This document shows, in pieces, positions 1-64,000 of a stretch of DNA of 64,000 bases. Both the position numbers and the translations under genes were made by a program. The notes beneath the pieces are model-generated. The model had not been told where the DNA came from. It did no database searches and saw only the letters and a program-made list of their open reading frames with translations. Numbering within the stretch: position 1 is the stretch's first letter; the number at the start of each line of letters is the position of its first letter. The DNA comes from a virus. Location of the stretch: positions 1 through 64,000 of IMG/VR virus record IMGVR_UViG_3300046517_001051, one strand, 5' to 3'.

Positions 1-108
1 CGCGACCAAACGGCGCGCAAACCCAGTCAGCACCGGGAGCAACTTCTTTGCGCGCCGGTCGATCATTAGCGCGCGGTGGGCGACTCGTGAGCGTTGCTTC
101 GCGTTCAT
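1..108 (-). CDS. Partial CDS, unknown (runs off left edge)
   Basis: An ATG at 108 opens a frame that has no stop down to base 1, so only 36 N-terminal residues are visible. They are strongly basic, beginning MNAKQRSRVAHRALMIDRR. The ATG overlaps the TGA of the preceding gene in an ATGA, the junction type used throughout this genome, which is the main support for it being real. Nothing in the visible part identifies a family. Confidence 0.6.
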   Translation of the reverse strand, partial: MNAKQRSRVAHRALMIDRRAKKLLPVLTGFARRLVA

Positions 109-341
109 GGCTGGAGGATCCTCCGGACGGCGTCGTGACCTCTCGCCGGAACCTCGACACCGTTGATTCGGAAGATCAGACGAGGGTCGATGATCTTCTG
201 GCCATAGACCATGTCGAACTCGTAGCGCACGACCTTGCTTGGCTGCTCGACGACCTTGGCCGGCGCCGGCATCGGGAGGTGGCGGGCGAGGCCGAGCACG
301 GCGCCGGCGAGGCACGAGGACAAGAAGCTGCGGCGGTTCAC
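105..341 (-). CDS. Small protein with Tat-like signal peptide
   Basis: 78 residues from a GTG at 341, preceded by AGGTGG six bases upstream. A further in-frame GTG at 371 has a poorer ribosome site. The N-terminus reads MNRRSFLSSCLAGAVLGLA: a twin arginine followed by a hydrophobic stretch, as in Tat export signals, then a mature part of about 55 residues. A Cys at residue 9 lies inside the hydrophobic part. It could be exported or membrane-inserted in the host; the role is unknown. It sits in a run of small envelope-type genes (678-854 membrane protein, 1451-1945 lipoprotein), which suggests lysis or host-envelope work, but that is inference. Confidence 0.6.
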   Translation of the reverse strand: MNRRSFLSSCLAGAVLGLARHLPMPAPAKVVEQPSKVVRYEFDMVYGQKIIDPRLIFRINGVEVPARGHDAVRRILQP

Positions 342-384
342 TTGGTACCACCTGGAGTTGGTGGGAACCACTTCTCGGCCGGGG

Positions 385-681
385 TCACGGGTGCAAGACT
401 CGCATTAGATCGTGCATCGTCATCGTCGCCACGTCCTGTCCATCGGGGTCCCTATCACCAAGAGGACACTCATGGTATTTGCCGTTCATCAACAACGATC
501 GCAGACTCGCATAGCTAGGGCCCGGTCGATTTACGAACAAGAATGCATCCTTGATGTCAATCTGGACGAGCCGATAGCGAAGCCGATCGCGAGTTAGCGC
601 CAATTCGCGATCATGTAGTGCTGCATCGGCATCTGCCTTCCGCTTGGCGGCGACAGACCATGGCCAATGAAGAAAGCTCAT
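385..681 (-). CDS. Hypothetical protein, 98 aa
   Basis: The ATG at 681 overlaps the stop of the small membrane-protein gene (ATGA) and follows GGAGAG. The N-terminal half is a charged helix rich in Arg, Asp and Ala; the C-terminal half carries no motif I recognise. No membrane segment or Cys cluster is present. Function unknown. Confidence 0.65.
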   Translation of the reverse strand: MSFLHWPWSVAAKRKADADAALHDRELALTRDRLRYRLVQIDIKDAFLFVNRPGPSYASLRSLLMNGKYHECPLGDRDPDGQDVATMTMHDLMRVLHP

Positions 682-854
682 TGGCGTCTCTCCGCGCGCC
701 GAGACCAGAGGTCCCAGAACAGGTAGCCGGCGATGCTCGCGATCAGCAGTGCGATCGCAAACTGGGTCGCGAGAGGCAACGGCACATCCTGCTGCGCGAC
801 TTGCGCCGCGTGCCGGCTGGCGGCGTGCATGATCCATGTAGTTCCGAATGGCAT
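678..854 (-). CDS. Small membrane protein, holin candidate
   Basis: 58 residues from an ATG at 854. A single membrane helix spans about residues 26-48 (core LATQFAIALLIASIAGYLF), followed by a basic tail SRRAERRQ. Size, one helix and a positive C-terminus fit a holin or another phage inner-membrane protein. It fills the gap between the genes at 385 and 857 exactly (ATGA overlap downstream, two bases upstream), which argues that it is a real gene. No endolysin is seen beside it, so the holin role is only a guess. Confidence 0.55.
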   Translation of the reverse strand: MPFGTTWIMHAASRHAAQVAQQDVPLPLATQFAIALLIASIAGYLFWDLWSRRAERRQ

Positions 855-856
855 GG

Positions 857-1246
857 CTATGGCGTCGGCACCGGCGCGGCCGGCGAGCCCAGCGCGTTGA
901 GCTGCGCGACCACGGCGGTGAGGTGGGCCACCGCGTCCGCCGTCTGCTGCGGCGTGAGGCCGGTCGCCAGCTGAGCGGTGAGGCTGTCGATCGTCGCCTG
1001 GAGCGATGCGGCCGTGCTCGCGGCGGACGCCACGATGGTGGCGACGCGGGCCGTCGCGGCGTCGAGGGAGGTGAGGGCTACGTTGATGTCGTCTTGTGCG
1101 GTCATGGGGTCACTCGTACTGGTGGTAGTGGTGGGTGGAAAGAGGAAAGGGTCTCGGATGCCGTTGAGGACGTGGACGGACTGACGGATGCGCCACGCAA
1201 TCATCGCGTCGCGCTGGTGGAGGAGGGTAGTGGCTACGTCCTGCAC
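857..1246 (-). CDS. Ala-rich helical protein
   Basis: 129 residues from a GTG at 1246 with CGGGAG just upstream. The ATG at 1105 has a weaker site and would leave an unexplained gap, although codon usage stays typical upstream of it. Residues 1-33 are mixed helix, then a Pro/Thr/Ser linker (PPTTTTSTSDP), then a long Ala/Thr helix with heptad-like spacing (about 48-115) and a Pro-rich end. It overlaps the preceding gene by 13 bp. The helix-linker-helix form resembles small structural or trimerising phage proteins, but I cannot name a family. Confidence 0.6.
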   Translation of the reverse strand: MQDVATTLLHQRDAMIAWRIRQSVHVLNGIRDPFLFPPTTTTSTSDPMTAQDDINVALTSLDAATARVATIVASAASTAASLQATIDSLTAQLATGLTPQQTADAVAHLTAVVAQLNALGSPAAPVPTP

Positions 1247-1446
1247 GACTGCTCCCGGAGCTGCTGCTGCTCGCGGCCCGCCTTGAGTGCCTTCAGGAAC
1301 AGTTCGCGGATCAGCGGCGGCGCCTCGATCGTCACGCGGTAGCCCATGAATCGTCCGTGGTGGACGTCCTTCGACTTCTTGGCGTCTCGTCCCATGCCGA
1401 ACATCTCCATGAACGTGTCGGCCAGCTCGTCGCGCGCGGTCTGCAT
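1234..1446 (-). CDS. Hypothetical protein, 70 aa
   Basis: A short, charged, mostly helical protein starting MQTARDELADTFMEMFGMG from an ATG at 1446. It begins four bases after the lipoprotein gene and overlaps the next gene by 13 bp. No motif, membrane segment or Cys pair. Function unknown. Confidence 0.55.
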   Translation of the reverse strand: MQTARDELADTFMEMFGMGRDAKKSKDVHHGRFMGYRVTIEAPPLIRELFLKALKAGREQQQLREQSCRT

Positions 1447-1450
1447 CTCT

Positions 1451-1945
1451 TCACGCGGCCTTCGCGACGGCGCTGATCGCGTCCGGGGTCTTCATGACGG
1501 CCGGCGTCACGGGGCCACGGTGGAGCTGCGTGCCGCTCATCGCGGCAAGCGCCGTCCCGCCGTCGTGGGCGAGCATGTCCGTCTGCGTCGGGATCTTCGC
1601 CACGACGGCCGTCATGTCCGCGGCGCTCTGCGCCTTCACGGCGGCGAAGTCCGCGACGTGCTGCAGCTGCATGTCGTGGATCTTCTGCGGCAGCGTCGCG
1701 AGGCTCGTGATCGTGTCGCCGGCGAGGTGCACCCAGCCGAGGATGCCGGCCGCCGCGCCCGGATCGATCGTGCGCGTCGCGACGAGCGAGTTGATGCCTG
1801 CGTCGACGGCCGCGACCGTGCCGGCTGCCGCGCCGGCAATACCGGCAGGCGGCGCCGCGCAACCGTGCAACATCAGCGTCGCGCCGAAGAACAGCAGCAG
1901 GAGGTAGAACGTCTTGTGCGTGATGCGATACCTGAAGTCGGTCAT
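1451..1945 (-). CDS. Lipoprotein
   Basis: 164 residues from an ATG at 1945 with GAGG upstream. The N-terminus is a lipoprotein signal: basic start (MTDFRYRITHK), hydrophobic core, then a lipobox L-H-G-C with the lipidated Cys at residue 29. The mature part is rich in Ala, Thr and Gly and should sit in the periplasm, anchored to a membrane. Phage lipoproteins include outer-membrane spanins and superinfection-exclusion proteins. This one is longer than usual o-spanins, and the only i-spanin-like candidate is far away (45655-46059), so I leave the role open. Confidence 0.7.
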   Translation of the reverse strand: MTDFRYRITHKTFYLLLLFFGATLMLHGCAAPPAGIAGAAAGTVAAVDAGINSLVATRTIDPGAAAGILGWVHLAGDTITSLATLPQKIHDMQLQHVADFAAVKAQSAADMTAVVAKIPTQTDMLAHDGGTALAAMSGTQLHRGPVTPAVMKTPDAISAVAKAA

Positions 1946-2132
1946 GGAGCCTCGTGAGGGGTGAGTGAGTGGGAGTGGATCGCGTGTTTCATGCGAGCGA
2001 GGGCTGCCCCATCCCTTAGTTGGATCAACATCAACATCAACGAAATGCGTTCTCAGCAAACAGGAGGAACATCTTTCAGGCTGGCCCTGCCGGCCCGCGG
2101 GATCTCCCCGCGTACCATGCGCGTCCGTTGTA
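1946..2132. other. Intergenic region with a small hairpin
   Basis: 187 bases between two genes without a plausible coding frame. On the minus strand it contains a 5-bp hairpin at 2097-2111 (GCGGG/CCCGC, loop GAGAT) with no T-run, and repeated TTGATG units near 2029-2045. I see no convincing -10/-35 pair. Confidence 0.4.
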
Positions 2133-2627
2133 TCACAGGAACTTCTCGTCAGCAGCGGTGCGCGCGATCGGCGCGCGGCCCCCGCCGAATGGCATCTGGA
2201 TCAAGCTCAGCGCGGCGAGCATCCGCGCGCGCAGCGCCGGGTCCGTTGTCAGCAGCTGCTCGTCAAGCACACGACCCACCTCCGACAGCACCCACGCGAA
2301 CGCCTCGCTGGCGATCGCCGCCCCGTTCGCCTCGCGCACCTTCTGCGACTTCGAGACCATCTCGGCGATCGAGCAGAGACCGTCTTGTATCGCGCCCTCG
2401 ATTGCCACACGAGCAGATTCCGCCTCGGGCGTGTCGGACTGCAGCGCGAGGTCGTAGATCTTCGTCAGCCGCACGAGGATGGCGCGGCTGAGGTCGATCT
2501 CATAGTCGAGCGAGTGGCGATCTACACCCAGGCCCTCGACCCGCTCCATCAGCGACGCGAACTTCCCGCTGAGACCCTGCGTGTAGGGGCTCCGCGGTGC
2601 GCGGGGTGCGATGATGACCTCAGTCAA
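2133..2627 (-). CDS. Helical hypothetical protein, 164 aa
   Basis: Starts at a TTG (2627) with GGAG eight bases upstream. The protein is predominantly helical and acidic in the middle, with a well-formed C-terminus and normal codon use. No enzymatic motif, membrane helix or Cys cluster. Such size and composition occur in small terminase and other DNA-packaging proteins, but there is no specific support. Function unknown. Confidence 0.6.
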   Translation of the reverse strand: MTEVIIAPRAPRSPYTQGLSGKFASLMERVEGLGVDRHSLDYEIDLSRAILVRLTKIYDLALQSDTPEAESARVAIEGAIQDGLCSIAEMVSKSQKVREANGAAIASEAFAWVLSEVGRVLDEQLLTTDPALRARMLAALSLIQMPFGGGRAPIARTAADEKFL

Positions 2628-2647
2628 GGTAGCGCTCCACTATACCG

Positions 2648-3382
2648 TCACTCTGGGTTCTGCGGCGCCCACGAAATGTCGTAGTCATCTGCCAGCGGCC
2701 GAGCATCTTCTGGCTCATCCGGCATGTCGATGCGACGAGACTTGTGCTTCCCGTGACGAAGTGACGTCGGCTTCACGATGATCGGGATCTCCTCGTCCAT
2801 CACGTTGAGGTAGTATGGCGGGTCCTCGATGAATGACTCGTCCCTGTCACGATCTGGCGTGATGACACTGTCGTCGTGGTAGAGGAATGGAGTCCGAGTC
2901 TTCCCACGCATGAAGTCGCCAAACGGCCTCCACGCCTCCATCATCTTGTTGAAGCCCTTGTAGCCTTCCTTCCAGAGCTGCTTCAGGACGATCATCAGCC
3001 GCTCGGCCGTGCGCCAGTTGACACGGTCCTGCATCTCCATCTTGAACATGTTCGATGGCGCGCAGCCCATTCTCTCGGCGAGCATCGTCAGCGTCACCTT
3101 TGGTCGCAGCATCTTGCGCCAGCGACCAATTTGCCCTCTCCCGAACAAGACCTTGCGCGGGTGGCCAATCTTCTTGCAGCTCTGGCAGATGACCCTGTCG
3201 CCATAGTACTTCGACATGGCGCTCGGCTGCCGCTGGTGCAGGCACCACGCACAGCGCGGCACCGTTGCTTCATAGATCGGCTCCCGCGAGTAGGGGATCT
3301 GGTCCTCCCACTCACGGATCTTCTCCCGCTGCTCAGCGGGTGCGTCGTACATCGCACGCTTGGCGTTCTTGTAGTGATTCAT
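2648..3382 (-). CDS. Zinc-finger / HTH DNA-binding protein
   Basis: 244 residues from an ATG at 3382 that overlaps the preceding TGA (ATGA). Two Cys pairs (CAWC at about 44-47 and CQSC at about 67-70) form a likely zinc finger. A helix-turn-helix-like stretch follows at about 97-140 (LTMLAERMGCAPSNMFKME), then a long charged C-terminus. A sequence-specific DNA-binding regulator fits this order. It directly follows another Cys-rich gene and lies beside the inverted-repeat region at 3712-3914, which could be its target; that is inference. Confidence 0.6.
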   Translation of the reverse strand: MNHYKNAKRAMYDAPAEQREKIREWEDQIPYSREPIYEATVPRCAWCLHQRQPSAMSKYYGDRVICQSCKKIGHPRKVLFGRGQIGRWRKMLRPKVTLTMLAERMGCAPSNMFKMEMQDRVNWRTAERLMIVLKQLWKEGYKGFNKMMEAWRPFGDFMRGKTRTPFLYHDDSVITPDRDRDESFIEDPPYYLNVMDEEIPIIVKPTSLRHGKHKSRRIDMPDEPEDARPLADDYDISWAPQNPE

Positions 3383-3627
3383 CGCGTCGCTCCTCTGCGC
3401 TTCTCGCACTGCCTGTGCGTCTTCATGCAACCGATGGAGCAGAATAGGTCGAAGAGTCTCTCTGGCTCGGTGTGGCTGCCGTCGTCGAGTTCGAGTTGCG
3501 AGTAGTATGCGAAGAGGTGACGCCGATCTACACAGCCGCACCACTGGCACGTCTCTCCTTGCGTCACGCGCACCGTCTCTCGAAGGATCGACTCACGAGT
3601 GAATGCGTTTCGAGAAACCTCTTTCAT
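3379..3627 (-). CDS. Small Cys-rich zinc-binding protein
   Basis: 82 residues from an ATG at 3627. Cys positions CQWCGC (about 27-32) and FCSIGC (about 62-67) give two pairs suited to one zinc. It is the first gene downstream of the inverted-repeat region, so any leftward promoter there would drive it. The stop overlaps the next start in an ATGA. Function unknown, probably protein or nucleic-acid binding. Confidence 0.6.
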   Translation of the reverse strand: MKEVSRNAFTRESILRETVRVTQGETCQWCGCVDRRHLFAYYSQLELDDGSHTEPERLFDLFCSIGCMKTHRQCEKRRGATR

Positions 3628-3711
3628 GAGTTGGCGACCTCCTTGCCCTCCCGGAAGAAACGAGTCATCGGTGGATTCAGCAGCACAGGTTAGGGTTTCG
3701 TTAGGGAAAAA

Positions 3712-3739
3712 CAGCTCTTTTTATACTAGATAACGGGGC
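3712..3739 (+). repeat. Inverted repeat, left arm (28 bp)
   Basis: Begins CAGCTCTTTTTATACTAGAT and ends AACGGGGC. It is the exact reverse complement of 3887-3914; the match stops abruptly at both ends. Confidence 0.9.
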
Positions 3740-3886
3740 TCGTTCGACGTAGTCCTGCACCCAGAGACCTCTCTCTCTCGTGATCCCTCTCTATCTCTCT
3801 CTCTCTCTCTTTCTCAAAAATCCCAGAGAGATAGATAGATAGATAGATTTAGAGAGAGAGGGGGTTACCGCACCGGTAGGAAGCGG

Positions 3887-3914
3887 GCCCCGTTATCTAG
3901 TATAAAAAGAGCTG
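3887..3914 (-). repeat. Inverted repeat, right arm (28 bp)
   Basis: Read on the minus strand this arm has the same 28 bases as the left arm, including TTTTTATACT. In this orientation its TATACT would direct transcription towards the gene starting at 3627. Confidence 0.9.
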
Positions 3915-3937
3915 ATTTTTCGCCTCCGTCTTCAGCC

Positions 3938-4327
3938 CTAACTCCTTACCTCTAAACGACTTACGTCGATTCCCCGGTAATACCATATCAGCTCCTCAAC
4001 TTTATCCTTTTCAATCTTCAGCTCCCTCGCAACCCCGTTCACAGCCGGAATCGACCTCGCAACCATTGTGCGACGGTCCGCAGAGAGTCGCAGGACCGCG
4101 ACAGGCTCGCCAGCATCCGCGAGTCGCTGCATGACGATGCGCTGGATCGTGCTGACCTCGCCATCAGCCATCTTCAACTCGATCCAACCTCTGCCATCGC
4201 GATGAGCGAAGTAGAGATCTGGCCACCCCGCCTCTTGCGTTGCGTGACCATGGATAGAGAACACCGCAGCGCCGCGTGCCTTCAGCGCAGCCTTCAGCTC
4301 CGCCTTCCACGCCGCTTCATTCTTCAT
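3938..4327 (-). CDS. VRR-NUC domain nuclease
   Basis: 129 residues from an ATG at 4327, overlapping the sigma-factor gene by 11 bp. The middle carries the PD-(D/E)XK nuclease pattern of the VRR-NUC family: WPDLYF (about 40-45), then IELK (about 54-57), then a downstream Gln in the STIQRIVMQRL helix. Stand-alone VRR-NUC proteins are common in phages and cut branched or structured DNA, such as replication or recombination intermediates; that role is taken from the family. It is the last gene before the inverted-repeat region. Confidence 0.75.
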   Translation of the reverse strand: MKNEAAWKAELKAALKARGAAVFSIHGHATQEAGWPDLYFAHRDGRGWIELKMADGEVSTIQRIVMQRLADAGEPVAVLRLSADRRTMVARSIPAVNGVARELKIEKDKVEELIWYYRGIDVSRLEVRS

Positions 4328-5072
4328 TGCCGTTCCTCGCAGAGAGCAACAACCACCGCATCTCGTGCTTCGCTTCCTCAGCGATCTGGCAGGCACGCTG
4401 GCGGGAGATGCATTCCGCCTTCGCGATCTCGCGGCCGACTTCAGCGTCGACGACGATCCTGCGCAGGATCCGCAACATCCGCGCGCCACTCTCCGAAGCG
4501 CCGAGAGTTCCCTCAGCAGCAGTGAGCCACTCCTCATCCTCGTGAGCCTCCGCCTCACAACGGTGCGGCGTTGGAGCAGGAACGACGTCACCGAGGGGAC
4601 GCGCGACAGCCGGGCTCACATCCGCGTCGAGGCTCGCATGAGTCACCGTCGCTCCCCGCTTCGCCCGTCCACAGAACTTCGTCGCCCAGCCAACGGCGAA
4701 GCAGGCATTGGCATAGAGCCAGCTCGCGAGCGCAGAGTCCTTCGACTCGTCGAACGTCCGGAGGCCGCGGATGAGTCCGATGAGCGCCACCTGGACGACG
4801 TCGTCGAGGTCGTAGCCGGCCGAGCGCAGGACGCGGTTGAAACGGCGCCGGGCGACGACTACGGCTAGACCGTAATTGACTCGGACGAGCGCCTCCTCGT
4901 CCTCGACGGGCCGGGCCGGGATCAGGGAGCCGGCCCAGTCCATCCGGACGACCGCTCCGCCCGCGGGGAGGGGCCGCCCCGGCCCGATCGACTCGGGGGC
5001 CGGCCGGCGGGGGCCTCCCCTCTCCCGGGCGCCACTACGGGGCTCCGGCGGCGCCTCGGCGGGGCGACTCAT
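4317..5072 (-). CDS. RNA polymerase sigma-70-like factor
   Basis: 251 residues. After a Pro/Gly/Arg-rich N-terminus of about 60 residues there is a sigma region 2-like block: AGYDLDDVVQVALIGLIRGL, then ALASWLYANACFAVGWA. The C-terminal part (about 195-245) is helical and resembles a region 4 HTH (VGREIAKAECISRQRACQIA). It would bind host core RNA polymerase and redirect it to phage promoters. The ATG overlaps the preceding TGA. The presence of a phage sigma factor may explain why promoter regions in this genome lack clear host-type -35 elements. Confidence 0.75.
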   Translation of the reverse strand: MSRPAEAPPEPRSGARERGGPRRPAPESIGPGRPLPAGGAVVRMDWAGSLIPARPVEDEEALVRVNYGLAVVVARRRFNRVLRSAGYDLDDVVQVALIGLIRGLRTFDESKDSALASWLYANACFAVGWATKFCGRAKRGATVTHASLDADVSPAVARPLGDVVPAPTPHRCEAEAHEDEEWLTAAEGTLGASESGARMLRILRRIVVDAEVGREIAKAECISRQRACQIAEEAKHEMRWLLLSARNGNEE

Positions 5073-5380
5073 GGGCGAGCGATCGGCGGGAGGGCCGCAA
5101 GCGACTCAGCAACGCCGGGCTCTTGGAGCGCGAGGGCGGAGCAGGCTTTCGCCCACGCCGTCGCACCGAGCGGCGCCATCCCTGAGTAGCCGATGCCGCG
5201 GTGAGGACGGCCCGCGCCATCCGTCACGAGCACCTCAGCGATCCAATCACCGATGCTGGTCGGGTGTGCGTAGAACCTCGTCCTTGCCTCGCAACCCCAG
5301 CGTCGCGACGCCCAGATCTGGGCCGTCTGCTCGTTCATGTCGGGGCGGATGCCGCCGACGATCGAGTCGGCGGGGCTCAC
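5069..5380 (-). CDS. Hypothetical protein, 103 aa
   Basis: GTG start at 5380 in a GTGA overlap with the preceding gene. A mixed alpha/beta protein with a Trp- and Gly-rich middle. No recognised domain. Co-transcribed with the sigma factor that follows. Confidence 0.6.
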   Translation of the reverse strand: MSPADSIVGGIRPDMNEQTAQIWASRRWGCEARTRFYAHPTSIGDWIAEVLVTDGAGRPHRGIGYSGMAPLGATAWAKACSALALQEPGVAESLAALPPIARP

Positions 5381-5568
5381 AGCGTCTTCTCCCGGAGCAG
5401 GGCGCGGATGCCGGCAGCTTGGGCTTCGAGCAGCGCCGCCTCCGCGCGCTCGACGGTCGGGAACGCCGTGGAGCGCATCATGTCGGGATAGTGGACGACG
5501 CGGCCCTCAGCGAGCGCCAGGCGCCAGTCCGCGCGAATCTTCCGCGTTGCTCCCTTCTGGCTCTTCAT
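5377..5568 (-). CDS. Hypothetical protein, 63 aa
   Basis: ATG at 5568 overlaps the preceding TGA (ATGA). Basic N-terminus (MKSQKGATRKIRADWRLA) followed by a helical Ala/Glu-rich C-terminus. The general plan (short beta part, then an AEAALLEAQ helix) recalls the 62-residue protein at 39918-40106, which also reads GRVVAYG where this one reads GRVVHYP. The two may be distant paralogues. Confidence 0.55.
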   Translation of the reverse strand: MKSQKGATRKIRADWRLALAEGRVVHYPDMMRSTAFPTVERAEAALLEAQAAGIRALLREKTL

Positions 5569-5801
5569 GACACATCTTCTTTCTGGACGTCGTGACCCCA
5601 AATCTTGAGTTCCCGGTTCCAAGCCAGAACCGTTTCGGCCTTTGGGAAGGCAGTCACCTGATGGTCCCGGCAGCCCAGAGTCCAATACTTGAACCCGGAG
5701 ACCGAGGTGATCGCCTTCACCGAGGGATAGCGACCGCAGACCGAGCACCTCTTGGCGCGTGAAGAACGCTTTGCTTGCTTGGTTGCCATGCGGCTCTTCA
5801 C
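5565..5801 (-). CDS. Zinc-ribbon protein, Lar-like
   Basis: 78 residues from a GTG at 5801 (GTGA overlap); an ATG at 5789 is possible. The layout is CSVCG (about 22-26), an aromatic beta part, a single Cys with GCRDH, and a final AETVLAWNRELK helix. CxxC...C plus a terminal WNxR-type helix resembles the Lar restriction-alleviation family. One expected Cys is replaced by His. Lar proteins modulate type I restriction; here this is inference from a weak motif. Confidence 0.5.
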   Translation of the reverse strand: MKSRMATKQAKRSSRAKRCSVCGRYPSVKAITSVSGFKYWTLGCRDHQVTAFPKAETVLAWNRELKIWGHDVQKEDVS

Positions 5802-6067
5802 GACGCACCGCCTTCGGGCTTCTCGTCGGCCCATGGCGTCCCGCCCAGTGCTCGGATCTTCTCGCGCAGTGCGACGCACTCCGCAGCAAGCTTCCCGTCG
5901 GGATCGCCATAGTCGCTGATCTCGTTCTCGATACCCCCGAGTTCGTAGCATTCGGCGCAGGCGCCGACGTCCGCGCCATCAGCGCCCGTCTTCCGGGTCA
6001 ACCGGCCGCAGCAACGGCAGGTGTAGCAGCCTGAGCCGCGGGCGAAGCGATTGGAAGGGGCGCTCAC
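5798..6067 (-). CDS. Zinc-ribbon hypothetical protein
   Basis: 89 residues from a GTG at 6067 (GTGA). The N-terminal half holds CYTCRCC and CAEC, giving at least two Cys pairs for a zinc ribbon. The C-terminal half is charged and helical. Function unknown. Confidence 0.55.
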   Translation of the reverse strand: MSAPSNRFARGSGCYTCRCCGRLTRKTGADGADVGACAECYELGGIENEISDYGDPDGKLAAECVALREKIRALGGTPWADEKPEGGAS

Positions 6068-6330
6068 AGCTCACCTCCGATCTTCGCGAGCAGCTCGCGG
6101 ACCTCGTCCAGCTCCGAGTTCGTCATCGTCTTCGACCAGCGGGCGCCGCCCGTGCAGCGCTCAACGAGGTCGACGGCCGCGTCGAACCACTCCGGCGCTC
6201 CGGCCGCGGAGTTCTCCGGGCCGGCCTCGCCGACGACGCCATCAATGGCGATCGCGAGGGCGTTGTGGCGGAGGCGCTCGATGTTGACTTCCATCTTCGA
6301 GACCCAGATCGTGGCGGCGGTAAGTTTCAC
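6064..6330 (-). CDS. Hypothetical protein, 88 aa
   Basis: GTG start at 6330 in a GTGA overlap. Acidic and helical, with the ending LDEVRELLAKIGGEL. One Cys, no motif. Function unknown. Confidence 0.55.
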   Translation of the reverse strand: MKLTAATIWVSKMEVNIERLRHNALAIAIDGVVGEAGPENSAAGAPEWFDAAVDLVERCTGGARWSKTMTNSELDEVRELLAKIGGEL

Positions 6331-6725
6331 AGTGCCACCTCCTTCGTCACCTGCGCCGTCGTCCGAGCGAGATCCGTCACCGCGCCGACGATCATCGAGT
6401 CGATCTGGGCCGTCAGGTCGTTGAAGCCGCGGACGAAGTCAGCGAGCATCCGGCCGGCCTCATCGCGGATTCGCTGCTGGGTCGCGTTGCGGAGGTAGGC
6501 GCTGCGCTCGGCGTCGTAGTCGCCCTCGGCGAGCCGGGTCTCGGTCCGAGCGATCTCCTTCGTCATGTCGGCGACGATGATCGCGCGAATCGCGGAGCGG
6601 ACCGACATCTCCGAGAGGTCGTTGTTGATCACGGAGGCGACCTCGCGCGCGCGGCGCTCGGCGAGGTAGAGGTTCTGGGTCTTCTCGGCGGCCAGAGCGA
6701 GCAGCAGGTTCACGTTCGTCGTCAT
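6327..6725 (-). CDS. Helical hypothetical protein, first gene of its unit
   Basis: 132 residues, almost entirely helical and rich in Ala, Arg and Glu. The ATG at 6725 follows ACAGGA, a ribosome site that recurs before first genes in this genome. It directly follows the control region 6726-6853, so it is likely the first gene of a unit running to the sigma factor and nuclease. No known domain. Confidence 0.65.
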   Translation of the reverse strand: MTTNVNLLLALAAEKTQNLYLAERRAREVASVINNDLSEMSVRSAIRAIIVADMTKEIARTETRLAEGDYDAERSAYLRNATQQRIRDEAGRMLADFVRGFNDLTAQIDSMIVGAVTDLARTTAQVTKEVAL

Positions 6726-6853
6726 GTTTAGTTTCCTGTAAAGGGAGCGTCGCGGGGTCAGCCGCAACGAGGACAACGCTACCCTATCGGCCGGAAAACG
6801 CTACCTCTTTCCAAGAAAAACTTTGTAGACCTAACTCGACTTAGATCAACGAC
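6726..6853 (-). promoter_or_regulatory. Control region shared with 40316-40440
   Basis: 128 non-coding bases upstream of the 6725 gene. The segment 6772-6822 matches 40370-40420 in order and spacing: GACAACGcTACC, TATCGGCC/GATCGGCT, GGAAAACGCTA, then CCAAGAAA and CTTTGTAG-like elements. On the minus strand two copies of TAGCGTT occur about 22 bases apart. Such a doubled element before an operon start suggests a promoter with a paired operator, possibly read by the phage sigma factor. No host-like -35/-10 pair is evident. Confidence 0.55.
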
Positions 6854-7471
6854 TTACGGCGACCGGCGGAAGAAGCTGACGAGCCGGACGCGGTGGTTGG
6901 TCGAGCGGACGAGCCCGATGTGGCCCCAGGTTTCCCAGTCGCGCTTCTCGTGCATCGGCCACCGCGTGTCGAGCCAGACGAGAGTCGCGCCCGGCCGCGC
7001 CGCGCGCCAGAGACCGCGAAGGACGGCCGCGCAATTCGGCATCGGGTGGTCGTAGCGTGCCGCGTCCTCGACGGAGTAGGGCGGGTCGGCGAGGATCAGG
7101 TCGAACGCCTCCACCCAGCTCGCCGGCAGCGCATCCGCCTCGCACTGCGTCGTCGGGAAGCGGCCGGCCTCCGGACCCTTCGCGTCGACCAGCTCGACTC
7201 GCGCGAGGCGCTTGCAGAACCTCGCCGCCTCGCTCGTCGCCGTCGCGATGTCGAGCCCGCCGCTGAAGAGATGGAGCACGCTCGTCGCCTCGGGGAACAT
7301 GCAGTGCACCCGTTCGAGGTAGCCGCGCGGGTACGCGCCATAGAGTTGGTTGGGATTCTTGTAGGCGGCGCCGATGCACCACGTCCCCGTGAGCCATCCC
7401 TTCGACGCGCCGAGCGACGGGCGATCGGGGAAGTGCTCGGAGTAGAGCCGGGCGCAGGTCTTGGCGATCAC
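6854..7471 (-). CDS. DNA methyltransferase (DPPY type)
   Basis: 205 residues from a GTG at 7471 (GTGA overlap). A SAM-binding motif I-like segment LHLFSGGLDIA lies at about 71-81, and the catalytic motif IV DPPYS of N6-adenine/N4-cytosine DNA methyltransferases at about 139-143. There is no clear target-recognition domain, so specificity cannot be told. It may protect phage DNA from restriction, alongside the base hypermodification genes. It is the last gene of the replication block and ends at the 6726-6853 control region. Confidence 0.7.
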   Translation of the reverse strand: MIAKTCARLYSEHFPDRPSLGASKGWLTGTWCIGAAYKNPNQLYGAYPRGYLERVHCMFPEATSVLHLFSGGLDIATATSEAARFCKRLARVELVDAKGPEAGRFPTTQCEADALPASWVEAFDLILADPPYSVEDAARYDHPMPNCAAVLRGLWRAARPGATLVWLDTRWPMHEKRDWETWGHIGLVRSTNHRVRLVSFFRRSP

Positions 7472-7677
7472 AGCTCCGCCATCCTCGGGATCCGCTTCCC
7501 GTTGAGGCCGATCCTCGCAACTCGGTGCCGCATTGCGCGGCGGCCGAGGCTCCGCACCCAGGTCTCCATCTTCCATGTGGAGCCGTACGCCTCCTCGGCC
7601 TCCAGGAGTCGCAGCGCCCCGCGCAGGACCTCGGCGCCGAAGCGCGCGAGGGCTCGGTCTAGCTGTTGCTGGTTCAT
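7468..7677 (-). CDS. Hypothetical protein, 69 aa
   Basis: ATG at 7677 directly follows the preceding TGA. A basic helical protein with many Arg (GRRAMRHRVARIGLNGKR), which could bind nucleic acid. No domain recognised. Confidence 0.55.
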   Translation of the reverse strand: MNQQQLDRALARFGAEVLRGALRLLEAEEAYGSTWKMETWVRSLGRRAMRHRVARIGLNGKRIPRMAEL

Positions 7678-7935
7678 TCAGTTCGTCCTGAGTAGGTAGG
7701 CGTTGTATTCGAGGCGCAGCGTGACACCCTCTCGCGTCCACTCGCAGTACGCGTCGCTTCGGTAGTTGTAGTCGCGCGCCGTGATGAACAGCTCGCGCGG
7801 AACCGGCACGCCGGCTTTCTGGAAGGCTATGCCGATGAGGTTGTTGATGACGATCAGCTCGTAGTGTTGGTCCGTCTCGATGAGATAGATCCGTCCCGCG
7901 CCCTTTGGCCTCGGCGGGTGGACGCGGACCGCCAC
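7678..7935 (-). CDS. Hypothetical protein, 85 aa
   Basis: GTG at 7935 overlaps the TAG of the DNA polymerase gene by one base. A beta-rich protein with several Tyr, placed directly behind the polymerase. Function unknown. Confidence 0.6.
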   Translation of the reverse strand: MAVRVHPPRPKGAGRIYLIETDQHYELIVINNLIGIAFQKAGVPVPRELFITARDYNYRSDAYCEWTREGVTLRLEYNAYLLRTN

Positions 7936-9845
7936 TAGTGGCCCCAGGTATCCGTGACAATCTCGTGGTCGACGCGCAACGGCACGCTGAGGCGCATCTC
8001 CCGCTCCTCCAGTCGGTCGATGATGGGCTGCTGGAACTCGCGGAGTGCCTCCACCTTCCCGTGCCAGAGGATGGCGTCATGGACGTTGACGCGCTGGGTG
8101 ATGCCGGCTGCCTTCAGCTCGGGCCAGTAGCGCGGCGCCGTCGCGATCATGCGGCGCTTGATGAGGTCCATCGCCGAGCCCTGGCAGACGGTGTTGAATG
8201 CCTTGTGCGCGCCCTTCGGCGGGAGGTGGCGCCGGCGGCCGTAGAGGTTGTAGACGTAGCCGCGCCGGGCGGCGGTGTTCTCGGCGTAGCGCGACGTGGC
8301 TCGGAGGGTCGGCAGCCTCTGGTGGTAGGTGAGGTAGATGTCCTCGCCCTTCTCGGCGCAGAGTTCCTTGTGCGCGGCGAGCCGGCCCGACTCCTCGATC
8401 TCGCCGGCAGCAATCATGCGCTCGACGGCGGCGGTGACCTCGGCGATGACGTCCTCGTTTCCCGCGAGACCGGCGACGGTGCGGCGCTGGCCGGCGCCGA
8501 ATGCCATGGCGAAATTGATCGTCTTCGCCGGCTTGCGTTTGATGCGGCAGAGGTCCGCCACCCACTGGTGGAAGTCCGTCTTGGGATCCTCGTTGTAGGC
8601 GCGGATGATGTCTTGGTTCTGGATGTAGTGGGCGATGATGCGGAACTCGATCTGGCTGTAGTCCGCGATGAGGAACCCATCGCCGGGGCCGTCGGTGTGG
8701 ATGAGAAGCTTGGCTCGCTCGTCGAACTGCTGCGTGTTCGGCGCGGAGCAGCTCATGCGGCCGGTGCGGACGACTTGGTTGTAGCGCCCGTGGACGAGGT
8801 TGTTGGGGTCCGCGTTCTCCAAGAAGCCGCTGACGAACAGCGAGCGGTAGGTCGACTCCTTCCGCAGCGCCGCCATCGACTTCACGACCTCGTAGCGCAG
8901 AGGATTGTGGACCACCTCGGGGTGGACGAGGTAGAGCTTCAGGGCGTCCTTGTCGAAGGACGGATTGCCACCGCCCTTCGTCCTCGCCAAGATCGGCAGG
9001 CCCCACATCGCCACCAGCAGCTCGTAGGCGAATGCGGGGCCGTCGGCATATTCCAACTTGGTCAGCTCGTTGATGCGCGTGGCCAACTGGATCTGCTTGT
9101 AGATGGACTTGACGTCCTCCTTCATGAGCTGCCCGCGGTCGACGCGGAGGCCCGCCTTCTCCATGTCCCAGAGCACTGGCGTGAGCAGCTTCTCCATCTC
9201 CCACGTCGGGCGCACGCCCTCGACGAGGTTCTTGTCGATGAAGTGGAATAGGGTGCGGTTGTTGAGGACGTCGTCGCAGGTGTAGCCGGCCATGAGGTCC
9301 GCCGGCACGAGGGCGTAGTCATTCGCCTTCCGGTTGCGCGGCAGCTTGTAGCCGTCGAGCCAGGTCCGCACGTCCATCGCGCTCGTCTGGTCGATGTTGA
9401 GCCAATCGCGGGCGAGCTGCTTCAGGCCATACTCCATCAGGTCCGACTCGTGGCACTTCGCCATCGTGAGGGTGCAGTGCGTCTTCCCGCTGGCCAGCTC
9501 GGCGCCATCCGCCGCGGCGAAATGAGCATCAAAGTTGACGTGGTGGTTGATCCACTCGTCGGAGACCTTCAGCAGGTCTTGCAACCACCGCAGAGCCGGC
9601 TCCAGCTCAATGTTCATCTTCGAGTTGCGGTGTCGCAGCGGCACGTAGTGCGCCGGGCCGTCGTCGTCGAATGCCAGCGCCCATCCACACGCTCGGTCGC
9701 CGAGGTATGGATCGTTGCCCGACTCGTTCAGCTCCTCGCCCCGCCGCCTCGTCTCGCAGTCGAGGAAGATGCGCGCGCCGGGTCGCGGTGCAGGCAGCTC
9801 CGTCGAGTTCTCGACCATGAAGTGTCTCGGCCCTACTTGCAGCAT
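7935..9845 (-). CDS. Family A DNA polymerase with 3'-5' exonuclease
   Basis: 636 residues. The start at 9845 has GAGGAG upstream and overlaps the previous gene by 13 bp. Exonuclease motifs: FLDCET (D29/E31), NFDAHF (D106) and YTCDD (about 188-192). Polymerase motifs: A, ADYSQIEFR (D395); O-helix RKPAKTINF with R437, K441 and F445 at the family spacing; C, VHDAILW (about 590). All catalytic acids are present, so it should be an active replicative enzyme with proofreading. The residue matching E. coli Pol I Tyr766 is Phe (F449). It lies next to the primase-helicase, forming the core replisome. A polymerase that uses 5-hydroxymethyl-dUTP would be expected here. Confidence 0.93.
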   Translation of the reverse strand: MLQVGPRHFMVENSTELPAPRPGARIFLDCETRRRGEELNESGNDPYLGDRACGWALAFDDDGPAHYVPLRHRNSKMNIELEPALRWLQDLLKVSDEWINHHVNFDAHFAAADGAELASGKTHCTLTMAKCHESDLMEYGLKQLARDWLNIDQTSAMDVRTWLDGYKLPRNRKANDYALVPADLMAGYTCDDVLNNRTLFHFIDKNLVEGVRPTWEMEKLLTPVLWDMEKAGLRVDRGQLMKEDVKSIYKQIQLATRINELTKLEYADGPAFAYELLVAMWGLPILARTKGGGNPSFDKDALKLYLVHPEVVHNPLRYEVVKSMAALRKESTYRSLFVSGFLENADPNNLVHGRYNQVVRTGRMSCSAPNTQQFDERAKLLIHTDGPGDGFLIADYSQIEFRIIAHYIQNQDIIRAYNEDPKTDFHQWVADLCRIKRKPAKTINFAMAFGAGQRRTVAGLAGNEDVIAEVTAAVERMIAAGEIEESGRLAAHKELCAEKGEDIYLTYHQRLPTLRATSRYAENTAARRGYVYNLYGRRRHLPPKGAHKAFNTVCQGSAMDLIKRRMIATAPRYWPELKAAGITQRVNVHDAILWHGKVEALREFQQPIIDRLEEREMRLSVPLRVDHEIVTDTWGH

Positions 9846-10558
9846 AGGCTCCTCGGTATCAGTGAGGTGTCGATCCCAACGGCGTCGTGGCGCTTCACCC
9901 AGAGTTGCGCGAGGCAGCAGGCGACCTCGGTGCCGAAGATCTCGGCGTCGTCGATCACCTTCTCTAGCTCGCCGAGGGTCGCGATGCTGGGGAGCGCCGC
10001 CTTGATCCTCGTCGCCCGAGCGATCAGCTCCCCGGTCGTGACCTGGACCGGGTCGAAGTCGAGGTCTTCCGGGTTGGCCCTCTGGCGCCGTAGGGCTCGT
10101 TCTGCGCCCGCCGGGTCCGAGAGGACCACTCGGCCTATGGTGTAGACGAAGTCGCCTAGCTGAGCCCCCAGCGCCGCGGAGACGAGCCCCTGGAGCCGGC
10201 TTAGGCAGAAGCACTCGACGACCAACTCGACCCAGGCGTCGACGAGGTTGCTCTGGGCGACGAGGCTGAGCGCGCCGTTGGACCGGCAGAAGGTCATCGA
10301 GACGTTCGGGTCCGGCCACGTCACGACGTCGACGTGCTCGAAGGCAGCGACGACCTGCTGGATCGGCGCCTGCCACTCGGGCAGCAGCGACATGAGTTCC
10401 TCCGCCATCGTGACGGACGGGAATCCTCGCGTCCAGAAGTGCGACAGCGGGTTGCCGATGCTGAGACTGGCGCCGACGAGCGGGCCGCGCTTTAGCAGCT
10501 CGCGGAGCAGCTCGCAGTAGACGGGGTCGAACTCGGGATAGCTGAGGCGGAGGGTCAT
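9833..10558 (-). CDS. Thymidylate-synthase-like protein, possibly degenerate
   Basis: 241 residues between primase-helicase and polymerase, overlapping both (TGATG at 10558). A stretch at about 89-150 can be aligned by eye with the dUMP hydroxymethylase at 21881-22903: TFCRSN versus VFCRSND, then similar spacing to an N..V...VL.E segment and a G-D/T-Y/F segment. The catalytic Pro-Cys motif of that enzyme is not found. It may be an inactive thymidylate-synthase-fold relative acting as a regulator or replisome partner. The match is short, so this stays tentative. Confidence 0.4.
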   Translation of the reverse strand: MTLRLSYPEFDPVYCELLRELLKRGPLVGASLSIGNPLSHFWTRGFPSVTMAEELMSLLPEWQAPIQQVVAAFEHVDVVTWPDPNVSMTFCRSNGALSLVAQSNLVDAWVELVVECFCLSRLQGLVSAALGAQLGDFVYTIGRVVLSDPAGAERALRRQRANPEDLDFDPVQVTTGELIARATRIKAALPSIATLGELEKVIDDAEIFGTEVACCLAQLWVKRHDAVGIDTSLIPRSLCCK

Positions 10559-13449
10559 CAGAACTGCTCGCCGTTGAGGTGCGGGGCCTCGGGCTCCGGG
10601 TGGCGACTCGGCGGATCGCTGCGCAGCTCCTTCAGGAGCGCGATGAACTCGGGATTCTTGGCGTACTCGCTGCGCGAGGTCCGCAGCAGCGCGCCCTTCC
10701 GGACGAGCAGGGACAGCAGCTGGCGCGAGCGGTCGAGGTCCAGCTCGCAGGCAGCCTGGAGGTCTTCGAGAGAGATCGTGTCGCGCCGAAGGAGGACGGA
10801 GGCCAGGTCGTCGGTGTTCTTGTAGCCGCGCAGGGCCTTCAGGATGAGCTTCGGATCTTGGACCGTGCTCATGACCTGCTGCGCGGCGCTGAACTCGGCG
10901 TAGCCCATCGCCGAGGATGAGTAGAGTGAGTCGAAGAAACGCGAGGCCCAGCGCACGTGGCGGGCTTGGACCAGCAACTGAGCGCCATCGACGGTGCTGA
11001 ACGTCCGCGCGGCGATCGAGCCGGCGAGGCGGGCAATCTTCAGCTTCATCGAGCCCCGGTCGACGAGCGGCACCGCCTCGTTGAACTTCGCGCAGAGCGT
11101 CCTCGCCTCCGCCATCGTCGTCGTCGTCGCCTCATCGTCGAAGACGACCTCTTCCGACTTGCGCGTCCACGTCCACAGGATGAGACGGCGCGAGCAGGCG
11201 GAGGTGACGAGGTGCTCGACGCGGGGACGGTTGCGCGCGAGGATGTTGATGGTCTCGTCGTCCATGTCGTCCTTGCTGACGGCGACAGCGAGGTCGATGC
11301 GGCGGACGTCTTCGAGGTTCCCCAGCAGCTCGTGGATGGCCTCGATGCCGAAGTGGTAGGAACTCATCGAGCGCGGGCTGCGCGGGTTGCTGAGCATCAG
11401 GATCCGCGTCCGGGCGAGTGCCCTGCGCCGCTCGATCTTCGGTATCTCGGCGATGCCCGATGACCGCATGTCCGTCAGCTTGCTGAGGACTTCGACGGGC
11501 GCACCCTTCAGCTCCTCCAGGATGACGAGGGCGCGATCGTGCTGCGGGATCGTGCCCCAGCGGACGAACCATCGATTGCCGAGCTGCTCCAGGCCGCCGA
11601 GGAGGCCCGCCACCGTCACGTTCTTGCAGTCGGTCTTGTCGCCACACCCATAGTGCGCCATGAGCCGGCCGGCGCACTCGCTCTTACCCTGCGACGAGTC
11701 GCCGATGACGAGGACGTTCGTCCAGCCGTTCACTTGCCGTCCATCGAAGCTGAAGAGGAGCGGTGAGTGCCACGCCACGTCCATCGCGAGGTGCATGTCG
11801 CGCCTCTTGAAGATCTGCGTGACGTTGGCCTCTAGGTCGCTGTAGATCTGGTCGAGCTTCTCCTCCAGCGCCTCGTCGGACCCGTCGCGCGGCCGGAAGA
11901 TCTCCAGGTCGCCCATCTCGCCGAGCGTCGGGGCGAACGAGGCGAGCGTGTCCTCCGTCTCTTCGCAGTCGCTCACCAGCAGCGTCGCCTGCTGTGTCTT
12001 CGGATGCGGGTATATCGCGCCCCGCATCTTGAAGGGGACGTTCAGCTCCACCTCCTTGTCCCCAATCACCATTGCGGGGTACCAGTCGTTCCCTCCCTTC
12101 TGTCCCGTCACGTCGATCGGGGGCGACACGCGGACGTCGTGGACGACGTGGTGGGACTTGGCGAGGAACGTGACGACCTTGCAGATGGGGATGCCGAGCG
12201 CCTCGCGGATCTTCTCGCGTTGGACCTTCTCGGGCTCGCCGACCATGCCGAGGATCGCCGGCGCTCCGGGCTCGATCTCCAGACTGACGATGCCGGTGTC
12301 GGGGTGTTCGTCTTCGAGGTGGACCGGACAAGAGTGGCAGTTGGGCTGCGACCGATCACACTCGATGTCGAGGAGGCGCGGCACCATGTATGGTGTCTGG
12401 TCCGCGGCGGCGACGACGGCCCGCACGTCGAGCAACTCGCCGACTCTTGAGCTGAGCGAGGCGTCGCGGAGGCTGACCGATCGGGGCTCGCCCTTCGCCA
12501 CCGCCTGCTTCGTCGGCGGGGTCCACTCGACGGCGGAGGCCATCGCCGCCTGGAAGTCCACGAGCGTCGCCCCGCACTGGCCCACCCAGTCGTTGATGTC
12601 GCCCTTGGGGAAGTTCTTCGTATCGAGCGGCAATCGAATGACACGGACCGACTTCACGCGGCTCCAGAGCAGCGCGCAGATGCGCCGCGTCGCCGCCACC
12701 CCCGCGTCGTCGACGTCCATGCAGACGAAGACGTCCTTGTCCTTCAGCTGCTCGGTCCAGGCCGGCTTCCAGCTGCCCTCGCCCCCGGTGCTGCTGACGG
12801 CAGAGGCGACGCCCTCCATGATCGTCCCGGCGACGAGGGCCTTCATCTCCCCGCCGCAGACCCAGACCGATGTGACATCCGGCCGCAGCGTCTGGACGTT
12901 GTAGAGGTGCGGGCCGGCGTGGCCGGGCGTATGCCTCATCTTCTGCGGGCCGGCGGCGCCCGGGAGGTACCTCTTCACGTTGACGGCCCGACGTTGCGCA
13001 TCGTAGACCGGGATCGTGATGCGGCCGTCGTAGAATCCAAGGCGAGCGGCGCGGATCATCTCGTCGGTCACGCCGCGCTTCCGCAGCTCGACGAGCAGAG
13101 GGCCAGCCTCCCAGACGGCCGCGTGGAACTTCTCGATGGTCTGCGACGGGATCTCGGCGACCCCTTCGAGCTGGTCCGGGTACCGCTTCTCCAGGTCTTG
13201 GAGGGCGATCAGCCGGGGCACCTTCAGCTTGTAGGCGATCAGCGCCGCGATGTCGCCTTTAGCTCCGCAGGACGGAACATAGCACCGCCAGACACCCTCT
13301 GTCAGATTGAAGGATGCGCTGGGGGTCTGGTCATCGTGGGCTGGACAGCAGAACTTGACCTGGCTCTCGCCGGCCGCCTCCCACTTGATGCCGAGCCGAT
13401 CCAGCTCGGGCAGCACGTCGATAGACTTGAGACCCCTCGCGCGACTCAC
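10558..13449 (-). CDS. Primase fused to MCM-like AAA+ helicase
   Basis: 963 residues from a GTG at 13449. Domain order: CHC2 zinc finger (C35, H38, C56, C61); Toprim primase core with E201 (CGGEMKALVA) and D245/D247 (MDVDD); a middle beta-rich part with a Cys cluster at C364, C371 and C374, placed like the MCM N-terminal zinc/OB region; then an AAA+ domain with Walker A GDSSQGKS (583-590), Walker B LVILEE (641-646), sensor-1 LSNP (N688) and Arg residues at 716-717; and a C-terminal winged-helix-like tail. The GDSSQGKS and SNP motifs resemble MCM rather than RecA/DnaB helicases. It would prime and unwind at the fork with the family A polymerase. Confidence 0.8.
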   Translation of the reverse strand: MSRARGLKSIDVLPELDRLGIKWEAAGESQVKFCCPAHDDQTPSASFNLTEGVWRCYVPSCGAKGDIAALIAYKLKVPRLIALQDLEKRYPDQLEGVAEIPSQTIEKFHAAVWEAGPLLVELRKRGVTDEMIRAARLGFYDGRITIPVYDAQRRAVNVKRYLPGAAGPQKMRHTPGHAGPHLYNVQTLRPDVTSVWVCGGEMKALVAGTIMEGVASAVSSTGGEGSWKPAWTEQLKDKDVFVCMDVDDAGVAATRRICALLWSRVKSVRVIRLPLDTKNFPKGDINDWVGQCGATLVDFQAAMASAVEWTPPTKQAVAKGEPRSVSLRDASLSSRVGELLDVRAVVAAADQTPYMVPRLLDIECDRSQPNCHSCPVHLEDEHPDTGIVSLEIEPGAPAILGMVGEPEKVQREKIREALGIPICKVVTFLAKSHHVVHDVRVSPPIDVTGQKGGNDWYPAMVIGDKEVELNVPFKMRGAIYPHPKTQQATLLVSDCEETEDTLASFAPTLGEMGDLEIFRPRDGSDEALEEKLDQIYSDLEANVTQIFKRRDMHLAMDVAWHSPLLFSFDGRQVNGWTNVLVIGDSSQGKSECAGRLMAHYGCGDKTDCKNVTVAGLLGGLEQLGNRWFVRWGTIPQHDRALVILEELKGAPVEVLSKLTDMRSSGIAEIPKIERRRALARTRILMLSNPRSPRSMSSYHFGIEAIHELLGNLEDVRRIDLAVAVSKDDMDDETINILARNRPRVEHLVTSACSRRLILWTWTRKSEEVVFDDEATTTTMAEARTLCAKFNEAVPLVDRGSMKLKIARLAGSIAARTFSTVDGAQLLVQARHVRWASRFFDSLYSSSAMGYAEFSAAQQVMSTVQDPKLILKALRGYKNTDDLASVLLRRDTISLEDLQAACELDLDRSRQLLSLLVRKGALLRTSRSEYAKNPEFIALLKELRSDPPSRHPEPEAPHLNGEQF

Positions 13450-13582
13450 ACTGTGTCCTTCGAGGCTAGGGAGAGACGAAGTCCAGCCGTTGAGCTACGG
13501 TCCACTGCCACGGCGGGGACGGCAGAGGGAGAGGTTCGCAGGGCTCGCCACCATGCCAGGGGCGAGCTGCCTGCAAGCTCGA
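13450..13582. other. Intergenic region upstream of the primase-helicase
   Basis: 133 bases without a supported gene. On the minus strand it can form an imperfect hairpin (GGCT..GGA / TCC..AGCC) near 13463-13487, and it contains a short tRNA-like string (13487-13503) that does not fold into a tRNA. No clear promoter. Confidence 0.4.
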
Positions 13583-14419
13583 CTAGAACGGAGCGGCGCC
13601 GTTGGGCGAGTCGTCGCGCGCGATGCCGTCGGAGTCCCCACCTTCCGCGGCCACAGCCTCCTCGTGCTTCACCGAGAGGTCGCGCGACAGGTAGTCCTTC
13701 AGCAGCTCCTTGTGGAGGGCCTCGGCGATCGGAGCGTGCTCGGGCGAGATCCAGGGGCTGGCCGGAGCGTCGGGGTTGCGGAACCCAGCCACCCAGTACT
13801 CATGGCCCTCGCGGTCCCTCGCCACCTCGGGCGCGAAGGAGAACACGCAGCCGTAGAGCGGGACCTGCTGGCCCTGGATGCGGCGCATCTTGATCGCGTC
13901 GATGAGCGCCTTGCCCTTCCGGAATCCGCCGCGCGAGTAGCTCAGCGTGACGGGCATGCCCTGCAACTCATGCTCGCCGTAGACGACGCAGACGAAGTTG
14001 AGGTGGTGCGAGTTGCGCCTGAGGAACTCGTTCTTGGCGCCATACTTCTCCTCCCAGCGCTTCGGGTCGAGCGCCTTGCTACCGACGAGGCTCGCCGGGT
14101 CGAAGGACTTCGCCTCAATCATCGGGCTGGCCTTGTCCTTCCGGTCGTTCCACGAAATGTACTCGTCGAAGAACAGCAGCGGCACCAGCGAGACCCGCTC
14201 GCCGACCTTGCAGAGGGCCTTCTCACCAGAGACCAGGACGAGGCTACCCTCACCATACTTGGTCTTCAGCTCGCTCGCCGTCATCGCCTGGATGACTGAG
14301 ACGCGGGCGAGCGTCCGGTGGTGGCGCATCGTCGCCAGTGAGTCGTGCTCGTTCTGCTTGCCGATCAAGGCGAGCATGTGCTCTGGCACGGCGCCTACTC
14401 TCGTCAGTTCGTTACTCAT
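13583..14419 (-). CDS. Conserved-type phage protein, possible ssDNA-binding
   Basis: 278 residues from an ATG at 14419, overlapping the previous gene by 8 bp. A mixed beta protein with a block FDEYISWNDRKDKASPMIEA (about 86-105) and LNFVCVVYGEH (about 142-152), a later WVAGF part, and a strongly acidic C-terminal tail (EGGDSDGIARDDSPNGAAPF). Acidic tails are typical of single-stranded DNA-binding proteins, and the position just upstream of primase-helicase fits, but I do not recognise the family with certainty. Confidence 0.5.
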   Translation of the reverse strand: MSNELTRVGAVPEHMLALIGKQNEHDSLATMRHHRTLARVSVIQAMTASELKTKYGEGSLVLVSGEKALCKVGERVSLVPLLFFDEYISWNDRKDKASPMIEAKSFDPASLVGSKALDPKRWEEKYGAKNEFLRRNSHHLNFVCVVYGEHELQGMPVTLSYSRGGFRKGKALIDAIKMRRIQGQQVPLYGCVFSFAPEVARDREGHEYWVAGFRNPDAPASPWISPEHAPIAEALHKELLKDYLSRDLSVKHEEAVAAEGGDSDGIARDDSPNGAAPF

Positions 14420-14960
14420 CGGTCTGATCCTCTTTCTTCTCGTTGAGCCCACGCTTTTTGCGGAACACGGCCACGGCATCGGTGTGGGCGGCTACGATGC
14501 CGGGCGGTGGGTTCTCGCCGCGAGATTGCATCTCGGCGACGAGCTTTTGCATCTCAGTGAAGCTGAAGTCCAGGCGGTTGGTCGCGATGACCTCCTCTGG
14601 GACCTTCAGCCAGCGGAGCAGCTCGACGTACTCACGCGAGCCGCGCTTGGGGAGGCGGGGAATCGTCGTGACCTCGGCGCTGGCGGTGGCCAATTCGCCC
14701 TCCAGCTTGAGGTCCTCGCCGCGCAGGGCATAGGAGCACGCCTCGCCGGCGAGCCGGCGGCCGGCGAGGAGCTGCTTCGCGTCGCAGTTCTTCCTCATGT
14801 CGTCGAACGCATTTCGCATCTCGCGGAGGAGGTAGCCGCAGTCGACAAGGTCGTCGCGCGGCACCTGCTGGACCGCGTTCTGGAACTCGAAGAGCAGCAC
14901 CCCGGTCCGCGTCCAGAGGGCCTTCGCCTCTGAGTACAGCGCCTGGAGGTCCGTCTTCAT
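14412..14960 (-). CDS. Hypothetical protein, replication-associated
   Basis: 182 residues from an ATG at 14960; an upstream ATG at 14999 would overlap the previous gene by 32 bp. Helical, with two Cys in the middle and a charged C-terminus ending EKKEDQTDE. No known domain. It lies between the DUF3820-like gene and the acidic-tailed protein, so a role in DNA metabolism is likely only by position. Confidence 0.5.
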   Translation of the reverse strand: MKTDLQALYSEAKALWTRTGVLLFEFQNAVQQVPRDDLVDCGYLLREMRNAFDDMRKNCDAKQLLAGRRLAGEACSYALRGEDLKLEGELATASAEVTTIPRLPKRGSREYVELLRWLKVPEEVIATNRLDFSFTEMQKLVAEMQSRGENPPPGIVAAHTDAVAVFRKKRGLNEKKEDQTDE

Positions 14961-14967
14961 GACGTGG

Positions 14968-15231
14968 TCACTCGTAGTCTTCGTCGCGTTGTCTTCCATG
15001 TAGCTTCTCAATCTCGCGGTCTTCCTCAGCATCCATCTCTAGGGCGCGGCGCGACTCGTTGATGTAGACGAGGATCGCCGTCTTGTCATAGTTGTCCGGC
15101 ACCAGGTTGTCCCCGAGCCACAGCAGGTAAGCAGCCGGGACGTCGCGCAGGGCCTGCCCTCGGTATTTGCCGAAGGGCATCCGCGTGTCATCGGTGAACC
15201 GCTCCGCGCGAAGGTCGGGGCGCTCAGGCAC
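14968..15231 (-). CDS. DUF3820-like protein
   Basis: 87 residues from a GTG at 15231, overlapping the radical SAM gene by 8 bp. It carries the signature MPFGKYRGQALRDVPAAYLL (about 18-37), typical of the DUF3820 / exonuclease-associated family in phages and bacteria. The C-terminus is an acidic helix. The family has no settled biochemical function; it often accompanies nucleases and DNA repair genes. Confidence 0.7.
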   Translation of the reverse strand: MPERPDLRAERFTDDTRMPFGKYRGQALRDVPAAYLLWLGDNLVPDNYDKTAILVYINESRRALEMDAEEDREIEKLHGRQRDEDYE

Positions 15232-16624
15232 TAGGGTTCCCCCGCGGGTAGACTGCCTGCTTTAGGTCCGCCGTGCGGAGGGCCTTCGCGGACCCAAACA
15301 GCTCGCTGCCGCACCGTGGTTCCCCTTCGTTGTCGTCGGCGCAGTGGAGACAACCCGTCGGCGCGCAGGCCTTCACTTCCTCGAACCGGTCTCCGAGGTT
15401 GGCTCGCGAGAACATCGGGACCTTATGCCCGTGGCACTGGTCACTGGTGATGAAGTCTCGACCGATCGAGATGCCGCGCTTGCTGGTGATCTCGTCGGAG
15501 ATTGGGTCCCTAGCGTACTTGTACTCATAGCACGTTGCATACGTCAGGCCCAGTGCGGCGGCCCGCTGCGAGTAGCGTCGATGCCCCTCCAGCCGGTAAC
15601 TCTCCTCGACGGTCTTCTGACCGCCGATGTTGTCCTTGAAGAGGCGCTCGAACTCACCACCACGCTCGGGGCCGAACCGTTGCTTGATTCGATCAACCAT
15701 GGCCGGCGCCCAACTGAATCCCGCCTCGACGAACTTGACGATGACGTGATCTGCACCCGCTTCCTTCAAGAGGCCAAACAACGTCTCGACGTCGGAGTGA
15801 GTGACCACGCCGGGGACGATCGGGTTGCACTGAATGCTGACATAGATCCCCGCTGCCTTCAGCATCCGGATCTGGTCAAGGTGATCCTTGAGAGGGAGGG
15901 CGCCGGGGCTCAGCTTCTTCCAGTCTTCGGGAGACGGGGTGTTGATTGACTTCTGGGCGTAGCTGTATGGGTTCTGCTTCAGGAGATCGACGGCCCACGA
16001 CGGGTAGGGGAGTCGCGACAGGAAGAAGATCGGCACACCCTGCTCAACGAATGCTTCTGCTCCTTGCTGCGTGTTGTGGTAGACGTCTTCCAGCGGCAAG
16101 AACGGGTCCGTGAAGGACGAGAAGTAGCCGGCTGCCACCGTCTTCAACCGAGACAATTGAGAGCGAACTTGCGCCCCGTAGTGGACAGGGACTGAGACAA
16201 CACCCGAGCCTCGATAGCCGCGGAACCCCGAGTTGACGTAGCAGAAGGCACAGCCCACCGTGCAGTACCCGCCATAGGGCTCGGTCAGGATTGCATCCGT
16301 GAAGCATGGGCGGGGTCGACTCCGCTCGTCGGGGTCCGTCTTGCTCTGGTACCAGCCTTGCAGTGGCTTCGCTGAGTCGATGCGGATGTGAGGGAGGGGC
16401 TCCAGGTAGATCCGGACGTCTTTCTTGTTCTCATCCTCTGCATTGCGGACCATGCCGATGCGGGCGGTGCGCGACTTCATGATGCGGCCCGTCAGCTCGT
16501 CAAACTCTTCGATGATCGGCCCAAGATCGTCCTTCGGCTCTGGCCGCATGAAATACTGGTACGCCTCACGCGCGGGCTCATCGGAGCCCTTCATCCCGTC
16601 TTGCAGCCAAGCAGCATGATCCAT
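15224..16624 (-). CDS. Radical SAM enzyme, likely DNA base hypermodification
   Basis: 466 residues. The radical SAM [4Fe-4S] motif CTVGCAFCYV has C121, C125 and C128 (CX3CX2C). Near the C-terminus a second Cys set (C420, C425, C428, C438) suggests an auxiliary cluster. An N-terminal part of about 100 residues precedes the barrel. It is immediately preceded by a fold-type II PLP enzyme gene. In the thymidine hypermodification pathways of Salmonella phage ViI and Pseudomonas phage M6, a radical SAM enzyme and a PLP enzyme act on an amino acid joined to 5-hydroxymethyluracil in DNA. With the kinase, transferase and dUMP hydroxymethylase nearby, the same type of role is likely. The exact reaction is unknown. 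Confidence 0.75.
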   Translation of the reverse strand: MDHAAWLQDGMKGSDEPAREAYQYFMRPEPKDDLGPIIEEFDELTGRIMKSRTARIGMVRNAEDENKKDVRIYLEPLPHIRIDSAKPLQGWYQSKTDPDERSRPRPCFTDAILTEPYGGYCTVGCAFCYVNSGFRGYRGSGVVSVPVHYGAQVRSQLSRLKTVAAGYFSSFTDPFLPLEDVYHNTQQGAEAFVEQGVPIFFLSRLPYPSWAVDLLKQNPYSYAQKSINTPSPEDWKKLSPGALPLKDHLDQIRMLKAAGIYVSIQCNPIVPGVVTHSDVETLFGLLKEAGADHVIVKFVEAGFSWAPAMVDRIKQRFGPERGGEFERLFKDNIGGQKTVEESYRLEGHRRYSQRAAALGLTYATCYEYKYARDPISDEITSKRGISIGRDFITSDQCHGHKVPMFSRANLGDRFEEVKACAPTGCLHCADDNEGEPRCGSELFGSAKALRTADLKQAVYPRGNPSA

Positions 16625-16626
16625 GG

Positions 16627-17427
16627 TTAGCCTATGTTCCAGAAGAGAGTTGGGACTGAGTCCTGGAACCTAGTGAGGTACCAGCGCAGTGCCTTCAGGT
16701 CGTAGTATTCATTGCACGGAAATGGTGGCGTGATCCCCGCACGAGCAACGTCTTTGTAATCGTAACCTTCATCAACGATGAGTAAATCCAGTGGCGTCCG
16801 CTCAGTTCTCGATTGCTGTCGGAGGTAGCCCTCGACCTCCGTTGCAGAGCGCGAGTAACCGAGATGTATGACGAACTTTGGGGGCTTCTTTGCGCGAACG
16901 AAGCCCATGACGACGCCAGCGGCGATCGTCGCTGAGCTGGCAGGGATCACCACCCTTTCCACAGACAGAGAGGCAGGGACCTCATCCGCCGTCTCCTCGA
17001 CGGATTCAACTAGCTTCAGGGCATTCGGCATCATATAGGCGTTGGGGTCTTCTCGCATGAGCAGCTTGCGGGCGCCATGATAGATCACGCTAGAACGCCC
17101 CGCTGGGATCCCTCGTAGCTCGGCCCCCAGTTGCTGAGCTGCAAGCTGTTGCGGTGGAATGCCGGGAGCAGAATGAGCATAGAGGGGGTAGAAGTTGATG
17201 CATCGCTTCCCCAACCGTTGGCAGGCAAAGGCCACGGCATGGCCGGCTTGTGAGTGTGATGTGTCTAGCACGCCGATGGTCTTCGCGCTCAGCTTCGAGA
17301 GGTGAGCCCAGACCCCGCGAGCCTTCGAGAAAGGCGGCCCCGGCGGAAGACAGGATAGGTCCTCCCTCTTCACCCAGCAGCGAAGGGTCTCACGATGATC
17401 CTCGACCGGCGTGTTGTGCTGGATCAC
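16627..17427 (-). CDS. Fold-type II PLP enzyme (ACC deaminase/TrpB-like)
   Basis: 266 residues from a GTG at 17427 (GTGA). The N-terminus has VKREDLSCLPPGPPFSKARG with K35 as the likely Schiff-base lysine, as in the SxKxR/NKxR motif of fold-type II enzymes. HSQAGHAVAFACQRLGK follows, matching the substrate-binding SxGNxxxA region, and an SATIAAGVVMGF segment may bind phosphate. The protein is shorter than free-standing ACC deaminases (about 330-340 residues). Beside a radical SAM gene it most likely decarboxylates or rearranges the amino-acid moiety on modified thymine, as in the M6/ViI pathways. Confidence 0.7.
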   Translation of the reverse strand: MIQHNTPVEDHRETLRCWVKREDLSCLPPGPPFSKARGVWAHLSKLSAKTIGVLDTSHSQAGHAVAFACQRLGKRCINFYPLYAHSAPGIPPQQLAAQQLGAELRGIPAGRSSVIYHGARKLLMREDPNAYMMPNALKLVESVEETADEVPASLSVERVVIPASSATIAAGVVMGFVRAKKPPKFVIHLGYSRSATEVEGYLRQQSRTERTPLDLLIVDEGYDYKDVARAGITPPFPCNEYYDLKALRWYLTRFQDSVPTLFWNIG

Positions 17428-17780
17428 TGAGAGACCTCATCCTCACAATACTTCGGGTCGAGGAGTCGCAGCTTGTAGTCATTGTGGCGGGCGTCGTAGA
17501 TGAGCGCCTTGACCTGGCCGATGGGGTGAAGCTCGGATGCGACCATGAAGAGCATGACGCAGAGGGCGATGTTGCCGGTGACCGCAATGCAGTCGAGATC
17601 GGGGTCGAAGTCGAGGTCGCCAAGAGTACGCGCCATGTCTGCCATGCACTCCTTCGGGTTGAAGATCCCGCTCGGAAGACGCCGGTTGTCGTCGTAGAGG
17701 AAGACGATCTCGCCGTGCTTCTCCGCCGATGCGACGTCGAACCGGCACTTGGAAACGAAGAAGACTTTGCGTCGCGTCAT
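17424..17780 (-). CDS. Hypothetical protein, 118 aa
   Basis: ATG at 17780 in an ATGA overlap. An alpha/beta protein opening with a basic beta strand (MTRRKVFFVSKCRFD) and containing DFDPDLDCIAVTGNIALCVM, which recalls conserved phage hypotheticals. Four Cys, unpaired. It sits between the SNF2 helicase and the PLP enzyme. Function unknown. Confidence 0.6.
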   Translation of the reverse strand: MTRRKVFFVSKCRFDVASAEKHGEIVFLYDDNRRLPSGIFNPKECMADMARTLGDLDFDPDLDCIAVTGNIALCVMLFMVASELHPIGQVKALIYDARHNDYKLRLLDPKYCEDEVSQ

Positions 17781-19855
17781 GCGGCCTCCGTCAGGTTCAG
17801 CACTGATCTCAGCACCTCTCGTAGGTTGAGGGTCGAAGCAGCCATGTCCAGCTTGCCGTTGACCCGCTTCATGATCTCCTCGTCGATCGTTCCCGGCACG
17901 ATGAGGTCGACGACCTGGACCGGCATGCGCGTGCCGCGCCGGTGGGCTCGATCCTCGGCCTGCGACCGAAGGATTGCGGACCAGTTCGAGCTGAAGAACA
18001 CCTCTAGGTCGCAATAGGTATCTGTCGCACCAGGGTTCCGGGTGTCGTAGCCGAGGAGGTTCAGGCCCTCGGCGGCCGTCTGCGGGTTGCAGACAAGAAC
18101 CTTGAACTCTGGGTCGCAGTTGAAGGCATCGACGAGCTTGTCACGCTCTTGAGCCGAGACACCGCCGAAGTACGTGCCGTGCTTGATGCCGGCCTTCGTT
18201 AGCTCCCCGGAGATGCGCTCGATGTTCTGGATGAAGTTGCACCAGACGATTGTCTTGGCCCGTGGGTCGCGCTCGGGATCCTGGAGCAGCTCCATGAGGG
18301 CATCCACCTTCGGGTTGGTGGGCGCCAGCTCCTCGACTCTCTTCTGCTTCAGGACGTTCCCATCGGGGTCCACCTTGCCGTCGAACGTGATGAACCCGCT
18401 GGTGATCTGGGCGAGGCGGAGGAGCTTCGTGAGGACGTGGCCAATCGTCATCTCGTCGACGACCTTACCCATCGAGTCCTTCAGCTCCAGAGCCAGCTCC
18501 TCGCTGACGCGGCTGTAGACCTTCGCCTGGTGGAGGCTCATCTCGACCTCGACGACGCTCCGCACCTTGTCGGGCAGCATCAGACCGGCCTCCTCCTTCG
18601 TCACGCTGAAGCTCATCCGGGCAAGCCTCTCTTGTAGAAGTGGCACATGCTTCAGCCCAATGAGCTTCGCCACGCCCTGCTGGGCATAATAGTTGTGCTG
18701 CTTCCAGATGCCGTGAAAGTCCTTGAACGCCTTGAACGTCGAGAAGCCGCTGGCTCCTTCCCGAAGGAACTCCAGCTGCGCCCAGAGGTCCATCGGCGTG
18801 TTGCCGATCGGCGAGCCGGTGAGGATCTGCCGGCGCTTCGACGAGTCGCGGAGTGTGATCGCCGTCTTCCAGCGGAGGGAGCTGCGATCCTTGAAGAAGT
18901 GCGACTCGTCGGCGACGGTGATGTCCCACGGCATCTGCTGGAGCCACTCCAGCGTTGTCCTCGCCGAGTCATAGCTGACCACCGCGACGCTGAAGAGGAG
19001 GTCGTCCTCAGGCGCGATTACCTCGGCGATGCGGTTCACGCGGGTCGCCTTGTCGCCGCGGATGACGGCGACCTTGCCGGGCACCGTGGCAAACTTCTCG
19101 AACTCGCGCTGCCAGTTGAGGCGGACCTGCGCTGGGCAGAGCACGAGCACCAGCATCATCCGCCCGCCACCGCGCCGTGGGACGCCGCCCTTCATCTGGC
19201 CCGAGGACAGCAGCTGCGCCTCGGTGCAGACTCGCTGGATGAAACACGCCGTCTTGCCGGTGCCTCGATCCATGAAGAGGGCGAACGCATCAGAGCGGAG
19301 TGCGAGGCAGGTTGCGGTCTGCTGATAGGGGCTCAGGCGAGCCTCGGCCCGCTCCCTCCAGCAGTCGGGGGGCTTCGGGACCGTCCCGCTCAGCTTGAAC
19401 TCCGCGGCTCGCCGGACGGTCTGGTGCCCCAATGCCTCGATGGCGCTGGAGGCGCGGAAGATCTGCTGCGCCGTCTCATTGACGAAGACGAGTTGCTCCC
19501 TAGGCCAGGATCGGTTGATGACCTCCAGGGCAAACGATGTCGCCGGCGTCCGGTAGGTCTCCGACTTCTCGTGATAGCGAACCTCTGGGAGTCGCTTCCA
19601 GAGCTGGCGGGATGCCGCGCTGGCCGAGTCCCAGTGGTCGGCCATCTCTTTCTCGCCGAGCTTGTACGTCTGGCCACCGATCCTCTTGGTTGGCGACGAC
19701 GCGGCGACGAGAGGCTTGATGCGGAGTCCAAGATGGGTCAGCTTCTGCGACGCGGCGACGAAGAGGTAGTCATGCGAGTGGACTGGAATCGGCGAGAGGA
19801 ACTTCTTAGTCACCTCTGACAGATCCGCGTCGTCGTACTCCTCCGCGAAGTCCAT
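17777..19855 (-). CDS. SNF2-family DNA translocase/helicase
   Basis: 692 residues from an ATG at 19855 (TGATG); a GTG one codon earlier gives a GTGA overlap. An N-terminal extension of about 170 residues precedes LSPYQQTATC (Q motif), Walker A MDRGTGKTA (about 195-203), motif Ia LVLCPAQVRLNW, motif II DESH, motif III LTGSPIGNTP, motif V TAAEGLNL and motif VI QAEDRAHRRG. These are the full SF2/SNF2 set, so an active ATP-driven dsDNA translocase is expected. Phage SNF2 proteins are thought to act in replication, recombination or replication-fork restart. The CAF/zinc extras of cellular remodellers are absent. Confidence 0.88.
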   Translation of the reverse strand: MDFAEEYDDADLSEVTKKFLSPIPVHSHDYLFVAASQKLTHLGLRIKPLVAASSPTKRIGGQTYKLGEKEMADHWDSASAASRQLWKRLPEVRYHEKSETYRTPATSFALEVINRSWPREQLVFVNETAQQIFRASSAIEALGHQTVRRAAEFKLSGTVPKPPDCWRERAEARLSPYQQTATCLALRSDAFALFMDRGTGKTACFIQRVCTEAQLLSSGQMKGGVPRRGGGRMMLVLVLCPAQVRLNWQREFEKFATVPGKVAVIRGDKATRVNRIAEVIAPEDDLLFSVAVVSYDSARTTLEWLQQMPWDITVADESHFFKDRSSLRWKTAITLRDSSKRRQILTGSPIGNTPMDLWAQLEFLREGASGFSTFKAFKDFHGIWKQHNYYAQQGVAKLIGLKHVPLLQERLARMSFSVTKEEAGLMLPDKVRSVVEVEMSLHQAKVYSRVSEELALELKDSMGKVVDEMTIGHVLTKLLRLAQITSGFITFDGKVDPDGNVLKQKRVEELAPTNPKVDALMELLQDPERDPRAKTIVWCNFIQNIERISGELTKAGIKHGTYFGGVSAQERDKLVDAFNCDPEFKVLVCNPQTAAEGLNLLGYDTRNPGATDTYCDLEVFFSSNWSAILRSQAEDRAHRRGTRMPVQVVDLIVPGTIDEEIMKRVNGKLDMAASTLNLREVLRSVLNLTEAA

Positions 19856-20193
19856 CACCGGCGTTTGGTCGCCTTCGCGTGGTTCTCGGTGAGGAGCTTC
19901 AGCCATAGGGCCTGGGCAATGAGGTCGTCCTTCCTCGCGGCCTCGATCGTCGCCTCTAGGGCGAGGACTCGCTTCCGGTGGTCCTCGGTCGCGGTCGCGG
20001 CAGCGGCGCGCTGCTCGCGGAAGTGGACGAAGCGCGCCTGCGCCTCCTTCACGGCCTCCAGCAGCTCGGCCTCGCGCTTGTCGCAGGAGGCGGCGTCCGC
20101 CATCTTGTCCCAGTAGTCGCCGCGGTTCTTCAAAAGCCGGAGGCGCTCCTCTAGGGCCGTCACGCCGGGATGCTGTTCAGAGCTAGTCATCAT
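19855..20193 (-). CDS. Coiled-coil hypothetical protein
   Basis: 112 residues from an ATG at 20193 (ATGATG; ACAGGA upstream). Almost entirely helical with long Ala/Glu/Arg heptad-like runs, so likely a coiled coil. First gene after the terminator at 20215-20258. Function unknown. Confidence 0.6.
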   Translation of the reverse strand: MMTSSEQHPGVTALEERLRLLKNRGDYWDKMADAASCDKREAELLEAVKEAQARFVHFREQRAAAATATEDHRKRVLALEATIEAARKDDLIAQALWLKLLTENHAKATKRR

Positions 20194-20214
20194 GCTATTC
20201 CTGTAAAGTGCTGT

Positions 20215-20258
20215 CTACAAAAGCGAGCGGCGACTTTGGTCTCCCTCAGTCGCCGCTC
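20215..20258 (-). terminator. Intrinsic terminator
   Basis: On the minus strand GAGCGGCGACT and AGTCGCCGCTC form a perfect 11-bp stem with a 12-base loop, followed by GCTTTTGT. It lies in the 90-base gap after the gene ending at 20284 and separates it from the 20193 gene. Confidence 0.75.
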
Positions 20259-20283
20259 AACACACCATGCGGCAGTCGATCGG

Positions 20284-20703
20284 CTAGAGCGTCATCGACT
20301 TCTCGAAGTCGCTCATGTCGATGCCGGCCGCCTTCGCGGCTTCGATCGCGGCCTTGGCCGCGTTGGCGAGCTTCATGACCTTCTTCAGGGTCGCGCGCTT
20401 CGCCGGGTCGGCGATCGACAGGCCGCTCTTCAGCTCGCGTTCGAGCCGGTCGGCCAGAGCCAGCTTCTCGTTCGCGGCTTGGCGCAGCTTCGAGATGCGG
20501 TACTCGGCCCAGAGCGTGTCGGAGGCGAACTCCGCGCGGGTGAGCGGCTCGAACTTCGAGCTGTCATAGTTCATCGCGACGACGTCCGAGGACGTCAGGG
20601 CATTCTTGTCGTTCAGGAACTTGCGGTCCACCACGGTGACGAAGCTGGCCCGGGGTGCCTTGGACGTCTTGTCGGTCTTCTCGACGGTCGCTGTTGCTGA
20701 CAT
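20284..20703 (-). CDS. Hypothetical protein, single-gene unit
   Basis: 139 residues, helical, Lys/Ala-rich, with a flexible Thr/Lys start (MSATATVEKTDKTSKAPRAS) and a long Ala/Lys helix at about 95-130. It is flanked by its own control region upstream (20704-20836) and a strong terminator downstream, which suggests separate and perhaps high expression. An abundant DNA-binding or accessory protein is possible, but no domain is recognised. Confidence 0.65.
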   Translation of the reverse strand: MSATATVEKTDKTSKAPRASFVTVVDRKFLNDKNALTSSDVVAMNYDSSKFEPLTRAEFASDTLWAEYRISKLRQAANEKLALADRLERELKSGLSIADPAKRATLKKVMKLANAAKAAIEAAKAAGIDMSDFEKSMTL

Positions 20704-20836
20704 TCTTGTGAGTCTCCTGTATGAGGGAGGTGTTTTGGTGACAGATCAGGTAGGGCGGCGACTATACTGCGGTCGTCGCTGAAGAAAAGAACTTTCGCAG
20801 AAAAGTTTCGGTCCTAAACCTCTTAGCGGTCGGGAT
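20704..20836 (-). promoter_or_regulatory. Promoter region of the 20703 gene
   Basis: 133 non-coding bases. The minus strand contains a near-consensus -10 TATAGT (20761-20766) and, 17-19 bases further upstream, T-rich hexamers (CTTTTC/TTCTTT) as weak -35 candidates. The AAGTTCTTTTCTT block resembles the AAGTTTTTCTTG and AACTTTCTTG blocks in the control regions at 6726 and 40316. A good ribosome site (ACAGGAG) precedes the gene. Confidence 0.55.
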
Positions 20837-21397
20837 CTAGGTCCGCAGCTCATTAGCGTTGGAGAATCCGGCCTTGTGCGCGGGGGCGTCGTGGGCTCCG
20901 TCGCCCCAGCATTCGGCGCAGGTCGCGGTCGTCGCGACGTTCGGCCCGTAGCACAGTAGCGTCGCCGGCTCCACGAGGCAAAGCTGGCATGGCGTCGCGC
21001 TTGTTCCAACAGGGGACTCAAAGCTCACTGGGCGCACCGGGAGGTCCTCGACCTTCGTGATGGAGACGGTCCCTTCCAGGATTTGCTTCGCCTGCGCCTG
21101 GCGAGGAAGCTGACGGGTCTCAACCATCTCGTCCTCGACCAGCATGAGGTAGCGGCGCAGATCGCGCACGTCATCGATCGCCCCCTCGCGGCGCGTGTCG
21201 AGTCGGATCGTCTCGAAGATATCGTTGTGAAAGTTCTTGACTCGATTCTCCAGGCGGTCCCACTTGCGGGCCAGAACAAAAAATGCTCCGCTCCCGCCAC
21301 GCCTCTTCCACGAGTCGCCGTAGGACTTCTCCGCATCCACGAGGCCGGCGACGTCCGCCTCTGCGATCTTCTTCAGCCGTTCTTCGAGTCTAGTCAT
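20837..21397 (-). CDS. Nmad1-like (DUF1599) protein with C-terminal Cys cluster
   Basis: 186 residues. Residues about 20-95 read EKSYGDSWKRRGGSGAFFVL, then ARKWDRLENRV, then DDVRDLRRYLMLVEDEM, which match the nucleotide-modification-associated domain 1 (DUF1599) pattern. A C-terminal part holds CQLC, a middle Cys and CAEC, a likely zinc knuckle. The family was named from its association with phage base-modification genes, and here it stands at the end of exactly such a cluster. Its biochemical role is not established. Confidence 0.7.
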   Translation of the reverse strand: MTRLEERLKKIAEADVAGLVDAEKSYGDSWKRRGGSGAFFVLARKWDRLENRVKNFHNDIFETIRLDTRREGAIDDVRDLRRYLMLVEDEMVETRQLPRQAQAKQILEGTVSITKVEDLPVRPVSFESPVGTSATPCQLCLVEPATLLCYGPNVATTATCAECWGDGAHDAPAHKAGFSNANELRT

Positions 21398-21884
21398 CCG
21401 ACCTGCTCCATGAGTATGAGTTGATGAACATCTTCATTTCGGCGGGCAGCTCCTTCCGACGGAAGTACTGCCAAGCCTTGTCTCGCATCTTCGCGACGTG
21501 CTGATTGCCGAGGGCCAGCTGGTCGTCGCACCACATGATCAGCTCCAGGGAGTCCGCGCAGCCGAGCCAGTTCGCCTCCTCGGTGTCCAGCTCCGGCAAC
21601 TCGTGGGCCTTGTCTGTTGCCTCATCATCCTCGGCCTGGATCATCCCCTCGTCGAGCATCGGATGCTTCCACTTCGCCGGCGCCGGCACGTCGCCGAGCC
21701 AGCGCTCCAGGTGGTCGTGGCATAGCGCCGCCTCGACGAGCGCGACTGACGGCGACGGATGGAGACACAAGAGGATCTGCGCCACGTTGTAGCAGTGGAG
21801 CCCGACCGAGTAGGACCCGTGGTGCGGTGTCGTGTGGCACCGCTCGACGGCGCCCGACTCCCTGCGGTGTTGGATGCTCTTCAC
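21390..21884 (-). CDS. HD-domain nucleotidase, YfbR-like
   Basis: 164 residues from a GTG at 21884 (GTGA). His residues in RCHTTPHHGSYSVG (about 16-28), the HD doublet in LCHDHLERW (H56/D57), and a following GDVPAPAKW match the YfbR-type 5'-deoxynucleotidase branch of HD phosphohydrolases. A dNMP phosphatase next to a dUMP hydroxymethylase could remove dTMP (or dUMP), so that 5-hydroxymethyl-dUMP rather than dTMP feeds DNA synthesis. Substrate choice is inferred. Confidence 0.7.
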   Translation of the reverse strand: MKSIQHRRESGAVERCHTTPHHGSYSVGLHCYNVAQILLCLHPSPSVALVEAALCHDHLERWLGDVPAPAKWKHPMLDEGMIQAEDDEATDKAHELPELDTEEANWLGCADSLELIMWCDDQLALGNQHVAKMRDKAWQYFRRKELPAEMKMFINSYSWSRSDD

Positions 21885-22903
21885 TTCGGCAGCTCGATCT
21901 TCGGGAACTCGTTGGGAGCATCCTTGGCTGCCTTCGTGTCGGCACGCTGCGCCAGCCAACCTTCACAGGCGACCTTCCAGTCACTCTTGGGGTCCGTGTC
22001 TGCGTGCCACTTCGGCTCGCGGGTCTCCCACATCTCGCGCATCGGCTCGGCGATCGTCTTGAAAAAGTGCGACTTCTGGCAGACACCCCCGCACATGAAG
22101 ATCAGCAGCTCGTCGTCCCACTCGGCGAGCGGCAGGTCGACGATCGGCGTGCTGTTGACCTTCCGGTTGTAGGGGTTCTCTGGATAGTCGTATCCGTCGG
22201 AGGAGAGGTCCGCCATCGCGTACATCAGGTTCCAATGTCTCTCGTAGACGTGGGCGTTGTTACTGATCTGCGTGTAGGTCCCGATCGGGATGCCGATGCC
22301 GGCAGCGAGGTACTCCTGGAGGACGCTGAAGTGCACCGCGTTCGCGCCGTAGCAACCCCAGATGAGGTCGTTGCTGCGGCAGAACACCGTCATGTCGAGT
22401 TCCCCGCCTCCGGCGTTGAACAGCGCGTTGAGGTTGCACGGCACATCCTTCGTCCCCGCCTCGACGGCTCGGGGATCCCCCCAACCGTCCCACATCGAGA
22501 GGACCTGTCGGCGGTCGTAGGGGTCGCGGGCCAGAGCCTCGATGATCACTGACAGTTGGTCTCGACCGTTGAAGTGCTTGCGCCACCGGTGGCCGTACGC
22601 GCCGTTGAGCGTGATGCCGTCGTCGCTGTATTCGCGCATCTGCTTCGCGTACTTGGCGACGAAGTCGACGTCTTTCCGGCCCGACAACATCCAGAGGGCT
22701 TCCATCAGGTGGAAGAACGGATTGGCGTTGCGCTCCTCCCACAGCAGGACGCGGTCCTCTGGGCAGGTGTAGACCGTTGTCAGCGGCTCGGGGAGGACCA
22801 GCACGCTGCCGTTCCTAGATCCCCTCTTCTCGCCTTGGTCGCTCATCAGCTGGCACGCGGCCGGTAGGGCGACGTGAACGCATTCTGCTTCGATCAGTTT
22901 CAT
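21881..22903 (-). CDS. dUMP hydroxymethylase (thymidylate synthase family)
   Basis: 340 residues from an ATG at 22903 with ACAGGA upstream. Family landmarks: GAYGHRWRKHF (about 101-111), catalytic Cys in DVPCNL (C156), FCRSND (174-179), and GANAVHFSVL with N188 at the position that reads Asn in uracil-using enzymes and Asp in dCMP hydroxymethylases. A later NNAHVYERH segment completes the site. Thymidylate synthase and dUMP hydroxymethylase share these features; I choose the latter because genes for modifying 5-hydroxymethyluracil in DNA lie directly upstream. If it were a plain thymidylate synthase the pathway would lack its entry step. Confidence 0.8.
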   Translation of the reverse strand: MKLIEAECVHVALPAACQLMSDQGEKRGSRNGSVLVLPEPLTTVYTCPEDRVLLWEERNANPFFHLMEALWMLSGRKDVDFVAKYAKQMREYSDDGITLNGAYGHRWRKHFNGRDQLSVIIEALARDPYDRRQVLSMWDGWGDPRAVEAGTKDVPCNLNALFNAGGGELDMTVFCRSNDLIWGCYGANAVHFSVLQEYLAAGIGIPIGTYTQISNNAHVYERHWNLMYAMADLSSDGYDYPENPYNRKVNSTPIVDLPLAEWDDELLIFMCGGVCQKSHFFKTIAEPMREMWETREPKWHADTDPKSDWKVACEGWLAQRADTKAAKDAPNEFPKIELPK

Positions 22904-22904
22904 G

Positions 22905-23786
22905 TTAGGTTCCTGTGAATTTCGAGCGGGGCCGACCCTCGCCGTTCTTGACTCGGAGGTATTTGTCCGTCTCGCAGAGCGAATGCTCTATGTCCCGAAG
23001 TTCTAGCTTCGGGAACCCCTCGGGAAGCCGGCTAGGGGCCTCCGGGAGGAGGGATCTCATGAGGGATAGAGCTTCCTCCTTCCGGAAGGGAAAGTCGAGC
23101 CTGCGGCCGAGGAGGCGGTTGAGTCCCCGCAGGGCTCCCGGCCCCGCGTTCGCCCACGTCTCGACGTCCGGCGCCCCGACTAGGTAGCGGGTGTGGCGGA
23201 GATCGGTGACGACCTCATACGACATGAACGGCCCCCAGCCGTGATAGTTCAGGAGGCGCTCCCAGCATTCTCGCAGCGACCGCTGCCCGGTCTGATCTAG
23301 GAAGTAGGTCCACAGCTCGCGATCGTCCCAGAGTCGGCCGAGGACGATGCGCGCGATGTATTGCTGTTTGGTCCACGAGTACCAGGCGCAGCTGGAGTCC
23401 GACTCCGCGCGGATCATGTAGGCGCCAGTATAGACTTGGTCGCCGCGAGCCTTGATCCGGTCGAGGACCTGGCCCATGACGTGAGGCTCGAAGCTGTGCA
23501 TACAGGGCCACGAGCCCTCGCTGTTCATCAGCTCGCGCAGCGTCGGTGGGTGGTTGATCGTCCGAGCGATCGCCAGCATGAGCCAGAGGTGTGGGTGCGA
23601 TGGCCACATCTCGCGGATGTTCTCGCGGATCCAGACGGTCACCTTGTCCAGCTCGCGGAAGACGTTGCAGAACCGGTATTGCTGGAGGATCGGGTCCGCC
23701 GTCCAGGGCTTTGGTTGCCAGGCGGCGCGGCGGTCGTAGATCGCCTGGCGCTCCGTCATCCAGTACCAGAGAGGCTCGGCATTCAC
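22905..23786 (-). CDS. 5-hmU DNA kinase helical domain protein
   Basis: 293 residues from a GTG at 23786 (GTGA with the kinase gene). The start reads FWD/FYD-like WYWMTERQAIYDRR, then KPWTADPILQQYRFCNVFRE, the signature of the family first called alpha-glutamyl/putrescinyl thymine pyrophosphorylase clade 1 and later linked to the helical part of the 5-hmdU DNA kinase. ELDKVTVWIREN follows. A LNYHGWGPFMSYEVVTDLR segment with helix-hairpin-helix-like character may bind DNA. Together with the P-loop protein encoded just upstream it would phosphorylate 5-hydroxymethyluracil in DNA. Confidence 0.75.
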   Translation of the reverse strand: MNAEPLWYWMTERQAIYDRRAAWQPKPWTADPILQQYRFCNVFRELDKVTVWIRENIREMWPSHPHLWLMLAIARTINHPPTLRELMNSEGSWPCMHSFEPHVMGQVLDRIKARGDQVYTGAYMIRAESDSSCAWYSWTKQQYIARIVLGRLWDDRELWTYFLDQTGQRSLRECWERLLNYHGWGPFMSYEVVTDLRHTRYLVGAPDVETWANAGPGALRGLNRLLGRRLDFPFRKEEALSLMRSLLPEAPSRLPEGFPKLELRDIEHSLCETDKYLRVKNGEGRPRSKFTGT

Positions 23787-24352
23787 GAGGCCAACCACTT
23801 CTCAATTAGGGCCTTCTCCTCGCCAGTAGGGCCGAGGATGGCGACGCTGATGGAAGGGTGCGCCAATGCGCGCTTCTTCGTCGCCTCGATTGCTCGAACC
23901 TTGTCGCGCACTAGGTCTTCCTTGATCGGCTGCCCGCCGTTGCGCACCTGGATGCGTCGGAGGCACTCCTCGACCGGTGTGTCGAGGTAGGCCCACAGAA
24001 CTCGGCGACCGACCGAGGCCATCTCATCGGCGAATGTCGCCCAGGATCCGAAGACTGTTGAGCAGAGGATTCCCTCGGCGAAGACGTTGCCTGTCCCCAG
24101 CTCGAAGGACCGCCGAATCGCCTCGCGCTGGATGTCGAATGCCCGGATGGTGTCGAGGCCCCCAATCTTCTTCGGATCCTCGGGGTACCGCCCCACGAGG
24201 ACGTCGCCCTTCAGGTTCATCTGACCGACAACCAGGAGCTTGCGGCTCGGGTCGTTGATGAGGTGCAACTCTAGCCCGTTTGGGAAGAACGACCTTGCCA
24301 GTGTCGACTTGCCAGAGCCATTGGTTCCGCGGATGTTGATGAACGCTCTCAT
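23783..24352 (-). CDS. P-loop kinase, 5-hmU DNA kinase catalytic part
   Basis: 189 residues. Walker A GTNGSGKST (9-17), a substrate-binding middle part, a Walker B-like RRVLWAYLDTP (about 115-125) and a lid with several Arg (RRIQVRNGG). This is the general form of nucleoside/nucleotide kinases. Translational coupling to the helical-domain gene (GTGA) suggests the two proteins form one 5-hydroxymethyluracil DNA kinase, which in phages ViI and M6 activates the base with a phosphate/pyrophosphate. A free nucleotide kinase remains an alternative. Confidence 0.7.
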   Translation of the reverse strand: MRAFINIRGTNGSGKSTLARSFFPNGLELHLINDPSRKLLVVGQMNLKGDVLVGRYPEDPKKIGGLDTIRAFDIQREAIRRSFELGTGNVFAEGILCSTVFGSWATFADEMASVGRRVLWAYLDTPVEECLRRIQVRNGGQPIKEDLVRDKVRAIEATKKRALAHPSISVAILGPTGEEKALIEKWLAS

Positions 24353-24756
24353 GACAGCAGCGCCTCGCGGAGGCCCCGGGCCTTCAATGTGATCTCGGTC
24401 ATGACCGCGTCAAACTCTTTTGAATCCCCGGCCAGCCAATTCGGATCTTTGATATCCAGGCGGATCCTGCGCTGAGGGATGGGAAGATTGGAAGACCACA
24501 ACTCTATGTTGTTGCGCCGATCCATGAGTATCATGACGTCGGCTGCTTGGATCATCTCTGCACTCACCTGCTGGCTGCGGTGCTGTCCAAGGTCGATGTC
24601 GTGGACTCGCAGCATCCACCGCCGCACTTTCGCCGCCGCCTTGCGGCCGCCAGGGAGGAAGCCAGCACTGGTGACGGTGAGCGGTGGCCCGCTGATGAGC
24701 GCCGCGACGGCGGGAGAACGGCACACGTTGCCGTGGCACAGGACTAGGACGTGCAA
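24349..24756 (-). CDS. Low-molecular-weight phosphatase-like protein
   Basis: 135 residues from a TTG at 24756 with GGAG upstream. The N-terminus carries the P-loop of LMW protein tyrosine phosphatases, VLCHGNVCRSPA with C7 and R13 (CX5R), and DPNW near residue 100 supplies the general-acid Asp. It should be an active phosphatase-fold enzyme. In a base-modification cluster it might remove a phosphate from an intermediate, or act on host tyrosine phosphate; neither can be decided here. Confidence 0.75.
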   Translation of the reverse strand: MHVLVLCHGNVCRSPAVAALISGPPLTVTSAGFLPGGRKAAAKVRRWMLRVHDIDLGQHRSQQVSAEMIQAADVMILMDRRNNIELWSSNLPIPQRRIRLDIKDPNWLAGDSKEFDAVMTEITLKARGLREALLS

Positions 24757-25640
24757 GCTAGGATCTCCTTGATGTTGGCCTCGACCTGATCACGGCTCAG
24801 CACGCCGTTGTGGCAGGTCTTCCGCCACCCCTGCTCCAGTCGGTGCTGGTAGGGCTCGAACTTCGGGAACTCGGAGTTGGCATGTTCGGCCAGCAGCGCC
24901 ACGATGGGACGGTCTTCCAGGGCAGCAACGAGAAAGTCTCGGCACCAACTGACGCACGTCTTGACGACGCTCGGTCTCAGGGTCCCCGGGAAGTGCCGGA
25001 ACTCGATGGTTGGAACATCCTCCCGGAGGTGTCGGAGGTTCACGGCGCAGCGCTGAGTCAGGTGCCACTGTGGCTTGCCCTCATGGGACCTCGGGCACTC
25101 TGCCGCGAAGAACTCTTCTGGAGTCTCCGCCCCCATCTGAGCCCGCTGACGATCGGCGGTGAGGATCGTCTGGTGGCTCTTGTGGCGCCGCCGGTACCTC
25201 TTCATCGCGCCGTTCATCTCATCACTGGCACTGTAATCCCTACGCTGCGGCATGGGGATCGGCTCGATGAGGGCGAAGACCTCCCGAAGGTGCTTGAAGC
25301 AGTATGCCGAAACTCGTTTCAGCGCTGCAAGGTCGTGCTCGATCGCCGGCACCTTCACGTGGACGTGGAGGTTGCTGCGGTAGTTGACCCGGGCCTCGGG
25401 GTGCATGGCCAGGAACGTCGCGAGGTGCTCCGCCTGCCCATCGGGGGTGTGCGTCGGCGGGGTGTTCAGCTCACCACCAAGGTGGAACACGAGCCCCTTC
25501 GGGTCCACCGCGACGCCGCAGGAGTTCACCATGGTGTAGTCCTTCAGGTCGAGCCCGAAGCCCAGCGGGATGCCGCGCTCGCGGTGCCAATCAACCAGCT
25601 CATGCTCGCAGCCATACGTCCAGTCTTCTGTGCTGATCAC
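24744..25640 (-). CDS. Amidoligase-like enzyme
   Basis: 298 residues from a GTG at 25640 (GTGA overlap). The opening TYGCEHELVDW places an acidic metal-binding pair on the first strand, as in the COOH-NH2 ligase / glutamine-synthetase-like amidoligase fold. GGELNTPP (about 55-62), NLHVHVKVP (about 86-94) and EFRHFPGTL (about 231-239) match the later acidic and His/Arg active-site strands. Such amidoligases were predicted to act in phage alpha-glutamyl/putrescinyl thymine pathways, joining an amine to an amino acid. It stands between the transferase and phosphatase genes of the same cluster. Confidence 0.7.
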   Translation of the reverse strand: MISTEDWTYGCEHELVDWHRERGIPLGFGLDLKDYTMVNSCGVAVDPKGLVFHLGGELNTPPTHTPDGQAEHLATFLAMHPEARVNYRSNLHVHVKVPAIEHDLAALKRVSAYCFKHLREVFALIEPIPMPQRRDYSASDEMNGAMKRYRRRHKSHQTILTADRQRAQMGAETPEEFFAAECPRSHEGKPQWHLTQRCAVNLRHLREDVPTIEFRHFPGTLRPSVVKTCVSWCRDFLVAALEDRPIVALLAEHANSEFPKFEPYQHRLEQGWRKTCHNGVLSRDQVEANIKEILACTS

Positions 25641-26449
25641 CTTGGCATGCCCTCCAAGAATTGCCTCGCCAAGATGCAGTGGGTCGTCCACGGCGCGAGG
25701 CCGTGCCGGATCTCGTCGATGTCCTTCCGCACCTCGTAGTGGCCGCCAACGTGCGACTTCCACTTGCAGAGGATCGTCTCGACCTCCTGCAGTCCGATCG
25801 GACGGTCGTAGTGCGGCGGGGCGAGACGGCCGGCGAAGTACTCAACAAGGGATCGAGCCGTCGAGCCGACGATATCGAGGGTCGCCGGCCGGCCGCGCAT
25901 GTTCCAGAGCAGCACAGCAGCGTCTCGCGGGGCGTCGAACATCAGGACTTCGCTCTCAGCGAAGCTCACCGGGACGCGCAGGACTCGCTCCAGCATGTCG
26001 GCGACCTTGAACCCAATCCACTCGCCGAAGAGGTAGTGGATCTTGACGCGGCTCATCACCTGCGAGCAAGTCGTCGGGCCGGCGAACCCGGCGCAGTAGT
26101 CCGCCATCACCTCTGGGTGATCCGGGTATCGCTTCCGGAGGCTCTCAACGCACCGGACGGCCGCCGTCCCGCGCATGTGCCGGCGCTCGGCCCCTCGGGG
26201 CCACCTAGACCCGCAGGGGCTCAGCTCGTCGTTCCGGGCCGCCGTGGTCGCCCTGGCCCAGAATCCCGCCGCATCCGGCGCCTCCGCAAGCCAGGAGGCC
26301 GTCCCCGCATGATAGAAGGCCCAGTAGCCGAGGAGCCATCTCCGGAGGGTCGCCGGCGGCCAGTCGACCCGGGAGAGGGCGAGGTACACGGGGTCGAGGT
26401 CCTCGGTGTCGAGGAGGGCCGTCCCGAAGTCTTCGATGGTCTGGGTCAT
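25637..26449 (-). CDS. Amino acid:DNA transferase-like (aGPT-Pplase) protein
   Basis: 270 residues, ATG at 26449 (ATGA). Features: DLDPVYLALSRV (about 17-28), LRRWLLGYWAFYHAGTASWL (35-54), AERRHMRG (about 88-95), and GEWIGFKVADMLERVL (about 142-157) with helix-hairpin-helix-like character. This is the pattern of the families named alpha-glutamyl/putrescinyl thymine pyrophosphorylases, later shown in ViI/M6-type phages to transfer an amino acid onto pyrophosphorylated 5-hydroxymethyluracil in DNA. I infer the same step here. It is the first gene of the modification cluster in transcription order. Confidence 0.75.
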   Translation of the reverse strand: MTQTIEDFGTALLDTEDLDPVYLALSRVDWPPATLRRWLLGYWAFYHAGTASWLAEAPDAAGFWARATTAARNDELSPCGSRWPRGAERRHMRGTAAVRCVESLRKRYPDHPEVMADYCAGFAGPTTCSQVMSRVKIHYLFGEWIGFKVADMLERVLRVPVSFAESEVLMFDAPRDAAVLLWNMRGRPATLDIVGSTARSLVEYFAGRLAPPHYDRPIGLQEVETILCKWKSHVGGHYEVRKDIDEIRHGLAPWTTHCILARQFLEGMPR

Positions 26450-26784
26450 TCGATCTCCTTGAGCAGCTCGGCGACGTCGGACACGAGGTCTATCGACCTG
26501 ATCCCACCAAAGGCATCTATGACCTCATGGCACTCGCGCAGCAGCTCGACCGCGCGCAGGAAGGCTGCGGCGATGCGCGGGGTGTCGTTGCGGGCTGCGG
26601 CTGCGAATCGCGCGTTGTCCGATGCGATGCCGATGTCGGGACTCATGCACTCGGCGATGACGAGCAGGTCGGAGTCTGGCCCACAACGGGTGAGGACACC
26701 GCGTGCGAAGTTGTCCCACGGCCCCGGCGTCGCCTTCTCCGCCAGCGCGATCAGGTCGCGGGCGCGCTGCTGGATGCTGGTCAT
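26446..26784 (-). CDS. Ead/Ea22-like protein
   Basis: 112 residues from an ATG at 26784 (ATGA). The arrangement ARDLIALAEKATPGPW, then IAECMSPDIGIASDNARFAA, then NDTPRIAAAFLRAVELLREC is typical of the phage Ead/Ea22-like family found in accessory regions. The family has no known enzymatic role. Confidence 0.7.
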   Translation of the reverse strand: MTSIQQRARDLIALAEKATPGPWDNFARGVLTRCGPDSDLLVIAECMSPDIGIASDNARFAAAARNDTPRIAAAFLRAVELLRECHEVIDAFGGIRSIDLVSDVAELLKEIE

Positions 26785-27308
26785 GCGTAAGGGATCCATC
26801 CGAGTTCGTGGTCAATCGTCGCGCGGTTCGGCCCCGAGTAGTGAGTGCGGCACACGTCCATCAGCAGTTCCCTCTGGCGTCGCCAGCCCTTGACAATGTC
26901 GAACACGGTTGCGATGTAACTCTCGTCAAGCGTCATCGTCTCACAATTCGTCAGTCGTTCCGCGAATTTGAGCGCCGCGGGCAAATCGGCGTAGGGACCG
27001 TCTGGTGGAATGTTCCACTTGGGCCGGCACCGGCCACAGGCGGCAACGCTCGGCGCGTGGACCGTCTGGCAGCGCGGGCAGGTCCAGCCATGCGGTGGAG
27101 TCAGTGGTGGCTTGCCCTTGCACACCTGTTCGGCGAGCTGGTTCCAGTTCGCGATTGCACGACGTGGCAGCCTCGCGTGCATGGAGATCACATGCCCCGT
27201 CACGCCACTGCGATCGCAGCGCACCGTGTAGATGTCGCCCCACTCGTTCCAATGCTGCGTCGGTGCATTCGCGCACCAAGGACACGGGCATGGCTCGACC
27301 TTGCTCAC
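26781..27308 (-). CDS. Double zinc-ribbon protein, Lar-like N-terminus
   Basis: 175 residues from a GTG at 27308 (GTGA). The first 50 residues read EPCPCPWC, a Trp-rich strand and RRAIANWNQLAE, which is the Lar-like layout (Cys pair, later Cys, terminal WN). A second ribbon follows with CPRC and CGRC (about 76-95). The C-terminal 70 residues are helical. Possibly a restriction-alleviation or other zinc protein; the second ribbon is not part of Lar. Confidence 0.55.
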   Translation of the reverse strand: MSKVEPCPCPWCANAPTQHWNEWGDIYTVRCDRSGVTGHVISMHARLPRRAIANWNQLAEQVCKGKPPLTPPHGWTCPRCQTVHAPSVAACGRCRPKWNIPPDGPYADLPAALKFAERLTNCETMTLDESYIATVFDIVKGWRRQRELLMDVCRTHYSGPNRATIDHELGWIPYA

Positions 27309-27472
27309 GGCTTCCTCCTCTTGCGCTTCCTGGCCACCACGCGGACCTCGACGCGGCGGATGCTCCACTCAGAGACCATCTCTGCGACAAGGCTTCGATC
27401 CCGACGGACGCAGGAGATGAACCCGTCGATCCCAACACACGCCCACATGAGCTGAGGCTTCGGCTTCTTCAC
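27305..27472 (-). CDS. Hypothetical protein, 55 aa
   Basis: GTG at 27472 in a GTGA with the repeated junction sequence. Two Cys, a very basic end (VARKRKRRKP). Function unknown. Confidence 0.5.
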   Translation of the reverse strand: MKKPKPQLMWACVGIDGFISCVRRDRSLVAEMVSEWSIRRVEVRVVARKRKRRKP

Positions 27473-27699
27473 GGCTTCTCCTCCGCTGCTTCGGCTGCCG
27501 CGAAACGGCGCAACCGCTCGGTGAACGGCAATGCAGCGAGCCATCTCGCGCGCCCATCTTCGTCCATCGCCTCAAGTTTCTGCGCTTCAGCCTCGGTGAT
27601 CGGCAGCCACTTCCTTGCTTCACGCGGCAGTTCCGACTGCGGCGATCGACGAAACGGCACCGGGTCGCGGACGATCTCGTGCGGACGGTCGATGTTCAC
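27469..27699 (-). CDS. Hypothetical protein, 76 aa
   Basis: GTG at 27699 (GTGA). Charged and helical in the second half (ITEAEAQKLEAMDEDGRARW), no Cys. The last codons (EEKP) are part of the repeated junction. Function unknown. Confidence 0.5.
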   Translation of the reverse strand: MNIDRPHEIVRDPVPFRRSPQSELPREARKWLPITEAEAQKLEAMDEDGRARWLAALPFTERLRRFAAAEAAEEKP

Positions 27700-27911
27700 G
27701 GCTTCCTCCGACGGTGGTTCTTGCGATGCCGGCGAATCGCCGCAGCGTCCTCGCTCGGGACGATGTCCAGCCAGCGATGCACTCGATGCCAGCATTTGCC
27801 GCACAGGACCGTTGGCATGGTGATGGCATCGCCGTCGTCGAACGCCCGGCGTCGCGGCTCAACCAGCGAGCCGGCGACTTCGACGTGCGGCATGCAATGG
27901 CTAGCCTTCAC
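27696..27911 (-). CDS. Hypothetical basic protein, 71 aa
   Basis: GTG at 27911 (GTGA). Contains one close Cys pair (CGKC) and several His, and ends in a very basic helix RRHRKNHRRRKP. Possibly a zinc or nucleic-acid binder. Function unknown. Confidence 0.5.
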   Translation of the reverse strand: MKASHCMPHVEVAGSLVEPRRRAFDDGDAITMPTVLCGKCWHRVHRWLDIVPSEDAAAIRRHRKNHRRRKP

Positions 27912-28144
27912 GGCTTCTCCTCCGCGGCACCGATGTAGTTCGCCGCGTGAAACTGCGCGCTGATCGGGTAGAAGCCGCCATGACCGTCGCTAGCCACGTA
28001 GTCGCCGACTTGGCCAGCGAGCACGCCTTCGCGAGACTCGCACTCAAATGGCTCAGTTGCTGGCCCCCACATGCGCACGATGGTCTTCTTGCGGAACATT
28101 GTCCCGCCATCAGGCTGCGGATCGCCTTTGCTGTATCGCTTCAC
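27908..28144 (-). CDS. Small PGDYG-like phage protein
   Basis: 78 residues from a GTG at 28144 (GTGA). The order FRKKTIVRMWGP, GQVGDYVASDGHGGFYPIS, FHAANYIGA follows the common small phage protein with a GDY/GDW turn between strands and a final F..tYe. Its function is not known. Confidence 0.55.
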   Translation of the reverse strand: MKRYSKGDPQPDGGTMFRKKTIVRMWGPATEPFECESREGVLAGQVGDYVASDGHGGFYPISAQFHAANYIGAAEEKP

Positions 28145-28350
28145 GGCTTCTCCTTGCGCACCCTGCGGGCGTGTTTGTTCCACATGGCGATGACGTCTGC
28201 CTTCTTCTGGTCACCGCAGCCAATCCAGTGATCGCCGGTGCCGTCGCATTGGATGAACCACCAGTCGGCTCCCTCTGTCTGGACGACCACCTCGCGCCCG
28301 CAGTATTCCCACGGGCACGGCAGCGGCTTCTCGGTCTTCGGCTTCTTCAC
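28141..28350 (-). CDS. Lar-like restriction alleviation protein
   Basis: 69 residues from a GTG at 28350 (GTGA). LPCPWEYCGREVVV, then WWFIQCDG, CGDQKKADVIAMWNKHA reproduce the Lar layout: Cys pair, aromatic strand, second Cys set and a C-terminal AI..WN helix. Lar of prophage Rac modulates type I restriction-modification. One Cys pair is spaced unusually (CPWEYC). Confidence 0.6.
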   Translation of the reverse strand: MKKPKTEKPLPCPWEYCGREVVVQTEGADWWFIQCDGTGDHWIGCGDQKKADVIAMWNKHARRVRKEKP

Positions 28351-28625
28351 GTCGCCCCGCCTTGCTTCTCGCGCTCCATCCGCCAACGATCGCGCACATC
28401 GGCAACATCCAGACCATCAGCAAGTCGCTCAATAAGGCGCACGGTCGGCACATCTTCTGAGAACCATTGCGCCTTCGCGCGAAGATCGCGAACCCATGCC
28501 CGTTCGTCGCGGAGAGCGCGGGCTGCTGCACATCGGAACCAGCACAGCGAAGCCATTGCCGCGCATGTGAGCGTGACTATGCCGTAGCCGAGAATTGACG
28601 CGATCACGCGCATGACTTCGTTCAC
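28347..28625 (-). CDS. Membrane-anchored helical protein
   Basis: 92 residues from a GTG at 28625 (GTGA). An N-terminal membrane helix (VIASILGYGIVTLTCAAMAS) is followed by a charged helical domain on the cytoplasmic or periplasmic side. This form is common among phage inner-membrane proteins, including i-spanins, but the context is an early-type gene array. Function unknown. Confidence 0.55.
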   Translation of the reverse strand: MNEVMRVIASILGYGIVTLTCAAMASLCWFRCAAARALRDERAWVRDLRAKAQWFSEDVPTVRLIERLADGLDVADVRDRWRMEREKQGGAT

Positions 28626-28816
28626 GGTTGCCTCCGCTTCTCTCGATCATCAACGACGAGGAGAGCCAACTGCGCCAACTGCTTGCGCACCTCAATGATC
28701 CGACGATCGTCTGCCTTCAAGCGGCGTAGCAGTCTCGCCTCAATGCATCGTAGATCGTGCACTTTGGCCAACGCACGTTCGGCGATGTTGAGCTTGTCTG
28801 CATCAGTTGTCGTCAT
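28622..28816 (-). CDS. Small helical protein, 64 aa
   Basis: ATG at 28816 (ATGA). Fully helical and charged (LLRRLKADDRRIIEVRKQLA), likely a coiled coil. Function unknown. Confidence 0.5.
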   Translation of the reverse strand: MTTTDADKLNIAERALAKVHDLRCIEARLLRRLKADDRRIIEVRKQLAQLALLVVDDREKRRQP

Positions 28817-28989
28817 GGTTGTTCCCCCTTCTCGCGCTCGGCCTTCTCCTCGTCTCGCAACCGCAGATCGCATTTGTTGCAGACGTCGCAGTCCTCGTAG
28901 ATCTTCAGGCAGCCGTAGCAGACGCATTGCGCGCAGCTCTCACAGCGCGTGTCAGGTGGTCCGCCGCACAGGTAGCACTCCTTCTTCAC
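28813..28989 (-). CDS. Cys-rich zinc protein, 58 aa
   Basis: GTG at 28989 (GTGA). Ten Cys in about 40 residues (CYLC, CESCAQCVCYGC, CDVCNKC) suggest two or more zinc sites, in a treble-clef or RING-like manner, followed by an acidic helix. Function unknown; protein-protein contact is likely. Confidence 0.55.
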   Translation of the reverse strand: MKKECYLCGGPPDTRCESCAQCVCYGCLKIYEDCDVCNKCDLRLRDEEKAEREKGEQP

Positions 28990-29378
28990 TTGGCCACCTT
29001 CTCGCGCTCGTGGACCGCGACACAGAGCAGCGCCAGGGCGTGCTGGATCGTGGTGCCGGACGCTTGCACCGCGTTGCACTCGACATCTGCGGCGCCATTG
29101 GGGTGGACAGCGAAGAAGACGGTCCGCTTGAGCCTGCTCAGCCACGCCAACTTCTCGGCCTGCGTCCCGTCGTTCGTCGAATAGCTCGCGATGCGGTCAG
29201 CGCGCGGCTCAGGATGCGGGCGCATGGAGCAGTTGTCGATCACGCAGCCATTGATTGGGTTGGCGACAAGCGGCCACCCGCAGACATCGCATCGACCGAG
29301 TTCATGCGGCATCTTCCAGCCAAGCGCCAACGCGCAGCGCCTGTCGAGTTCGGGGCCGGGAGGAAGGTCGGTGGTCAT
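28986..29378 (-). CDS. Phage ABA-sandwich-like protein with zinc knuckle
   Basis: 130 residues, ATG at 29378 (ATGA). PPGPELDRRCALALGWK at the N-terminus is the usual opening of small phage ABA-sandwich proteins. A CDVCGWPL...CVIDNC insert forms a probable zinc knuckle, and the C-terminal FFAVHPNGAADVECNAV...HALALLCVAV completes the fold. The family function is unknown. Confidence 0.6.
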   Translation of the reverse strand: MTTDLPPGPELDRRCALALGWKMPHELGRCDVCGWPLVANPINGCVIDNCSMRPHPEPRADRIASYSTNDGTQAEKLAWLSRLKRTVFFAVHPNGAADVECNAVQASGTTIQHALALLCVAVHEREKVAK

Positions 29379-29575
29379 CGGTGCGCTTCCTTGTGTTGAT
29401 TGGCCATGGTGATCGCCACGCGCATGGCTGCCTTCGCGCTCGGTGAGAAGGGCTCCTCAATCAATCGCTCCGCCGCCAGGACCAGCGCATTGACCGAGAT
29501 CGTCAGCGAGAGGTTCAGCGACGCCAAGCGTGCCATGCACTGCACTGGATCGGGAGGAAGATCGGTGTTGGTCAT
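29375..29575 (-). CDS. Hypothetical protein, 66 aa
   Basis: ATG at 29575 (ATGA). Opens MTNTDLPPDPVQ, similar to the next gene's MTTDLPPGPELD, then a helical, mildly hydrophobic body. The shared opening may reflect duplication of the gene start. Function unknown. Confidence 0.5.
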   Translation of the reverse strand: MTNTDLPPDPVQCMARLASLNLSLTISVNALVLAAERLIEEPFSPSAKAAMRVAITMANQHKEAHR

Positions 29576-29721
29576 GCGAGCCACTCCGGGCCAGCGCCGC
29601 AGCGCAGGCACTTCGTCGGCTTGCGGACCTTGGCCTGTTGGAGCCAGCGGTCCGTGGTCATGCCGATCACGGCAAGGACGGTGAGGATCGGCAGCAGGAC
29701 GTCGAAGAAGGGATCACTCAT
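29572..29721 (-). CDS. Micro membrane protein with Cys pair, 49 aa
   Basis: A complete frame from ATG at 29721 (overlapping the previous gene) to TGA at 29572 (overlapping the next), filling a gap exactly. The N-terminal hydrophobic helix DVLLPILTVLAVIGM is followed by a basic part and CLRCG. Function unknown. Confidence 0.55.
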   Translation of the reverse strand: MSDPFFDVLLPILTVLAVIGMTTDRWLQQAKVRKPTKCLRCGAGPEWLA

Positions 29722-29969
29722 GGCTGCTTCACCGCCTTCGCCGTTTGCCGATTCCGCGCGCGAGTGTGCCTCAGTTCGACGGACTCAAGGATGCCGCGCG
29801 CCAGTTGGACAGCCTCAAGGTCGGTGATGAGTTCCAGCTCATAGACCGTGTTGCCGTTCAGCGAGAACGCGCGCACGACGAGACGATCAGCGCCGGTGTT
29901 GCGCCCGTGCAGATCCTTGATGTCCACAACATTGGCGCGAGCGTGCTTTATCGGGACGGTGCGGCTCAT
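29718..29969 (-). CDS. Hypothetical protein, 83 aa
   Basis: ATG at 29969 (ATGA). A beta-rich middle (RLVVRAFSLNGNTVYELELI) and a helical, basic end AKAVKQP that forms part of a junction repeated at 29966. Function unknown. Confidence 0.55.
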   Translation of the reverse strand: MSRTVPIKHARANVVDIKDLHGRNTGADRLVVRAFSLNGNTVYELELITDLEAVQLARGILESVELRHTRARNRQTAKAVKQP

Positions 29970-31306
29970 GGCTTCACCGCCTTCGCCAGCTTGGCCACCG
30001 CGTCGGCGAACTCTGGCGGCTCAAGGTAGAACGTGCGGATCTCGCAGCCGCTCTCCCGTCGCTCGACGTGAATGTCACCGGCGAACCGCTTGCGCCCGTT
30101 CTCGTCCACGAAGCGGTAGATCAAACCGTAGGGGCGGACCACCTTTGGCTTCTCCGGCTCTGACACCGCGACGGCCCACTTTCCAGCGATGCCGCCGTCG
30201 ACAATAATCGTGCCGCCGAGCGCCGCGTTCGCCTCGTGCGCATGGCTCTCCGCTAGCCGATCGCCAGCCGTCTCAAGATCAGCGTCGAGTCGCTGAACGG
30301 TTGCCTTCGCCTCGCGCAGCTCGCCCTCCAGCTCCTTGACGCGAGCCTCGGCGAGTTCGGCGCGCTGGAGCCGCTCCTTCAGCATGTCCTCCATCTCCTT
30401 CACCAACCCGATCACTCGGCCGACTGGCAGCTTGACGTTCGATCCACAACCGCGCGTGTCCAGGAAGTTGCGCAGGCTGTCGAGTGATCCCTCAGCGAGG
30501 TCGATCCGCGCCTGCAACTCGGCGGTGCGCTCTTTGGCTGCCGCCGTCACTTCGCAAAGCACGGCGTTCGCCTTCAGCCACTCGGCGGCTTCCTGAGCAT
30601 TGTTCTTGCGCAGCCGCTCAATCTCGGCACGCGCAACCTTGAGATGCGACTGCAAAACGGACACGCCGCCAACTACATCAGCATCTGGCTTCGGCGCCTC
30701 GGGCTCGGCGGCGAGTGCTCCGCGCAGCTCGCGCTCGTGCTCCTTCGTGATGCCAGCCTGTTCGAGATCGCCAAGGACATCGACCACGGCGCGCTTCAGC
30801 CTGTTGCTCGCGGGCGGCTCTACCGAGGGCTCGGCGGCGATGGCTCCCTTTGGCTCGTCGTTGACGGCATTGCGCAGCAGGTCCATGTCGAGAAGGAGGC
30901 TGCCCCACGACTTCTTGTCCTGATGGCCAACCTGCGAGATGTAGGTCGAGAAGCCTTTGACGACTGAACTCGCAGCCGCCCACAGACGCCCACTCGCGAC
31001 TGGTGGTTGTGGCGACGAGGGCTCGGCGGCGAGGGCGTCGCGGACCCGGTTGACGACGTGCGCCCACACGTCGCGCCCTCGAAAGGTGCCATACTCCGGA
31101 TCCAGCGAGTCGACCATCGCTTGCACGGCCTCGCGCAGCCTGCCGCTCGCGGGCGCCGGAGCCTTCTCCCACTCGGCGAAGGCGGCGAGGAGGGCTGTCC
31201 AGCGGACCAGATGGTGTTCGCGATCTGTGTTCTGGCGATAGCCGAAGCGGTCGCAGTCGGCGAACAACGCTCGGAGCGCGGCGAGAAGGCTGGCGGAGGG
31301 GGTCAT
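29966..31306 (-). CDS. Repeat-containing coiled-coil protein, 446 aa
   Basis: ATG at 31306 (ATGA). Residues about 45-200 contain three diverged units of 45-60 residues, each opening with (PA)SGRL..AV or PASNRLKRAV and ending in LR/VRDALAAEPS or LRGALAAEPE. A long heptad-type coiled coil follows (about 205-355), and the C-terminal 90 residues are beta-rich with RPYGLIYRFVDENGRKRFAG. The build suggests a scaffold or tether protein. I do not recognise the family. Confidence 0.65.
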   Translation of the reverse strand: MTPSASLLAALRALFADCDRFGYRQNTDREHHLVRWTALLAAFAEWEKAPAPASGRLREAVQAMVDSLDPEYGTFRGRDVWAHVVNRVRDALAAEPSSPQPPVASGRLWAAASSVVKGFSTYISQVGHQDKKSWGSLLLDMDLLRNAVNDEPKGAIAAEPSVEPPASNRLKRAVVDVLGDLEQAGITKEHERELRGALAAEPEAPKPDADVVGGVSVLQSHLKVARAEIERLRKNNAQEAAEWLKANAVLCEVTAAAKERTAELQARIDLAEGSLDSLRNFLDTRGCGSNVKLPVGRVIGLVKEMEDMLKERLQRAELAEARVKELEGELREAKATVQRLDADLETAGDRLAESHAHEANAALGGTIIVDGGIAGKWAVAVSEPEKPKVVRPYGLIYRFVDENGRKRFAGDIHVERRESGCEIRTFYLEPPEFADAVAKLAKAVKP

Positions 31307-31563
31307 GATTGGAACGCCGTCAGGACGTCGCTCAGTTGTTGGCGAATCAGCTTGATGTGAGACTGGAGCGCCTCGGCGCAGGGCGGGCAGAGATCCCATC
31401 CCCGACCGAGGTTTCCGTCTTGTCCGTGCGTCTGGAGGTGCACGTGCGCCTTGACCCACCCGGTCGGCAGTGGCTCCGGGTACATCCGCACGTTCTCCGC
31501 GGTGGTCAGGGTAACAGGCTTGAGGCAGCGGTCGCAGTGCAGGGTGCGAGTCTCGCGGATCAT
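31303..31563 (-). CDS. Zinc-binding protein, 86 aa
   Basis: ATG at 31563 (ATGA). CDRC near the start and CPPC at about 59-62, separated by a His-rich beta part, form a zinc ribbon; the C-terminus is a helix. Function unknown. Confidence 0.6.
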   Translation of the reverse strand: MIRETRTLHCDRCLKPVTLTTAENVRMYPEPLPTGWVKAHVHLQTHGQDGNLGRGWDLCPPCAEALQSHIKLIRQQLSDVLTAFQS

Positions 31564-32048
31564 GGTTGTTCTCCCTTCCGCAGTCGCCGGTCGATCTCGG
31601 CGGCGATGAGCGCGCCGGCGACCGTGAGCGCCTTGAGGCTTCCGGGCTTGTTCTTCTCTCGGAGCTTCCACAGGTCTTCGACCCACGGGACCAGCAGGCC
31701 CAGTGCGCCGGCAAGGATCTCTCCGCGAGAGTGCGCGTCGTCATGATCGTCCGTCCACTTGACCTTCTGGAGCTGGCGCTCGCACGAGATCAGCGCGACG
31801 CCAGAAGTTGCGGGTGGTGGGTCTTGAGGGACCCAGCCCAGCATCTGCATGACGAGCTTCGGGGACTCCTTCACGCGGTAATGGGACATATAGTAACCCC
31901 CGCCGCCGAAGCCGCCACCCTCGCGGTCGGCGACGACAACCGACGTGGCGTCCTGGCCCTCGCAAGGGATCACGCGGTCGATCTTGTGGCGGTGGAGGCC
32001 GATCGGGCGCCCGGTCTTGGCGCAGGTGAAGACGACGATGTCGGTCAT
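31560..32048 (-). CDS. Hypothetical protein, 162 aa
   Basis: ATG at 32048 (ATGA). A beta-rich N-terminal half (FTCAKTGRPIGLHRHKIDRV, then Tyr- and Gly-rich strands with YRVKES) recalls small FlbD-like or 'sheath-polysaccharide' phage proteins. The C-terminal half is helical and hydrophobic (AALTVAG-like). Not assigned. Confidence 0.55.
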   Translation of the reverse strand: MTDIVVFTCAKTGRPIGLHRHKIDRVIPCEGQDATSVVVADREGGGFGGGGYYMSHYRVKESPKLVMQMLGWVPQDPPPATSGVALISCERQLQKVKWTDDHDDAHSRGEILAGALGLLVPWVEDLWKLREKNKPGSLKALTVAGALIAAEIDRRLRKGEQP

Positions 32049-32428
32049 TGGTTCATTTCTCCTCGTGCTTTGTATTCTCTGAACAGGTCCGCCGCGATCT
32101 TGCGCGCGTGCGCTTCGTCGGGCGCGAAGACGACCACGTTCACGCGACCACCATAGTACGGATTGATCTCGTTACGGTACGCGAGCCGTGACAAGGACGG
32201 GCAGGGATCAAGGTAGACCCCGTCAATGTCGATACCATTCGGCAAACTCGTCACGCTCCAGCAGGGGTCTTTCGGTAGGTCGCCGACCTGAACCTCGTCG
32301 AGTTCCCACTCCGTCACGTCGCCGCCGAGCCAGTCGGCTAGCGTCTTCGCCTTCTCCTCCGTCGAGAAGACGCCGACGACGCTGTAGTCGCTGTAGTCGC
32401 CGGTCTCCACCGCGTAGATCTTGGTCAT
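32045..32428 (-). CDS. Small alpha/beta protein, 127 aa
   Basis: ATG at 32428 (TGATG). MTKIYAVETGDYSDYSVVGV, then STEEKAKTLADWL, is the layout of the widespread small phage/bacterial proteins of the type 'kYyV..g.ysdy.i.gvf.d...A'. The C-terminal part repeats the pattern (VVFAPDEAHARKIAADLF). No function is known. Confidence 0.6.
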   Translation of the reverse strand: MTKIYAVETGDYSDYSVVGVFSTEEKAKTLADWLGGDVTEWELDEVQVGDLPKDPCWSVTSLPNGIDIDGVYLDPCPSLSRLAYRNEINPYYGGRVNVVVFAPDEAHARKIAADLFREYKARGEMNQ

Positions 32429-32661
32429 CAGATGTTCCTCACGATCTCGTCGTACAGCGCTTCCACGAACTTCATGACGTCGTCGCGGAACCGGACGCGG
32501 CGCTTGGCCACGGCGGTGAAGTCGTCCACGGGGATCTCCTTCACGGCCATCAGCTCGGCGTAGATGATGGCCTCCAGGGCGACGCCGAACTGGACCGCCG
32601 CGCGCTGCCGCGTCGGCTCCAGCAGCTTGAAGACCTTCTCGGGGTTCAGTGGTGATCTCAT
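32428..32661 (-). CDS. Helical hypothetical protein, 77 aa
   Basis: ATG at 32661 (ATGA). Nearly all helical, with conserved-looking VQFGVALEAIIYAELMAVK. Function unknown. Confidence 0.55.
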   Translation of the reverse strand: MRSPLNPEKVFKLLEPTRQRAAVQFGVALEAIIYAELMAVKEIPVDDFTAVAKRRVRFRDDVMKFVEALYDEIVRNI

Positions 32662-32969
32662 CTATTCAACTCCTCATAGCTGTGAAATCGAGCGAGACTG
32701 CCCAGCGTCTCTCGCGAGTGCTGCGTCATCAGCCAGACAAGCTTTCGGCCCTTCTTGACCCGCTCGTACGTCTTGTGCTCCCAGACGGCACTGTCTCTCG
32801 GCCGAGGCCGGATGTAGTGCGCAGTCTTGACCTCGAAACGCATCAGACCGGCGACACAGCCTCTTCCAGAGGTTCTGTAGTCCGCCTCGCACTTGATATC
32901 GACGATGACCTCGCCGCGCGCCAGCTTCGGCATCGGGCCACGGATCAGTTCCTGGAGGAGGGATTTCAT
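32658..32969 (-). CDS. Hypothetical protein, 103 aa
   Basis: ATG at 32969 (ATGA). Strand-rich with DIKCEADYRTSGRG and a basic second half; one acidic/Lys strand pair (RFEVKTAHY) could suggest a nuclease fold but the motif is incomplete. Function unknown. Confidence 0.55.
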   Translation of the reverse strand: MKSLLQELIRGPMPKLARGEVIVDIKCEADYRTSGRGCVAGLMRFEVKTAHYIRPRPRDSAVWEHKTYERVKKGRKLVWLMTQHSRETLGSLARFHSYEELNR

Positions 32970-33274
32970 CGCGGGTCCTGCAGGTCGCGGGGATTGTGAC
33001 CCCTCATCTTCTTGATCATCTTCCTGACTCGCCTCTCCTGGGCCTCCACCCTCATGGCCCGCCAGTTGGTCCATGCCAGCCAGAGCTTGATCGCGCCGAG
33101 CGCGAGCCCGACGAGGACCAGAATAACCGTCCACGGCCCCCAGAACGGCGCCGTCACCCACCACCAGCTCCAGTCGATCTTGTCGCAGAGCTTGAGGACT
33201 ACGAACGCCACGCCGAGCATGTTGAGCGCCATGCTGGAGGCGACGAGCTGCGTGCCGCGAGTAGTGTCAGTCAT
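32966..33274 (-). CDS. Membrane protein with two helices
   Basis: 102 residues from an ATG at 33274. Two membrane helices: about 13-30 (SMALNMLGVAFVVLKLCD) and 46-67 (GPWTVILVLVGLALGAIKLW), then a basic cytoplasmic tail (RRVRKMIKKMRGHNPRDLQD). Function unknown. Confidence 0.6.
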   Translation of the reverse strand: MTDTTRGTQLVASSMALNMLGVAFVVLKLCDKIDWSWWWVTAPFWGPWTVILVLVGLALGAIKLWLAWTNWRAMRVEAQERRVRKMIKKMRGHNPRDLQDPR

Positions 33275-33530
33275 GCTTGTATGCCTCCAGCATCTTGTAA
33301 GTCTCCCACAGCGCCTTCTTGATGACCGAGCCTCGCAGCTCGGCGTCGTTGATCTCCAGCCAGGCGGTGCCGCCGAGCCGGTCCGTCTGCTTGACCTCCA
33401 CTGCGAAGCAGTCCTCGCTGAGACCGATGACGCGAACGATACTGCCGTGGGCGCGGCCCAAGGGCAAGTACTCGCCCTGCCACACCAGCATCGGCTCGCG
33501 CTTCTCCAGCTCGTGGACTCGCAGCGTCAT
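33267..33530 (-). CDS. Hypothetical protein, 87 aa
   Basis: ATG at 33530 (ATGA with the NAMPT-like gene). A small beta-barrel-like protein (LVWQGEYLPLGRAHGSIVRV). It is directly downstream of the NAD genes and translationally coupled to them, so it might be an accessory part; this is only positional. Confidence 0.55.
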   Translation of the reverse strand: MTLRVHELEKREPMLVWQGEYLPLGRAHGSIVRVIGLSEDCFAVEVKQTDRLGGTAWLEINDAELRGSVIKKALWETYKMLEAYKHD

Positions 33531-35014
33531 GACTGGCCCCTCAGCGTCTCGCGGACATTGGCGAAGGTCTGCGTCCGCAGGAAGCAGCCGTCGCGCCAGA
33601 CCGGCTTGAGCAGCGAGTGCGACGAGTCGGCGGGGAGCTGATCGCAGAGCACCAGCTTGCCTGACTCGGGACTCTTGAGCACCGCCAGCCGGCCGCGGGC
33701 CGAGTGCTTCGTTCCGTCGTCGGTGGCCGGCTTCTTGTAGAGGTCGCGCGACTCGCCACCGACCATCGCCCAGGTCGCCTTCATGGCGAACCCGAACGTG
33801 TCGCGGGTGACGTGCTGGTAGGTGTAGCTGCCGACGCCGAACACGACGTTGGTCGACGCGAAGCCGGCGGCGCCGAGCCGCTCGACGATCTCGCGCGCCC
33901 GCTCGTACGTGATCGCGTCGCCGTAGATCACGCCGACGTGCGAGTCCAGCTGCCGGTGGCCGGTGCTGGTCCGCGTCCCGCCGAAGACGTCCCAGAGGAG
34001 CTGGACGACGCCCTTGATGGCTGGTCCAGCCGAGACGGTCTGCCCAGTCACCGCGGCGTAGTCGTCGCCGCAGAGGATCTTGACGGGATCACCGCTGTCG
34101 GGGCGGATCACCAGCTTGCCGTCGCGCGCCATGATCTTCGCCTTGAGCGAGGGCAGCGTCTCGGTGAGGACCGACCAGAGGTCCCACGTGTCGGAGACGA
34201 CCGACACGATGCCGGTGGGATACAGGCTCAGCAGGCGCTCGAACGTCTCACGCTCGCCCTCCTCGCCGCCGGCCGACATGACGCTGTGCTCGGTTGCCGG
34301 GACGCTGCCGCCGACGAGGCCGTTGCCCTCGATATAATGGGGTTGGCCGCCGTAGTACTCGTCGACGAACGGGAGCGCTGGTAACGTGTCGGTCCCCGTG
34401 AAGCTGAGGAGGTGCGCCGCGCCGCTGAGCTGCGCCGCTTCGACGCCGGCCATGCCGCGCATCGAGAAGTCGTGGCCCTGCCAGGGGACGAAGTCCGGGT
34501 CACCGCCAGTGAGCCTCGCCGCCTCGTCGAGCATGGCGCGGAGCCGGTGCGCGCTCGTCGCCGACGTGCACGGCAGCCAGAGCACGTTGCTCATCAGCGT
34601 CTCGACGTAGTTGACGAGCCAAGCGAAGTCGTCGTGCGTGTTCTCGACGGTCAGCATCGGCACGCGCAGCGGGCAGCGAGTGCCTTCTGGGAGGGCTCTG
34701 AACTCCAGCGGCACGTGGCCCAGCCGGTGCAGCGCGCGGACGTGGTCGGTGCCAATGGCGTTCGGGCCGAGGTAGCGGTCGACGAGCGTCTTGTACTCGT
34801 CGCAGACGTCCTGCGTCGGCCGCTTGAACCAGGACTCCATCTCCTCGCACAGGTACTTCTGGAGGAAGTACTGGAGGCCAAAGAACACGACGCGGTCCAC
34901 GCCCTCGACGCGCGAGCTTCGCGGCGTCCAGTTCGAGTAGACGCGGGTGGTGCCGGCGGGGTACTGGCGCCGGTGGTCCAGCTTGTAGCCGTCGATCAGT
35001 AAGAGGGGATTCAC
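33527..35014 (-). CDS. Nicotinamide phosphoribosyltransferase-like (NAMPT/Namat)
   Basis: 495 residues, the usual length for NadV/NAMPT. Landmarks: DGYKLDHRRQYP (8-19), QGHDFSMRGM (179-188), the catalytic His in VPATEHSVM (H243), VSDTWDLW (273-280) and VIRPDSGDP (302-310). Family enzymes join nicotinamide to PRPP to make NMN. The gene overlaps a PRPP-synthetase-like gene (ATGA). This two-gene set is also the layout of the phage NAD+ reconstitution pathway NARP1, in which the NAMPT homologue (Namat) joins nicotinamide to ADP-ribose pyrophosphate made by a Prs homologue (Adps), giving NAD+ directly. Which substrate is used cannot be read from the sequence by eye. Confidence 0.9.
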   Translation of the reverse strand: MNPLLLIDGYKLDHRRQYPAGTTRVYSNWTPRSSRVEGVDRVVFFGLQYFLQKYLCEEMESWFKRPTQDVCDEYKTLVDRYLGPNAIGTDHVRALHRLGHVPLEFRALPEGTRCPLRVPMLTVENTHDDFAWLVNYVETLMSNVLWLPCTSATSAHRLRAMLDEAARLTGGDPDFVPWQGHDFSMRGMAGVEAAQLSGAAHLLSFTGTDTLPALPFVDEYYGGQPHYIEGNGLVGGSVPATEHSVMSAGGEEGERETFERLLSLYPTGIVSVVSDTWDLWSVLTETLPSLKAKIMARDGKLVIRPDSGDPVKILCGDDYAAVTGQTVSAGPAIKGVVQLLWDVFGGTRTSTGHRQLDSHVGVIYGDAITYERAREIVERLGAAGFASTNVVFGVGSYTYQHVTRDTFGFAMKATWAMVGGESRDLYKKPATDDGTKHSARGRLAVLKSPESGKLVLCDQLPADSSHSLLKPVWRDGCFLRTQTFANVRETLRGQS

Positions 35015-35901
35015 GAGAGGAGCATCCTCGCCACGGCCTCGCGGCCGACGGTCTCAAGGGGGACGACGGTGAACCGATCACTGAGCCCTGATGTCTGCAT
35101 CGGGAACGAGTCGGTGGTGAAGATCTGTTGGTAATACTTGAGCAAGTCGCCAGTGCCCTTCGAGAAGATGCCGTGCGACACGACGAGGTCCAGCGTGACG
35201 TGACGACTGAACGAGGTCAGCACCTCGCCGAGCCCGACGAACGTGCCCCCGCCATCGCAGACGTCGTCCACGACGAGGTAGTGGCCGTGGGGCACCGGCT
35301 CACAGGCGAACCTCGTCAGCTTGCCGGTGTCCGGGTCGCGGTGCTTCGTCGCCTGGTACACCGGCACATCGAGCATGCGGGCGAAGTCCTCGGCGCGCCG
35401 GGCGGCGCCCGCGTCCGGTTGGATCACGCCGCGATATCCACGTAGCGGGATCGCGTCGACGAACGGATGCGCGGGGTCTATCGCGAGAAACTCCGGGCCG
35501 AACAGCGCTGCGAGCACGGTGCTGTGAGGATCTAGCACGACGACCGAGTCCAGCTCGTAGGGTCGCAGCGTCTCGGCGTAGACCTTCGCGGTGAATGCGT
35601 GCCGCCCGTCGCGTCGGTCTTGCCGGGCGCCGGGAAAGTACGGGCAGAACAGGCCGAGCTTGCGGGGCCGCTGCGCGCGGACGGCGTCGAGGAGCGCCAG
35701 CAATGTCAGCCACCCGTCGGCGTCGCAGATCCTCGCGTCGACGTACAGCGCACCCTTCTCGGCATCCTGCAGGTTGACCACGACGTGCGGCTCGCCGCCG
35801 GGGAACGTCAGCGACTGGTGCTGGATCGTCCCGACGACGTTGATCGGGTTCGGCATGACCAGCTCGCAGGCGACCCAGTGGAGCGTGAGCTTGGATCTCA
35901 T
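35011..35901 (-). CDS. PRPP-synthetase-like enzyme (Prs/Adps)
   Basis: 296 residues. FPGGEPHV (33-40), PYFPGARQDRR (87-97), VLDPHST (122-128), QPDAGAARRAE (161-171) and the PRPP-loop VVDDVCDGGGT (210-220) match class I PRPP synthetases. It is slightly shorter than cellular Prs (about 310-320). Several allosteric-region positions differ, and FSDGE of cellular enzymes is FPGGE. It would make PRPP from ribose-5-phosphate, or, if it is an Adps, pyrophosphorylate ADP-ribose. Coupled by ATGA to the NAMPT-like gene. Confidence 0.85.
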   Translation of the reverse strand: MRSKLTLHWVACELVMPNPINVVGTIQHQSLTFPGGEPHVVVNLQDAEKGALYVDARICDADGWLTLLALLDAVRAQRPRKLGLFCPYFPGARQDRRDGRHAFTAKVYAETLRPYELDSVVVLDPHSTVLAALFGPEFLAIDPAHPFVDAIPLRGYRGVIQPDAGAARRAEDFARMLDVPVYQATKHRDPDTGKLTRFACEPVPHGHYLVVDDVCDGGGTFVGLGEVLTSFSRHVTLDLVVSHGIFSKGTGDLLKYYQQIFTTDSFPMQTSGLSDRFTVVPLETVGREAVARMLLS

Positions 35902-36146
35902 GGATGCTCTATGACCTCCGTGGTCATGCTCTTGCTCTCGCCCTTGATGTAGGCGAACAACTTGTCGGCGGCCCTGCGACGACAGACGACTACCATCGCA
36001 GTCTCGTCGGTCACCGGACCTTCCGTGTCAAGTCCCGTGATCGCCACCATGATGTCTGCAGCCTCGTCGGCGACCATCTTCGCCGCGATGCGCCGAGCGG
36101 CGCGGCCAACATCATCGGGGTTCATCGTCTCACCGGTCCTGGTCAC
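35898..36146 (-). CDS. Hypothetical protein, 82 aa
   Basis: GTG at 36146 (GTGA); an ATG at 36125 is possible. Helical N-terminus, then a strand-rich part (TAMVVVCRRRAADKLFAYI). Directly upstream of the Prs-like gene and overlapping it. Function unknown. Confidence 0.5.
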   Translation of the reverse strand: MTRTGETMNPDDVGRAARRIAAKMVADEAADIMVAITGLDTEGPVTDETAMVVVCRRRAADKLFAYIKGESKSMTTEVIEHP

Positions 36147-36349
36147 GAGTACCTCCCGGTGGTCGCCAGCCAGATCACGGCGAAGACGAGCACGGTCATG
36201 AGCGCACACTCAACCCACAGGACGCGGCGGGCCTTCCGCTCCTTCCAGCAGTCCGCGTGGTAGCCCCGCTCGACGAGGTCGCCGAGCTTGATGGCGTATT
36301 TGCAGCGCGGGCAGCGCGGCGCGAAGTCGGCGTCGGGGTGAGTGTGCAT
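36143..36349 (-). CDS. Zinc-knuckle membrane protein, 68 aa
   Basis: ATG at 36349 (TGATG). CPRC (about 13-16) and a later HADC form a zinc site; a C-terminal membrane helix (ECALMTVLVFAVIWLATTG) follows a basic stretch. Probably membrane-attached with the zinc part in the cytoplasm. Confidence 0.55.
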   Translation of the reverse strand: MHTHPDADFAPRCPRCKYAIKLGDLVERGYHADCWKERKARRVLWVECALMTVLVFAVIWLATTGRYS

Positions 36350-36738
36350 CACAGTTTCGCCCACTCCTGGATCAGCCACGCGCGCGCTTTCTCGTCGTCG
36401 CTGCCCTCGTAATCGGGTTCCAGAGCAGCGATCGCCAATTCATAGGTCATTGGGCCTTCTGAGCCGAGTGGGTCTGCGGCGAGCAGTTCCTCGCCCATCT
36501 TCTTGTAGACAGCCTCTTCAGCCGTGGTCCGGTCATCATGGTCTACGTATCCAGCTTCGTTGAGTCGGGCCTCAAGTTCATCGCAATACGAGCAGCTTCC
36601 AAAGCTACCGAGGATAACTTGGGGATTGCGACGACCTTTTTGCTTGATGATGGCCACAAACCTGCCTGAGTAGTCGCCGAACTCCTTGTAGGCGAGCACC
36701 TTTGCTCCTGCAGCGGTCAAACAGTCTTGGTAGGTCAT
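36349..36738 (-). CDS. Hypothetical protein, 129 aa
   Basis: ATG at 36738 (ATGA). Contains a CSYC pair (about 48-51) after a strand-rich part; acidic, helical C-terminus. Function unknown. Confidence 0.55.
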   Translation of the reverse strand: MTYQDCLTAAGAKVLAYKEFGDYSGRFVAIIKQKGRRNPQVILGSFGSCSYCDELEARLNEAGYVDHDDRTTAEEAVYKKMGEELLAADPLGSEGPMTYELAIAALEPDYEGSDDEKARAWLIQEWAKL

Positions 36739-37004
36739 GCTTGCTCCTTCCTCTTGATCTCGCTCAGCAGCGCCCCGCACCACGGGCAGTGAGTGACGTC
36801 CTTCAGGACCGTGCCGGGAACATCAGACTCGATGACGCACAGAGGCTCGTCGGCAGACTCGCGCTCGAAGCAGCCGAACCGGTGGACGACGCCATTGTTG
36901 ACGTCGATCAGGATGTCCGGCGGGCTCCAGCCTCTGTGCTGGATGTGGACGCGCATGCTCACGCAGCACGTGTCGCAGGCGCTGATGCCGTGCGGACGGA
37001 TCAC
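36735..37004 (-). CDS. Zinc-ribbon hypothetical protein, 89 aa
   Basis: GTG at 37004 (GTGA). CDTCC (about 10-14) and CPWCGALL (about 73-80) form two knuckles at the two ends, with a strand-rich part between. Function unknown. Confidence 0.55.
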   Translation of the reverse strand: MIRPHGISACDTCCVSMRVHIQHRGWSPPDILIDVNNGVVHRFGCFERESADEPLCVIESDVPGTVLKDVTHCPWCGALLSEIKRKEQA

Positions 37005-37198
37005 AGCTCGCTCTCCTTCTCCACCCGCGGCACGCGGATGACCATCTGGATAACGGCGCAGTCGTGAATCCTCGTCGACATCATCCTCAGCGCAAGGTCA
37101 CCGCCGTGATCCTTCTTCAGCTGAGTCAGCAAGGACAGCCACTCGTTGATGGTGTACTCGTCATTGAAGAGCATCGTCCTGCGGCGGGTGAGGCTCAT
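37001..37198 (-). CDS. Hypothetical protein, 65 aa
   Basis: ATG at 37198 (ATGA). Opens MSLTRRRTMLFNDEYTINEW, then a helix and two strands. Function unknown. Confidence 0.5.
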   Translation of the reverse strand: MSLTRRRTMLFNDEYTINEWLSLLTQLKKDHGGDLALRMMSTRIHDCAVIQMVIRVPRVEKESEL

Positions 37199-37419
37199 GG
37201 TTTCTCCTCTTCCTTGAAGTCGGGGCAAGTCTCCGCCTGCCGGATGTCGTCGATCAGAGTCTGCTTGTCGTTGTGCTCATCACCGAACTTGAACGGGTGC
37301 TTCTTCTGGCATGAGAACTCGAATGGCCAAGCTGGGGTCAAGTCGCTGTAGCCAGGAGACCCGCCGTACACGTAGCAGTGCTCGCACTCCAGGCAGATGC
37401 GTCCGGTTGTCTTGCTCAC
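37195..37419 (-). CDS. Cys-rich hypothetical protein, 74 aa
   Basis: GTG at 37419 (GTGA). CLECEHC near the start, then FSCQKKH and a late Cys (AETCPDF), a typical small phage zinc/metal protein layout. Function unknown. Confidence 0.55.
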   Translation of the reverse strand: MSKTTGRICLECEHCYVYGGSPGYSDLTPAWPFEFSCQKKHPFKFGDEHNDKQTLIDDIRQAETCPDFKEEEKP

Positions 37420-37613
37420 TGGAGCCACTCCGTCGGGTGCCCGAGCTTGGCCCGCTGCGGCGTCTGGTCCCCGCCGCTGGCGAGCCGGCGCCAGAGATCG
37501 CACTCGCGCTCGGCGCGCTTAGCCCGGGCCTCGTAGTGCGAGGACACGGCCTGCGCGAGGACGACGAAAAGGAGCAGCGTCCCGTCGACGAAGAAGTGGA
37601 GGAGGTCGGTCAC
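37416..37613 (-). CDS. Small membrane-anchored protein, 65 aa
   Basis: ATG at 37613 (ATGA). An N-terminal membrane helix (FFVDGTLLLFVVLAQAVSS) then a basic/acidic helix. Function unknown. Confidence 0.55.
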   Translation of the reverse strand: MTDLLHFFVDGTLLLFVVLAQAVSSHYEARAKRAERECDLWRRLASGGDQTPQRAKLGHPTEWLQ

Positions 37614-37837
37614 TTGGCCCTCCGCTCCGCGCGCATCGCGGCTCTGATGTCCCCTGATAGCTGAGCTGCGGCGGGATCCGTCCAGATGTCGAACAGCAGA
37701 TTGTTGCAGCGAACGACGGCCCTCGCCAGGTCTAGCTCTAGTTCAGAGTACGCCTTCCCTCCGTGCTTCGAGGCGTGGATGACGGACTGGGCGACGATGT
37801 CGATGGGCAGACCGAGCGGGTTATGCGTCGAGGTCAC
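37610..37837 (-). CDS. Hypothetical protein, 75 aa
   Basis: GTG at 37837 (GTGA). Helical (IVAQSVIHASKHGGKAYSEL), one Cys. Function unknown. Confidence 0.5.
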   Translation of the reverse strand: MTSTHNPLGLPIDIVAQSVIHASKHGGKAYSELELDLARAVVRCNNLLFDIWTDPAAAQLSGDIRAAMRAERRAK

Positions 37838-38289
37838 TGGTTCACCAGCCTCTGGGCCTCGTCGAGGCGCATCTTGAGTCGCTTCGCGCACTCCAGCATC
37901 GCCGCCGGGGTGCCGGCCCAGGGGAGACCCCAGTGCTCCGCGCAGATGGGGCCGTAGCCGTTACCGACCGACTCGGCGGCGGTCAGCTCGATGCCGCAGA
38001 AGCAGCAGTGGTTCGTGCTGAGACCGACGACGTTGGCGCGGCCGGCGGGGTCCGCCTCGAACTCGCGCAGCTCGTCGCGCACCGCCGAATCGTTGACCGT
38101 CATCTTCCAGAACGTCCGGCCGTCGGGCTGGATCGTCGCGACCCAGTCGGCGCCGACGCACAGGATCAGCTTCCGGGTCTGGCGCGTCACCTTGAACGCG
38201 ACGCCGCCGGGGAGCCGGACGCTGGGCTGCTTCATGCCGCGGCCCATGGCCTCGGCGAACAACTTCGCCACTCGCGGGAAGTCCATCAT
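37834..38289 (-). CDS. DUF6011-like zinc protein
   Basis: 151 residues from ATG at 38289. The C-terminal half reads CCFCGIELTAAESVGNGYGP, then C-EHWG: a CxxC...GxGYGPxC zinc motif used in DUF6011-type phage proteins. The N-terminal half is strand-rich (VATIQPDGRTFWKMT). Function unknown. Confidence 0.65.
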   Translation of the reverse strand: MMDFPRVAKLFAEAMGRGMKQPSVRLPGGVAFKVTRQTRKLILCVGADWVATIQPDGRTFWKMTVNDSAVRDELREFEADPAGRANVVGLSTNHCCFCGIELTAAESVGNGYGPICAEHWGLPWAGTPAAMLECAKRLKMRLDEAQRLVNQ

Positions 38290-38561
38290 GACTTGATCAC
38301 CTCGTCGTTGCGCGGGTCGACCCAGACGGTCACAGACTTCGACTCAGGGAATGGGGTCTCGCAGAGCATCGCGATGAAGGCGCGACCGCGCTCGGTCAAC
38401 TCGTAAGTGTTGCTGCCGCAATCGTTCTTGCTCAGCAAGTCGCGATCGCTGAGCTGTATCGCGTAGTCGCGAGCGGTCTGCGATGACGGCTGAAACTCGC
38501 CGCCTTGCAATCCCTTGAAGCTCCAGAAGAGGATCTGGAAGTGCAGCGGAGTAAGTTTCAC
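38286..38561 (-). CDS. Winged-helix-like protein, 91 aa
   Basis: GTG at 38561 (GTGA). LTPLHFQILFWSFKGLQGGE, then a helix, then SNTYELTERGRAFIAMLCET: this is the layout of a small winged helix (helices, then a Y-x-LTxxGxxxI wing). A DNA-binding regulator is plausible. Confidence 0.55.
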   Translation of the reverse strand: MKLTPLHFQILFWSFKGLQGGEFQPSSQTARDYAIQLSDRDLLSKNDCGSNTYELTERGRAFIAMLCETPFPESKSVTVWVDPRNDEVIKS

Positions 38562-38641
38562 GACAGCGCCTCCCACCCCAGCATGAAGCTGGCGAGGCCG
38601 GTGATCAGCAGCTGGAACCAGAACGCGATTCGTCGTCTCAT
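38558..38641 (-). CDS. Micro membrane protein, 27 aa
   Basis: ATG at 38641, stop overlapping the next GTG (GTGA). MRRRIAFWFQLLITGLASFM is a basic start followed by one membrane helix. Support comes from exact packing between genes and a leader CTTTACAG like those before other first genes; it is too short for a firm call. Confidence 0.4.
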   Translation of the reverse strand: MRRRIAFWFQLLITGLASFMLGWEALS

Positions 38642-38658
38642 GTGAGTTACTGTAAAGA

Positions 38659-38964
38659 CTAAAGGACGGGGAAGTCCACCTCGGAGTGGACCGGCATGGG
38701 GTCGAGGTGCTTGGAGAGGAGCTGCCCGACGACAGGGGCGCCTTTGGGATGTCGCAATAGGTGCGCGCCGTCGTCGAGCAGCCACAAGGTGAAGTGCTGT
38801 TCACCGTCCGCATCGCGGAGGTCCCAGCAGAAGTAAGAGTCGGTGCGACCGGCGAGCACGGCAAGGTGCGGCTCGTCGGGATCCGCAGAGGCAACCACGA
38901 CAAGGTCCTGAGTCCGCGCGATGTGGCGGAGGGCCTTCTCAACCCAGGCGACGTTGGTCATCAT
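38659..38964 (-). CDS. Hypothetical protein, 101 aa
   Basis: ATG at 38964 (ATGATGA; the next ATG at 38961 is equally possible). An alpha/beta protein with LVVVASADPDEPHLAVLAGR and a Trp-rich middle. Function unknown. Confidence 0.55.
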   Translation of the reverse strand: MMTNVAWVEKALRHIARTQDLVVVASADPDEPHLAVLAGRTDSYFCWDLRDADGEQHFTLWLLDDGAHLLRHPKGAPVVGQLLSKHLDPMPVHSEVDFPVL

Positions 38965-39125
38965 CGCCAATCTCCGAGGACTAGCTCGCAGTTGTGCGCG
39001 ACGGCCCAGCGCATCGCTGCCTCCGGCGTCGAGAACCCATCCATGAGCACTTCCTCGGTCTTGATCGACCGGACGGCCCACTGGCCGTGCGTGCTGCGGA
39101 AGACGTATGCCGGGATGGTCCTCAC
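38961..39125 (-). CDS. Hypothetical protein, 54 aa
   Basis: GTG at 39125 (GTGA). A single small beta-beta-helix unit with a STPEAAMRWAVAHNCEL ending. Function unknown. Confidence 0.5.
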   Translation of the reverse strand: MRTIPAYVFRSTHGQWAVRSIKTEEVLMDGFSTPEAAMRWAVAHNCELVLGDWR

Positions 39126-39664
39126 GAGTTCTTCCTCTCGTAGTAACGGACCCTCGCCGCCCACTTCTTCGCGATCGTCTCGGCGCGCTTCAGCCGCGTC
39201 TCGGCGCGGGCGAGCATCTTCGCCGCGTGCGCTGCGCGCTCGGCCGGACGGTCGCGCACGGTGACCGGCTGCGGCTCGGGCTTGAGCCTGCCGTCGAGCC
39301 AGCCTGAGGTGATGACGAGGTTCGCCATGCGACGCTCCAGGTCGGCGTGCGCCTCGCAGTGCGGCAGCGAGCGAGGCTCAAGCGAGCGGAAGCACCAGTG
39401 TGACACCATATGAACGAGGTCACGCCAACCGGTGCCGTCCGGTCCCCAACCGCGGCGATCGACGTTGATGCGGAGCACGCCGGAGCGGACCCAAGAGTGA
39501 CGGTTGCCCGTCGTCTCCTCGATCTTCGCCGGGCACTTCACACCGGCCAGTCTGAACAACCGGCGTGCCGCAGTGCGGGCCTCGGCGAAGGTGAGTAGAG
39601 GAACGACCTCCGGCCAGGCGCTCTTCAGCGGCTCGTAGTTGGCTGCGATCGGGTTGTCGGTCAT
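39122..39664 (-). CDS. Hypothetical protein, 180 aa
   Basis: ATG at 39664 (ATGA). A middle part with VHMVSHWCFRSLEPRSLPHC and an earlier RINVDRRGWG gives a pattern close to small SprT/metalloprotease-like phage proteins (H..SH then a later H/C), but the HExxH motif is missing. The C-terminus is a basic coiled helix. Not assigned. Confidence 0.55.
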   Translation of the reverse strand: MTDNPIAANYEPLKSAWPEVVPLLTFAEARTAARRLFRLAGVKCPAKIEETTGNRHSWVRSGVLRINVDRRGWGPDGTGWRDLVHMVSHWCFRSLEPRSLPHCEAHADLERRMANLVITSGWLDGRLKPEPQPVTVRDRPAERAAHAAKMLARAETRLKRAETIAKKWAARVRYYERKNS

Positions 39665-39921
39665 GCGAAGGCCCTCACGCAGTGCGGGACGCCCTCGGCC
39701 TCGGCCTCGGTGCGATTCAGCATGACGATGTCGCGGACCTCATAGCTGTTCTTGGCCGCCCATTTCGTCACCTCTTGGTAGGCGTGGACACCGTTCATGT
39801 AGTAACGAACACACCACATCTGCATCGCCGACTGGATCTGCTTGTTGGCGGCGAACCGGTACTTGATGCGGAAGGGGAACCGGACGCTGGGGTCCGGAGA
39901 AATCGGGAGTTGAGTGCTCAC
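39661..39921 (-). CDS. Hypothetical protein, 86 aa
   Basis: GTG at 39921 (GTGA). Aromatic-rich (MWCVRYYMNGVHAYQEVTKW), two Cys. Function unknown. Confidence 0.5.
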   Translation of the reverse strand: MSTQLPISPDPSVRFPFRIKYRFAANKQIQSAMQMWCVRYYMNGVHAYQEVTKWAAKNSYEVRDIVMLNRTEAEAEGVPHCVRAFA

Positions 39922-40106
39922 GGCTCCTCCTGGCGCAGGACCTGCGCGGGGAGACCGATCTCGCGGGCGCGGACGACTGCCTTCGCGGCCTCGGCGGGGG
40001 TCTTGAAGACCTTGAACATCTCGCGCTTCTCAGGGCCGTAGGCGACCACGCGGCCCTCGCGCACGGCCTTCAGCGTGGTGCGGCGGAGTTGAGAGAGGGC
40101 CTTCAT
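39918..40106 (-). CDS. Hypothetical protein, 62 aa
   Basis: ATG at 40106 (ATGA). Basic N-terminus then GRVVAYGPEKREMFKVFKTP and a helix; plan similar to the 63-residue protein at 5377-5568. Function unknown. Confidence 0.5.
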   Translation of the reverse strand: MKALSQLRRTTLKAVREGRVVAYGPEKREMFKVFKTPAEAAKAVVRAREIGLPAQVLRQEEP

Positions 40107-40315
40107 GCGTGCACCTCCTCTGCCTTCTCGCGCAGCTTCTCGCGGGCGAACTTCACCAGCTCGTGGTAGCTGGGACCCTCGTCGTCGTAGCGGACGAGCA
40201 TCTCGACGGAGTTGAGGACGGTGGCGAGATCGTCGGTGCCGATCTCCTCGGCGATGCGGAAGGCCATCTCGTCGAACGCCTCAAGCTCTTGAGCGCTGAA
40301 GGGGCGGCGAATCAT
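40103..40315 (-). CDS. Hypothetical protein, first gene of the early-type block
   Basis: 70 residues from an ATG at 40315 preceded by ACAGGAG. Acidic and helical (AQELEAFDEMAFRIAEEIG). Its position right after the control region 40316-40440 makes it the first gene of the long small-gene operon. Function unknown. Confidence 0.55.
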   Translation of the reverse strand: MIRRPFSAQELEAFDEMAFRIAEEIGTDDLATVLNSVEMLVRYDDEGPSYHELVKFAREKLREKAEEVHA

Positions 40316-40440
40316 GTGAACTCCTGTAAGCGACTACTGTGAAGGTCGAGGGATTCGTCCCGCGACTCCGACAACGTTACCTAGATCGGCTCCCGGAGCA
40401 ACGCTATTTACAAGAAAGTTCTAAGTCTCGTATCTCCACG
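40316..40440 (-). promoter_or_regulatory. Control region of the early-type operon
   Basis: Non-coding. The block 40370-40422 matches 6772-6822: GACAACGtTACC, GATCGGCT, CGGAGCAACGCTA and CAAGAAAGTT in the same order. The minus strand contains TAACGTTG and TAGCGTTG as a spaced direct repeat. It stands before the first gene of a forty-gene run, so promoter/operator function is likely. Confidence 0.55.
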
Positions 40441-40602
40441 AGATTACGAGCGAAGAAAGTTCGCCGCCGGGCGGCCGGCGGGGCTCGAAGTCCTCGGACC
40501 TCCTATACGCCGATCTGCGGGCCGATCGTAGGGGGCCTACCGTTGGCCGGGGTGATCCGAGATCGTTGAGCGGCGGCCCCGTTCCGGCCGCCGCTTTTCG
40601 AC
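40441..40602. other. Intergenic region with GC-rich hairpins
   Basis: No gene seen. It contains GCCGCCGGGCGGCCGGCGG-like GC-rich sequence (about 40460-40480) and the strong hairpin listed at 40569-40598. It separates the late (tail fibre) block from the early-type block. Confidence 0.5.
40569..40598. terminator. Strong hairpin, terminator at end of late block
   Basis: AGCGGCGGCC (40569-40578) and GGCCGCCGCT (40586-40595) form a perfect 10-bp GC-rich stem with a 7-base loop, followed by TTT on the plus strand. It lies just behind the tailspike gene, so on the minus strand it probably ends late transcription even though no T-run follows in that direction. Confidence 0.6.
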
Positions 40603-43317
40603 CTAGATCGGCGGGCGAGAGGGGTCGCCACGGCCGCGCGATCCCGGTGCGATCGGCGCCCATTGCGTCTTCGGCATCGTCACGCTGCTGCCGGCGAGGC
40701 TCCCGCCGCTCACACGCGACGGCGGTGGCGCCGCCGTTGTGTCAGAAGGTAGGCCGAGAAAGCCCGTGCCCGCACCCACGGTGCCACCGCTCGCCGCGCT
40801 CACAGCTGCGGAGACGGTGTTGGACCAAGGACCGCGTCCGGCGAAGTTCGTCGCCGCGACCTGCATGTAGACGAGCGCACCGGGAAGCGACTGGAGCTGG
40901 TACGTCGTCGAGCCGCCACCGAGACCCGTAGTGACGATCGTCCAGTTGACCTGATCGGTGGACCATCGCACGTCGTAGCCAGTCGTCGAGTAGTTGCCGG
41001 TGTCGGTCCAGTTCACGTTGGCGCGGGCGATGCCGACGCCCAGCGCGCTCGTCGCCGTTGGCGCCGCCTCTGGAATCACCAGCGCATTGCTGAGGGCCGG
41101 CACGAGGTTGTCATAAGACCCCTTCATGCACCAGTCATAGATGTACTCAGCGGTCCAGAACTTGTTCCAAGCGCCGCGGCGATTCAGGGCACACTGTGCC
41201 ATCAAGTAAGTGACATTGCCGTTGCCTGGGCTCCGGAAGTTCGCGTAGTCGGTGACCCGCTTCTCCAGCGTGAACACCGGCGGGACGGAGAGGAACTGAG
41301 ACGTCACGTCGCTCGTGTTGCTGGCCCACGTCGCGTTCGTCCGGCCAACCGCGTTGAAGATGAACCAGTTGCCGTCCGCCATCACGCCGTTGTCGGCCGC
41401 GTTGCGCACGTAGTACGTGTTGCTCGCGAACGAGAAGCCGCCAGTCGGCGAGAACGCCTGCGACGACTTGAAGATGATGCACTCGTTGACGTACTTGAAC
41501 GCCCAGAGCACGCACCGCTGGAACGTGATCAGCCCATTGATCTGGTTGCCGTTCGAGAAGTTGACACACCCGTTCTGCGACTTCAGGACGGTGTCCTGGA
41601 ACGTGATCGCTCCACCGTGGAAGCTGCTGTTCAGCTGATACTGGATCTGCGACCCGGCATAGCTCGACATCACCTCGCCCGGCATCGCCGACCCGTTGTG
41701 CACATAGCGGTCGAGCAGCATCGTCGGGTTGTCGTGGGCCGAGCCCGTGCCGGAGTTCGGGCCACCGAGGTAGAGCGGGACGCCGCCACTACCCGCCAGG
41801 TCGATCTCGCCCGTGCCGTCGTTGAGCACATTGCGGTAGGTGATCGACTGTGTCGCCTGGACCACGGGGCTGCCGCCGCCGTTGTTCCACCAAGCGCCCT
41901 CGGCACCGGATCCGATCGGCGACATGATGATCACGCACCGGTCCATCAGGCCACCCGGGCGCAGCATCATCTGGTTGCCCATGCAGACGCAATTGCGGAT
42001 CACGAGCCCGGTGATCGTGCGCTGGATGTAGACGTTGTGGCGATACTGCGAGTTGTTCGAGTGTGGGATGATGTAGGCCGACGTCTGGCCAGGCTGCGCG
42101 CCGTAGTACCCGTTGTTCCAGTTCTCAGAGAGAGTCAGTGTCGTCGCAGTGTTGGTAGCGATCAGCCGCCACAGGCCCGCAACCACAACCGACCGACCGG
42201 TGTGCTCGTTGACTGTCCAGGCCTTGCCGGAGTCCGTGAGCGAGCCAGCGCCAGTCGCCGTCGAGGTGCCGCTGTCACGGTCATCGAACCCCGTCCTGAA
42301 GTAGCCGTTGTGATCAAAGACGCAATTCTCGATCACCAGGCTGTCGGTGTCACTAAAGATGACGCCAGACGGATACTGGCCCGCGCCGCTGTCGACGGCG
42401 TAACCGCCGCACTCCTGGATCGCGCTGTTGCGCAGCTTGAGACCGTTGATGCGTGCGACGTCCACACCATCCGCGTTGCCGACGGCGTAGATGCCGAAGT
42501 TGCAGTGCGCGATGTGCAGATCCTCGAACAGCCAGTTGGCCGCGGAGCCGGCCGTGTTCTGCGACAGCTCGATGCCGTGGAAGTTTCCGAGCTGCGCGCC
42601 GTTGGCGACGAAGTCGGCGTGCCGGGCCGCCGCAGTCGGCGATAGATCCAGCCCCTGGATGACCCACGTCGGGTTGTTCGTGTTCGTGTTGCAGTGGATG
42701 ATCGTGTGGCCGTCCGTCGAGCCATTGAAGATCGGCCTTGCAGTCGCCGGGTCGCCATACGAACCGAGGACGTTGGCGAACGCCGTCGACAGCGCGCCGT
42801 TCAAGTTCTTGTCGAAGACGCGCGAGGTGAACGTGCCGCCGCGCTTGAACAGGACGTGGTCTCCCCACGCCGCGGCGTTCGTCACCGTCAGCGGCGTCAG
42901 CTTCGGCCCTGACCCGTGACCAGTCGTCGTGTCGACGCCGGTGTTGCCGTCGTTGCCGGCCGGGTCCACGAACCACCGGCGAGCGCCGCCAGGCTTCTGA
43001 AGTGGCTCGGTCGTCCACGTCACGCCGTTGGCATCGGAGTAGGTGAACCGCGACGCCGCAGCATACTGCGGCTCGACGGCTGCGACCCAGGTGACGTCGC
43101 TGTTCAGCTTCGCCTGATAGTAGTACGCCGTCGCCGAGCTGTTTGTCAGTACGTCGTTGTAGACGTAGCCGGTGGTCGCGTTGGTGAACGTCGTCCACCC
43201 AGCCAATCCGTTGGCGTCTAGGCTCCGCCTGATGTCGACGGACGCCCCTGCGTGACCCTCCAAGACTACGTCGATGGAGGCACTGTTGCAGAGGGGAAGA
43301 ACCTTGGTGACTGCCAT
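40603..43317 (-). CDS. Tailspike with right-handed beta-helix and Fn3 domain
   Basis: 904 residues. Residues 1-110 form an N-terminal beta domain. WFVDPAGNDGNTGVDTTTGHG (split over 114-134) is the usual opening of phage pectate-lyase-like beta-helix proteins, and about 135-640 is rich in short turns with Asn/Gly and repeated I-N-C/H-C patterns (LVIENCVFDHNG, LVIRNCVCMGNQ), the rungs of a parallel beta-helix. An inserted module (about 360-410) resembles modules in two other proteins. A fibronectin type III domain lies at about 765-850 (TGYDVRWSTDQVNWTIV). It probably binds and may cut a host polysaccharide; no catalytic residues can be named. Confidence 0.75.
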   Translation of the reverse strand: MAVTKVLPLCNSASIDVVLEGHAGASVDIRRSLDANGLAGWTTFTNATTGYVYNDVLTNSSATAYYYQAKLNSDVTWVAAVEPQYAAASRFTYSDANGVTWTTEPLQKPGGARRWFVDPAGNDGNTGVDTTTGHGSGPKLTPLTVTNAAAWGDHVLFKRGGTFTSRVFDKNLNGALSTAFANVLGSYGDPATARPIFNGSTDGHTIIHCNTNTNNPTWVIQGLDLSPTAAARHADFVANGAQLGNFHGIELSQNTAGSAANWLFEDLHIAHCNFGIYAVGNADGVDVARINGLKLRNSAIQECGGYAVDSGAGQYPSGVIFSDTDSLVIENCVFDHNGYFRTGFDDRDSGTSTATGAGSLTDSGKAWTVNEHTGRSVVVAGLWRLIATNTATTLTLSENWNNGYYGAQPGQTSAYIIPHSNNSQYRHNVYIQRTITGLVIRNCVCMGNQMMLRPGGLMDRCVIIMSPIGSGAEGAWWNNGGGSPVVQATQSITYRNVLNDGTGEIDLAGSGGVPLYLGGPNSGTGSAHDNPTMLLDRYVHNGSAMPGEVMSSYAGSQIQYQLNSSFHGGAITFQDTVLKSQNGCVNFSNGNQINGLITFQRCVLWAFKYVNECIIFKSSQAFSPTGGFSFASNTYYVRNAADNGVMADGNWFIFNAVGRTNATWASNTSDVTSQFLSVPPVFTLEKRVTDYANFRSPGNGNVTYLMAQCALNRRGAWNKFWTAEYIYDWCMKGSYDNLVPALSNALVIPEAAPTATSALGVGIARANVNWTDTGNYSTTGYDVRWSTDQVNWTIVTTGLGGGSTTYQLQSLPGALVYMQVAATNFAGRGPWSNTVSAAVSAASGGTVGAGTGFLGLPSDTTAAPPPSRVSGGSLAGSSVTMPKTQWAPIAPGSRGRGDPSRPPI

Positions 43318-43320
43318 GAG

Positions 43321-43857
43321 CTAACTCCTTCGGCGGGACATCTCATTCAGCTGCGCAATCGCGGCGTCGTATTGCTTTCTCGGAACAACATCGTTCGTCG
43401 CGATGCAGTCCTCCAGAACTTTGATCACTCGTGCCTGCTCGGCTGATGCCTGCTCGGCCGCCGCGACGAACTCGTTGTGGTAGCCCTTGGCCATTACATC
43501 GCCGCGGTACATCTCGTCCTGGTAGGCGCGGAGTTTGTTCTCCGCGACTTTCTTCAGGCCCAGGTCCTTCTGTGATCGATGATTCGCGTTGTGCGCATCC
43601 TGCTCGTCCTTGTCCGCGTCATCGAGAAGGCACTGGAAGCATGACGCCATCCAGTCGACCGTCTCCACGGGGAGGACGTGGAGTCCATGCTTCTCTAGCA
43701 GATCCTTCACCTTCGCCTGAACCTCAGGCGAATCAAACGACGCGCGGCGCTCCGGTGTCAGCTCATGGTCAGTGAGGAAGCTCCCGACAAGGCGATGCTC
43801 CGCCAGCTGCCGGATCTGCCGGCGGGCCGCCATCTGCAGTGATCGTCGGAATGCCAT
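43321..43857 (-). CDS. Helical hypothetical protein, 178 aa
   Basis: ATG at 43857. Long charged helices with several Gln/Ala runs (AAAEQASAEQARVIKVLEDC), three Cys. It lies between a beta-stranded virion protein and the tailspike gene, where fibre-assembly chaperones often occur; this is a positional guess. Confidence 0.5.
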   Translation of the reverse strand: MAFRRSLQMAARRQIRQLAEHRLVGSFLTDHELTPERRASFDSPEVQAKVKDLLEKHGLHVLPVETVDWMASCFQCLLDDADKDEQDAHNANHRSQKDLGLKKVAENKLRAYQDEMYRGDVMAKGYHNEFVAAAEQASAEQARVIKVLEDCIATNDVVPRKQYDAAIAQLNEMSRRRS

Positions 43858-43858
43858 G

Positions 43859-44644
43859 TTAGGCGCTCGGCCCCGAGGCGTTCCAAGGATCGAACTCAAC
43901 GTAAACGCGGATGCGGCCGGTGATCGCGGTGCCGCCGGGCTGCTGGAACCGAAGGCACATGCCCGCGGAGCAGTCGAGCTTGAGGTCGCGGTAGTCCAGC
44001 GGCCACGTCACGCCGTTGGCGACGAGCGTGTTGCACTGCCACTCGTGGAGCAGCTCGCCGCCCGTCACGTCCGCCACCGTCGAGGCGACCGTCGCGATGC
44101 GCGTGCTGTAGACGCCGAGGTGGCGCAGCGACACGAGATTGGCAACAGGATTTCCAATCTGCGTTGCGCCGACGACGCCCGTGATGTTGACGTAGCGACC
44201 GTCGCGCATGCCCGCCGCCGTGATCGTGTAGGCGTCGGTGTTCTTCGTGAAGAACGGGAAGGGGTCGTGGTTGATGACCGTCGCCGTGTTCGTCGAGATC
44301 GGCCGCGCCAGGCCCTTGTTCAGGCCGGTCGTGTAGAGGATCATCGAGCCGTTCCACTTGCCGACCGTCAGGCCTGACGTGTTGGTGACGACGTCCGTGC
44401 CGTCCGACGTCGCCGTGCTAGACACGCTGCCGCCGGTGAACTCGAACAGCTGCGTCGGGTCCCAGACGGACAGCAGCAAGCTCTGCGCGTCGATGATGTT
44501 CGTGGTGATGCGCCGGATGGTGCCGGGGCAAGCTGCCACGACCGTCGCGCCGGCGACACGAGCGCCGGGGAAGAGGAAGAAACCGTCATCAGCGGCGGCG
44601 GTGAATGCAATCGTCGCCGCGGTCACGGAAAGGCAGGTGTTCAT
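43859..44644 (-). CDS. Virion protein with repeated beta module
   Basis: 261 residues, ATG at 44644 (ATGA). Beta-rich with a module TVGKWNGSMILYTTGLNKGL, then ARPISTNTATVINHDPFP, which closely resembles SDGLITMTSGTNNGKSRKV and TATTINHDPFA in the adaptor-spike protein (59923-62361). The C-terminus (GRIRVYVEFDPWNASG) is strand-rich. Likely a tail-fibre-associated structural protein. Confidence 0.55.
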   Translation of the reverse strand: MNTCLSVTAATIAFTAAADDGFFLFPGARVAGATVVAACPGTIRRITTNIIDAQSLLLSVWDPTQLFEFTGGSVSSTATSDGTDVVTNTSGLTVGKWNGSMILYTTGLNKGLARPISTNTATVINHDPFPFFTKNTDAYTITAAGMRDGRYVNITGVVGATQIGNPVANLVSLRHLGVYSTRIATVASTVADVTGGELLHEWQCNTLVANGVTWPLDYRDLKLDCSAGMCLRFQQPGGTAITGRIRVYVEFDPWNASGPSA

Positions 44645-44895
44645 GGGGCCACATTGAGGGTTAGGGACAGGGACTTGCCGGCGGATTCGGCGATAACGCC
44701 GACGGTCGCGTCGCTTGGTACTTGGAACGTATGCGAGCGGTTGCCCGCGTCCTCGTAGGTCCAACCGGTTCCACCGGAAGGCATCCACGCGAGGTTGGCA
44801 TGGAAGGGGAACGGCGCGCCAGCACCGACGGTGATCGTCACCGTTCCTCCCTTGGCGCACGGGTCAGGGAACTGCGAGAACCATTGAGGTGCCAT
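44641..44895 (-). CDS. Small beta protein, 84 aa
   Basis: ATG at 44895 (TAATG). Eight or more short strands with PFPFHANLAWMPSGGTGW and ending SLSLTLNVAP; Ig-like size and composition. Probably a small structural or decoration protein. Confidence 0.5.
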   Translation of the reverse strand: MAPQWFSQFPDPCAKGGTVTITVGAGAPFPFHANLAWMPSGGTGWTYEDAGNRSHTFQVPSDATVGVIAESAGKSLSLTLNVAP

Positions 44896-45257
44896 TACTT
44901 CTTCGCCTCCTCGGCGAGGTTGGCCAGGGCGATTCGTGCGGTCATCCCGTCATGCGTCTCCGCTCGACCAGCGATCTTGAGTGCTCGGAATGCGCGAGTA
45001 GAGACGAGTTCGTAGACCCTGGCCGCCGCGACCCCTGGATTGATACCGGCCTCCGCCTCATCACAGGCACGCTCGAATGGCAACGACTCAGCGCGGATGC
45101 CGTCCCAAGCAGCGGCACCGATAGCGGCACAGCAACACGCAAGGATCATGACGACAGGCCAACTGCGCTTCGCGCGTCGCATGAACTCGACCGCGAGGGT
45201 GACGGACATTGCCATTGCCGTGGCCCATCCCACGAGCATCACGAGCTTGTCGGTCAT
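44895..45257 (-). CDS. Membrane protein with two helices, holin candidate
   Basis: 120 residues from an ATG at 45257 (AGGGG upstream); a GTG at 45275 would overlap the PAS gene stop and also has a good site. Two membrane helices (LVMLVGWATAMAMSVTLAVE and WPVVMILACCCAAIGAAAW) precede a soluble helical part. Two helices plus position among late genes fit a class II holin, but no lysin is beside it. Confidence 0.5.
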   Translation of the reverse strand: MTDKLVMLVGWATAMAMSVTLAVEFMRRAKRSWPVVMILACCCAAIGAAAWDGIRAESLPFERACDEAEAGINPGVAAARVYELVSTRAFRALKIAGRAETHDGMTARIALANLAEEAKK

Positions 45258-45274
45258 GCCTCGCCCCTGGACCA

Positions 45275-45658
45275 CTACATCACCCTGCTGCTGAGGTCGA
45301 AGATGACGGCCAGAACACCGCGCGTCCCGCTGAGCGTCCCGCGAACGAGCCAGATGTTCACCGGCAGCGCCGTCCCGTCCTTGCGGAGTGCGGACAGCGG
45401 CTTGCCGCCTGCCATCAGCTCGCCGCCAGGATCAGTTGTCAACTTGGCCCGGTTTGCCGGATGCTGGTCGCGCAACTCCGGCGGCACGAGTTGATCGACG
45501 CACATGCCGCGCAACTCGTTGTACTCCGTGTACCCGAATAGCCTCTCGGCCGCCGCATTGTGCCAGAGGATCGTTCCTGCCGCTCCACCGTCGACGAATA
45601 GCGCCGGAAGTCGGTCGGCCATCATCTTGGCCACGTCGCCGTCGAAGATGGGGATCAT
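45275..45658 (-). CDS. Stand-alone PAS domain protein
   Basis: 127 residues from an ATG at 45658 (ATGA). Residues about 14-125 form one PAS domain: LPALFVDGGAAGTILWHNAA, AAERLFGYTEYNELRGMCVD, LVPPELRDQHPANR, then LSALRKDGTALPVNIWLVRG and LAVIFDLSSR. This is the standard PAS order (I.yvN.a.e.lfGy....eG.....L.p.....h......+.DG..........). There is no kinase or output domain. PAS domains sense redox, light or small ligands; a lone one in a virion-gene cluster is unusual. Confidence 0.85.
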   Translation of the reverse strand: MIPIFDGDVAKMMADRLPALFVDGGAAGTILWHNAAAERLFGYTEYNELRGMCVDQLVPPELRDQHPANRAKLTTDPGGELMAGGKPLSALRKDGTALPVNIWLVRGTLSGTRGVLAVIFDLSSRVM

Positions 45659-46059
45659 GATTGAGGAGGAGTCGTTCTGATTGGGACAGGGACCGCCGCA
45701 GCAACCAGCCGTTCCAGCAGCGTGCACTTCTCGGCGAGCAGTTTGTTGTTCTCGTAGGTCAGGTCATGGCGCGATCTTTCCTGCCTGGTGAGTTCTTCTT
45801 GGAACTTGTCTTTCTCGGCGCGCCACTGCTGCTCGCGATCCTGATTGGCTCTGTGCAGGTTCTCCAGGTCGACGCGACAACCGGTGAGTTCCAGCCGACA
45901 CCGCTTCTCGCTGTCCTTCAGGGAGGCTACCTCAGTGTGGGTCACACTGACCGCAGCCTTGGTATGCTTCGCGTCGCGAAGGTCGCGGGCGCGAAGCCAA
46001 CCGAAGAGCGCTACGAACGCGCCCATGATAGAAGGAAGGATGAGATCGGTGGTCGGCAT
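45655..46059 (-). CDS. Membrane anchor plus coiled coil, i-spanin-like
   Basis: 134 residues from an ATG at 46059 (TAATG). One N-terminal membrane helix (LILPSIMGAFVALFGWLRAR) followed by a coiled coil of about 80 residues (about 35-115). This topology is that of inner-membrane spanins (Rz-like). No small lipoprotein overlaps it, so partner and role are uncertain. Confidence 0.55.
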   Translation of the reverse strand: MPTTDLILPSIMGAFVALFGWLRARDLRDAKHTKAAVSVTHTEVASLKDSEKRCRLELTGCRVDLENLHRANQDREQQWRAEKDKFQEELTRQERSRHDLTYENNKLLAEKCTLLERLVAAAVPVPIRTTPPQS

Positions 46060-46427
46060 TACGTGATCCCGATCTCGCCTTCACCCTGGATGGTGAGCGA
46101 CGTGCCCGCAGATGCACCGCCGACGAGCACGTCAGTGGTCTCCAGTCGCAAGAGTCCGAACCAGTTGAACGTCGAGTTGGCCGCGATACTGTAGGCAGTC
46201 CCGATGACTTCGGTGCCCGCTACGTTGCCGGCCGATGCACCGAGCCAGAGCGAGAACGTCACGGGGCCCGCCGTCTTGTTGACGATGCTGATGTGGCGCA
46301 GCACGATGTAGGCGCCGGACGATCCTGCGTTCGTGCCACCCGCCGCAGTCGTCGGCTTCAGGATGTCCGTGGTGAGCGTGGCCGACATTGCCACCGGACC
46401 GAAACGAAAGATCTTGTTCGCTGCCAT
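46059..46427 (-). CDS. Small virion beta protein, 122 aa
   Basis: ATG at 46427. Beta-rich with IVLRHISIVNKTAGPVTFSL, AYSIAANSTFNWFGLLRLET: the common small phage tail-associated fold with 'hiv N.t......t.S..........yyd..ip.n...'. Lies behind the collagen-like fibre. Likely a structural or fibre-tip protein. Confidence 0.6.
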   Translation of the reverse strand: MAANKIFRFGPVAMSATLTTDILKPTTAAGGTNAGSSGAYIVLRHISIVNKTAGPVTFSLWLGASAGNVAGTEVIGTAYSIAANSTFNWFGLLRLETTDVLVGGASAGTSLTIQGEGEIGIT

Positions 46428-46434
46428 GAGTTCC

Positions 46435-48150
46435 TCAGAAGTAAGAGATCACGTAGGCCGAGCCGTCGCCGCCGAGGCCACCAGCTCCACCCGCAGATGT
46501 ATTGCAACCAACTCCGCCGCCTCCGCCGCCTCCGCCGCCAGACCCGCCAGCTCCGCCATCCTTACCAAGGGTGTTCGCTGTGAACGTTCCACCGCCACCG
46601 CCACCGCCACCGCCACCGATAAGACTGTTGCCGTTGGTTCCAGGTGAGCCGACCGTTGGCGAGGCACCGCTCGTGCCCGCTGCTGCGCCACCACCAGCGG
46701 AGTAAGTCCCACTGAGCCCACCGGCTGTTGCCGCAACGGTGCCAGCGACCGTGTCACCGCCGCCGCATCCTCCAGCGCCGCCGCCATAGAGCGATGAACC
46801 GCCGACCGCATTGGCCGGAGCATTAGTATGACCACCACCTCCACCGCCTCCCCATTCAGCGTTGGCAGTCGTGACGACGCTGGCGGTGCCCTGAGCACCC
46901 TGACCTCCGACGCAATTGGATCCGGACGTTGGACCTGGAGTTCCTCCAGGACCTGAACCCGTCGTGCCGACTCCACCGTTGGTCGCAGTTCCTCCTCCTC
47001 CTCCACCACCTCCGGCCGCGCTCGATGCTGCGCCACGGCGACCACCACCGCCGCCGCCCGCAGTCAGGCGCACCGTCGTGCCGAACGTGCTAGCTCCGCC
47101 TTGACCACCGTCGCCACCATCAAGACCACTTGCTCCTGCAAGACCAGCAGACCCACCGCCGCCAACAACAACGGTCTCCGTTGCGCCGAGTTCAGCGGCG
47201 AGATAGGTCATCACGTTCTTCGCGCCACCTCCGCCGCCAGCTCCTCCAGTGTGGATGTTAGCCGTGGCGAGAGACGATCCGCCTCCTCCACCGCCGCCCG
47301 CGCCCCACATGATGACTTGAACAAGTTTCGCACCAGGAGGCTTCATCCACGTCTTGGTGCCCGCGGTCGTCCACGACTGGATGTCGACGGTCGGTGTTGG
47401 CGTCTGATAGCTGACGGGATCGACGACGCTGCACCCGTCATCGCCATCGTCTTGAGACAAGAACACCGGAGGAGGCTGAGCTGACGCTGCGCTCAGCGTC
47501 GTTCCGCTCATGGATAGGCCAGCACCGAGGTCGATGTTGTCGTAGTCGCCGGCCGAGCCCGAGCGACGACCGAGGAGCAGCGACCCGCTCGGCGCCGTCT
47601 TCGCTGCCACGTCGAACGCGCCCGAGGTGACGTGGGCGAGGCCCGTACCGGTCGGCGGGGTGATGCTGGTGCCGGCCGCTCCCTGAGGGCCAGGAATCCC
47701 CATCATGCCGTCTTCGCCGGGCTCCGCCTCAAGGAAGACTGCTGGTCCCGGCTGTCCCGGCGCCCCTGGAGCGCCCGGCGCACCAGCAGCTCCGGCCGCG
47801 CCCGCTGCTCCTGGCGTTCCCGGCTCGCCCTCGATGGCGTCTGCTTCAAGGAAGACGGCAGGGCCGACGGCGCCTTGACCGCCGGGCGCTCCGGTCGGAC
47901 CCGGCGAGCCAGTCTGTCCCGGCACGATGAGCGGCGCGTCATCACCTCCCAGTGACCCTTCAAGGGTCAAGAACACCCCAAGCATCCCGGTCGGGATGTT
48001 GCCAGACGCACCGGGTGCGGGGCCGGCCAGCCAGGTTGATGCCCCAGGAACGCCTGACTGTGCTGCTGCCACATAGCCGTCGGGCGTCCCCGGCGGCGGT
48101 GACAACACCACCGAGGCGTCGATGACCGTGGTTGGCGGATTGATCGTCAC
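46435..48150 (-). CDS. Tail fibre: collagen-like and polyglycine adhesin
   Basis: 571 residues from a GTG at 48150. An N-terminal beta part, then collagen-like GXY runs (about 76-165) interrupted by the repeated segment PAVFLEAD/E..EGEDG, also seen as VFLTLEG and PVFLSQDDGDDG. From about residue 275 to the end it is a Gly-rich domain with many runs of 4-10 Gly. That resembles polyglycine-sandwich receptor-binding tips such as those of phage S16/T4-type adhesins. The Gly-rich DNA looks repetitive and may vary between isolates. Confidence 0.75.
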   Translation of the reverse strand: MTINPPTTVIDASVVLSPPPGTPDGYVAAAQSGVPGASTWLAGPAPGASGNIPTGMLGVFLTLEGSLGGDDAPLIVPGQTGSPGPTGAPGGQGAVGPAVFLEADAIEGEPGTPGAAGAAGAAGAPGAPGAPGQPGPAVFLEAEPGEDGMMGIPGPQGAAGTSITPPTGTGLAHVTSGAFDVAAKTAPSGSLLLGRRSGSAGDYDNIDLGAGLSMSGTTLSAASAQPPPVFLSQDDGDDGCSVVDPVSYQTPTPTVDIQSWTTAGTKTWMKPPGAKLVQVIMWGAGGGGGGGSSLATANIHTGGAGGGGGAKNVMTYLAAELGATETVVVGGGGSAGLAGASGLDGGDGGQGGASTFGTTVRLTAGGGGGGRRGAASSAAGGGGGGGGTATNGGVGTTGSGPGGTPGPTSGSNCVGGQGAQGTASVVTTANAEWGGGGGGGHTNAPANAVGGSSLYGGGAGGCGGGDTVAGTVAATAGGLSGTYSAGGGAAAGTSGASPTVGSPGTNGNSLIGGGGGGGGGGTFTANTLGKDGGAGGSGGGGGGGGGVGCNTSAGGAGGLGGDGSAYVISYF

Positions 48151-48153
48151 GCG

Positions 48154-48492
48154 TCAGACCCAGGCGCTGCCGTTGTATTGCTTGTTGGTGCCGGGTGAAC
48201 CGACGATGCGGGCCTCATCTCCGTCAACCGGAGACATATAGATCCACTGCGCTCCGTCCCAGAGTGCGAACTGATTGTCATGACCTGCCCACACTCCAGT
48301 CCCGCCAACGCCGACGAGCCAGACCTTCCCGATGTCAGCTGCCACAGGTGTCGCCGGCGTCGTCGTCTGAGCGATCACCTTCGTGCGTCCGTGGAGACAC
48401 GCGCTCATCCACAGCAGCTCGCTGTTATGGAGCGTCGCGGCGAGCGGCTGCGGGTCGACCCAGGTCTCGAATCCTCTCGGGGTGCTTGGCAT
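48154..48492 (-). CDS. DUF2793-like tail protein
   Basis: 112 residues from an ATG at 48492. VGVGGTGVWAGHDNQFALWD, then GAQWIYMSP.DG, then a final YNGSAWV match the DUF2793 pattern (A.WdG..W....P..G.......). Usually a tail-fibre or tail-tip accessory domain. Confidence 0.65.
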   Translation of the reverse strand: MPSTPRGFETWVDPQPLAATLHNSELLWMSACLHGRTKVIAQTTTPATPVAADIGKVWLVGVGGTGVWAGHDNQFALWDGAQWIYMSPVDGDEARIVGSPGTNKQYNGSAWV

Positions 48493-48499
48493 CGGGGGC

Positions 48500-51400
48500 T
48501 CAGAGTGAGATGGTCAACGGATGGCTTCTCATGCCCCCGCCGCCAGTCTGATAGATCTTCAGGTAGAGCGTTGCGCCCAGAGTAAGGCCGTCGGTCGTGT
48601 GCTGGAGATCGGCGGTGTAGGTCAGGAAACGCTCAGGTGACACGCCAAATATACCGCGGACAGTCAATCTGCGTATGACAGTGGAGTATGCAGAGCTGGC
48701 ATAGACGTCGACGTCGTACGACTCATAGGTCTCCTCTGTTCCAGGTTGCATCGTGAACGTGTCCACGGTGAACTGGCGACGACGCGGTGTCCAGTAGATC
48801 GTTGCGTTGTTGCTGCCATCCAGGACCTTTCGTGGACGGCACGGCGAGAAGGGCCGCACTGTGCCTCCCAACCACGTCAAGGCAACGGAGGACGTCGCAG
48901 CAATCGTCGAGCCCACTGGGACGATCTTGTAGTACTTCGTCGCGCCGTTCTGGACGCCCTGCATCGGGACTGGGACGCCGTCCAAGAGCATCAGCGTCAA
49001 GTCGACGAACCTATCAGTGGCGGTGTGCGTCCCGACCATGTCTGCGGTGTCGCGGAGACCCCTGATGAGGTTCGTCAGTGTGTAGGAACCATCCGTCTGG
49101 AGAGTCGCCGTCACATAGGCGATCATCTCGTTGCCGAGCATCGCCCAGTTCGCGCCCTGGAGGACTTGCTGCACCGTCGTGCTCGTCAGGATCTGGCCAC
49201 CATAGAGCTTCACGTTGACGGAGTTCGTGACGTCGAAGGTCAGCGTTGAGCCTGCTGCCAGGATGTTCGTCGCCTTGCCCTGGATGCCCTGGAATTGCAA
49301 GAAGTCGCGCTCGACGAAGTTGAGGTTGTCGACAGACTCGTAGATCGTCGCGCCGGCCCATCCCGTCGCGGGCACAGCGCTGGCGCTGATGTAGATCAGG
49401 GGATTGTAGGCATCCGCATAGATCGGCGAGCAATCCAGCACCTGAGCGTCGATCGCCGGGGGAACCACCACGATGGGAGGCGCCGTCCCCGATCCGGTGT
49501 TCACCGGGATCGCCGAGACGCGCAGTGAGACGTCCTCGACGACGCCCTGGATGGACAGCTGGAAGTCTGCGCCGCGATCCACCTGCGTGACGCGGATCGA
49601 CCACGTCCGGCCGTCGGCCGAGAAGGCCAGAATGTCGTTCTCTAGGACGTGGCTGTAGCTCGGCGGCAGGTTGATCGCGACCTGCTGGCCGTTGATCCAG
49701 GCCCGCCGCACCGCCGTCGCCGCGAGGTTCGTGGCCTCAGCGCGGTTGAGCACGAGCGTAGTGAGGGACAGTGACTGCTCGTTCTCGAACCCGAGACCGC
49801 CGGGTCCGCGGAGCCCCCATCGCACGCTGCCCTTGCCGAATCGCAGCGCCGGGTCCTGGAACTGGACGGAGATCGCCGTCGGCAGCGTCGTGCGCTCGAC
49901 ATTCTGGACGTTGATCGGCCGCGACGTGCTCGCTCCCTCGGAGTGGGCGGCGAGGTCGTCGAGATGCGATGCGAGGTCGTCCGACTTGACAGTGTTCCCG
50001 TTCGACACGACCTGCTGGATCGAGACCTGGTCCGCATTCTCAATATCGAAGAACGCGAGCACGGACCCGCGCTCCTGCGTCACCGTCTGCCCGGCGATCA
50101 TCACCGGCTGCAGCAACTGATACACCGGCTGCGGCCCGTGAACGTAGTATCCATGCAGGGGTCGATCCGTCATCCCCGACACATCGATGGTGGTCGTCGG
50201 CCGCTTCGCCAGCTTCGTCCAGATCTCGGCGAGGAAGGCACTCACCGTCATGCCAAAGTCCGGCGTGAGGATCGCCTCCATCTGCGGCGGGACGTTGCCA
50301 TACGCCGTGCGGTTGAAGTCCTTCAGGAAGGCATTCGCCATCCCGTGGAACGAGGGGACTTGGCCCACGCCCTCGTGCGCCTCGACCTGCTGGAGCGGGC
50401 TCGTGGTCTCATCGAAACCCAGCACAAAGACGGGATCAGGCGCCCCGCCGGCGAATAGCACCGCGCTCTTGTTCGACGGCAACACGGGTGTGATCTTGCC
50501 GGGCGACGTCGTGGTGCCTGCTGCGTAGGGACCAGCGACCGTCGGCACACTGGCGACGCGATTGAGCACCAGCGTCTCGTCGGTCGCGCTGGCCGTCTCG
50601 ATCACAAACATGATGTACTGGCCGTTCAGCGCGGACGGCGTATATCCCGACACGTTGACGTAGACGCCGGACTTGAACGTCTTCACGAAGTCCTGGGCCG
50701 TCTGCGATGTACGCTGGATTCTCAACGCGATCTGGTTACCGCTGCCGTCGTCCACGGAGGTGACTGTGTAGTCACTCTCAACGATCGAGTCATCAACACG
50801 CTCGAACTGGCCCGGCGCCGCAGTGCTGCCGGCGGTGCCGTTGGCGGCGGTCTGCCCATCGCGCGGGGCGATTGTCATGGTCGCCGGCGCAGACGTCGTC
50901 GCGGCCGTGATCGACGTGATCTTCCAATACGAGTTGTTCCCCGCGGGGGTGCAATACGTCAGCTTGATGACGTCGTTCAGCTTGAAGTAGAGGGTGAAAT
51001 CAGTCGCCAGCGACGTCGTCGCGGTGACGATGAGGTTCGCGCCGCTGGCCGTCAGCGTGTAGCGGTTGTCCGTGAACCAGAAGAAGTTCGTGCTGATGTA
51101 CCACACAAGATCGCCCGCGGCGAACAACGCCCGCAGACCGTTCGTCGAGCGCCCGTTCATGCCCAGCAGGATGTCCGAGTACACGACCTGCGACCGTGGC
51201 ACGCCGGTCTTTGGGCTGCCACCGGACGTCTGGACTCGCGACCATGCACCCATGAGGTGTGTCGGGACTCGGACGTGCTGGCCGTACGCGAGGATCACTG
51301 GGTCGCCCGGATCCGCCGTCGTCGGTCCCAGGCCCAGCAGATTCTCCGGCAGCGACTTGCTCCTCGCCGGGAACAGCGCGGGGAAGATGAATTTGCTGTC

Positions 51401-51538
51401 GATGATGCCGCCGATCGAGGCCGCGATGCCAACGGCGGCGAGCCCTCCGATCGCCCCGAGCGGGCCGCCGGCCAGCGAGCCAGCCGTACCACCGGACAGC
51501 AGCGAGGTAGCACCAACGCTGAAGCCAATAGTGGCCAT
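48500..51538 (-). CDS. Large tail-tip/hub protein (phage-tail_3 type)
   Basis: 1012 residues from an ATG at 51538 (TGATG). A glycine-rich hydrophobic N-terminus (GGTAGSLAGGPLGAIGGLAA, IGGIIDSK) and VILAYGQHVRVPTHLMGAWS are typical for the GTA gp15-type / 'putative phage tail protein' family. Later segments GYYVHGPQPVYQLLQPVM and the Ig/Fn3-like C-terminal half (about 680-1012) belong to it too. An inserted beta part lies at about 180-330. It follows a NlpC/P60 peptidase and a DUF2163 protein, the standard order in GTA-like tail tips, and should form the central tip with the receptor-binding proteins. Confidence 0.8.
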   Translation of the reverse strand: MATIGFSVGATSLLSGGTAGSLAGGPLGAIGGLAAVGIAASIGGIIDSKFIFPALFPARSKSLPENLLGLGPTTADPGDPVILAYGQHVRVPTHLMGAWSRVQTSGGSPKTGVPRSQVVYSDILLGMNGRSTNGLRALFAAGDLVWYISTNFFWFTDNRYTLTASGANLIVTATTSLATDFTLYFKLNDVIKLTYCTPAGNNSYWKITSITAATTSAPATMTIAPRDGQTAANGTAGSTAAPGQFERVDDSIVESDYTVTSVDDGSGNQIALRIQRTSQTAQDFVKTFKSGVYVNVSGYTPSALNGQYIMFVIETASATDETLVLNRVASVPTVAGPYAAGTTTSPGKITPVLPSNKSAVLFAGGAPDPVFVLGFDETTSPLQQVEAHEGVGQVPSFHGMANAFLKDFNRTAYGNVPPQMEAILTPDFGMTVSAFLAEIWTKLAKRPTTTIDVSGMTDRPLHGYYVHGPQPVYQLLQPVMIAGQTVTQERGSVLAFFDIENADQVSIQQVVSNGNTVKSDDLASHLDDLAAHSEGASTSRPINVQNVERTTLPTAISVQFQDPALRFGKGSVRWGLRGPGGLGFENEQSLSLTTLVLNRAEATNLAATAVRRAWINGQQVAINLPPSYSHVLENDILAFSADGRTWSIRVTQVDRGADFQLSIQGVVEDVSLRVSAIPVNTGSGTAPPIVVVPPAIDAQVLDCSPIYADAYNPLIYISASAVPATGWAGATIYESVDNLNFVERDFLQFQGIQGKATNILAAGSTLTFDVTNSVNVKLYGGQILTSTTVQQVLQGANWAMLGNEMIAYVTATLQTDGSYTLTNLIRGLRDTADMVGTHTATDRFVDLTLMLLDGVPVPMQGVQNGATKYYKIVPVGSTIAATSSVALTWLGGTVRPFSPCRPRKVLDGSNNATIYWTPRRRQFTVDTFTMQPGTEETYESYDVDVYASSAYSTVIRRLTVRGIFGVSPERFLTYTADLQHTTDGLTLGATLYLKIYQTGGGGMRSHPLTISL

Positions 51539-51954
51539 CAGTATTGGACCCCGCGGAACAGCCACGAGTCGTGACGGTGCTGCATCATGCGAGCGTCGAT
51601 CGGATCAGCCACGCACCCCCGATCAAAGGTGACATGGACCATCTTGAACGGGTCTCGCGCCACTAGAACTCCGACGTGCTGGAGGCCCTCGCCGATGCGA
51701 CAGAATCCAAGGACACACCCAAGTGGGCAGTCGAGCGCATCACTGCGATCCAGCTGAGCGTCGAGCTGGTCGCGCAGCAGAAGAGGGTCGGGAGAGGGCG
51801 CATAGTTCGTGAAGTCCTGGAGCGGCGACCCAACTCGCAGGCCGACGCACACCAGCAGGCCGACGCAGTCGATGAGGCCGCCCCTCCCTTGGTGCAAGAA
51901 CTTCCGACCGACGAGCGCCAGAGCCGCATCGACGACGTCCTTTGCCGTGCTCAC
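51538..51954 (-). CDS. NlpC/P60 cysteine peptidase, tail tip
   Basis: 138 residues from a GTG at 51954 (GTGA). The catalytic Cys lies in LIDCVGL (C30) and the His in LQHVGVL (H93), the NlpC/P60 pattern of GTA gp14-type tail peptidases. It would cut peptidoglycan stem peptides during DNA entry. Confidence 0.85.
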   Translation of the reverse strand: MSTAKDVVDAALALVGRKFLHQGRGGLIDCVGLLVCVGLRVGSPLQDFTNYAPSPDPLLLRDQLDAQLDRSDALDCPLGCVLGFCRIGEGLQHVGVLVARDPFKMVHVTFDRGCVADPIDARMMQHRHDSWLFRGVQY

Positions 51955-53111
51955 GTCGGCACCTCCAGCATCGGGGCGGAGCCCGGAGTGAAGACGCCGA
52001 GGCCGCCGTGGTTGACGATGTTCCCGTACTTGCCGCCGCAGGTGTTGCGCGTGCCATCGCAGCCAGGCTTCACCGTGAATGCGTCGCCGACCTGGATGGC
52101 GTACGGTGTTGGAATCAACAGCGTCACCTCGCGCGTGCTGTCGGTGTAGGCCGCGATCGGCGACGCCATGCCGGAGTTCAGGCCGCTAATCCAGTTGACA
52201 GTGCCGTCCTTGAAGTAGTCGTCGGCGATCACGGCCAGCGGCGTGCAGACGACCGTCGGCGTGCTGGGGTTCGTGATGTTGATGGTGACAGGCACCGCCG
52301 CCACCGCGCCAACGAACGTCGCGGACAACTTTGCGGTCGTCGGTGACTGGACGACGGCGTAGTACGGCGTGTTCCCTGACAAATCGATCGGGTTGGCCCC
52401 GCCGCCACCGACGAACTTCAGCGCGGCACCAGTGACTAGGTTGTGGGCCAGCGGCCAGGTCACCAGGTCCGTCGTATCGCTGATCGTGACGTTCTGGATC
52501 GTGGTCGCGAATGGAGGCGTGGTCCACGTTCCCGTGTTGCCGCGGAACTTCGTCGTGGCGCCGCTGACCGACAGCACGGTGCTCGTCTGCGTCAGGCCGG
52601 TGAGGTCCTTCTTACAAGTCGCCACATCGCCCAACGTGTAGGGGCAGACTGGCGCATAGAACCCGCCGAAGCGACCACCGACCGGCTGCGTCAAGAACTT
52701 CGTGACGCCGACCAGCTCTAGGTTGTAGCCAGCGCTATCCCGCGACGTCTTCACGATCCACTTCTGCGCGAAGTAGTACTTGCGCCACGGCCAGCGCCAG
52801 TTGACGACCCGCATCAGCACCTCGGAGTCGTCGAACTTGCGACCGTCGAGGTCACTGGTCGTCAGCGCCGTGGACGCGATCGACCCGAAGATCGACATGT
52901 TGGCGTCCTTCAACCCCGTCTCGCGTCGCTCGTTGCTGTGCTGCGGCGCATCCGGGACGAGGTATGTCTCGCCGTCGACGTCCAGGGGATAGTCGTGCGA
53001 CGTGAAGCGAAACACGGTGCCGTCGGGGCGCGTGATCTTCACTATCTCGGCCCACTCGTGCGTTCGATACGCCTGAGTCGCCTGATCGCCGCTGGTGAGG
53101 CGAAGAGTCAG
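51951..53111 (-). CDS. DUF2163 tail hub protein (GTA gp13-like), CTG start
   Basis: 386 residues if started at the CTG at 53111, where GAGG stands seven bases upstream and CTG overlaps the preceding TGA as CTGA. The next standard start is a GTG at 53042, which would remove conserved-type sequence (THEWAEIVKITRPDG). Features: CPYTLGDVATCKKDL (about 157-171), YFKDGTVNW and GCDGTRNTCGGKYGN..NHGG near the C-terminus, all DUF2163 landmarks. The Cys residues may hold an iron-sulfur cluster. An inserted beta domain of about 95 residues (about 200-295) separates the two halves. Confidence 0.8.
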   Translation of the reverse strand: MTLRLTSGDQATQAYRTHEWAEIVKITRPDGTVFRFTSHDYPLDVDGETYLVPDAPQHSNERRETGLKDANMSIFGSIASTALTTSDLDGRKFDDSEVLMRVVNWRWPWRKYYFAQKWIVKTSRDSAGYNLELVGVTKFLTQPVGGRFGGFYAPVCPYTLGDVATCKKDLTGLTQTSTVLSVSGATTKFRGNTGTWTTPPFATTIQNVTISDTTDLVTWPLAHNLVTGAALKFVGGGGANPIDLSGNTPYYAVVQSPTTAKLSATFVGAVAAVPVTINITNPSTPTVVCTPLAVIADDYFKDGTVNWISGLNSGMASPIAAYTDSTREVTLLIPTPYAIQVGDAFTVKPGCDGTRNTCGGKYGNIVNHGGLGVFTPGSAPMLEVPT

Positions 53112-54202
53112 AAGGTCACCTCGGCACCGAACCGCGTGCCGGTCACCAGCCAGTTGATCGTCGCCGTCGTCTTCCGGAGCATGTAGGGACCCGCCGCGCC
53201 GCCCGTCCCGCCCGAGGCGGTGCTGTTGTTCCCGTTGGTCCCCGCGGCGCCGGCCGCTCCGCCGTCTCCGCCCCTCCCTCCGGCCCCGTTCGAGGCTCCC
53301 CCCGAACCTTGGACGTTGATCGTGCCCGAGCCTCCAGGCGAGGCGCCTAGCGTGCCTACGGCCCCGCCGGCTGAGGGGCCGTGACCCTGGCCGCCGCCTC
53401 CACCGCCGCCGTCCGAGGATGGGCCGGCCGCAGCGCCGCCGCCACCCCCGCCGCCGCCTCCACCGCCGATGACGCCATAGTTGGCGATCGTCGTGTCTTG
53501 CCAGACTCGCATCGCCGGGCCGCCGGCAGTACCATTGGCTCCGGTCGCCGAGATTCCGGCGAGGCCGCCGCGACCGCCGGCACCACCCATGCCAGCGACG
53601 ACGCCACTAGGACCGATGATGATGACCGTGGTGCTACCGGCGGGGAGTACACCCGTGTCGATCGCCGGCAAGGAGGACGTGCTGCTACCACGCGGGATGA
53701 TGATGCGCAGCGTCACCGCGACGGTCGACGTCCCATCCCAGTGGTAGTACCCGAGCAGGTCATCGTGCAGGTTGTATGCCGAGGCGTCCGTGATGCCGAT
53801 GGTGAGGCTGAATGGGACCCGCGTCACCCCCAGCGCGCTCCCGCGCGCGAAGGAGCCATAGTTGCGGACGATCCACGTGCCGGCCGCCGTCGACTTGCTG
53901 GTTAGCCAGATCTTCACCGCGGCGCCGGCGGCAAGCGTGACAAGCGTCGTACTGCCTGCGTCCTTGATCAACGTCGACTGCGTGCCGTGGTTCGTGACGA
54001 TGAACTGGAACCCGGCGCGAGTCAACCTCGGGTCATAGCCCAGCGACCTCGCGTCCGGCAGTTGCAGGATCGAGCCACCAGCCGTCGGCGCGATGTCGAC
54101 GATGCGGTGCTCCCAGATCATCTTCGTCGTGCCCGTGATCGCGCCGCGGGCGATCGAACCGCCAAAGGCCGAGTCAGCAAGACTGGGGTAGAGGACGACC
54201 AT
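53108..54202 (-). CDS. Glycine-rich tail adhesin
   Basis: 364 residues, ATG at 54202 (TGATG). Residues 1-190 are beta-rich; from about 195 to 345 come many glycine runs (up to 11 Gly) with short Ala/Asn/Ser spacers, then a small C-terminal strand part. This resembles polyglycine-sandwich receptor-binding domains. It is inserted between Dit and hub genes, an unusual place for an adhesin. Confidence 0.65.
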   Translation of the reverse strand: MVVLYPSLADSAFGGSIARGAITGTTKMIWEHRIVDIAPTAGGSILQLPDARSLGYDPRLTRAGFQFIVTNHGTQSTLIKDAGSTTLVTLAAGAAVKIWLTSKSTAAGTWIVRNYGSFARGSALGVTRVPFSLTIGITDASAYNLHDDLLGYYHWDGTSTVAVTLRIIIPRGSSTSSLPAIDTGVLPAGSTTVIIIGPSGVVAGMGGAGGRGGLAGISATGANGTAGGPAMRVWQDTTIANYGVIGGGGGGGGGGGAAAGPSSDGGGGGGGQGHGPSAGGAVGTLGASPGGSGTINVQGSGGASNGAGGRGGDGGAAGAAGTNGNNSTASGGTGGAAGPYMLRKTTATINWLVTGTRFGAEVTF

Positions 54203-55188
54203 CAGAATGAGAACCAGGTGCGAGTGCCGCCGCCCGAGTCGACGAGATAGATCTCCTTGACGGAGCCGGCAGCGATGACGACCAGGGACACCGCCGCGTC
54301 GTCCCGCACGGTGATCGTTCCCGTGCTGCCGCTGGTGTTCGAGATGACGAAGTAGGCACCACCGGTGCCCATGCCAATCGTCGGCGTCGGCAAGTACGCG
54401 TTGCGGTTGGCGCCGGACGCCAGACTCAGATTGAACACCTTCGCCAGCGACACAGTCAGAGACAGGTCCGCCGCTAGGGCGAGGTCGGTGTAGCTGCCGC
54501 CTGGATCCCAGGAGCAGTAGTACGGCGACTCATTCTTCACCTCAATGACGTCGAGGGCGATCAGTGACTCGACGCCAGTAGCGTCGACGCGCATCTGCGC
54601 GCCGGCCTCCATCGAGGTCGCGAACCGGCAGCACACGTCGTGCTGGAAGCCAGCGGTGAGAGTATCACCGAGGTTAGGTGCGACGCTGAACGTCACGGCT
54701 CCCGAAGTCGTGTTCACTGACCAGCCAGACATCATCTCGGCGCCGGCCGCGGCGACGCGCACGGTGCCGGCGACAGGAAGCTGGATCGAGCGGACGTCGG
54801 CGCCCGCGCCGACCCCGAGCGACGTCGCGTACGTCTTCGTCAGATAGAAGACCGTCTTGACGCCGTCGCCGGTGCCGATGACTTGATCCAGCGGCGTGAT
54901 CGCCGACGGCGTCTGAAACGTCGCGGGGTCTGAGCAGTAGTCCGTCCACTCCTTGAAGCGCCAGCTGTTGAGCGCACCGCCAACCGCACGGTAGAACGCG
55001 AGGATCAGCGCCGCATTCGCCGCGCTCGTCGAGTCGCGCGAGCCTTTCGCCACGATGCGGCCCGAGCGCCACCGCGTCGTCCGTTCCTCGTGGCCGCTGT
55101 CCGTGATCGACACGAGCGTGTTGAGTTGCGGGCCGGCGGCATAGCCGCGGCTGACGTCCGGCGGGAACTGGACATTGATGAATCCCAT
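54202..55188 (-). CDS. Distal tail protein, DUF2460 (GTA gp12-like)
   Basis: 328 residues, ATG at 55188 (TGATG). FPPDVSRGYAAGPQLNTLV, RFKEWTDYC, QVIGTGDGVKTVFYLTKTYA, VAGTVRV and GWSVNTTSGAVTFSVAP follow DUF2460 throughout. The first 210 residues are this family; the last 110 form an extra beta domain with GTITVRDDAA. Dit proteins form the ring joining tail tube to tip. Confidence 0.85.
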   Translation of the reverse strand: MGFINVQFPPDVSRGYAAGPQLNTLVSITDSGHEERTTRWRSGRIVAKGSRDSTSAANAALILAFYRAVGGALNSWRFKEWTDYCSDPATFQTPSAITPLDQVIGTGDGVKTVFYLTKTYATSLGVGAGADVRSIQLPVAGTVRVAAAGAEMMSGWSVNTTSGAVTFSVAPNLGDTLTAGFQHDVCCRFATSMEAGAQMRVDATGVESLIALDVIEVKNESPYYCSWDPGGSYTDLALAADLSLTVSLAKVFNLSLASGANRNAYLPTPTIGMGTGGAYFVISNTSGSTGTITVRDDAAVSLVVIAAGSVKEIYLVDSGGGTRTWFSF

Positions 55189-56510
55189 CAGCGACCCCTG
55201 CTGATGAAGGACCTAGACAGTGTGTCACCCTGCTGGGCGAGAGTCAGCCGAGCGGACCCTGGAGCAACGGGCGGTCCCTGAGCCCCACCGGCCGGAGGCG
55301 CGCCAGGACCCTGGAAGTCGGCAGCATTCGGCGCGGAGCCCGCGAGGCCGCGGAGCGCGCCACCGACGATATTCTCGATGAACTGGCCCGCCGTCGCGCG
55401 GAAGGCAATCTTGGACAGCTCCAGGGCGACGTTGCGGATGGCATCGCGCAGCGTATTGGCTTGGAAGATGGCAGCCTCAAACCCACCGGCGATCGTGTTA
55501 CCGGCGGCAGCACCAATCTTGTTGAGGGACTGGAGCCTCTCCTGGTAATCGATCAGCGCACCAAGATAGTCCCGCTCGCCCTTGCCGAGCTGCATCGCAG
55601 TGTCGCCCTGGATCTTCAGAATCTCCTGGCCCTTCTTGCGCTCGTCGTTGCTCTTCTGCAGAAGCTCTACGGTCTTCGCCAGTTCTAGGACCCCGGCGTG
55701 TTGTGCCTGGAAGTCGAACTGCGCGCGCCTTGAACCCAGCAAAGACTCCTGGTCAGTCGTAGTGACATTGACACCTCCTGCTGCCCGTCGCTGCAGGTCT
55801 GCCTCGCTTAGTCCGCCTTCCGTTCGCTCATTCGCGTATCTCAGGTCTCTCAGCTTCTGGTCATACTTAGCGCGAAGAGAGGACGCCACTCCAGGGTCCC
55901 CCAGGAGTTCGCCATAGTTCCTCGTGCCAAGACGAGAGGCGTAGTCCGCGAGAGTCGTGTCCGTCCCGGCGCCGCTGTCGATCGTGTCCTGAAGCTCATC
56001 GATCCTGCGACCGGCTTGCACTGATCGGGTCCTGGCCTCCTTGAAGCTGCCACGAATGACCAGCCCAACATAGGACGCCTGGGCGTTGTGAAGCTCAGTT
56101 CCAATCTTCGACGCCTGCTGCGCGGCCTTGTCCGACTCCGCACCGAACGCCGTCATGAGCGACGTCAGAGCGGTCAGGCCGACGATGGCCAGCGTCCAGG
56201 GATTCGCCGCGAGGAACCCGAGGATGCTCTGGCCTCGCAGCTGGATATTCGCCATGTGGAGCAGCAGAACGTCGCTGCTCTGGAGCACGCTGGTGAGCGA
56301 GCCGGCCCCCTTCGCGAGGTCGTTGATGTCGCGGATCGTCCGGTCGAAGCTCATGCCACCGGAGACGACCTGGCTGAACCCGCGAAGCCCGGTCGCCGTC
56401 GCCCCGATCTTCTGCGAGGTCTGCTCCGCCGCCAGCGACATCTTCTGGAACTCGGCGATTGCCTGCCCCGCATCGACCGTCAGCGCGAGTCCTTCGACTT
56501 CAGTGGCCAC
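55188..56510 (-). CDS. Tape measure protein (short)
   Basis: 440 residues from a GTG at 56510, overlapping the GT frame by 11 bp. Helical throughout, with one hydrophobic stretch (PWTLAIVGLTALTSLMTAFG, about 106-125), long coiled parts and a C-terminal helix LRDAIRNVALELSKIAFRAT typical for tape-measure ends. At about 1.5 angstrom per residue the tail would be near 65 nm. Position after the G/GT genes and before Dit supports this. Confidence 0.8.
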   Translation of the reverse strand: MATEVEGLALTVDAGQAIAEFQKMSLAAEQTSQKIGATATGLRGFSQVVSGGMSFDRTIRDINDLAKGAGSLTSVLQSSDVLLLHMANIQLRGQSILGFLAANPWTLAIVGLTALTSLMTAFGAESDKAAQQASKIGTELHNAQASYVGLVIRGSFKEARTRSVQAGRRIDELQDTIDSGAGTDTTLADYASRLGTRNYGELLGDPGVASSLRAKYDQKLRDLRYANERTEGGLSEADLQRRAAGGVNVTTTDQESLLGSRRAQFDFQAQHAGVLELAKTVELLQKSNDERKKGQEILKIQGDTAMQLGKGERDYLGALIDYQERLQSLNKIGAAAGNTIAGGFEAAIFQANTLRDAIRNVALELSKIAFRATAGQFIENIVGGALRGLAGSAPNAADFQGPGAPPAGGAQGPPVAPGSARLTLAQQGDTLSRSFISRGR

Positions 56511-57272
56511 TAGACGTCTTCTCCTCGGCGTGCTGCCTCAGGACACCCTCTAGGGAGGAGACCAGCGGCACGACGTCGCGGGCGTCCATGCCGTTGAGCT
56601 TGCAAAGGTTCACGACGTCGGTCACGGAGACCGGCGATGCACCGAACCCCGTCGCCGTCTTGTAGCCGCTCAGCGTGCGCCAGATCTCCCATGCGAAAGT
56701 CTCTAGCTGTCCTCTCAGCGTTGGTCTCTTCTCGAACAAGTCTCCGACGTCTCCGCCCTGCGCGGCGAGTCGCTCCAGGTGAGCGGCGTCCTGACCCCAC
56801 TGGAGATTCCAGGTCAGGAGCGCCGTCAGTTTCCCTGGGCTGCCTCGATCACCTTCAGTCTGAACGCCTCCTCGGTCCGCGCCACGTCAGTCACCAGCTC
56901 GTTGACGCGGACGAAGTTGGGATCGATCATCATGGCCTCGGCGTTGGCCTTCGAGTATGGAAATGGCTGGCCTCCCTTCGTCCAGTTGACCCAGCCCATG
57001 ATCAGGCCGGCGTGTGATCTCTTCGTCTCGCGCTCCTCGATGTCCTTCGGCAAGTTGCCCTTGCGGGCCAGCGCGTACAGCGGATCAATGCACTCCATCT
57101 GCGACTGGCGGTGAGCCGGAGAGTTCCACCGGGCGATGCGGATGCACCCGACGCCGTCGGGAGGCTCCACGTACGTCACCACGGCACGCTTGCTCATGTA
57201 AGCATCGACGTCGACCCAGACACCCTCGTTGGCGCGGGCAGAGTCGAGCTGGATAGTGGACAGGTCAAGCAT
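56500..57272 (-). CDS. Tail assembly chaperone GT fusion (-1 frameshift)
   Basis: Predicted from a -1 shift at GGGAAAC (56829-56835), one codon before the TGA of the G frame. Reading continues from CTG at 56829 in the frame that ends at 56500, giving 148 + 109 = 257 residues. The -1 frame is open through the whole stretch (LTALLTWNLQWGQDAAHLER, then GDLFEKRPTLRGQLE). This is the G/GT arrangement of lambda, needed to load the tape measure. The T part has no convincing start of its own; a TTG at 56739 is the only candidate. Confidence 0.75.
56826..57272 (-). CDS. Tail assembly chaperone G
   Basis: 148 residues from an ATG at 57272 that overlaps the tube protein's stop (TAATG). A mixed protein with MLDLSTIQLDSARANEGVWV at the start and a helical C-terminus (VTDVARTEEAFRLKVIEAAQ). 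Position between tube and tape measure and the slippery site at its end identify it. Confidence 0.75.
   Translation of the reverse strand: MLDLSTIQLDSARANEGVWVDVDAYMSKRAVVTYVEPPDGVGCIRIARWNSPAHRQSQMECIDPLYALARKGNLPKDIEERETKRSHAGLIMGWVNWTKGGQPFPYSKANAEAMMIDPNFVRVNELVTDVARTEEAFRLKVIEAAQGN
56829..56835 (-). promoter_or_regulatory. Slippery heptamer G GGA AAC for -1 frameshift
   Basis: Minus-strand GGGAAAC in the phase X XXY YYZ, immediately followed by TGA. Lambda uses GGGAAAG at the same place. Downstream sequence is GC-rich, so a stimulating structure is possible. Confidence 0.8.
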
Positions 57273-58693
57273 TAGCCGTCGAACCTCTGGAAGCGAGCGG
57301 TGATACCCTCGGCGGCGCTCAGCTTCGCCTGCCAAGGAAGGGAGACCATCTGCGGTTGGTTCAAGCCCTGCGTCCCGATGTCAGAGTCCATGAACTTGCA
57401 AGCGGGCATCGAGAACGACCAGCCCTTGCCGGCCGTCGTAGGGTCAGCCGCGACAATCAGCATCTTGAACTCGGTCGCGGTGACCAGCTTGTGGAAGTAG
57501 GTCATGTTGGTCGCACTGAGGTATGCGGCCATCGTCCCGGTCAGCTGGAAGCTGCCGAGATTCATGCCAGTCGCGACTTGGTTGGCGACGACCGTCTCCA
57601 ACGTGATGCCGTTGTTGATCGTCAGGCCGACGGACTTGACTTGCAGGTTCGCCCCATCGAGCCGGATCGCCGGCACGTTGACCTTGTTCGACATCACGTT
57701 GGTCGCCGGCGCCGCGGTGGCGACCGGCGTGACGTAGGTTGAGCTGCCGTCGGCGATGCCGGCACCGATCATGGCAAAGGAGCCCTTCATGATCTGCTCG
57801 TCGGTGACGTCGAGCGTAAACCCATTGACGCCGCAGCCGAGGAACTCGACGAAGTATGGAGCATCGAGGAAGCCCAACTCAACGGCGCCGGTCGTCAATG
57901 TCGTGCCGTTGACCATGCGCGCGCCGCGGATGGTGGGGATGGTACTGGGCCCCGGAGCGCCCGACCAACCAGCACCAGCGTTGACCCCCTCGAACGTGAC
58001 TTGCGTGTTCGAGTCGACGGTCGCAACGCGGTAGTAACCTGGATCCGAGCAGCCGGCGCCGACGTACATGATGTCGCCAGGCTGCACGTTCGCGGTGAAC
58101 CCGAACGTCGCCGAGGTGAAGATCGACGAGGCGGCGGACCCCTGCCCGCCATCCGTGGTCTTGACCTGCGGGACGGCAACAGTGCGCATCGCGGCCTGAA
58201 GCATCTCGAAGATGCCGGAGTACTGGTCGCCGTAGTGCATCTCGAATGGCAAGTTGCCATTCGCGTCCGTCGCGACGCGGACGATGTCCTGGATGTTGCC
58301 GTCAGACCGAAGGATCTGCGACTGCACCGTGCGGAAGTTCGGCTTGAAGTTCTGCGACGTCATCAGCAACGTGCGCCAGCCAGACAGTGTGAACACGTCC
58401 GTTCCCGTCGTCCCCGGGGCCGCCGCCATCGTCTGGAGCGTCGTGATCAGCGTCGCCGTCTGGGTGACGACCGTGTACGACTGGTTCCTCAGCGCGATCG
58501 TCGGCGTGCTGCCACCGAACGTGATCGTCGCAAGGTTGTAAGCACCAGCGATCGCCAGAGTCGCGCCCGCGGTCGTTACGACGGTGGTCGTGGTGCCAAG
58601 GGCCGTCGTCTGGCCAGCAACCGAGTTCGCCGACAAGAACACACCGCCTCGCTCCTGCGCCCACGTGGCCCGCACTCTATTAGAAGAAGACAT
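57272..58693 (-). CDS. Major tail tube protein
   Basis: 473 residues, ATG at 58693. The N-terminal NRVRATWAQERGGVF and the later QILRSDGNIQDIVRVATDAN, then GNLPFEMHYGDQYSGIFEML match the phage tail tube family (SN..RSDR...D......a.G.....L.yg.yd.ll.A.). A further beta domain of about 85 residues is inserted near the N-terminus (about 20-105). The family is usually near 300-320 residues, so this tube carries extra surface material. Confidence 0.75.
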   Translation of the reverse strand: MSSSNRVRATWAQERGGVFLSANSVAGQTTALGTTTTVVTTAGATLAIAGAYNLATITFGGSTPTIALRNQSYTVVTQTATLITTLQTMAAAPGTTGTDVFTLSGWRTLLMTSQNFKPNFRTVQSQILRSDGNIQDIVRVATDANGNLPFEMHYGDQYSGIFEMLQAAMRTVAVPQVKTTDGGQGSAASSIFTSATFGFTANVQPGDIMYVGAGCSDPGYYRVATVDSNTQVTFEGVNAGAGWSGAPGPSTIPTIRGARMVNGTTLTTGAVELGFLDAPYFVEFLGCGVNGFTLDVTDEQIMKGSFAMIGAGIADGSSTYVTPVATAAPATNVMSNKVNVPAIRLDGANLQVKSVGLTINNGITLETVVANQVATGMNLGSFQLTGTMAAYLSATNMTYFHKLVTATEFKMLIVAADPTTAGKGWSFSMPACKFMDSDIGTQGLNQPQMVSLPWQAKLSAAEGITARFQRFDG

Positions 58694-58701
58694 GAGTTAC
58701 C

Positions 58702-59127
58702 TTACGTGGCGTAGGCCACTTGCTCGTCGTAGATGAATGGGACGGACACGTTGCGCATGAACCAGCCCTCGGCCGGTCTGCCCTTGTTGATGCTGGACGC
58801 AAAGAACTCCAGCCCGCCGAACTTGAACCCCTTGAATGCCGCGTCGACGACGTCGGAGATCTGGAGGCTGAGTTTGTAGCCGGTCGCCATCGGCGTGAAG
58901 ACCTGGACCTCGACCACGCCCGCGGTGCGGAACGTCCCGGAGAGTCCACCGGTCATGACCTGCTTCGACTCTCCCCAGTTGACAACGAAGCGAACCCAAG
59001 CGATGGTTGGGTCGGTGACCGCCGGCCGCTGGTTCTCATAGACGACGAGGTTCGCGCCGCCGAGCGGCGTCTCGACGTTCGTGATGAACCGACTGCGAAT
59101 CAACAGATGGGCGTCGTACTTGCTCAT
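58702..59127 (-). CDS. Tail terminator protein
   Basis: 141 residues, ATG at 59127 (ATGA). WVRFVVNWGESKQVMTGG, FRTAGVVEVQVFTPM and a final NVSVPFIYDE are the pattern of DUF4128-type tail terminators. It closes the tube at the head end. Confidence 0.7.
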   Translation of the reverse strand: MSKYDAHLLIRSRFITNVETPLGGANLVVYENQRPAVTDPTIAWVRFVVNWGESKQVMTGGLSGTFRTAGVVEVQVFTPMATGYKLSLQISDVVDAAFKGFKFGGLEFFASSINKGRPAEGWFMRNVSVPFIYDEQVAYAT

Positions 59128-59564
59128 GAGCCGCCCCCGAAGGCGCGAGCCTCCACGGCGACGACACGCAGGATGCCCTCAGGCGCCTGATTCGACCAAC
59201 CGTCTTCGAGCCGCTGGGCGTACTTCGTCGGGTTGACCAGGGACATGCGCGATGAGAATTGGCCCAGAGCGTTGCGCGCACCGCCCGTCTGAAGCATCTC
59301 GGCGACCTGCTCCTGGATGCGAGCTTGCGCTGCGCTGCCGTTGATGTCGTCGACTCCGTCGCGCTCAACTGCCACGGCACCCTCGGGGACAACGTTCCAG
59401 TTGTAGATGAAATGCCCGGTGCGGTAGGGCGACAGCTGGATGGCCCGAGTGCCGGTGCGCACCATAAACCGGCTCAGCACGTCGACGGCGATGCCTGGAG
59501 TCTTCACCTCGACCCAATCTCGAATGCGAGCCGCGAACACCGCTGGATCCCGGGTCGTTGCCAT
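59124..59564 (-). CDS. HK97 gp10-like neck/tail completion protein
   Basis: 146 residues, ATG at 59564 (TGATG). Long N-terminal helix with VLSRFMVRTGTRAIQLSPYR, then TGHFIYNWNV, and LVNPTKYAQRLEDGW: the gp10 pattern (V...tP..tG.a+.nW......n...Ya..lE.G). Confidence 0.75.
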   Translation of the reverse strand: MATTRDPAVFAARIRDWVEVKTPGIAVDVLSRFMVRTGTRAIQLSPYRTGHFIYNWNVVPEGAVAVERDGVDDINGSAAQARIQEQVAEMLQTGGARNALGQFSSRMSLVNPTKYAQRLEDGWSNQAPEGILRVVAVEARAFGGGS

Positions 59565-59926
59565 CAGGGAGCGACTCTCCCTCGCGTGTGAAGCTCCAGG
59601 AGGTATCCCTGAGTAACGGTGCCCGATGAGATCGCGTTTGCCTTCGTCACCGTCCAGAGCGTCGAGTTGATCGTGATCATGTCGGCGACGACTACGGCGC
59701 TAGCGCCAACGAAGATCCTCGCCGTGAATGCGTTGTCACCGGCGTCCTGCATCTTGTAGAGCGGTGAGCACTTCACTGTTGACGTCGTCGTAGTCTCGGA
59801 CAGAAGCGCGCCGTCGGCGCCCATCGCCCCGTCCGCGATCCTCGTGAGCGTGCACGTCGTGCCGCTCAGGCTGTCCAGCATGGCCGGAACTTGCGCGGAC
59901 CAGTAGTCATCGAGCGCAGTGGTCAT
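59564..59926 (-). CDS. Head-tail closure protein
   Basis: 120 residues, ATG at 59926 (ATGA). A beta-barrel-sized protein with TTSTVKCSPLYKMQ and VVADMITINSTLWTVTKANA, which fits SPP1 gp16/HK97-type stopper proteins by size, strands and position. The family assignment is by layout rather than by a strict motif. Confidence 0.55.
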   Translation of the reverse strand: MTTALDDYWSAQVPAMLDSLSGTTCTLTRIADGAMGADGALLSETTTTSTVKCSPLYKMQDAGDNAFTARIFVGASAVVVADMITINSTLWTVTKANAISSGTVTQGYLLELHTRGRVAP

Positions 59927-62361
59927 ACTCGCAGCAAGTTGTCCCGAGCACTAGTGTCGAGGATGTAAGAGATCGTCCGAATTGCCAGCGTGTAGAGGGG
60001 TTGAGTGCCCTTGACTCCCGCGTACGTCTTCGAGCTAGATAGGGGCCCTGGCAACGTGCCCGACTCACTACGCACGCCTGGATTGCCGTCAAGAACGTTC
60101 TTGATCAAGGGGTTGCCATTGGCAACCTCGCTGGCAAACAACGCGGTAGCCTCCAGCAGCGAAGGGTGAAGTTCGCTCGCGGCCCACGCCCAACCTTCGG
60201 CATCTTCGACGCCTGTCCTCGGCCACATCAGAGACTGGAGTTTGGTGTACTTGCGACCGACGAAGTTGAACGTCTGGTCCATGAACCGCGTCGCCTCGCG
60301 GATGGCCTGCTCCTTCGCGCCCTGCGACAAGGCAAACCACGACGCCGGTGCTCCGTGGTCGTTGAGATAGTTGTCGACGTATGCAACAGTGCAGTACGCG
60401 TTCGCGTCGACCAGACCTGTCCCTGTCTCGACTTGGAACACGGTGTTCACCCAAAGGTTGTAGACGAATGAATTGACACTGACGTACGTCGCGAAGTTGC
60501 TCCGCGTCAGCGGGACGCCGCCGATCGTGTTGTTGCGCCACATCAGGTCGTGCGGCGTGTTGATCGCGTCCTTGCCGTTGACGATCGACAGCACGCTCGG
60601 CGTCTGGTCGACGGTCCACGAGTCGAACACGAAGTCTTTGACTTGACCGTTGGCCAGCGCCTGCACACCGTACGGATACAGCATGTTCTGCAGGTCCCAC
60701 AGGCAGCAGCTGACCGGCCCCTCGACGCGGAGACCCGTGATCGTCACGCCAGATCGCCCCTTGCCAGAATCGCTCGCACCACCGTCGGTCCAGTCACCAA
60801 CGATCGACCCAAAGTGTCCATTGATCGTGTCGCGCAGCGCGACCGTGCGCACCTTCAGGTTCGTGACCGTCGCGCGCTGTCCGGTAGTCACGAAGTCGTC
60901 GGTCCAATATCCGAAGCGCAGCACCGCGTTCTCTTGGTGAAGAATCCAGCAGTCAGTCACCGAGTAGTTTTGCAGATTCTCCAGCATGATGAGGCAGTCG
61001 TCGTCCTCGAACATGTGGACGCGAGATGCCATGCTGCTATTGGTGAGATAGTCGGCCGCCATGACAACGGATCCAGTACCTCCAACCCACGTCGCGTTCG
61101 TCAGCACTCGGTCTAGCGTGTGGATGCCATAGAACGAGTCGTACAGGCCTGGGTCGACGATCGAGATGCGAGAGACGACGTTGCCGAATGTCTGGAACTG
61201 TGGCGCCGAGAAACTCGCGTCTGCTCCGACGATCGCGCAGAACAACACCCCAGTCGAGAACGGCGCCGACACGACACCGGGGGCGCCGCCGCGCAGGATG
61301 AACGTATCGCCAGGAGAGTTCGCCGACGCAAACGGGTCGTGATTGATCGTCGTCGCGGTCTGCGTCGTGACCTTGCGCGACTTGCCGTTGTTCGTGCCCG
61401 ACGTCATCGTGATCAGGCCGTCAGACCAGTAGCCGTTCGCGAAATGCGTCCCGAGACCCGTGGTCGTCGACACGGTCGTCGTGAACGTCCCGGCGGACAT
61501 CGCGCCGGTCGTGTTGTTGATGAGGTCGCCCATCAAGACCCCAGGACCGGTGACCTTGACAGTGCTCGATGACCTGATGTCGATCGCCGCACAGAACACA
61601 GCGCCGTACTTGAGATAGATCGCGCCAGTTGACGCGACCGGGAACTGCTGGACCGACGGGATCCAGCATCCGGCGTGGACGACGAGCACCTGGCCGGCTC
61701 CGACGCTCGTCTGCGACCCGTCGAACACGACCTGCGTGCCGGCCGGGATCGCTTCCTCTAGCGGCAGCGCGTTGATCGCGACGCGGTTCACCAAATCGCC
61801 GTTGATCGTCACCTCGACGCAGGTGTCCGCAGGCATCGTCACCTGCAGGTTGTTCGCGACGATGCTGGCGACAACGCCAGGGTACGTCGGGAAGATCGAG
61901 AAGCTGGTAACGGCGCCGGCGAGGCGCGTGATCACGACGGTTTGCGTTGCGTCACTCCCGTACTTGATCTCGGAAACTTCGACTCGGGTGTTCGCAGTCC
62001 AGTCTCGCGTCGCGCCGTCGCACACACGCTCGCGGCCCCACACGAACGACGCCTGTCCGCCAACGGTCGCCGTGAATCGAGTCGAGCCCTTGTGCTTTGG
62101 CGTGATCCGGTAGGTGTCGCCAGGGCCAACAGTCGGAGCTGGTGATAGCGGGCCCCATGGCGCGGTTCCAGTCGACTCAAGCGTGGTCGACGTCGTGGCA
62201 TTGGCCAGGATGACCCGACTCTGGCCAGCCGCCGGACCGGTGAGCAGATCAACCGTGCTCCCGGCCCACGCGTTCACGTCGGCACTGGCGGTGTGTAACA
62301 CCGTTGCAGAATTGCCGCCGCTGAGCGTGCCGCTGACTCCGTTCCAGACTTCAAGCGTCAC
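59923..62361 (-). CDS. Beta-helix spike fused to head-tail adaptor
   Basis: 812 residues from a GTG at 62361 (GAGG upstream). Residues 1-640 are beta-rich and look like a depolymerase-type right-handed helix: TGAIYLKYGAVFCAAIDIRS, GPGVLMGDL, GVTITGLRVEG and GKDAINTPHDLMWRNN recall dextranase/pectinase-like proteins. Residues about 641-812 read VETGTGLVDANAYCTVAYVD, QAIREATRFMDQTF, LMWPRTGVEDAEGW, the complete pattern of the DnaT-like family that serves as head-tail adaptor behind capsid genes. Normally the adaptor is a separate protein of about 150-170 residues. The frame is open throughout with no break at the junction. Confidence 0.75.
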   Translation of the reverse strand: MTLEVWNGVSGTLSGGNSATVLHTASADVNAWAGSTVDLLTGPAAGQSRVILANATTSTTLESTGTAPWGPLSPAPTVGPGDTYRITPKHKGSTRFTATVGGQASFVWGRERVCDGATRDWTANTRVEVSEIKYGSDATQTVVITRLAGAVTSFSIFPTYPGVVASIVANNLQVTMPADTCVEVTINGDLVNRVAINALPLEEAIPAGTQVVFDGSQTSVGAGQVLVVHAGCWIPSVQQFPVASTGAIYLKYGAVFCAAIDIRSSSTVKVTGPGVLMGDLINNTTGAMSAGTFTTTVSTTTGLGTHFANGYWSDGLITMTSGTNNGKSRKVTTQTATTINHDPFASANSPGDTFILRGGAPGVVSAPFSTGVLFCAIVGADASFSAPQFQTFGNVVSRISIVDPGLYDSFYGIHTLDRVLTNATWVGGTGSVVMAADYLTNSSMASRVHMFEDDDCLIMLENLQNYSVTDCWILHQENAVLRFGYWTDDFVTTGQRATVTNLKVRTVALRDTINGHFGSIVGDWTDGGASDSGKGRSGVTITGLRVEGPVSCCLWDLQNMLYPYGVQALANGQVKDFVFDSWTVDQTPSVLSIVNGKDAINTPHDLMWRNNTIGGVPLTRSNFATYVSVNSFVYNLWVNTVFQVETGTGLVDANAYCTVAYVDNYLNDHGAPASWFALSQGAKEQAIREATRFMDQTFNFVGRKYTKLQSLMWPRTGVEDAEGWAWAASELHPSLLEATALFASEVANGNPLIKNVLDGNPGVRSESGTLPGPLSSSKTYAGVKGTQPLYTLAIRTISYILDTSARDNLLRV

Positions 62362-62383
62362 AGCGTCGTCCTCAGGTTGACCT

Positions 62384-62417
62384 GAAAGGGTCGCTGGCCC
62401 GTGAAGACCAGCGACCC
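62384..62417 (-). terminator. Hairpin behind the coat protein gene
   Basis: Minus-strand GGGTCGCTGG (62417-62408) and CCAGCGACCC (62397-62388) form a perfect 10-bp stem with a 10-base loop followed by TTTC. It could attenuate transcription into the tail genes, keeping coat protein expression highest. Confidence 0.7.
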
Positions 62418-62443
62418 AGCCTCACACTCAGGAACCCCCGGAC

Positions 62444-63622
62444 TCAGCCGAGGAGACGACAGCCCAACTCACGCCGGATGACAGCGGCTCCGTAGAGCAT
62501 GTCGAAACTCCAGCGCGTGCGCTTGAATTCGCGCGTGATCTCCAGACGGAGGGTCAAGCCACTGATCGGGTCTTGCGCCGAGGCGCTGACGTTGCCCATG
62601 CCCTCAGGAGCAGGCATCATCGGACGGGTCGCGAACGCGATCGCGTCGCGGTGGAACGCCAGGTTGACGTCGTGCGACGCCACCACGACCACGGGGTCAG
62701 TCGCCGTGAACGTGCCGACGAGCGGCGGATAGACGTTGACGGTGCCCGTCGAGCCGGCGGTGATGGTGACCGCGGCGGTGACCACGTACTGCTGCGTCGA
62801 GGTGTTGGTGAAGGTGATGATGTCACCCTCGATGAACACCATGTTGTTCGCCGTGGCCTTCGCCAGGACGATCGACAGCTGCGGGGTGTACACGCCCGGC
62901 GAGCCGGTGAACAGCGTGTAGGTGTTCGTCGCGTTGACCGTCAGCGCGCCGCCCGTGGCGCCCGCGGTGACGTGGCGCGGCATGTTCTGGTTCATCCACC
63001 ACTGGAAGCCCAGCTTGCGGTTCAGCATGCCGTTGTTCATCACGTCGAACGAACCTGTGAAGTTGCCGTTGGCAAACTCAGGCAGCACGAGGGCGGCACC
63101 CTCCGCGTCCGGGTTCACCAGGAAGTGGCGAGGCTCCAGAGGCGCGAGCGTCTTGTTGAGCAGCTTGCGGACGTTCGCGGCATCCTTGACACCCGGCGTG
63201 CCGAACGGCGTGGTGCCGGCGGTGCCGACGGCGCTGTAGAACTTCTTGTACAGGCCGAGGATGTAGTTGTCGATCTGGTTGACGAGGGTCTTGATCGCCT
63301 CCTGCGCCTGCATCGGGACAGTGCCGTTCCAGACCTCCTGGAGTTCCTTGTCCGTGAGGTAGAAGGGTGCTTCATACCACTGGTCGAGCACGACCTGAGT
63401 CGTGGTCAGCGGCATGTCCGCGGTCGTCGGCGGCGTCGCGGCGGCGGTGACCGGCTGCGCTTGGATCGCGGTCGGGACCGGGACGTCGACCGTCGAGCCC
63501 TGACGGCCGGCGATCATGTCCGAGTAGGAGAGGACCAGTCGCGGGGTCACCGCGTTCTGGCGAAGAGAGACCAGTGCGGAAGCCAGGAGCTTCGGCACAA
63601 GAGCAGAATACGTGTTGGCCAC
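62444..63622 (-). CDS. Major capsid protein, P22 coat-like
   Basis: 392 residues from a GTG at 63622. The start MANTYSALVPKLLASALVSL, then DVPVPTAIQAQPV, DKELQEVWNGTVPMQAQEAI and NQIDNYILGLYKKF follow the P22 coat protein (gene 5) family; the end GLTLRLEITREFKRTRWSFD, YGAAVIRRELGCRL is typical too. A beta-rich insertion lies at about 225-320. It is the main shell protein. Upstream hairpins and a downstream terminator suggest strong, separate expression. Confidence 0.8.
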   Translation of the reverse strand: MANTYSALVPKLLASALVSLRQNAVTPRLVLSYSDMIAGRQGSTVDVPVPTAIQAQPVTAAATPPTTADMPLTTTQVVLDQWYEAPFYLTDKELQEVWNGTVPMQAQEAIKTLVNQIDNYILGLYKKFYSAVGTAGTTPFGTPGVKDAANVRKLLNKTLAPLEPRHFLVNPDAEGAALVLPEFANGNFTGSFDVMNNGMLNRKLGFQWWMNQNMPRHVTAGATGGALTVNATNTYTLFTGSPGVYTPQLSIVLAKATANNMVFIEGDIITFTNTSTQQYVVTAAVTITAGSTGTVNVYPPLVGTFTATDPVVVVASHDVNLAFHRDAIAFATRPMMPAPEGMGNVSASAQDPISGLTLRLEITREFKRTRWSFDMLYGAAVIRRELGCRLLG

Positions 63623-63819
63623 GGATCTAGGACCTCAAACGGGTAAGGAGGAATGACGACACCGAGCGTCAGACCTCCCCCGGAGGCGGCCCCGACCCAC
63701 CGGGCCGGCGCGCTAGCTCGCAGACACAAACACTTGCCGACCGTAGCTTTAGAGCCCCACAGGGGCGGCGTCGCCCCCACAGGGGGCTCAGCAGCTAGCT
63801 AGATCAACCAGGCCCGAGT
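63623..63819 (-). promoter_or_regulatory. Leader of the coat protein gene with tandem hairpins
   Basis: 197 non-coding bases. On the minus strand two near-identical hairpins stand in tandem: GCCCCCTGTGGGGGC (63787-63773) and GCCCCTGTGGGGC (63766-63754). Neither is followed by a T-run of useful length. They could protect the coat mRNA 5' end after processing, or end transcription from the preceding gene. GAGG precedes the GTG start by ten bases. Confidence 0.6.
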
Positions 63820-64000
63820 CTACCCGGAGACCGGAATCACGGTTTCCGTTTTCGCGAGCCACGCGGTGAGCTTCTCCTTCGCCTCCTGCGCAGAGACGCA
63901 GCCAAAGCGCGCGACCATGGCCTCGATTTTCTTTGAGTCGATCGGTTTCTGCGTCCGCTCGCCACGAGTTCTGTCGCGGATGCACGCGTACGCGAGGAGC
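63820..64000 (-). CDS. Partial CDS, C-terminus, unknown (runs off right edge)
   Basis: A frame open from the right edge to a TAG at 63820-63822 gives 59 C-terminal residues: basic, then helical IEAMVARFGCVSAQEAKEKL, then TAWLAK and VIPVSG. Codon use is typical in this frame and not in the alternatives. Being directly upstream of the coat gene, it could be a scaffold or protease, but nothing in the visible part proves it. Confidence 0.55.
   Translation of the reverse strand, partial: LLAYACIRDRTRGERTQKPIDSKKIEAMVARFGCVSAQEAKEKLTAWLAKTETVIPVSG

Follow-up and report, generated by a model that had tools for sequence, protein, structure and literature searches.

This locus raises the question of whether a phage head-tail adaptor is made as one polypeptide with a large beta-helical domain and, if so, what that domain would do at the neck of the virion. 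The window, the whole 64,000-nucleotide stretch analysed, comes from an IMG/VR virus record of 66.4 kb in total (IMGVR_UViG_3300046517_001051). The fusion open reading frame (ORF) lies on the minus strand and is a single uninterrupted frame with no internal stop among its 812 codons, as the original prediction, which gave no strand, had stated. The boundary between the N-terminal part (N-part) and the adaptor falls at codon 640/641 (60442/60441). The coordinates of the protein's parts and of the neighbouring genes are collected in Table 1.

In the reading direction, the gene order is capsid, fusion ORF, 120-aa gene, Neck1-type gene, tail terminator, and tail tube (PF18906). Within the neck operon, the fusion ORF has the position of an adaptor gene: it follows the capsid gene and precedes the stopper position, Neck1, and terminator. 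The 120-aa gene shares four bases with the fusion ORF and has no family match among the Pfam and phrog profiles. Separately, a stretch of the major capsid protein (residues 250-314) matches phrog_1302, a family of distal tail proteins (E 1.7e-7), which suggests a small module common to capsid and tail proteins.

Table 1. Parts of the fusion protein and adjacent genes, in positions of the window.
Feature	Coordinates	Strand	Basis
Major capsid protein, P22-coat-like, directly upstream of the fusion ORF	62444-63622	-	phrog_283 E 4.8e-74; PF11651 E 6.1e-22
Whole fusion ORF	59923-62361	-	812 codons, GTG start, GAGGA Shine-Dalgarno-like element upstream
Tail-type module resembling BR0599, residues 1-95	62077-62361	-	Sequence likeness; other of the two PF09356 stretches in L003
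Probable beta-sandwich preceding the helix, residues 96-240	61642-62076	-	Inferred from position and strand pattern, as in GH49 enzymes
First coil of GH49-like beta-helix (YLKYGAVF / YLAPGAYVKGA), residues 249-282	61516-61617	-	hhalign without insert, 95%, E 3.2e-8
Inserted BR0599-like module, residues 283-360	61282-61515	-	PF09356 at 310-359, E 0.0049; L003 E 5.5e-6
Main body of GH49-like beta-helix, residues 361-638	60448-61281	-	L003 PF03718 E 3.4e-4; hhalign 73-77%, 95% without insert
D454-D455, aligned with the GH49 catalytic Asp pair	60997-61002	-	Alignment; role from PMC9953027, PMC6814745
Candidate internal start GTG641, preceded by CTTTGGGTGAACACC	60439-60456	-	Duplex -8.3 kcal/mol, both phages
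Head-tail adaptor Ad1, residues 641-812	59923-60441	-	phrog_477 E 5e-28; PF20557 E 3.5e-22
120-aa gene, stopper position, next after the fusion ORF	59564-59926	-	Position only; conserved in L003
Neck1-type protein	59124-59564	-	phrog_169 E 3.2e-12
Tail terminator	58702-59127	-	phrog_179 E 8.5e-18

The same uninterrupted fusion is present in a second genome. The independent IMG/VR contig IMGVR_UViG_3300046782_000200 (L003), retrieved by a search with the capsid protein (84% identical), encodes it in one frame at 2740-5163 without a stop at the junction. Identity between the two fusion proteins is 60% over the N-part and 81% over the adaptor, and the substitutions around the junction keep one frame on either side. 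The NG86 estimate of dN/dS is near 0.36 in the N-part and near 0.08 in the adaptor; by this measure, purifying selection acts on both halves. Among the relatives examined, these two genomes are the only carriers of the GH49-Ad1 fusion.

By its profile matches, the C-terminal half is a complete Ad1 adaptor, in agreement with the original prediction of a DnaT-like adaptor in the last 170 or so residues. The phrog_477 match spans residues 642-805, and the PF20557 match spans residues 643-754 (79.5 bits against a cut-off of 27); the name of the latter family, 'DnaT_2', is a legacy label only. The half can be aligned with stand-alone adaptors along its length. An AlphaFold2 (AF2) model of residues 626-812, built from 28 sequences, reached a mean pLDDT of 67. 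A Foldseek search with this model returned no significant match, and a search of solved structures by sequence found no relative of the adaptor half. In the VIA comparison, the top rows for the model were YqbG (Z 6.9), an adaptor homologue, the Mu neck protein (6.8), and HK97 gp6 (6.5), followed by the T1, T7-type, and P22 adaptors. Rows 1-16 are all of adaptor type, with Z scores that are middling (maximum 6.9).

In 27 distinct relatives the adaptor stands alone, with a length of 171-191 aa, and it does so too in YuA, Ccr5, Bhz59, and a Listeria phage (166-173 aa). The interval between the capsid and adaptor genes is variable in the relatives and often holds at least one small gene. We infer that the fusion may have arisen when a gene arrived at this variable site and its stop was lost. 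In YuA and Bhz59, the gene preceding the adaptor is an endolysin gene with a one-base overlap. This one-base overlap of endolysin and Ad1 adaptor genes is seen in YuA-like phages (L056:1764-3007 and L058:1848-3082), so that an enzyme gene directly before the adaptor also occurs elsewhere.

The N-part is, as judged from profile comparisons, a beta-helix related to glycoside hydrolase family GH49 (dextranase and isopullulanase). Pfam reports PF03718 (Glyco_hydro_49) in the N-part of L003 at 21 bits, below the curated cut-off of 27, and does not report it in the N-part of the window phage. Therefore, the N-part is termed GH49-like and not a GH49 member. For the profile comparison, the PDB was queried with a dextranase fragment, which matched 1ogm (E 2.7e-184), and the GH49 set consists only of the matching sequences of 1ogm, 1wmr, and 6nzs. 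Aligned to this set with hhalign, the two N-parts gave a probability of 73-77% (E 2-3e-5) over residues 446-625, against at most 3% in 100 column shuffles (score 25 versus 44) and 0.1% for the reversed profile. Removal of residues 283-359, which hold the BR0599-like insert, raised the probability to 95% (E 3.2e-8) and extended the alignment from the start of the fragment to near the end of the GH49 helix; the shuffle controls belong to the run that included the insert.

The helix does not fill the N-part. The original prediction had assigned all of the first 640 residues to a beta-helix, and a GH49-like helix is indeed found, but the alignment to it covers only some 310 of these 640 residues. 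The remainder consists of tail-type modules and a probable beta-sandwich, and all domain limits are approximate; residues 96-240 have no significant family match. The tail-type modules resemble the tail-hub module BR0599 (PF09356), which matches two stretches in L003 (E 5.5e-6, the second copy being the best) and is also carried by the tail hub of the window phage (51951-53042, E 1.9e-18). An AF2 model of the whole protein from two sequences had a pLDDT of 34, which gave no confident model of the N-part, and it was left unused. Searches for relatives of the N-part returned nothing beyond chance-level matches in named phages and plasmids, only L003 in viral contigs, and none among solved structures by sequence. 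A search through 299 bacterial genomes with a GH49 profile yielded a single match, below threshold. One match in a genome contig (L002) was rejected as spurious, being a short stretch within an unrelated bacterial region.

Taken together, the two halves point to one polypeptide that combines a GH49-like glycan enzyme or binder, two tail-type modules, and an Ad1 adaptor, displayed at the neck, with free adaptor possibly added. This reading is rather probable. Like other Ad1 proteins, the adaptor half would form a ring of twelve subunits beneath the portal, and the N-terminal half would hang outside the neck in the manner of the N-terminal Ig-like domain of the R4C adaptor. An outward-facing enzyme domain is expected because the corresponding domains of the R4C and RcGTA adaptors lie at the periphery or outside. 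The most likely outcome would be a neck encircled by glycan-active domains at its periphery. The N-part would bind, and probably hydrolyse, a glucan-like capsule or matrix polysaccharide of the host, and this contact would help the particle to reach the cell or stay near it. With no stop codon separating the two parts, every ribosome that translates the N-part runs on into the adaptor. Twelve copies of a domain of about 65-70 kDa would crowd the neck, so free adaptor from the conserved GTG641 might dilute the fusion. The more specific version, in which up to 12 covalently tethered GH49-type glucan hydrolases sit on a siphovirus adaptor ring with their copy number set by alternative starts, so that gene fusion would have put a virion depolymerase on the neck and not on the tail tip, is tentative and rather doubtful.

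The original prediction had placed a ring of spikes on the virion neck, and for the location there is a precedent in the outer-neck N-terminal domain of R4C (PMC10276861). The word 'spike' implies a trimer, and this part need not carry over to the present protein. GH49 enzymes are not known to be obligate trimers.

Whether the N-part would cut glycans or only bind them turns on its catalytic residues. The active site of GH28, GH49, and GH87 enzymes comprises three Asp residues (PMC6814745), and the key catalytic residues of a GH49 dextranase are Q402, D404, E407, D423, and D424 (PMC9953027). The D423-D424 pair aligns to D454-D455, which is invariant in the window phage and L003. The upstream catalytic Asp has no aligned counterpart in the N-part, and the Gln and Glu are absent from it in the alignment to the GH49 set; activity is uncertain for these reasons. 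D437, invariant in both phages, is a candidate third Asp if a short indel is allowed. Glycan-cutting activity is thus a plausible prediction. A serious rival is that the beta-helix has lost catalysis and acts at the neck as a lectin-like adhesin, tethering particles to capsule or matrix in a role like that of the RcGTA head fibres, which attach particles to the capsule (PMC7296036). The non-conserved first Asp, Gln, and Glu speak for a binder, whereas the invariant Asp-Asp pair, with D437 invariant nearby, speaks against it. Binding alone is a distinct possibility that falls short of being probable.

A second alternative concerns which product forms the ring. GTG641 is placed where stand-alone adaptors start and follows TTGGGTGAACACC; in both the window phage and L003, the duplex with the anti-Shine-Dalgarno (anti-SD) sequence has a calculated energy of -8.3 kcal/mol. 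Of the 18 start-like codons shared by the two phages, no other reaches this level, which 1.25% of all aligned codons attain in both. Codons 637-643 are identical in the two phages (P 0.04 for a run at that place); as proof of an internal start this run was rejected, since it is not significant when sought anywhere in the gene (P 0.44). The conserved GTG641 suggests that free adaptor may be made in addition. The original prediction had considered an internal start that produces a separate adaptor: the conserved codon with its SD-like site lends some support to such a start, but it would add free adaptor and not replace the fusion, because no stop lies between the parts. Inspection of the junction by eye found no conserved slippery heptamer for a programmed frameshift that would release the N-part; a TGA in the +1 frame overlaps GTG638. 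In the extreme case, the ring would consist mainly or wholly of free adaptor from GTG641, the long product would be minor or a non-virion enzyme, and the shared frame would reflect translational coupling and not tethering. The location of GTG641, its conserved SD-like site, and the local identity of codons all suit these nested products. However, so long an identical run has a fair chance of arising somewhere in the gene, and had the enzyme been meant as a separate product, one or other of the two diverged phages would be expected to retain a stop. Nested products of this kind are unlikely.

It is less likely still that the N-part is mainly structural, a capsid-neck bridging decoration that reuses the helix fold without a glycan role. 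The small genes in the capsid-adaptor interval of relatives fit a bridge, as do the attachment domains of the R4C and RcGTA adaptors, which contact the capsid; yet a large GH49 helix with a conserved Asp pair exceeds what a bridge needs, and the relatives examined manage without an N-part. An assembly join or single sequencing error that united two genes, for which only the rarity of the fusion speaks, has next to no chance and is ruled out by the continuous fusion in the independent contig (60-81% protein identity), with substitutions in frame on both sides of a junction that falls inside the range suspected in the original prediction (60350-60500).

If one polypeptide does place an enzyme in the adaptor ring, a core neck protein can act as a display platform, and a role of the neck in crossing or exploiting polysaccharide layers would be indicated. 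Such an arrangement would also lend itself naturally to fixed display in high copy and would bring a GH49-type fold into the virion. The neck domain would probably be accessory to receptor binding, because a Gp38-like tail-fibre adhesin (53108-54202, minus strand; PF05268 E 7.8e-6) among the tail-tip genes is a candidate receptor-binding protein.

Several further minus-strand genes of the window were recorded. Adjacent genes at 33527-35901 encode a nicotinamide phosphoribosyl transferase (33527-35014, phrog_448 E 2.4e-191) and a ribose-phosphate pyrophosphokinase (35011-35901, phrog_619 E 1.8e-57). Together they could regenerate NAD, perhaps as a counter to an NAD-depleting defence. A DNA repair photolyase match lies at 15224-16624 (phrog_9252 E 2.6e-218). 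A small protein downstream of the tail-fibre genes (45275-45727) has weak PAS-domain matches, the best at E 1.1e-4, below the Pfam cut-offs.

Apart from rare exceptions, the virion depolymerases described to date are located on tail fibres or tailspikes, and a review counts a single exception (PMC5380687). Judged by sequence, the present fusion departs from the pattern of a depolymerase tailspike, a trimer at the tail tip or baseplate: it belongs to the gene of the neck adaptor, which stands a long way upstream of the genes for the tail tip. Neck-borne tailspike-like proteins are known, so the original description as a new type of neck appendage was too strong: XM1 gp40 (PMC10457771), phi29 gp12 (PMC10491603), and the R4C Ig domain precede it. 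The collar spike gp40 of XM1 resembles the predicted N-part in being a tailspike-like protein at the neck (PMC10457771). However, gp40 belongs to a myovirus and is a separate trimer, not fused to an adaptor, whose Ig-like N-terminal domain binds gp4 and gp5 (PMC10457771), and it is homologous to the Det7 tailspike, not to GH49. The neck spikes and appendages of phi29 (gp12) and T4 (whiskers) are likewise separate proteins (PMC10491603). In phi29 gp12 and Dpo7, the likeness extends to a polysaccharide-enzyme-type beta-helix in a neck or pre-neck appendage (PMC10491603, PMC4658415), although neither has an adaptor domain and both are separate appendage proteins. Dpo7 is a siphophage depolymerase whose pre-neck location is inferred by homology (PMC4658415).

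A parallel in architecture comes from the adaptors themselves. The N-terminus of the siphophage R4C adaptor is an Ig-like domain at the neck periphery, so that R4C, like the fusion, bears an extra N-terminal domain on a neck adaptor (PMC10276861), and for the fusion too this domain is predicted to lie at the neck exterior. The R4C domain is an Ig-like unit of about 106 residues that contacts the capsid, whereas that of the fusion has about 640 residues with a GH49-like helix. In RcGTA, the adaptor is positioned external to the head and contacts the capsid through its attachment domain (PMC7296036). The GH49 dextranase and isopullulanase structures (1ogm, 1wmr, 6nzs) share with the N-part a helix that aligns over its whole length and the Asp pair. 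Unlike these cellular, secreted enzymes, the N-part stays below the Pfam cut-off, contains an inserted phage tail module, leaves the first Asp, Gln, and Glu unaligned, and belongs to a predicted virion protein. The C-terminal half corresponds to Ad1 proteins such as YuA gp63 (phrog_477) in family match over most of its length and in operon position, but in all other cases examined Ad1 stands alone at 166-191 aa, and here it is fused. Found in no other phage examined, the fusion of a GH49-type domain to an Ad1 ring protein appears to be new.
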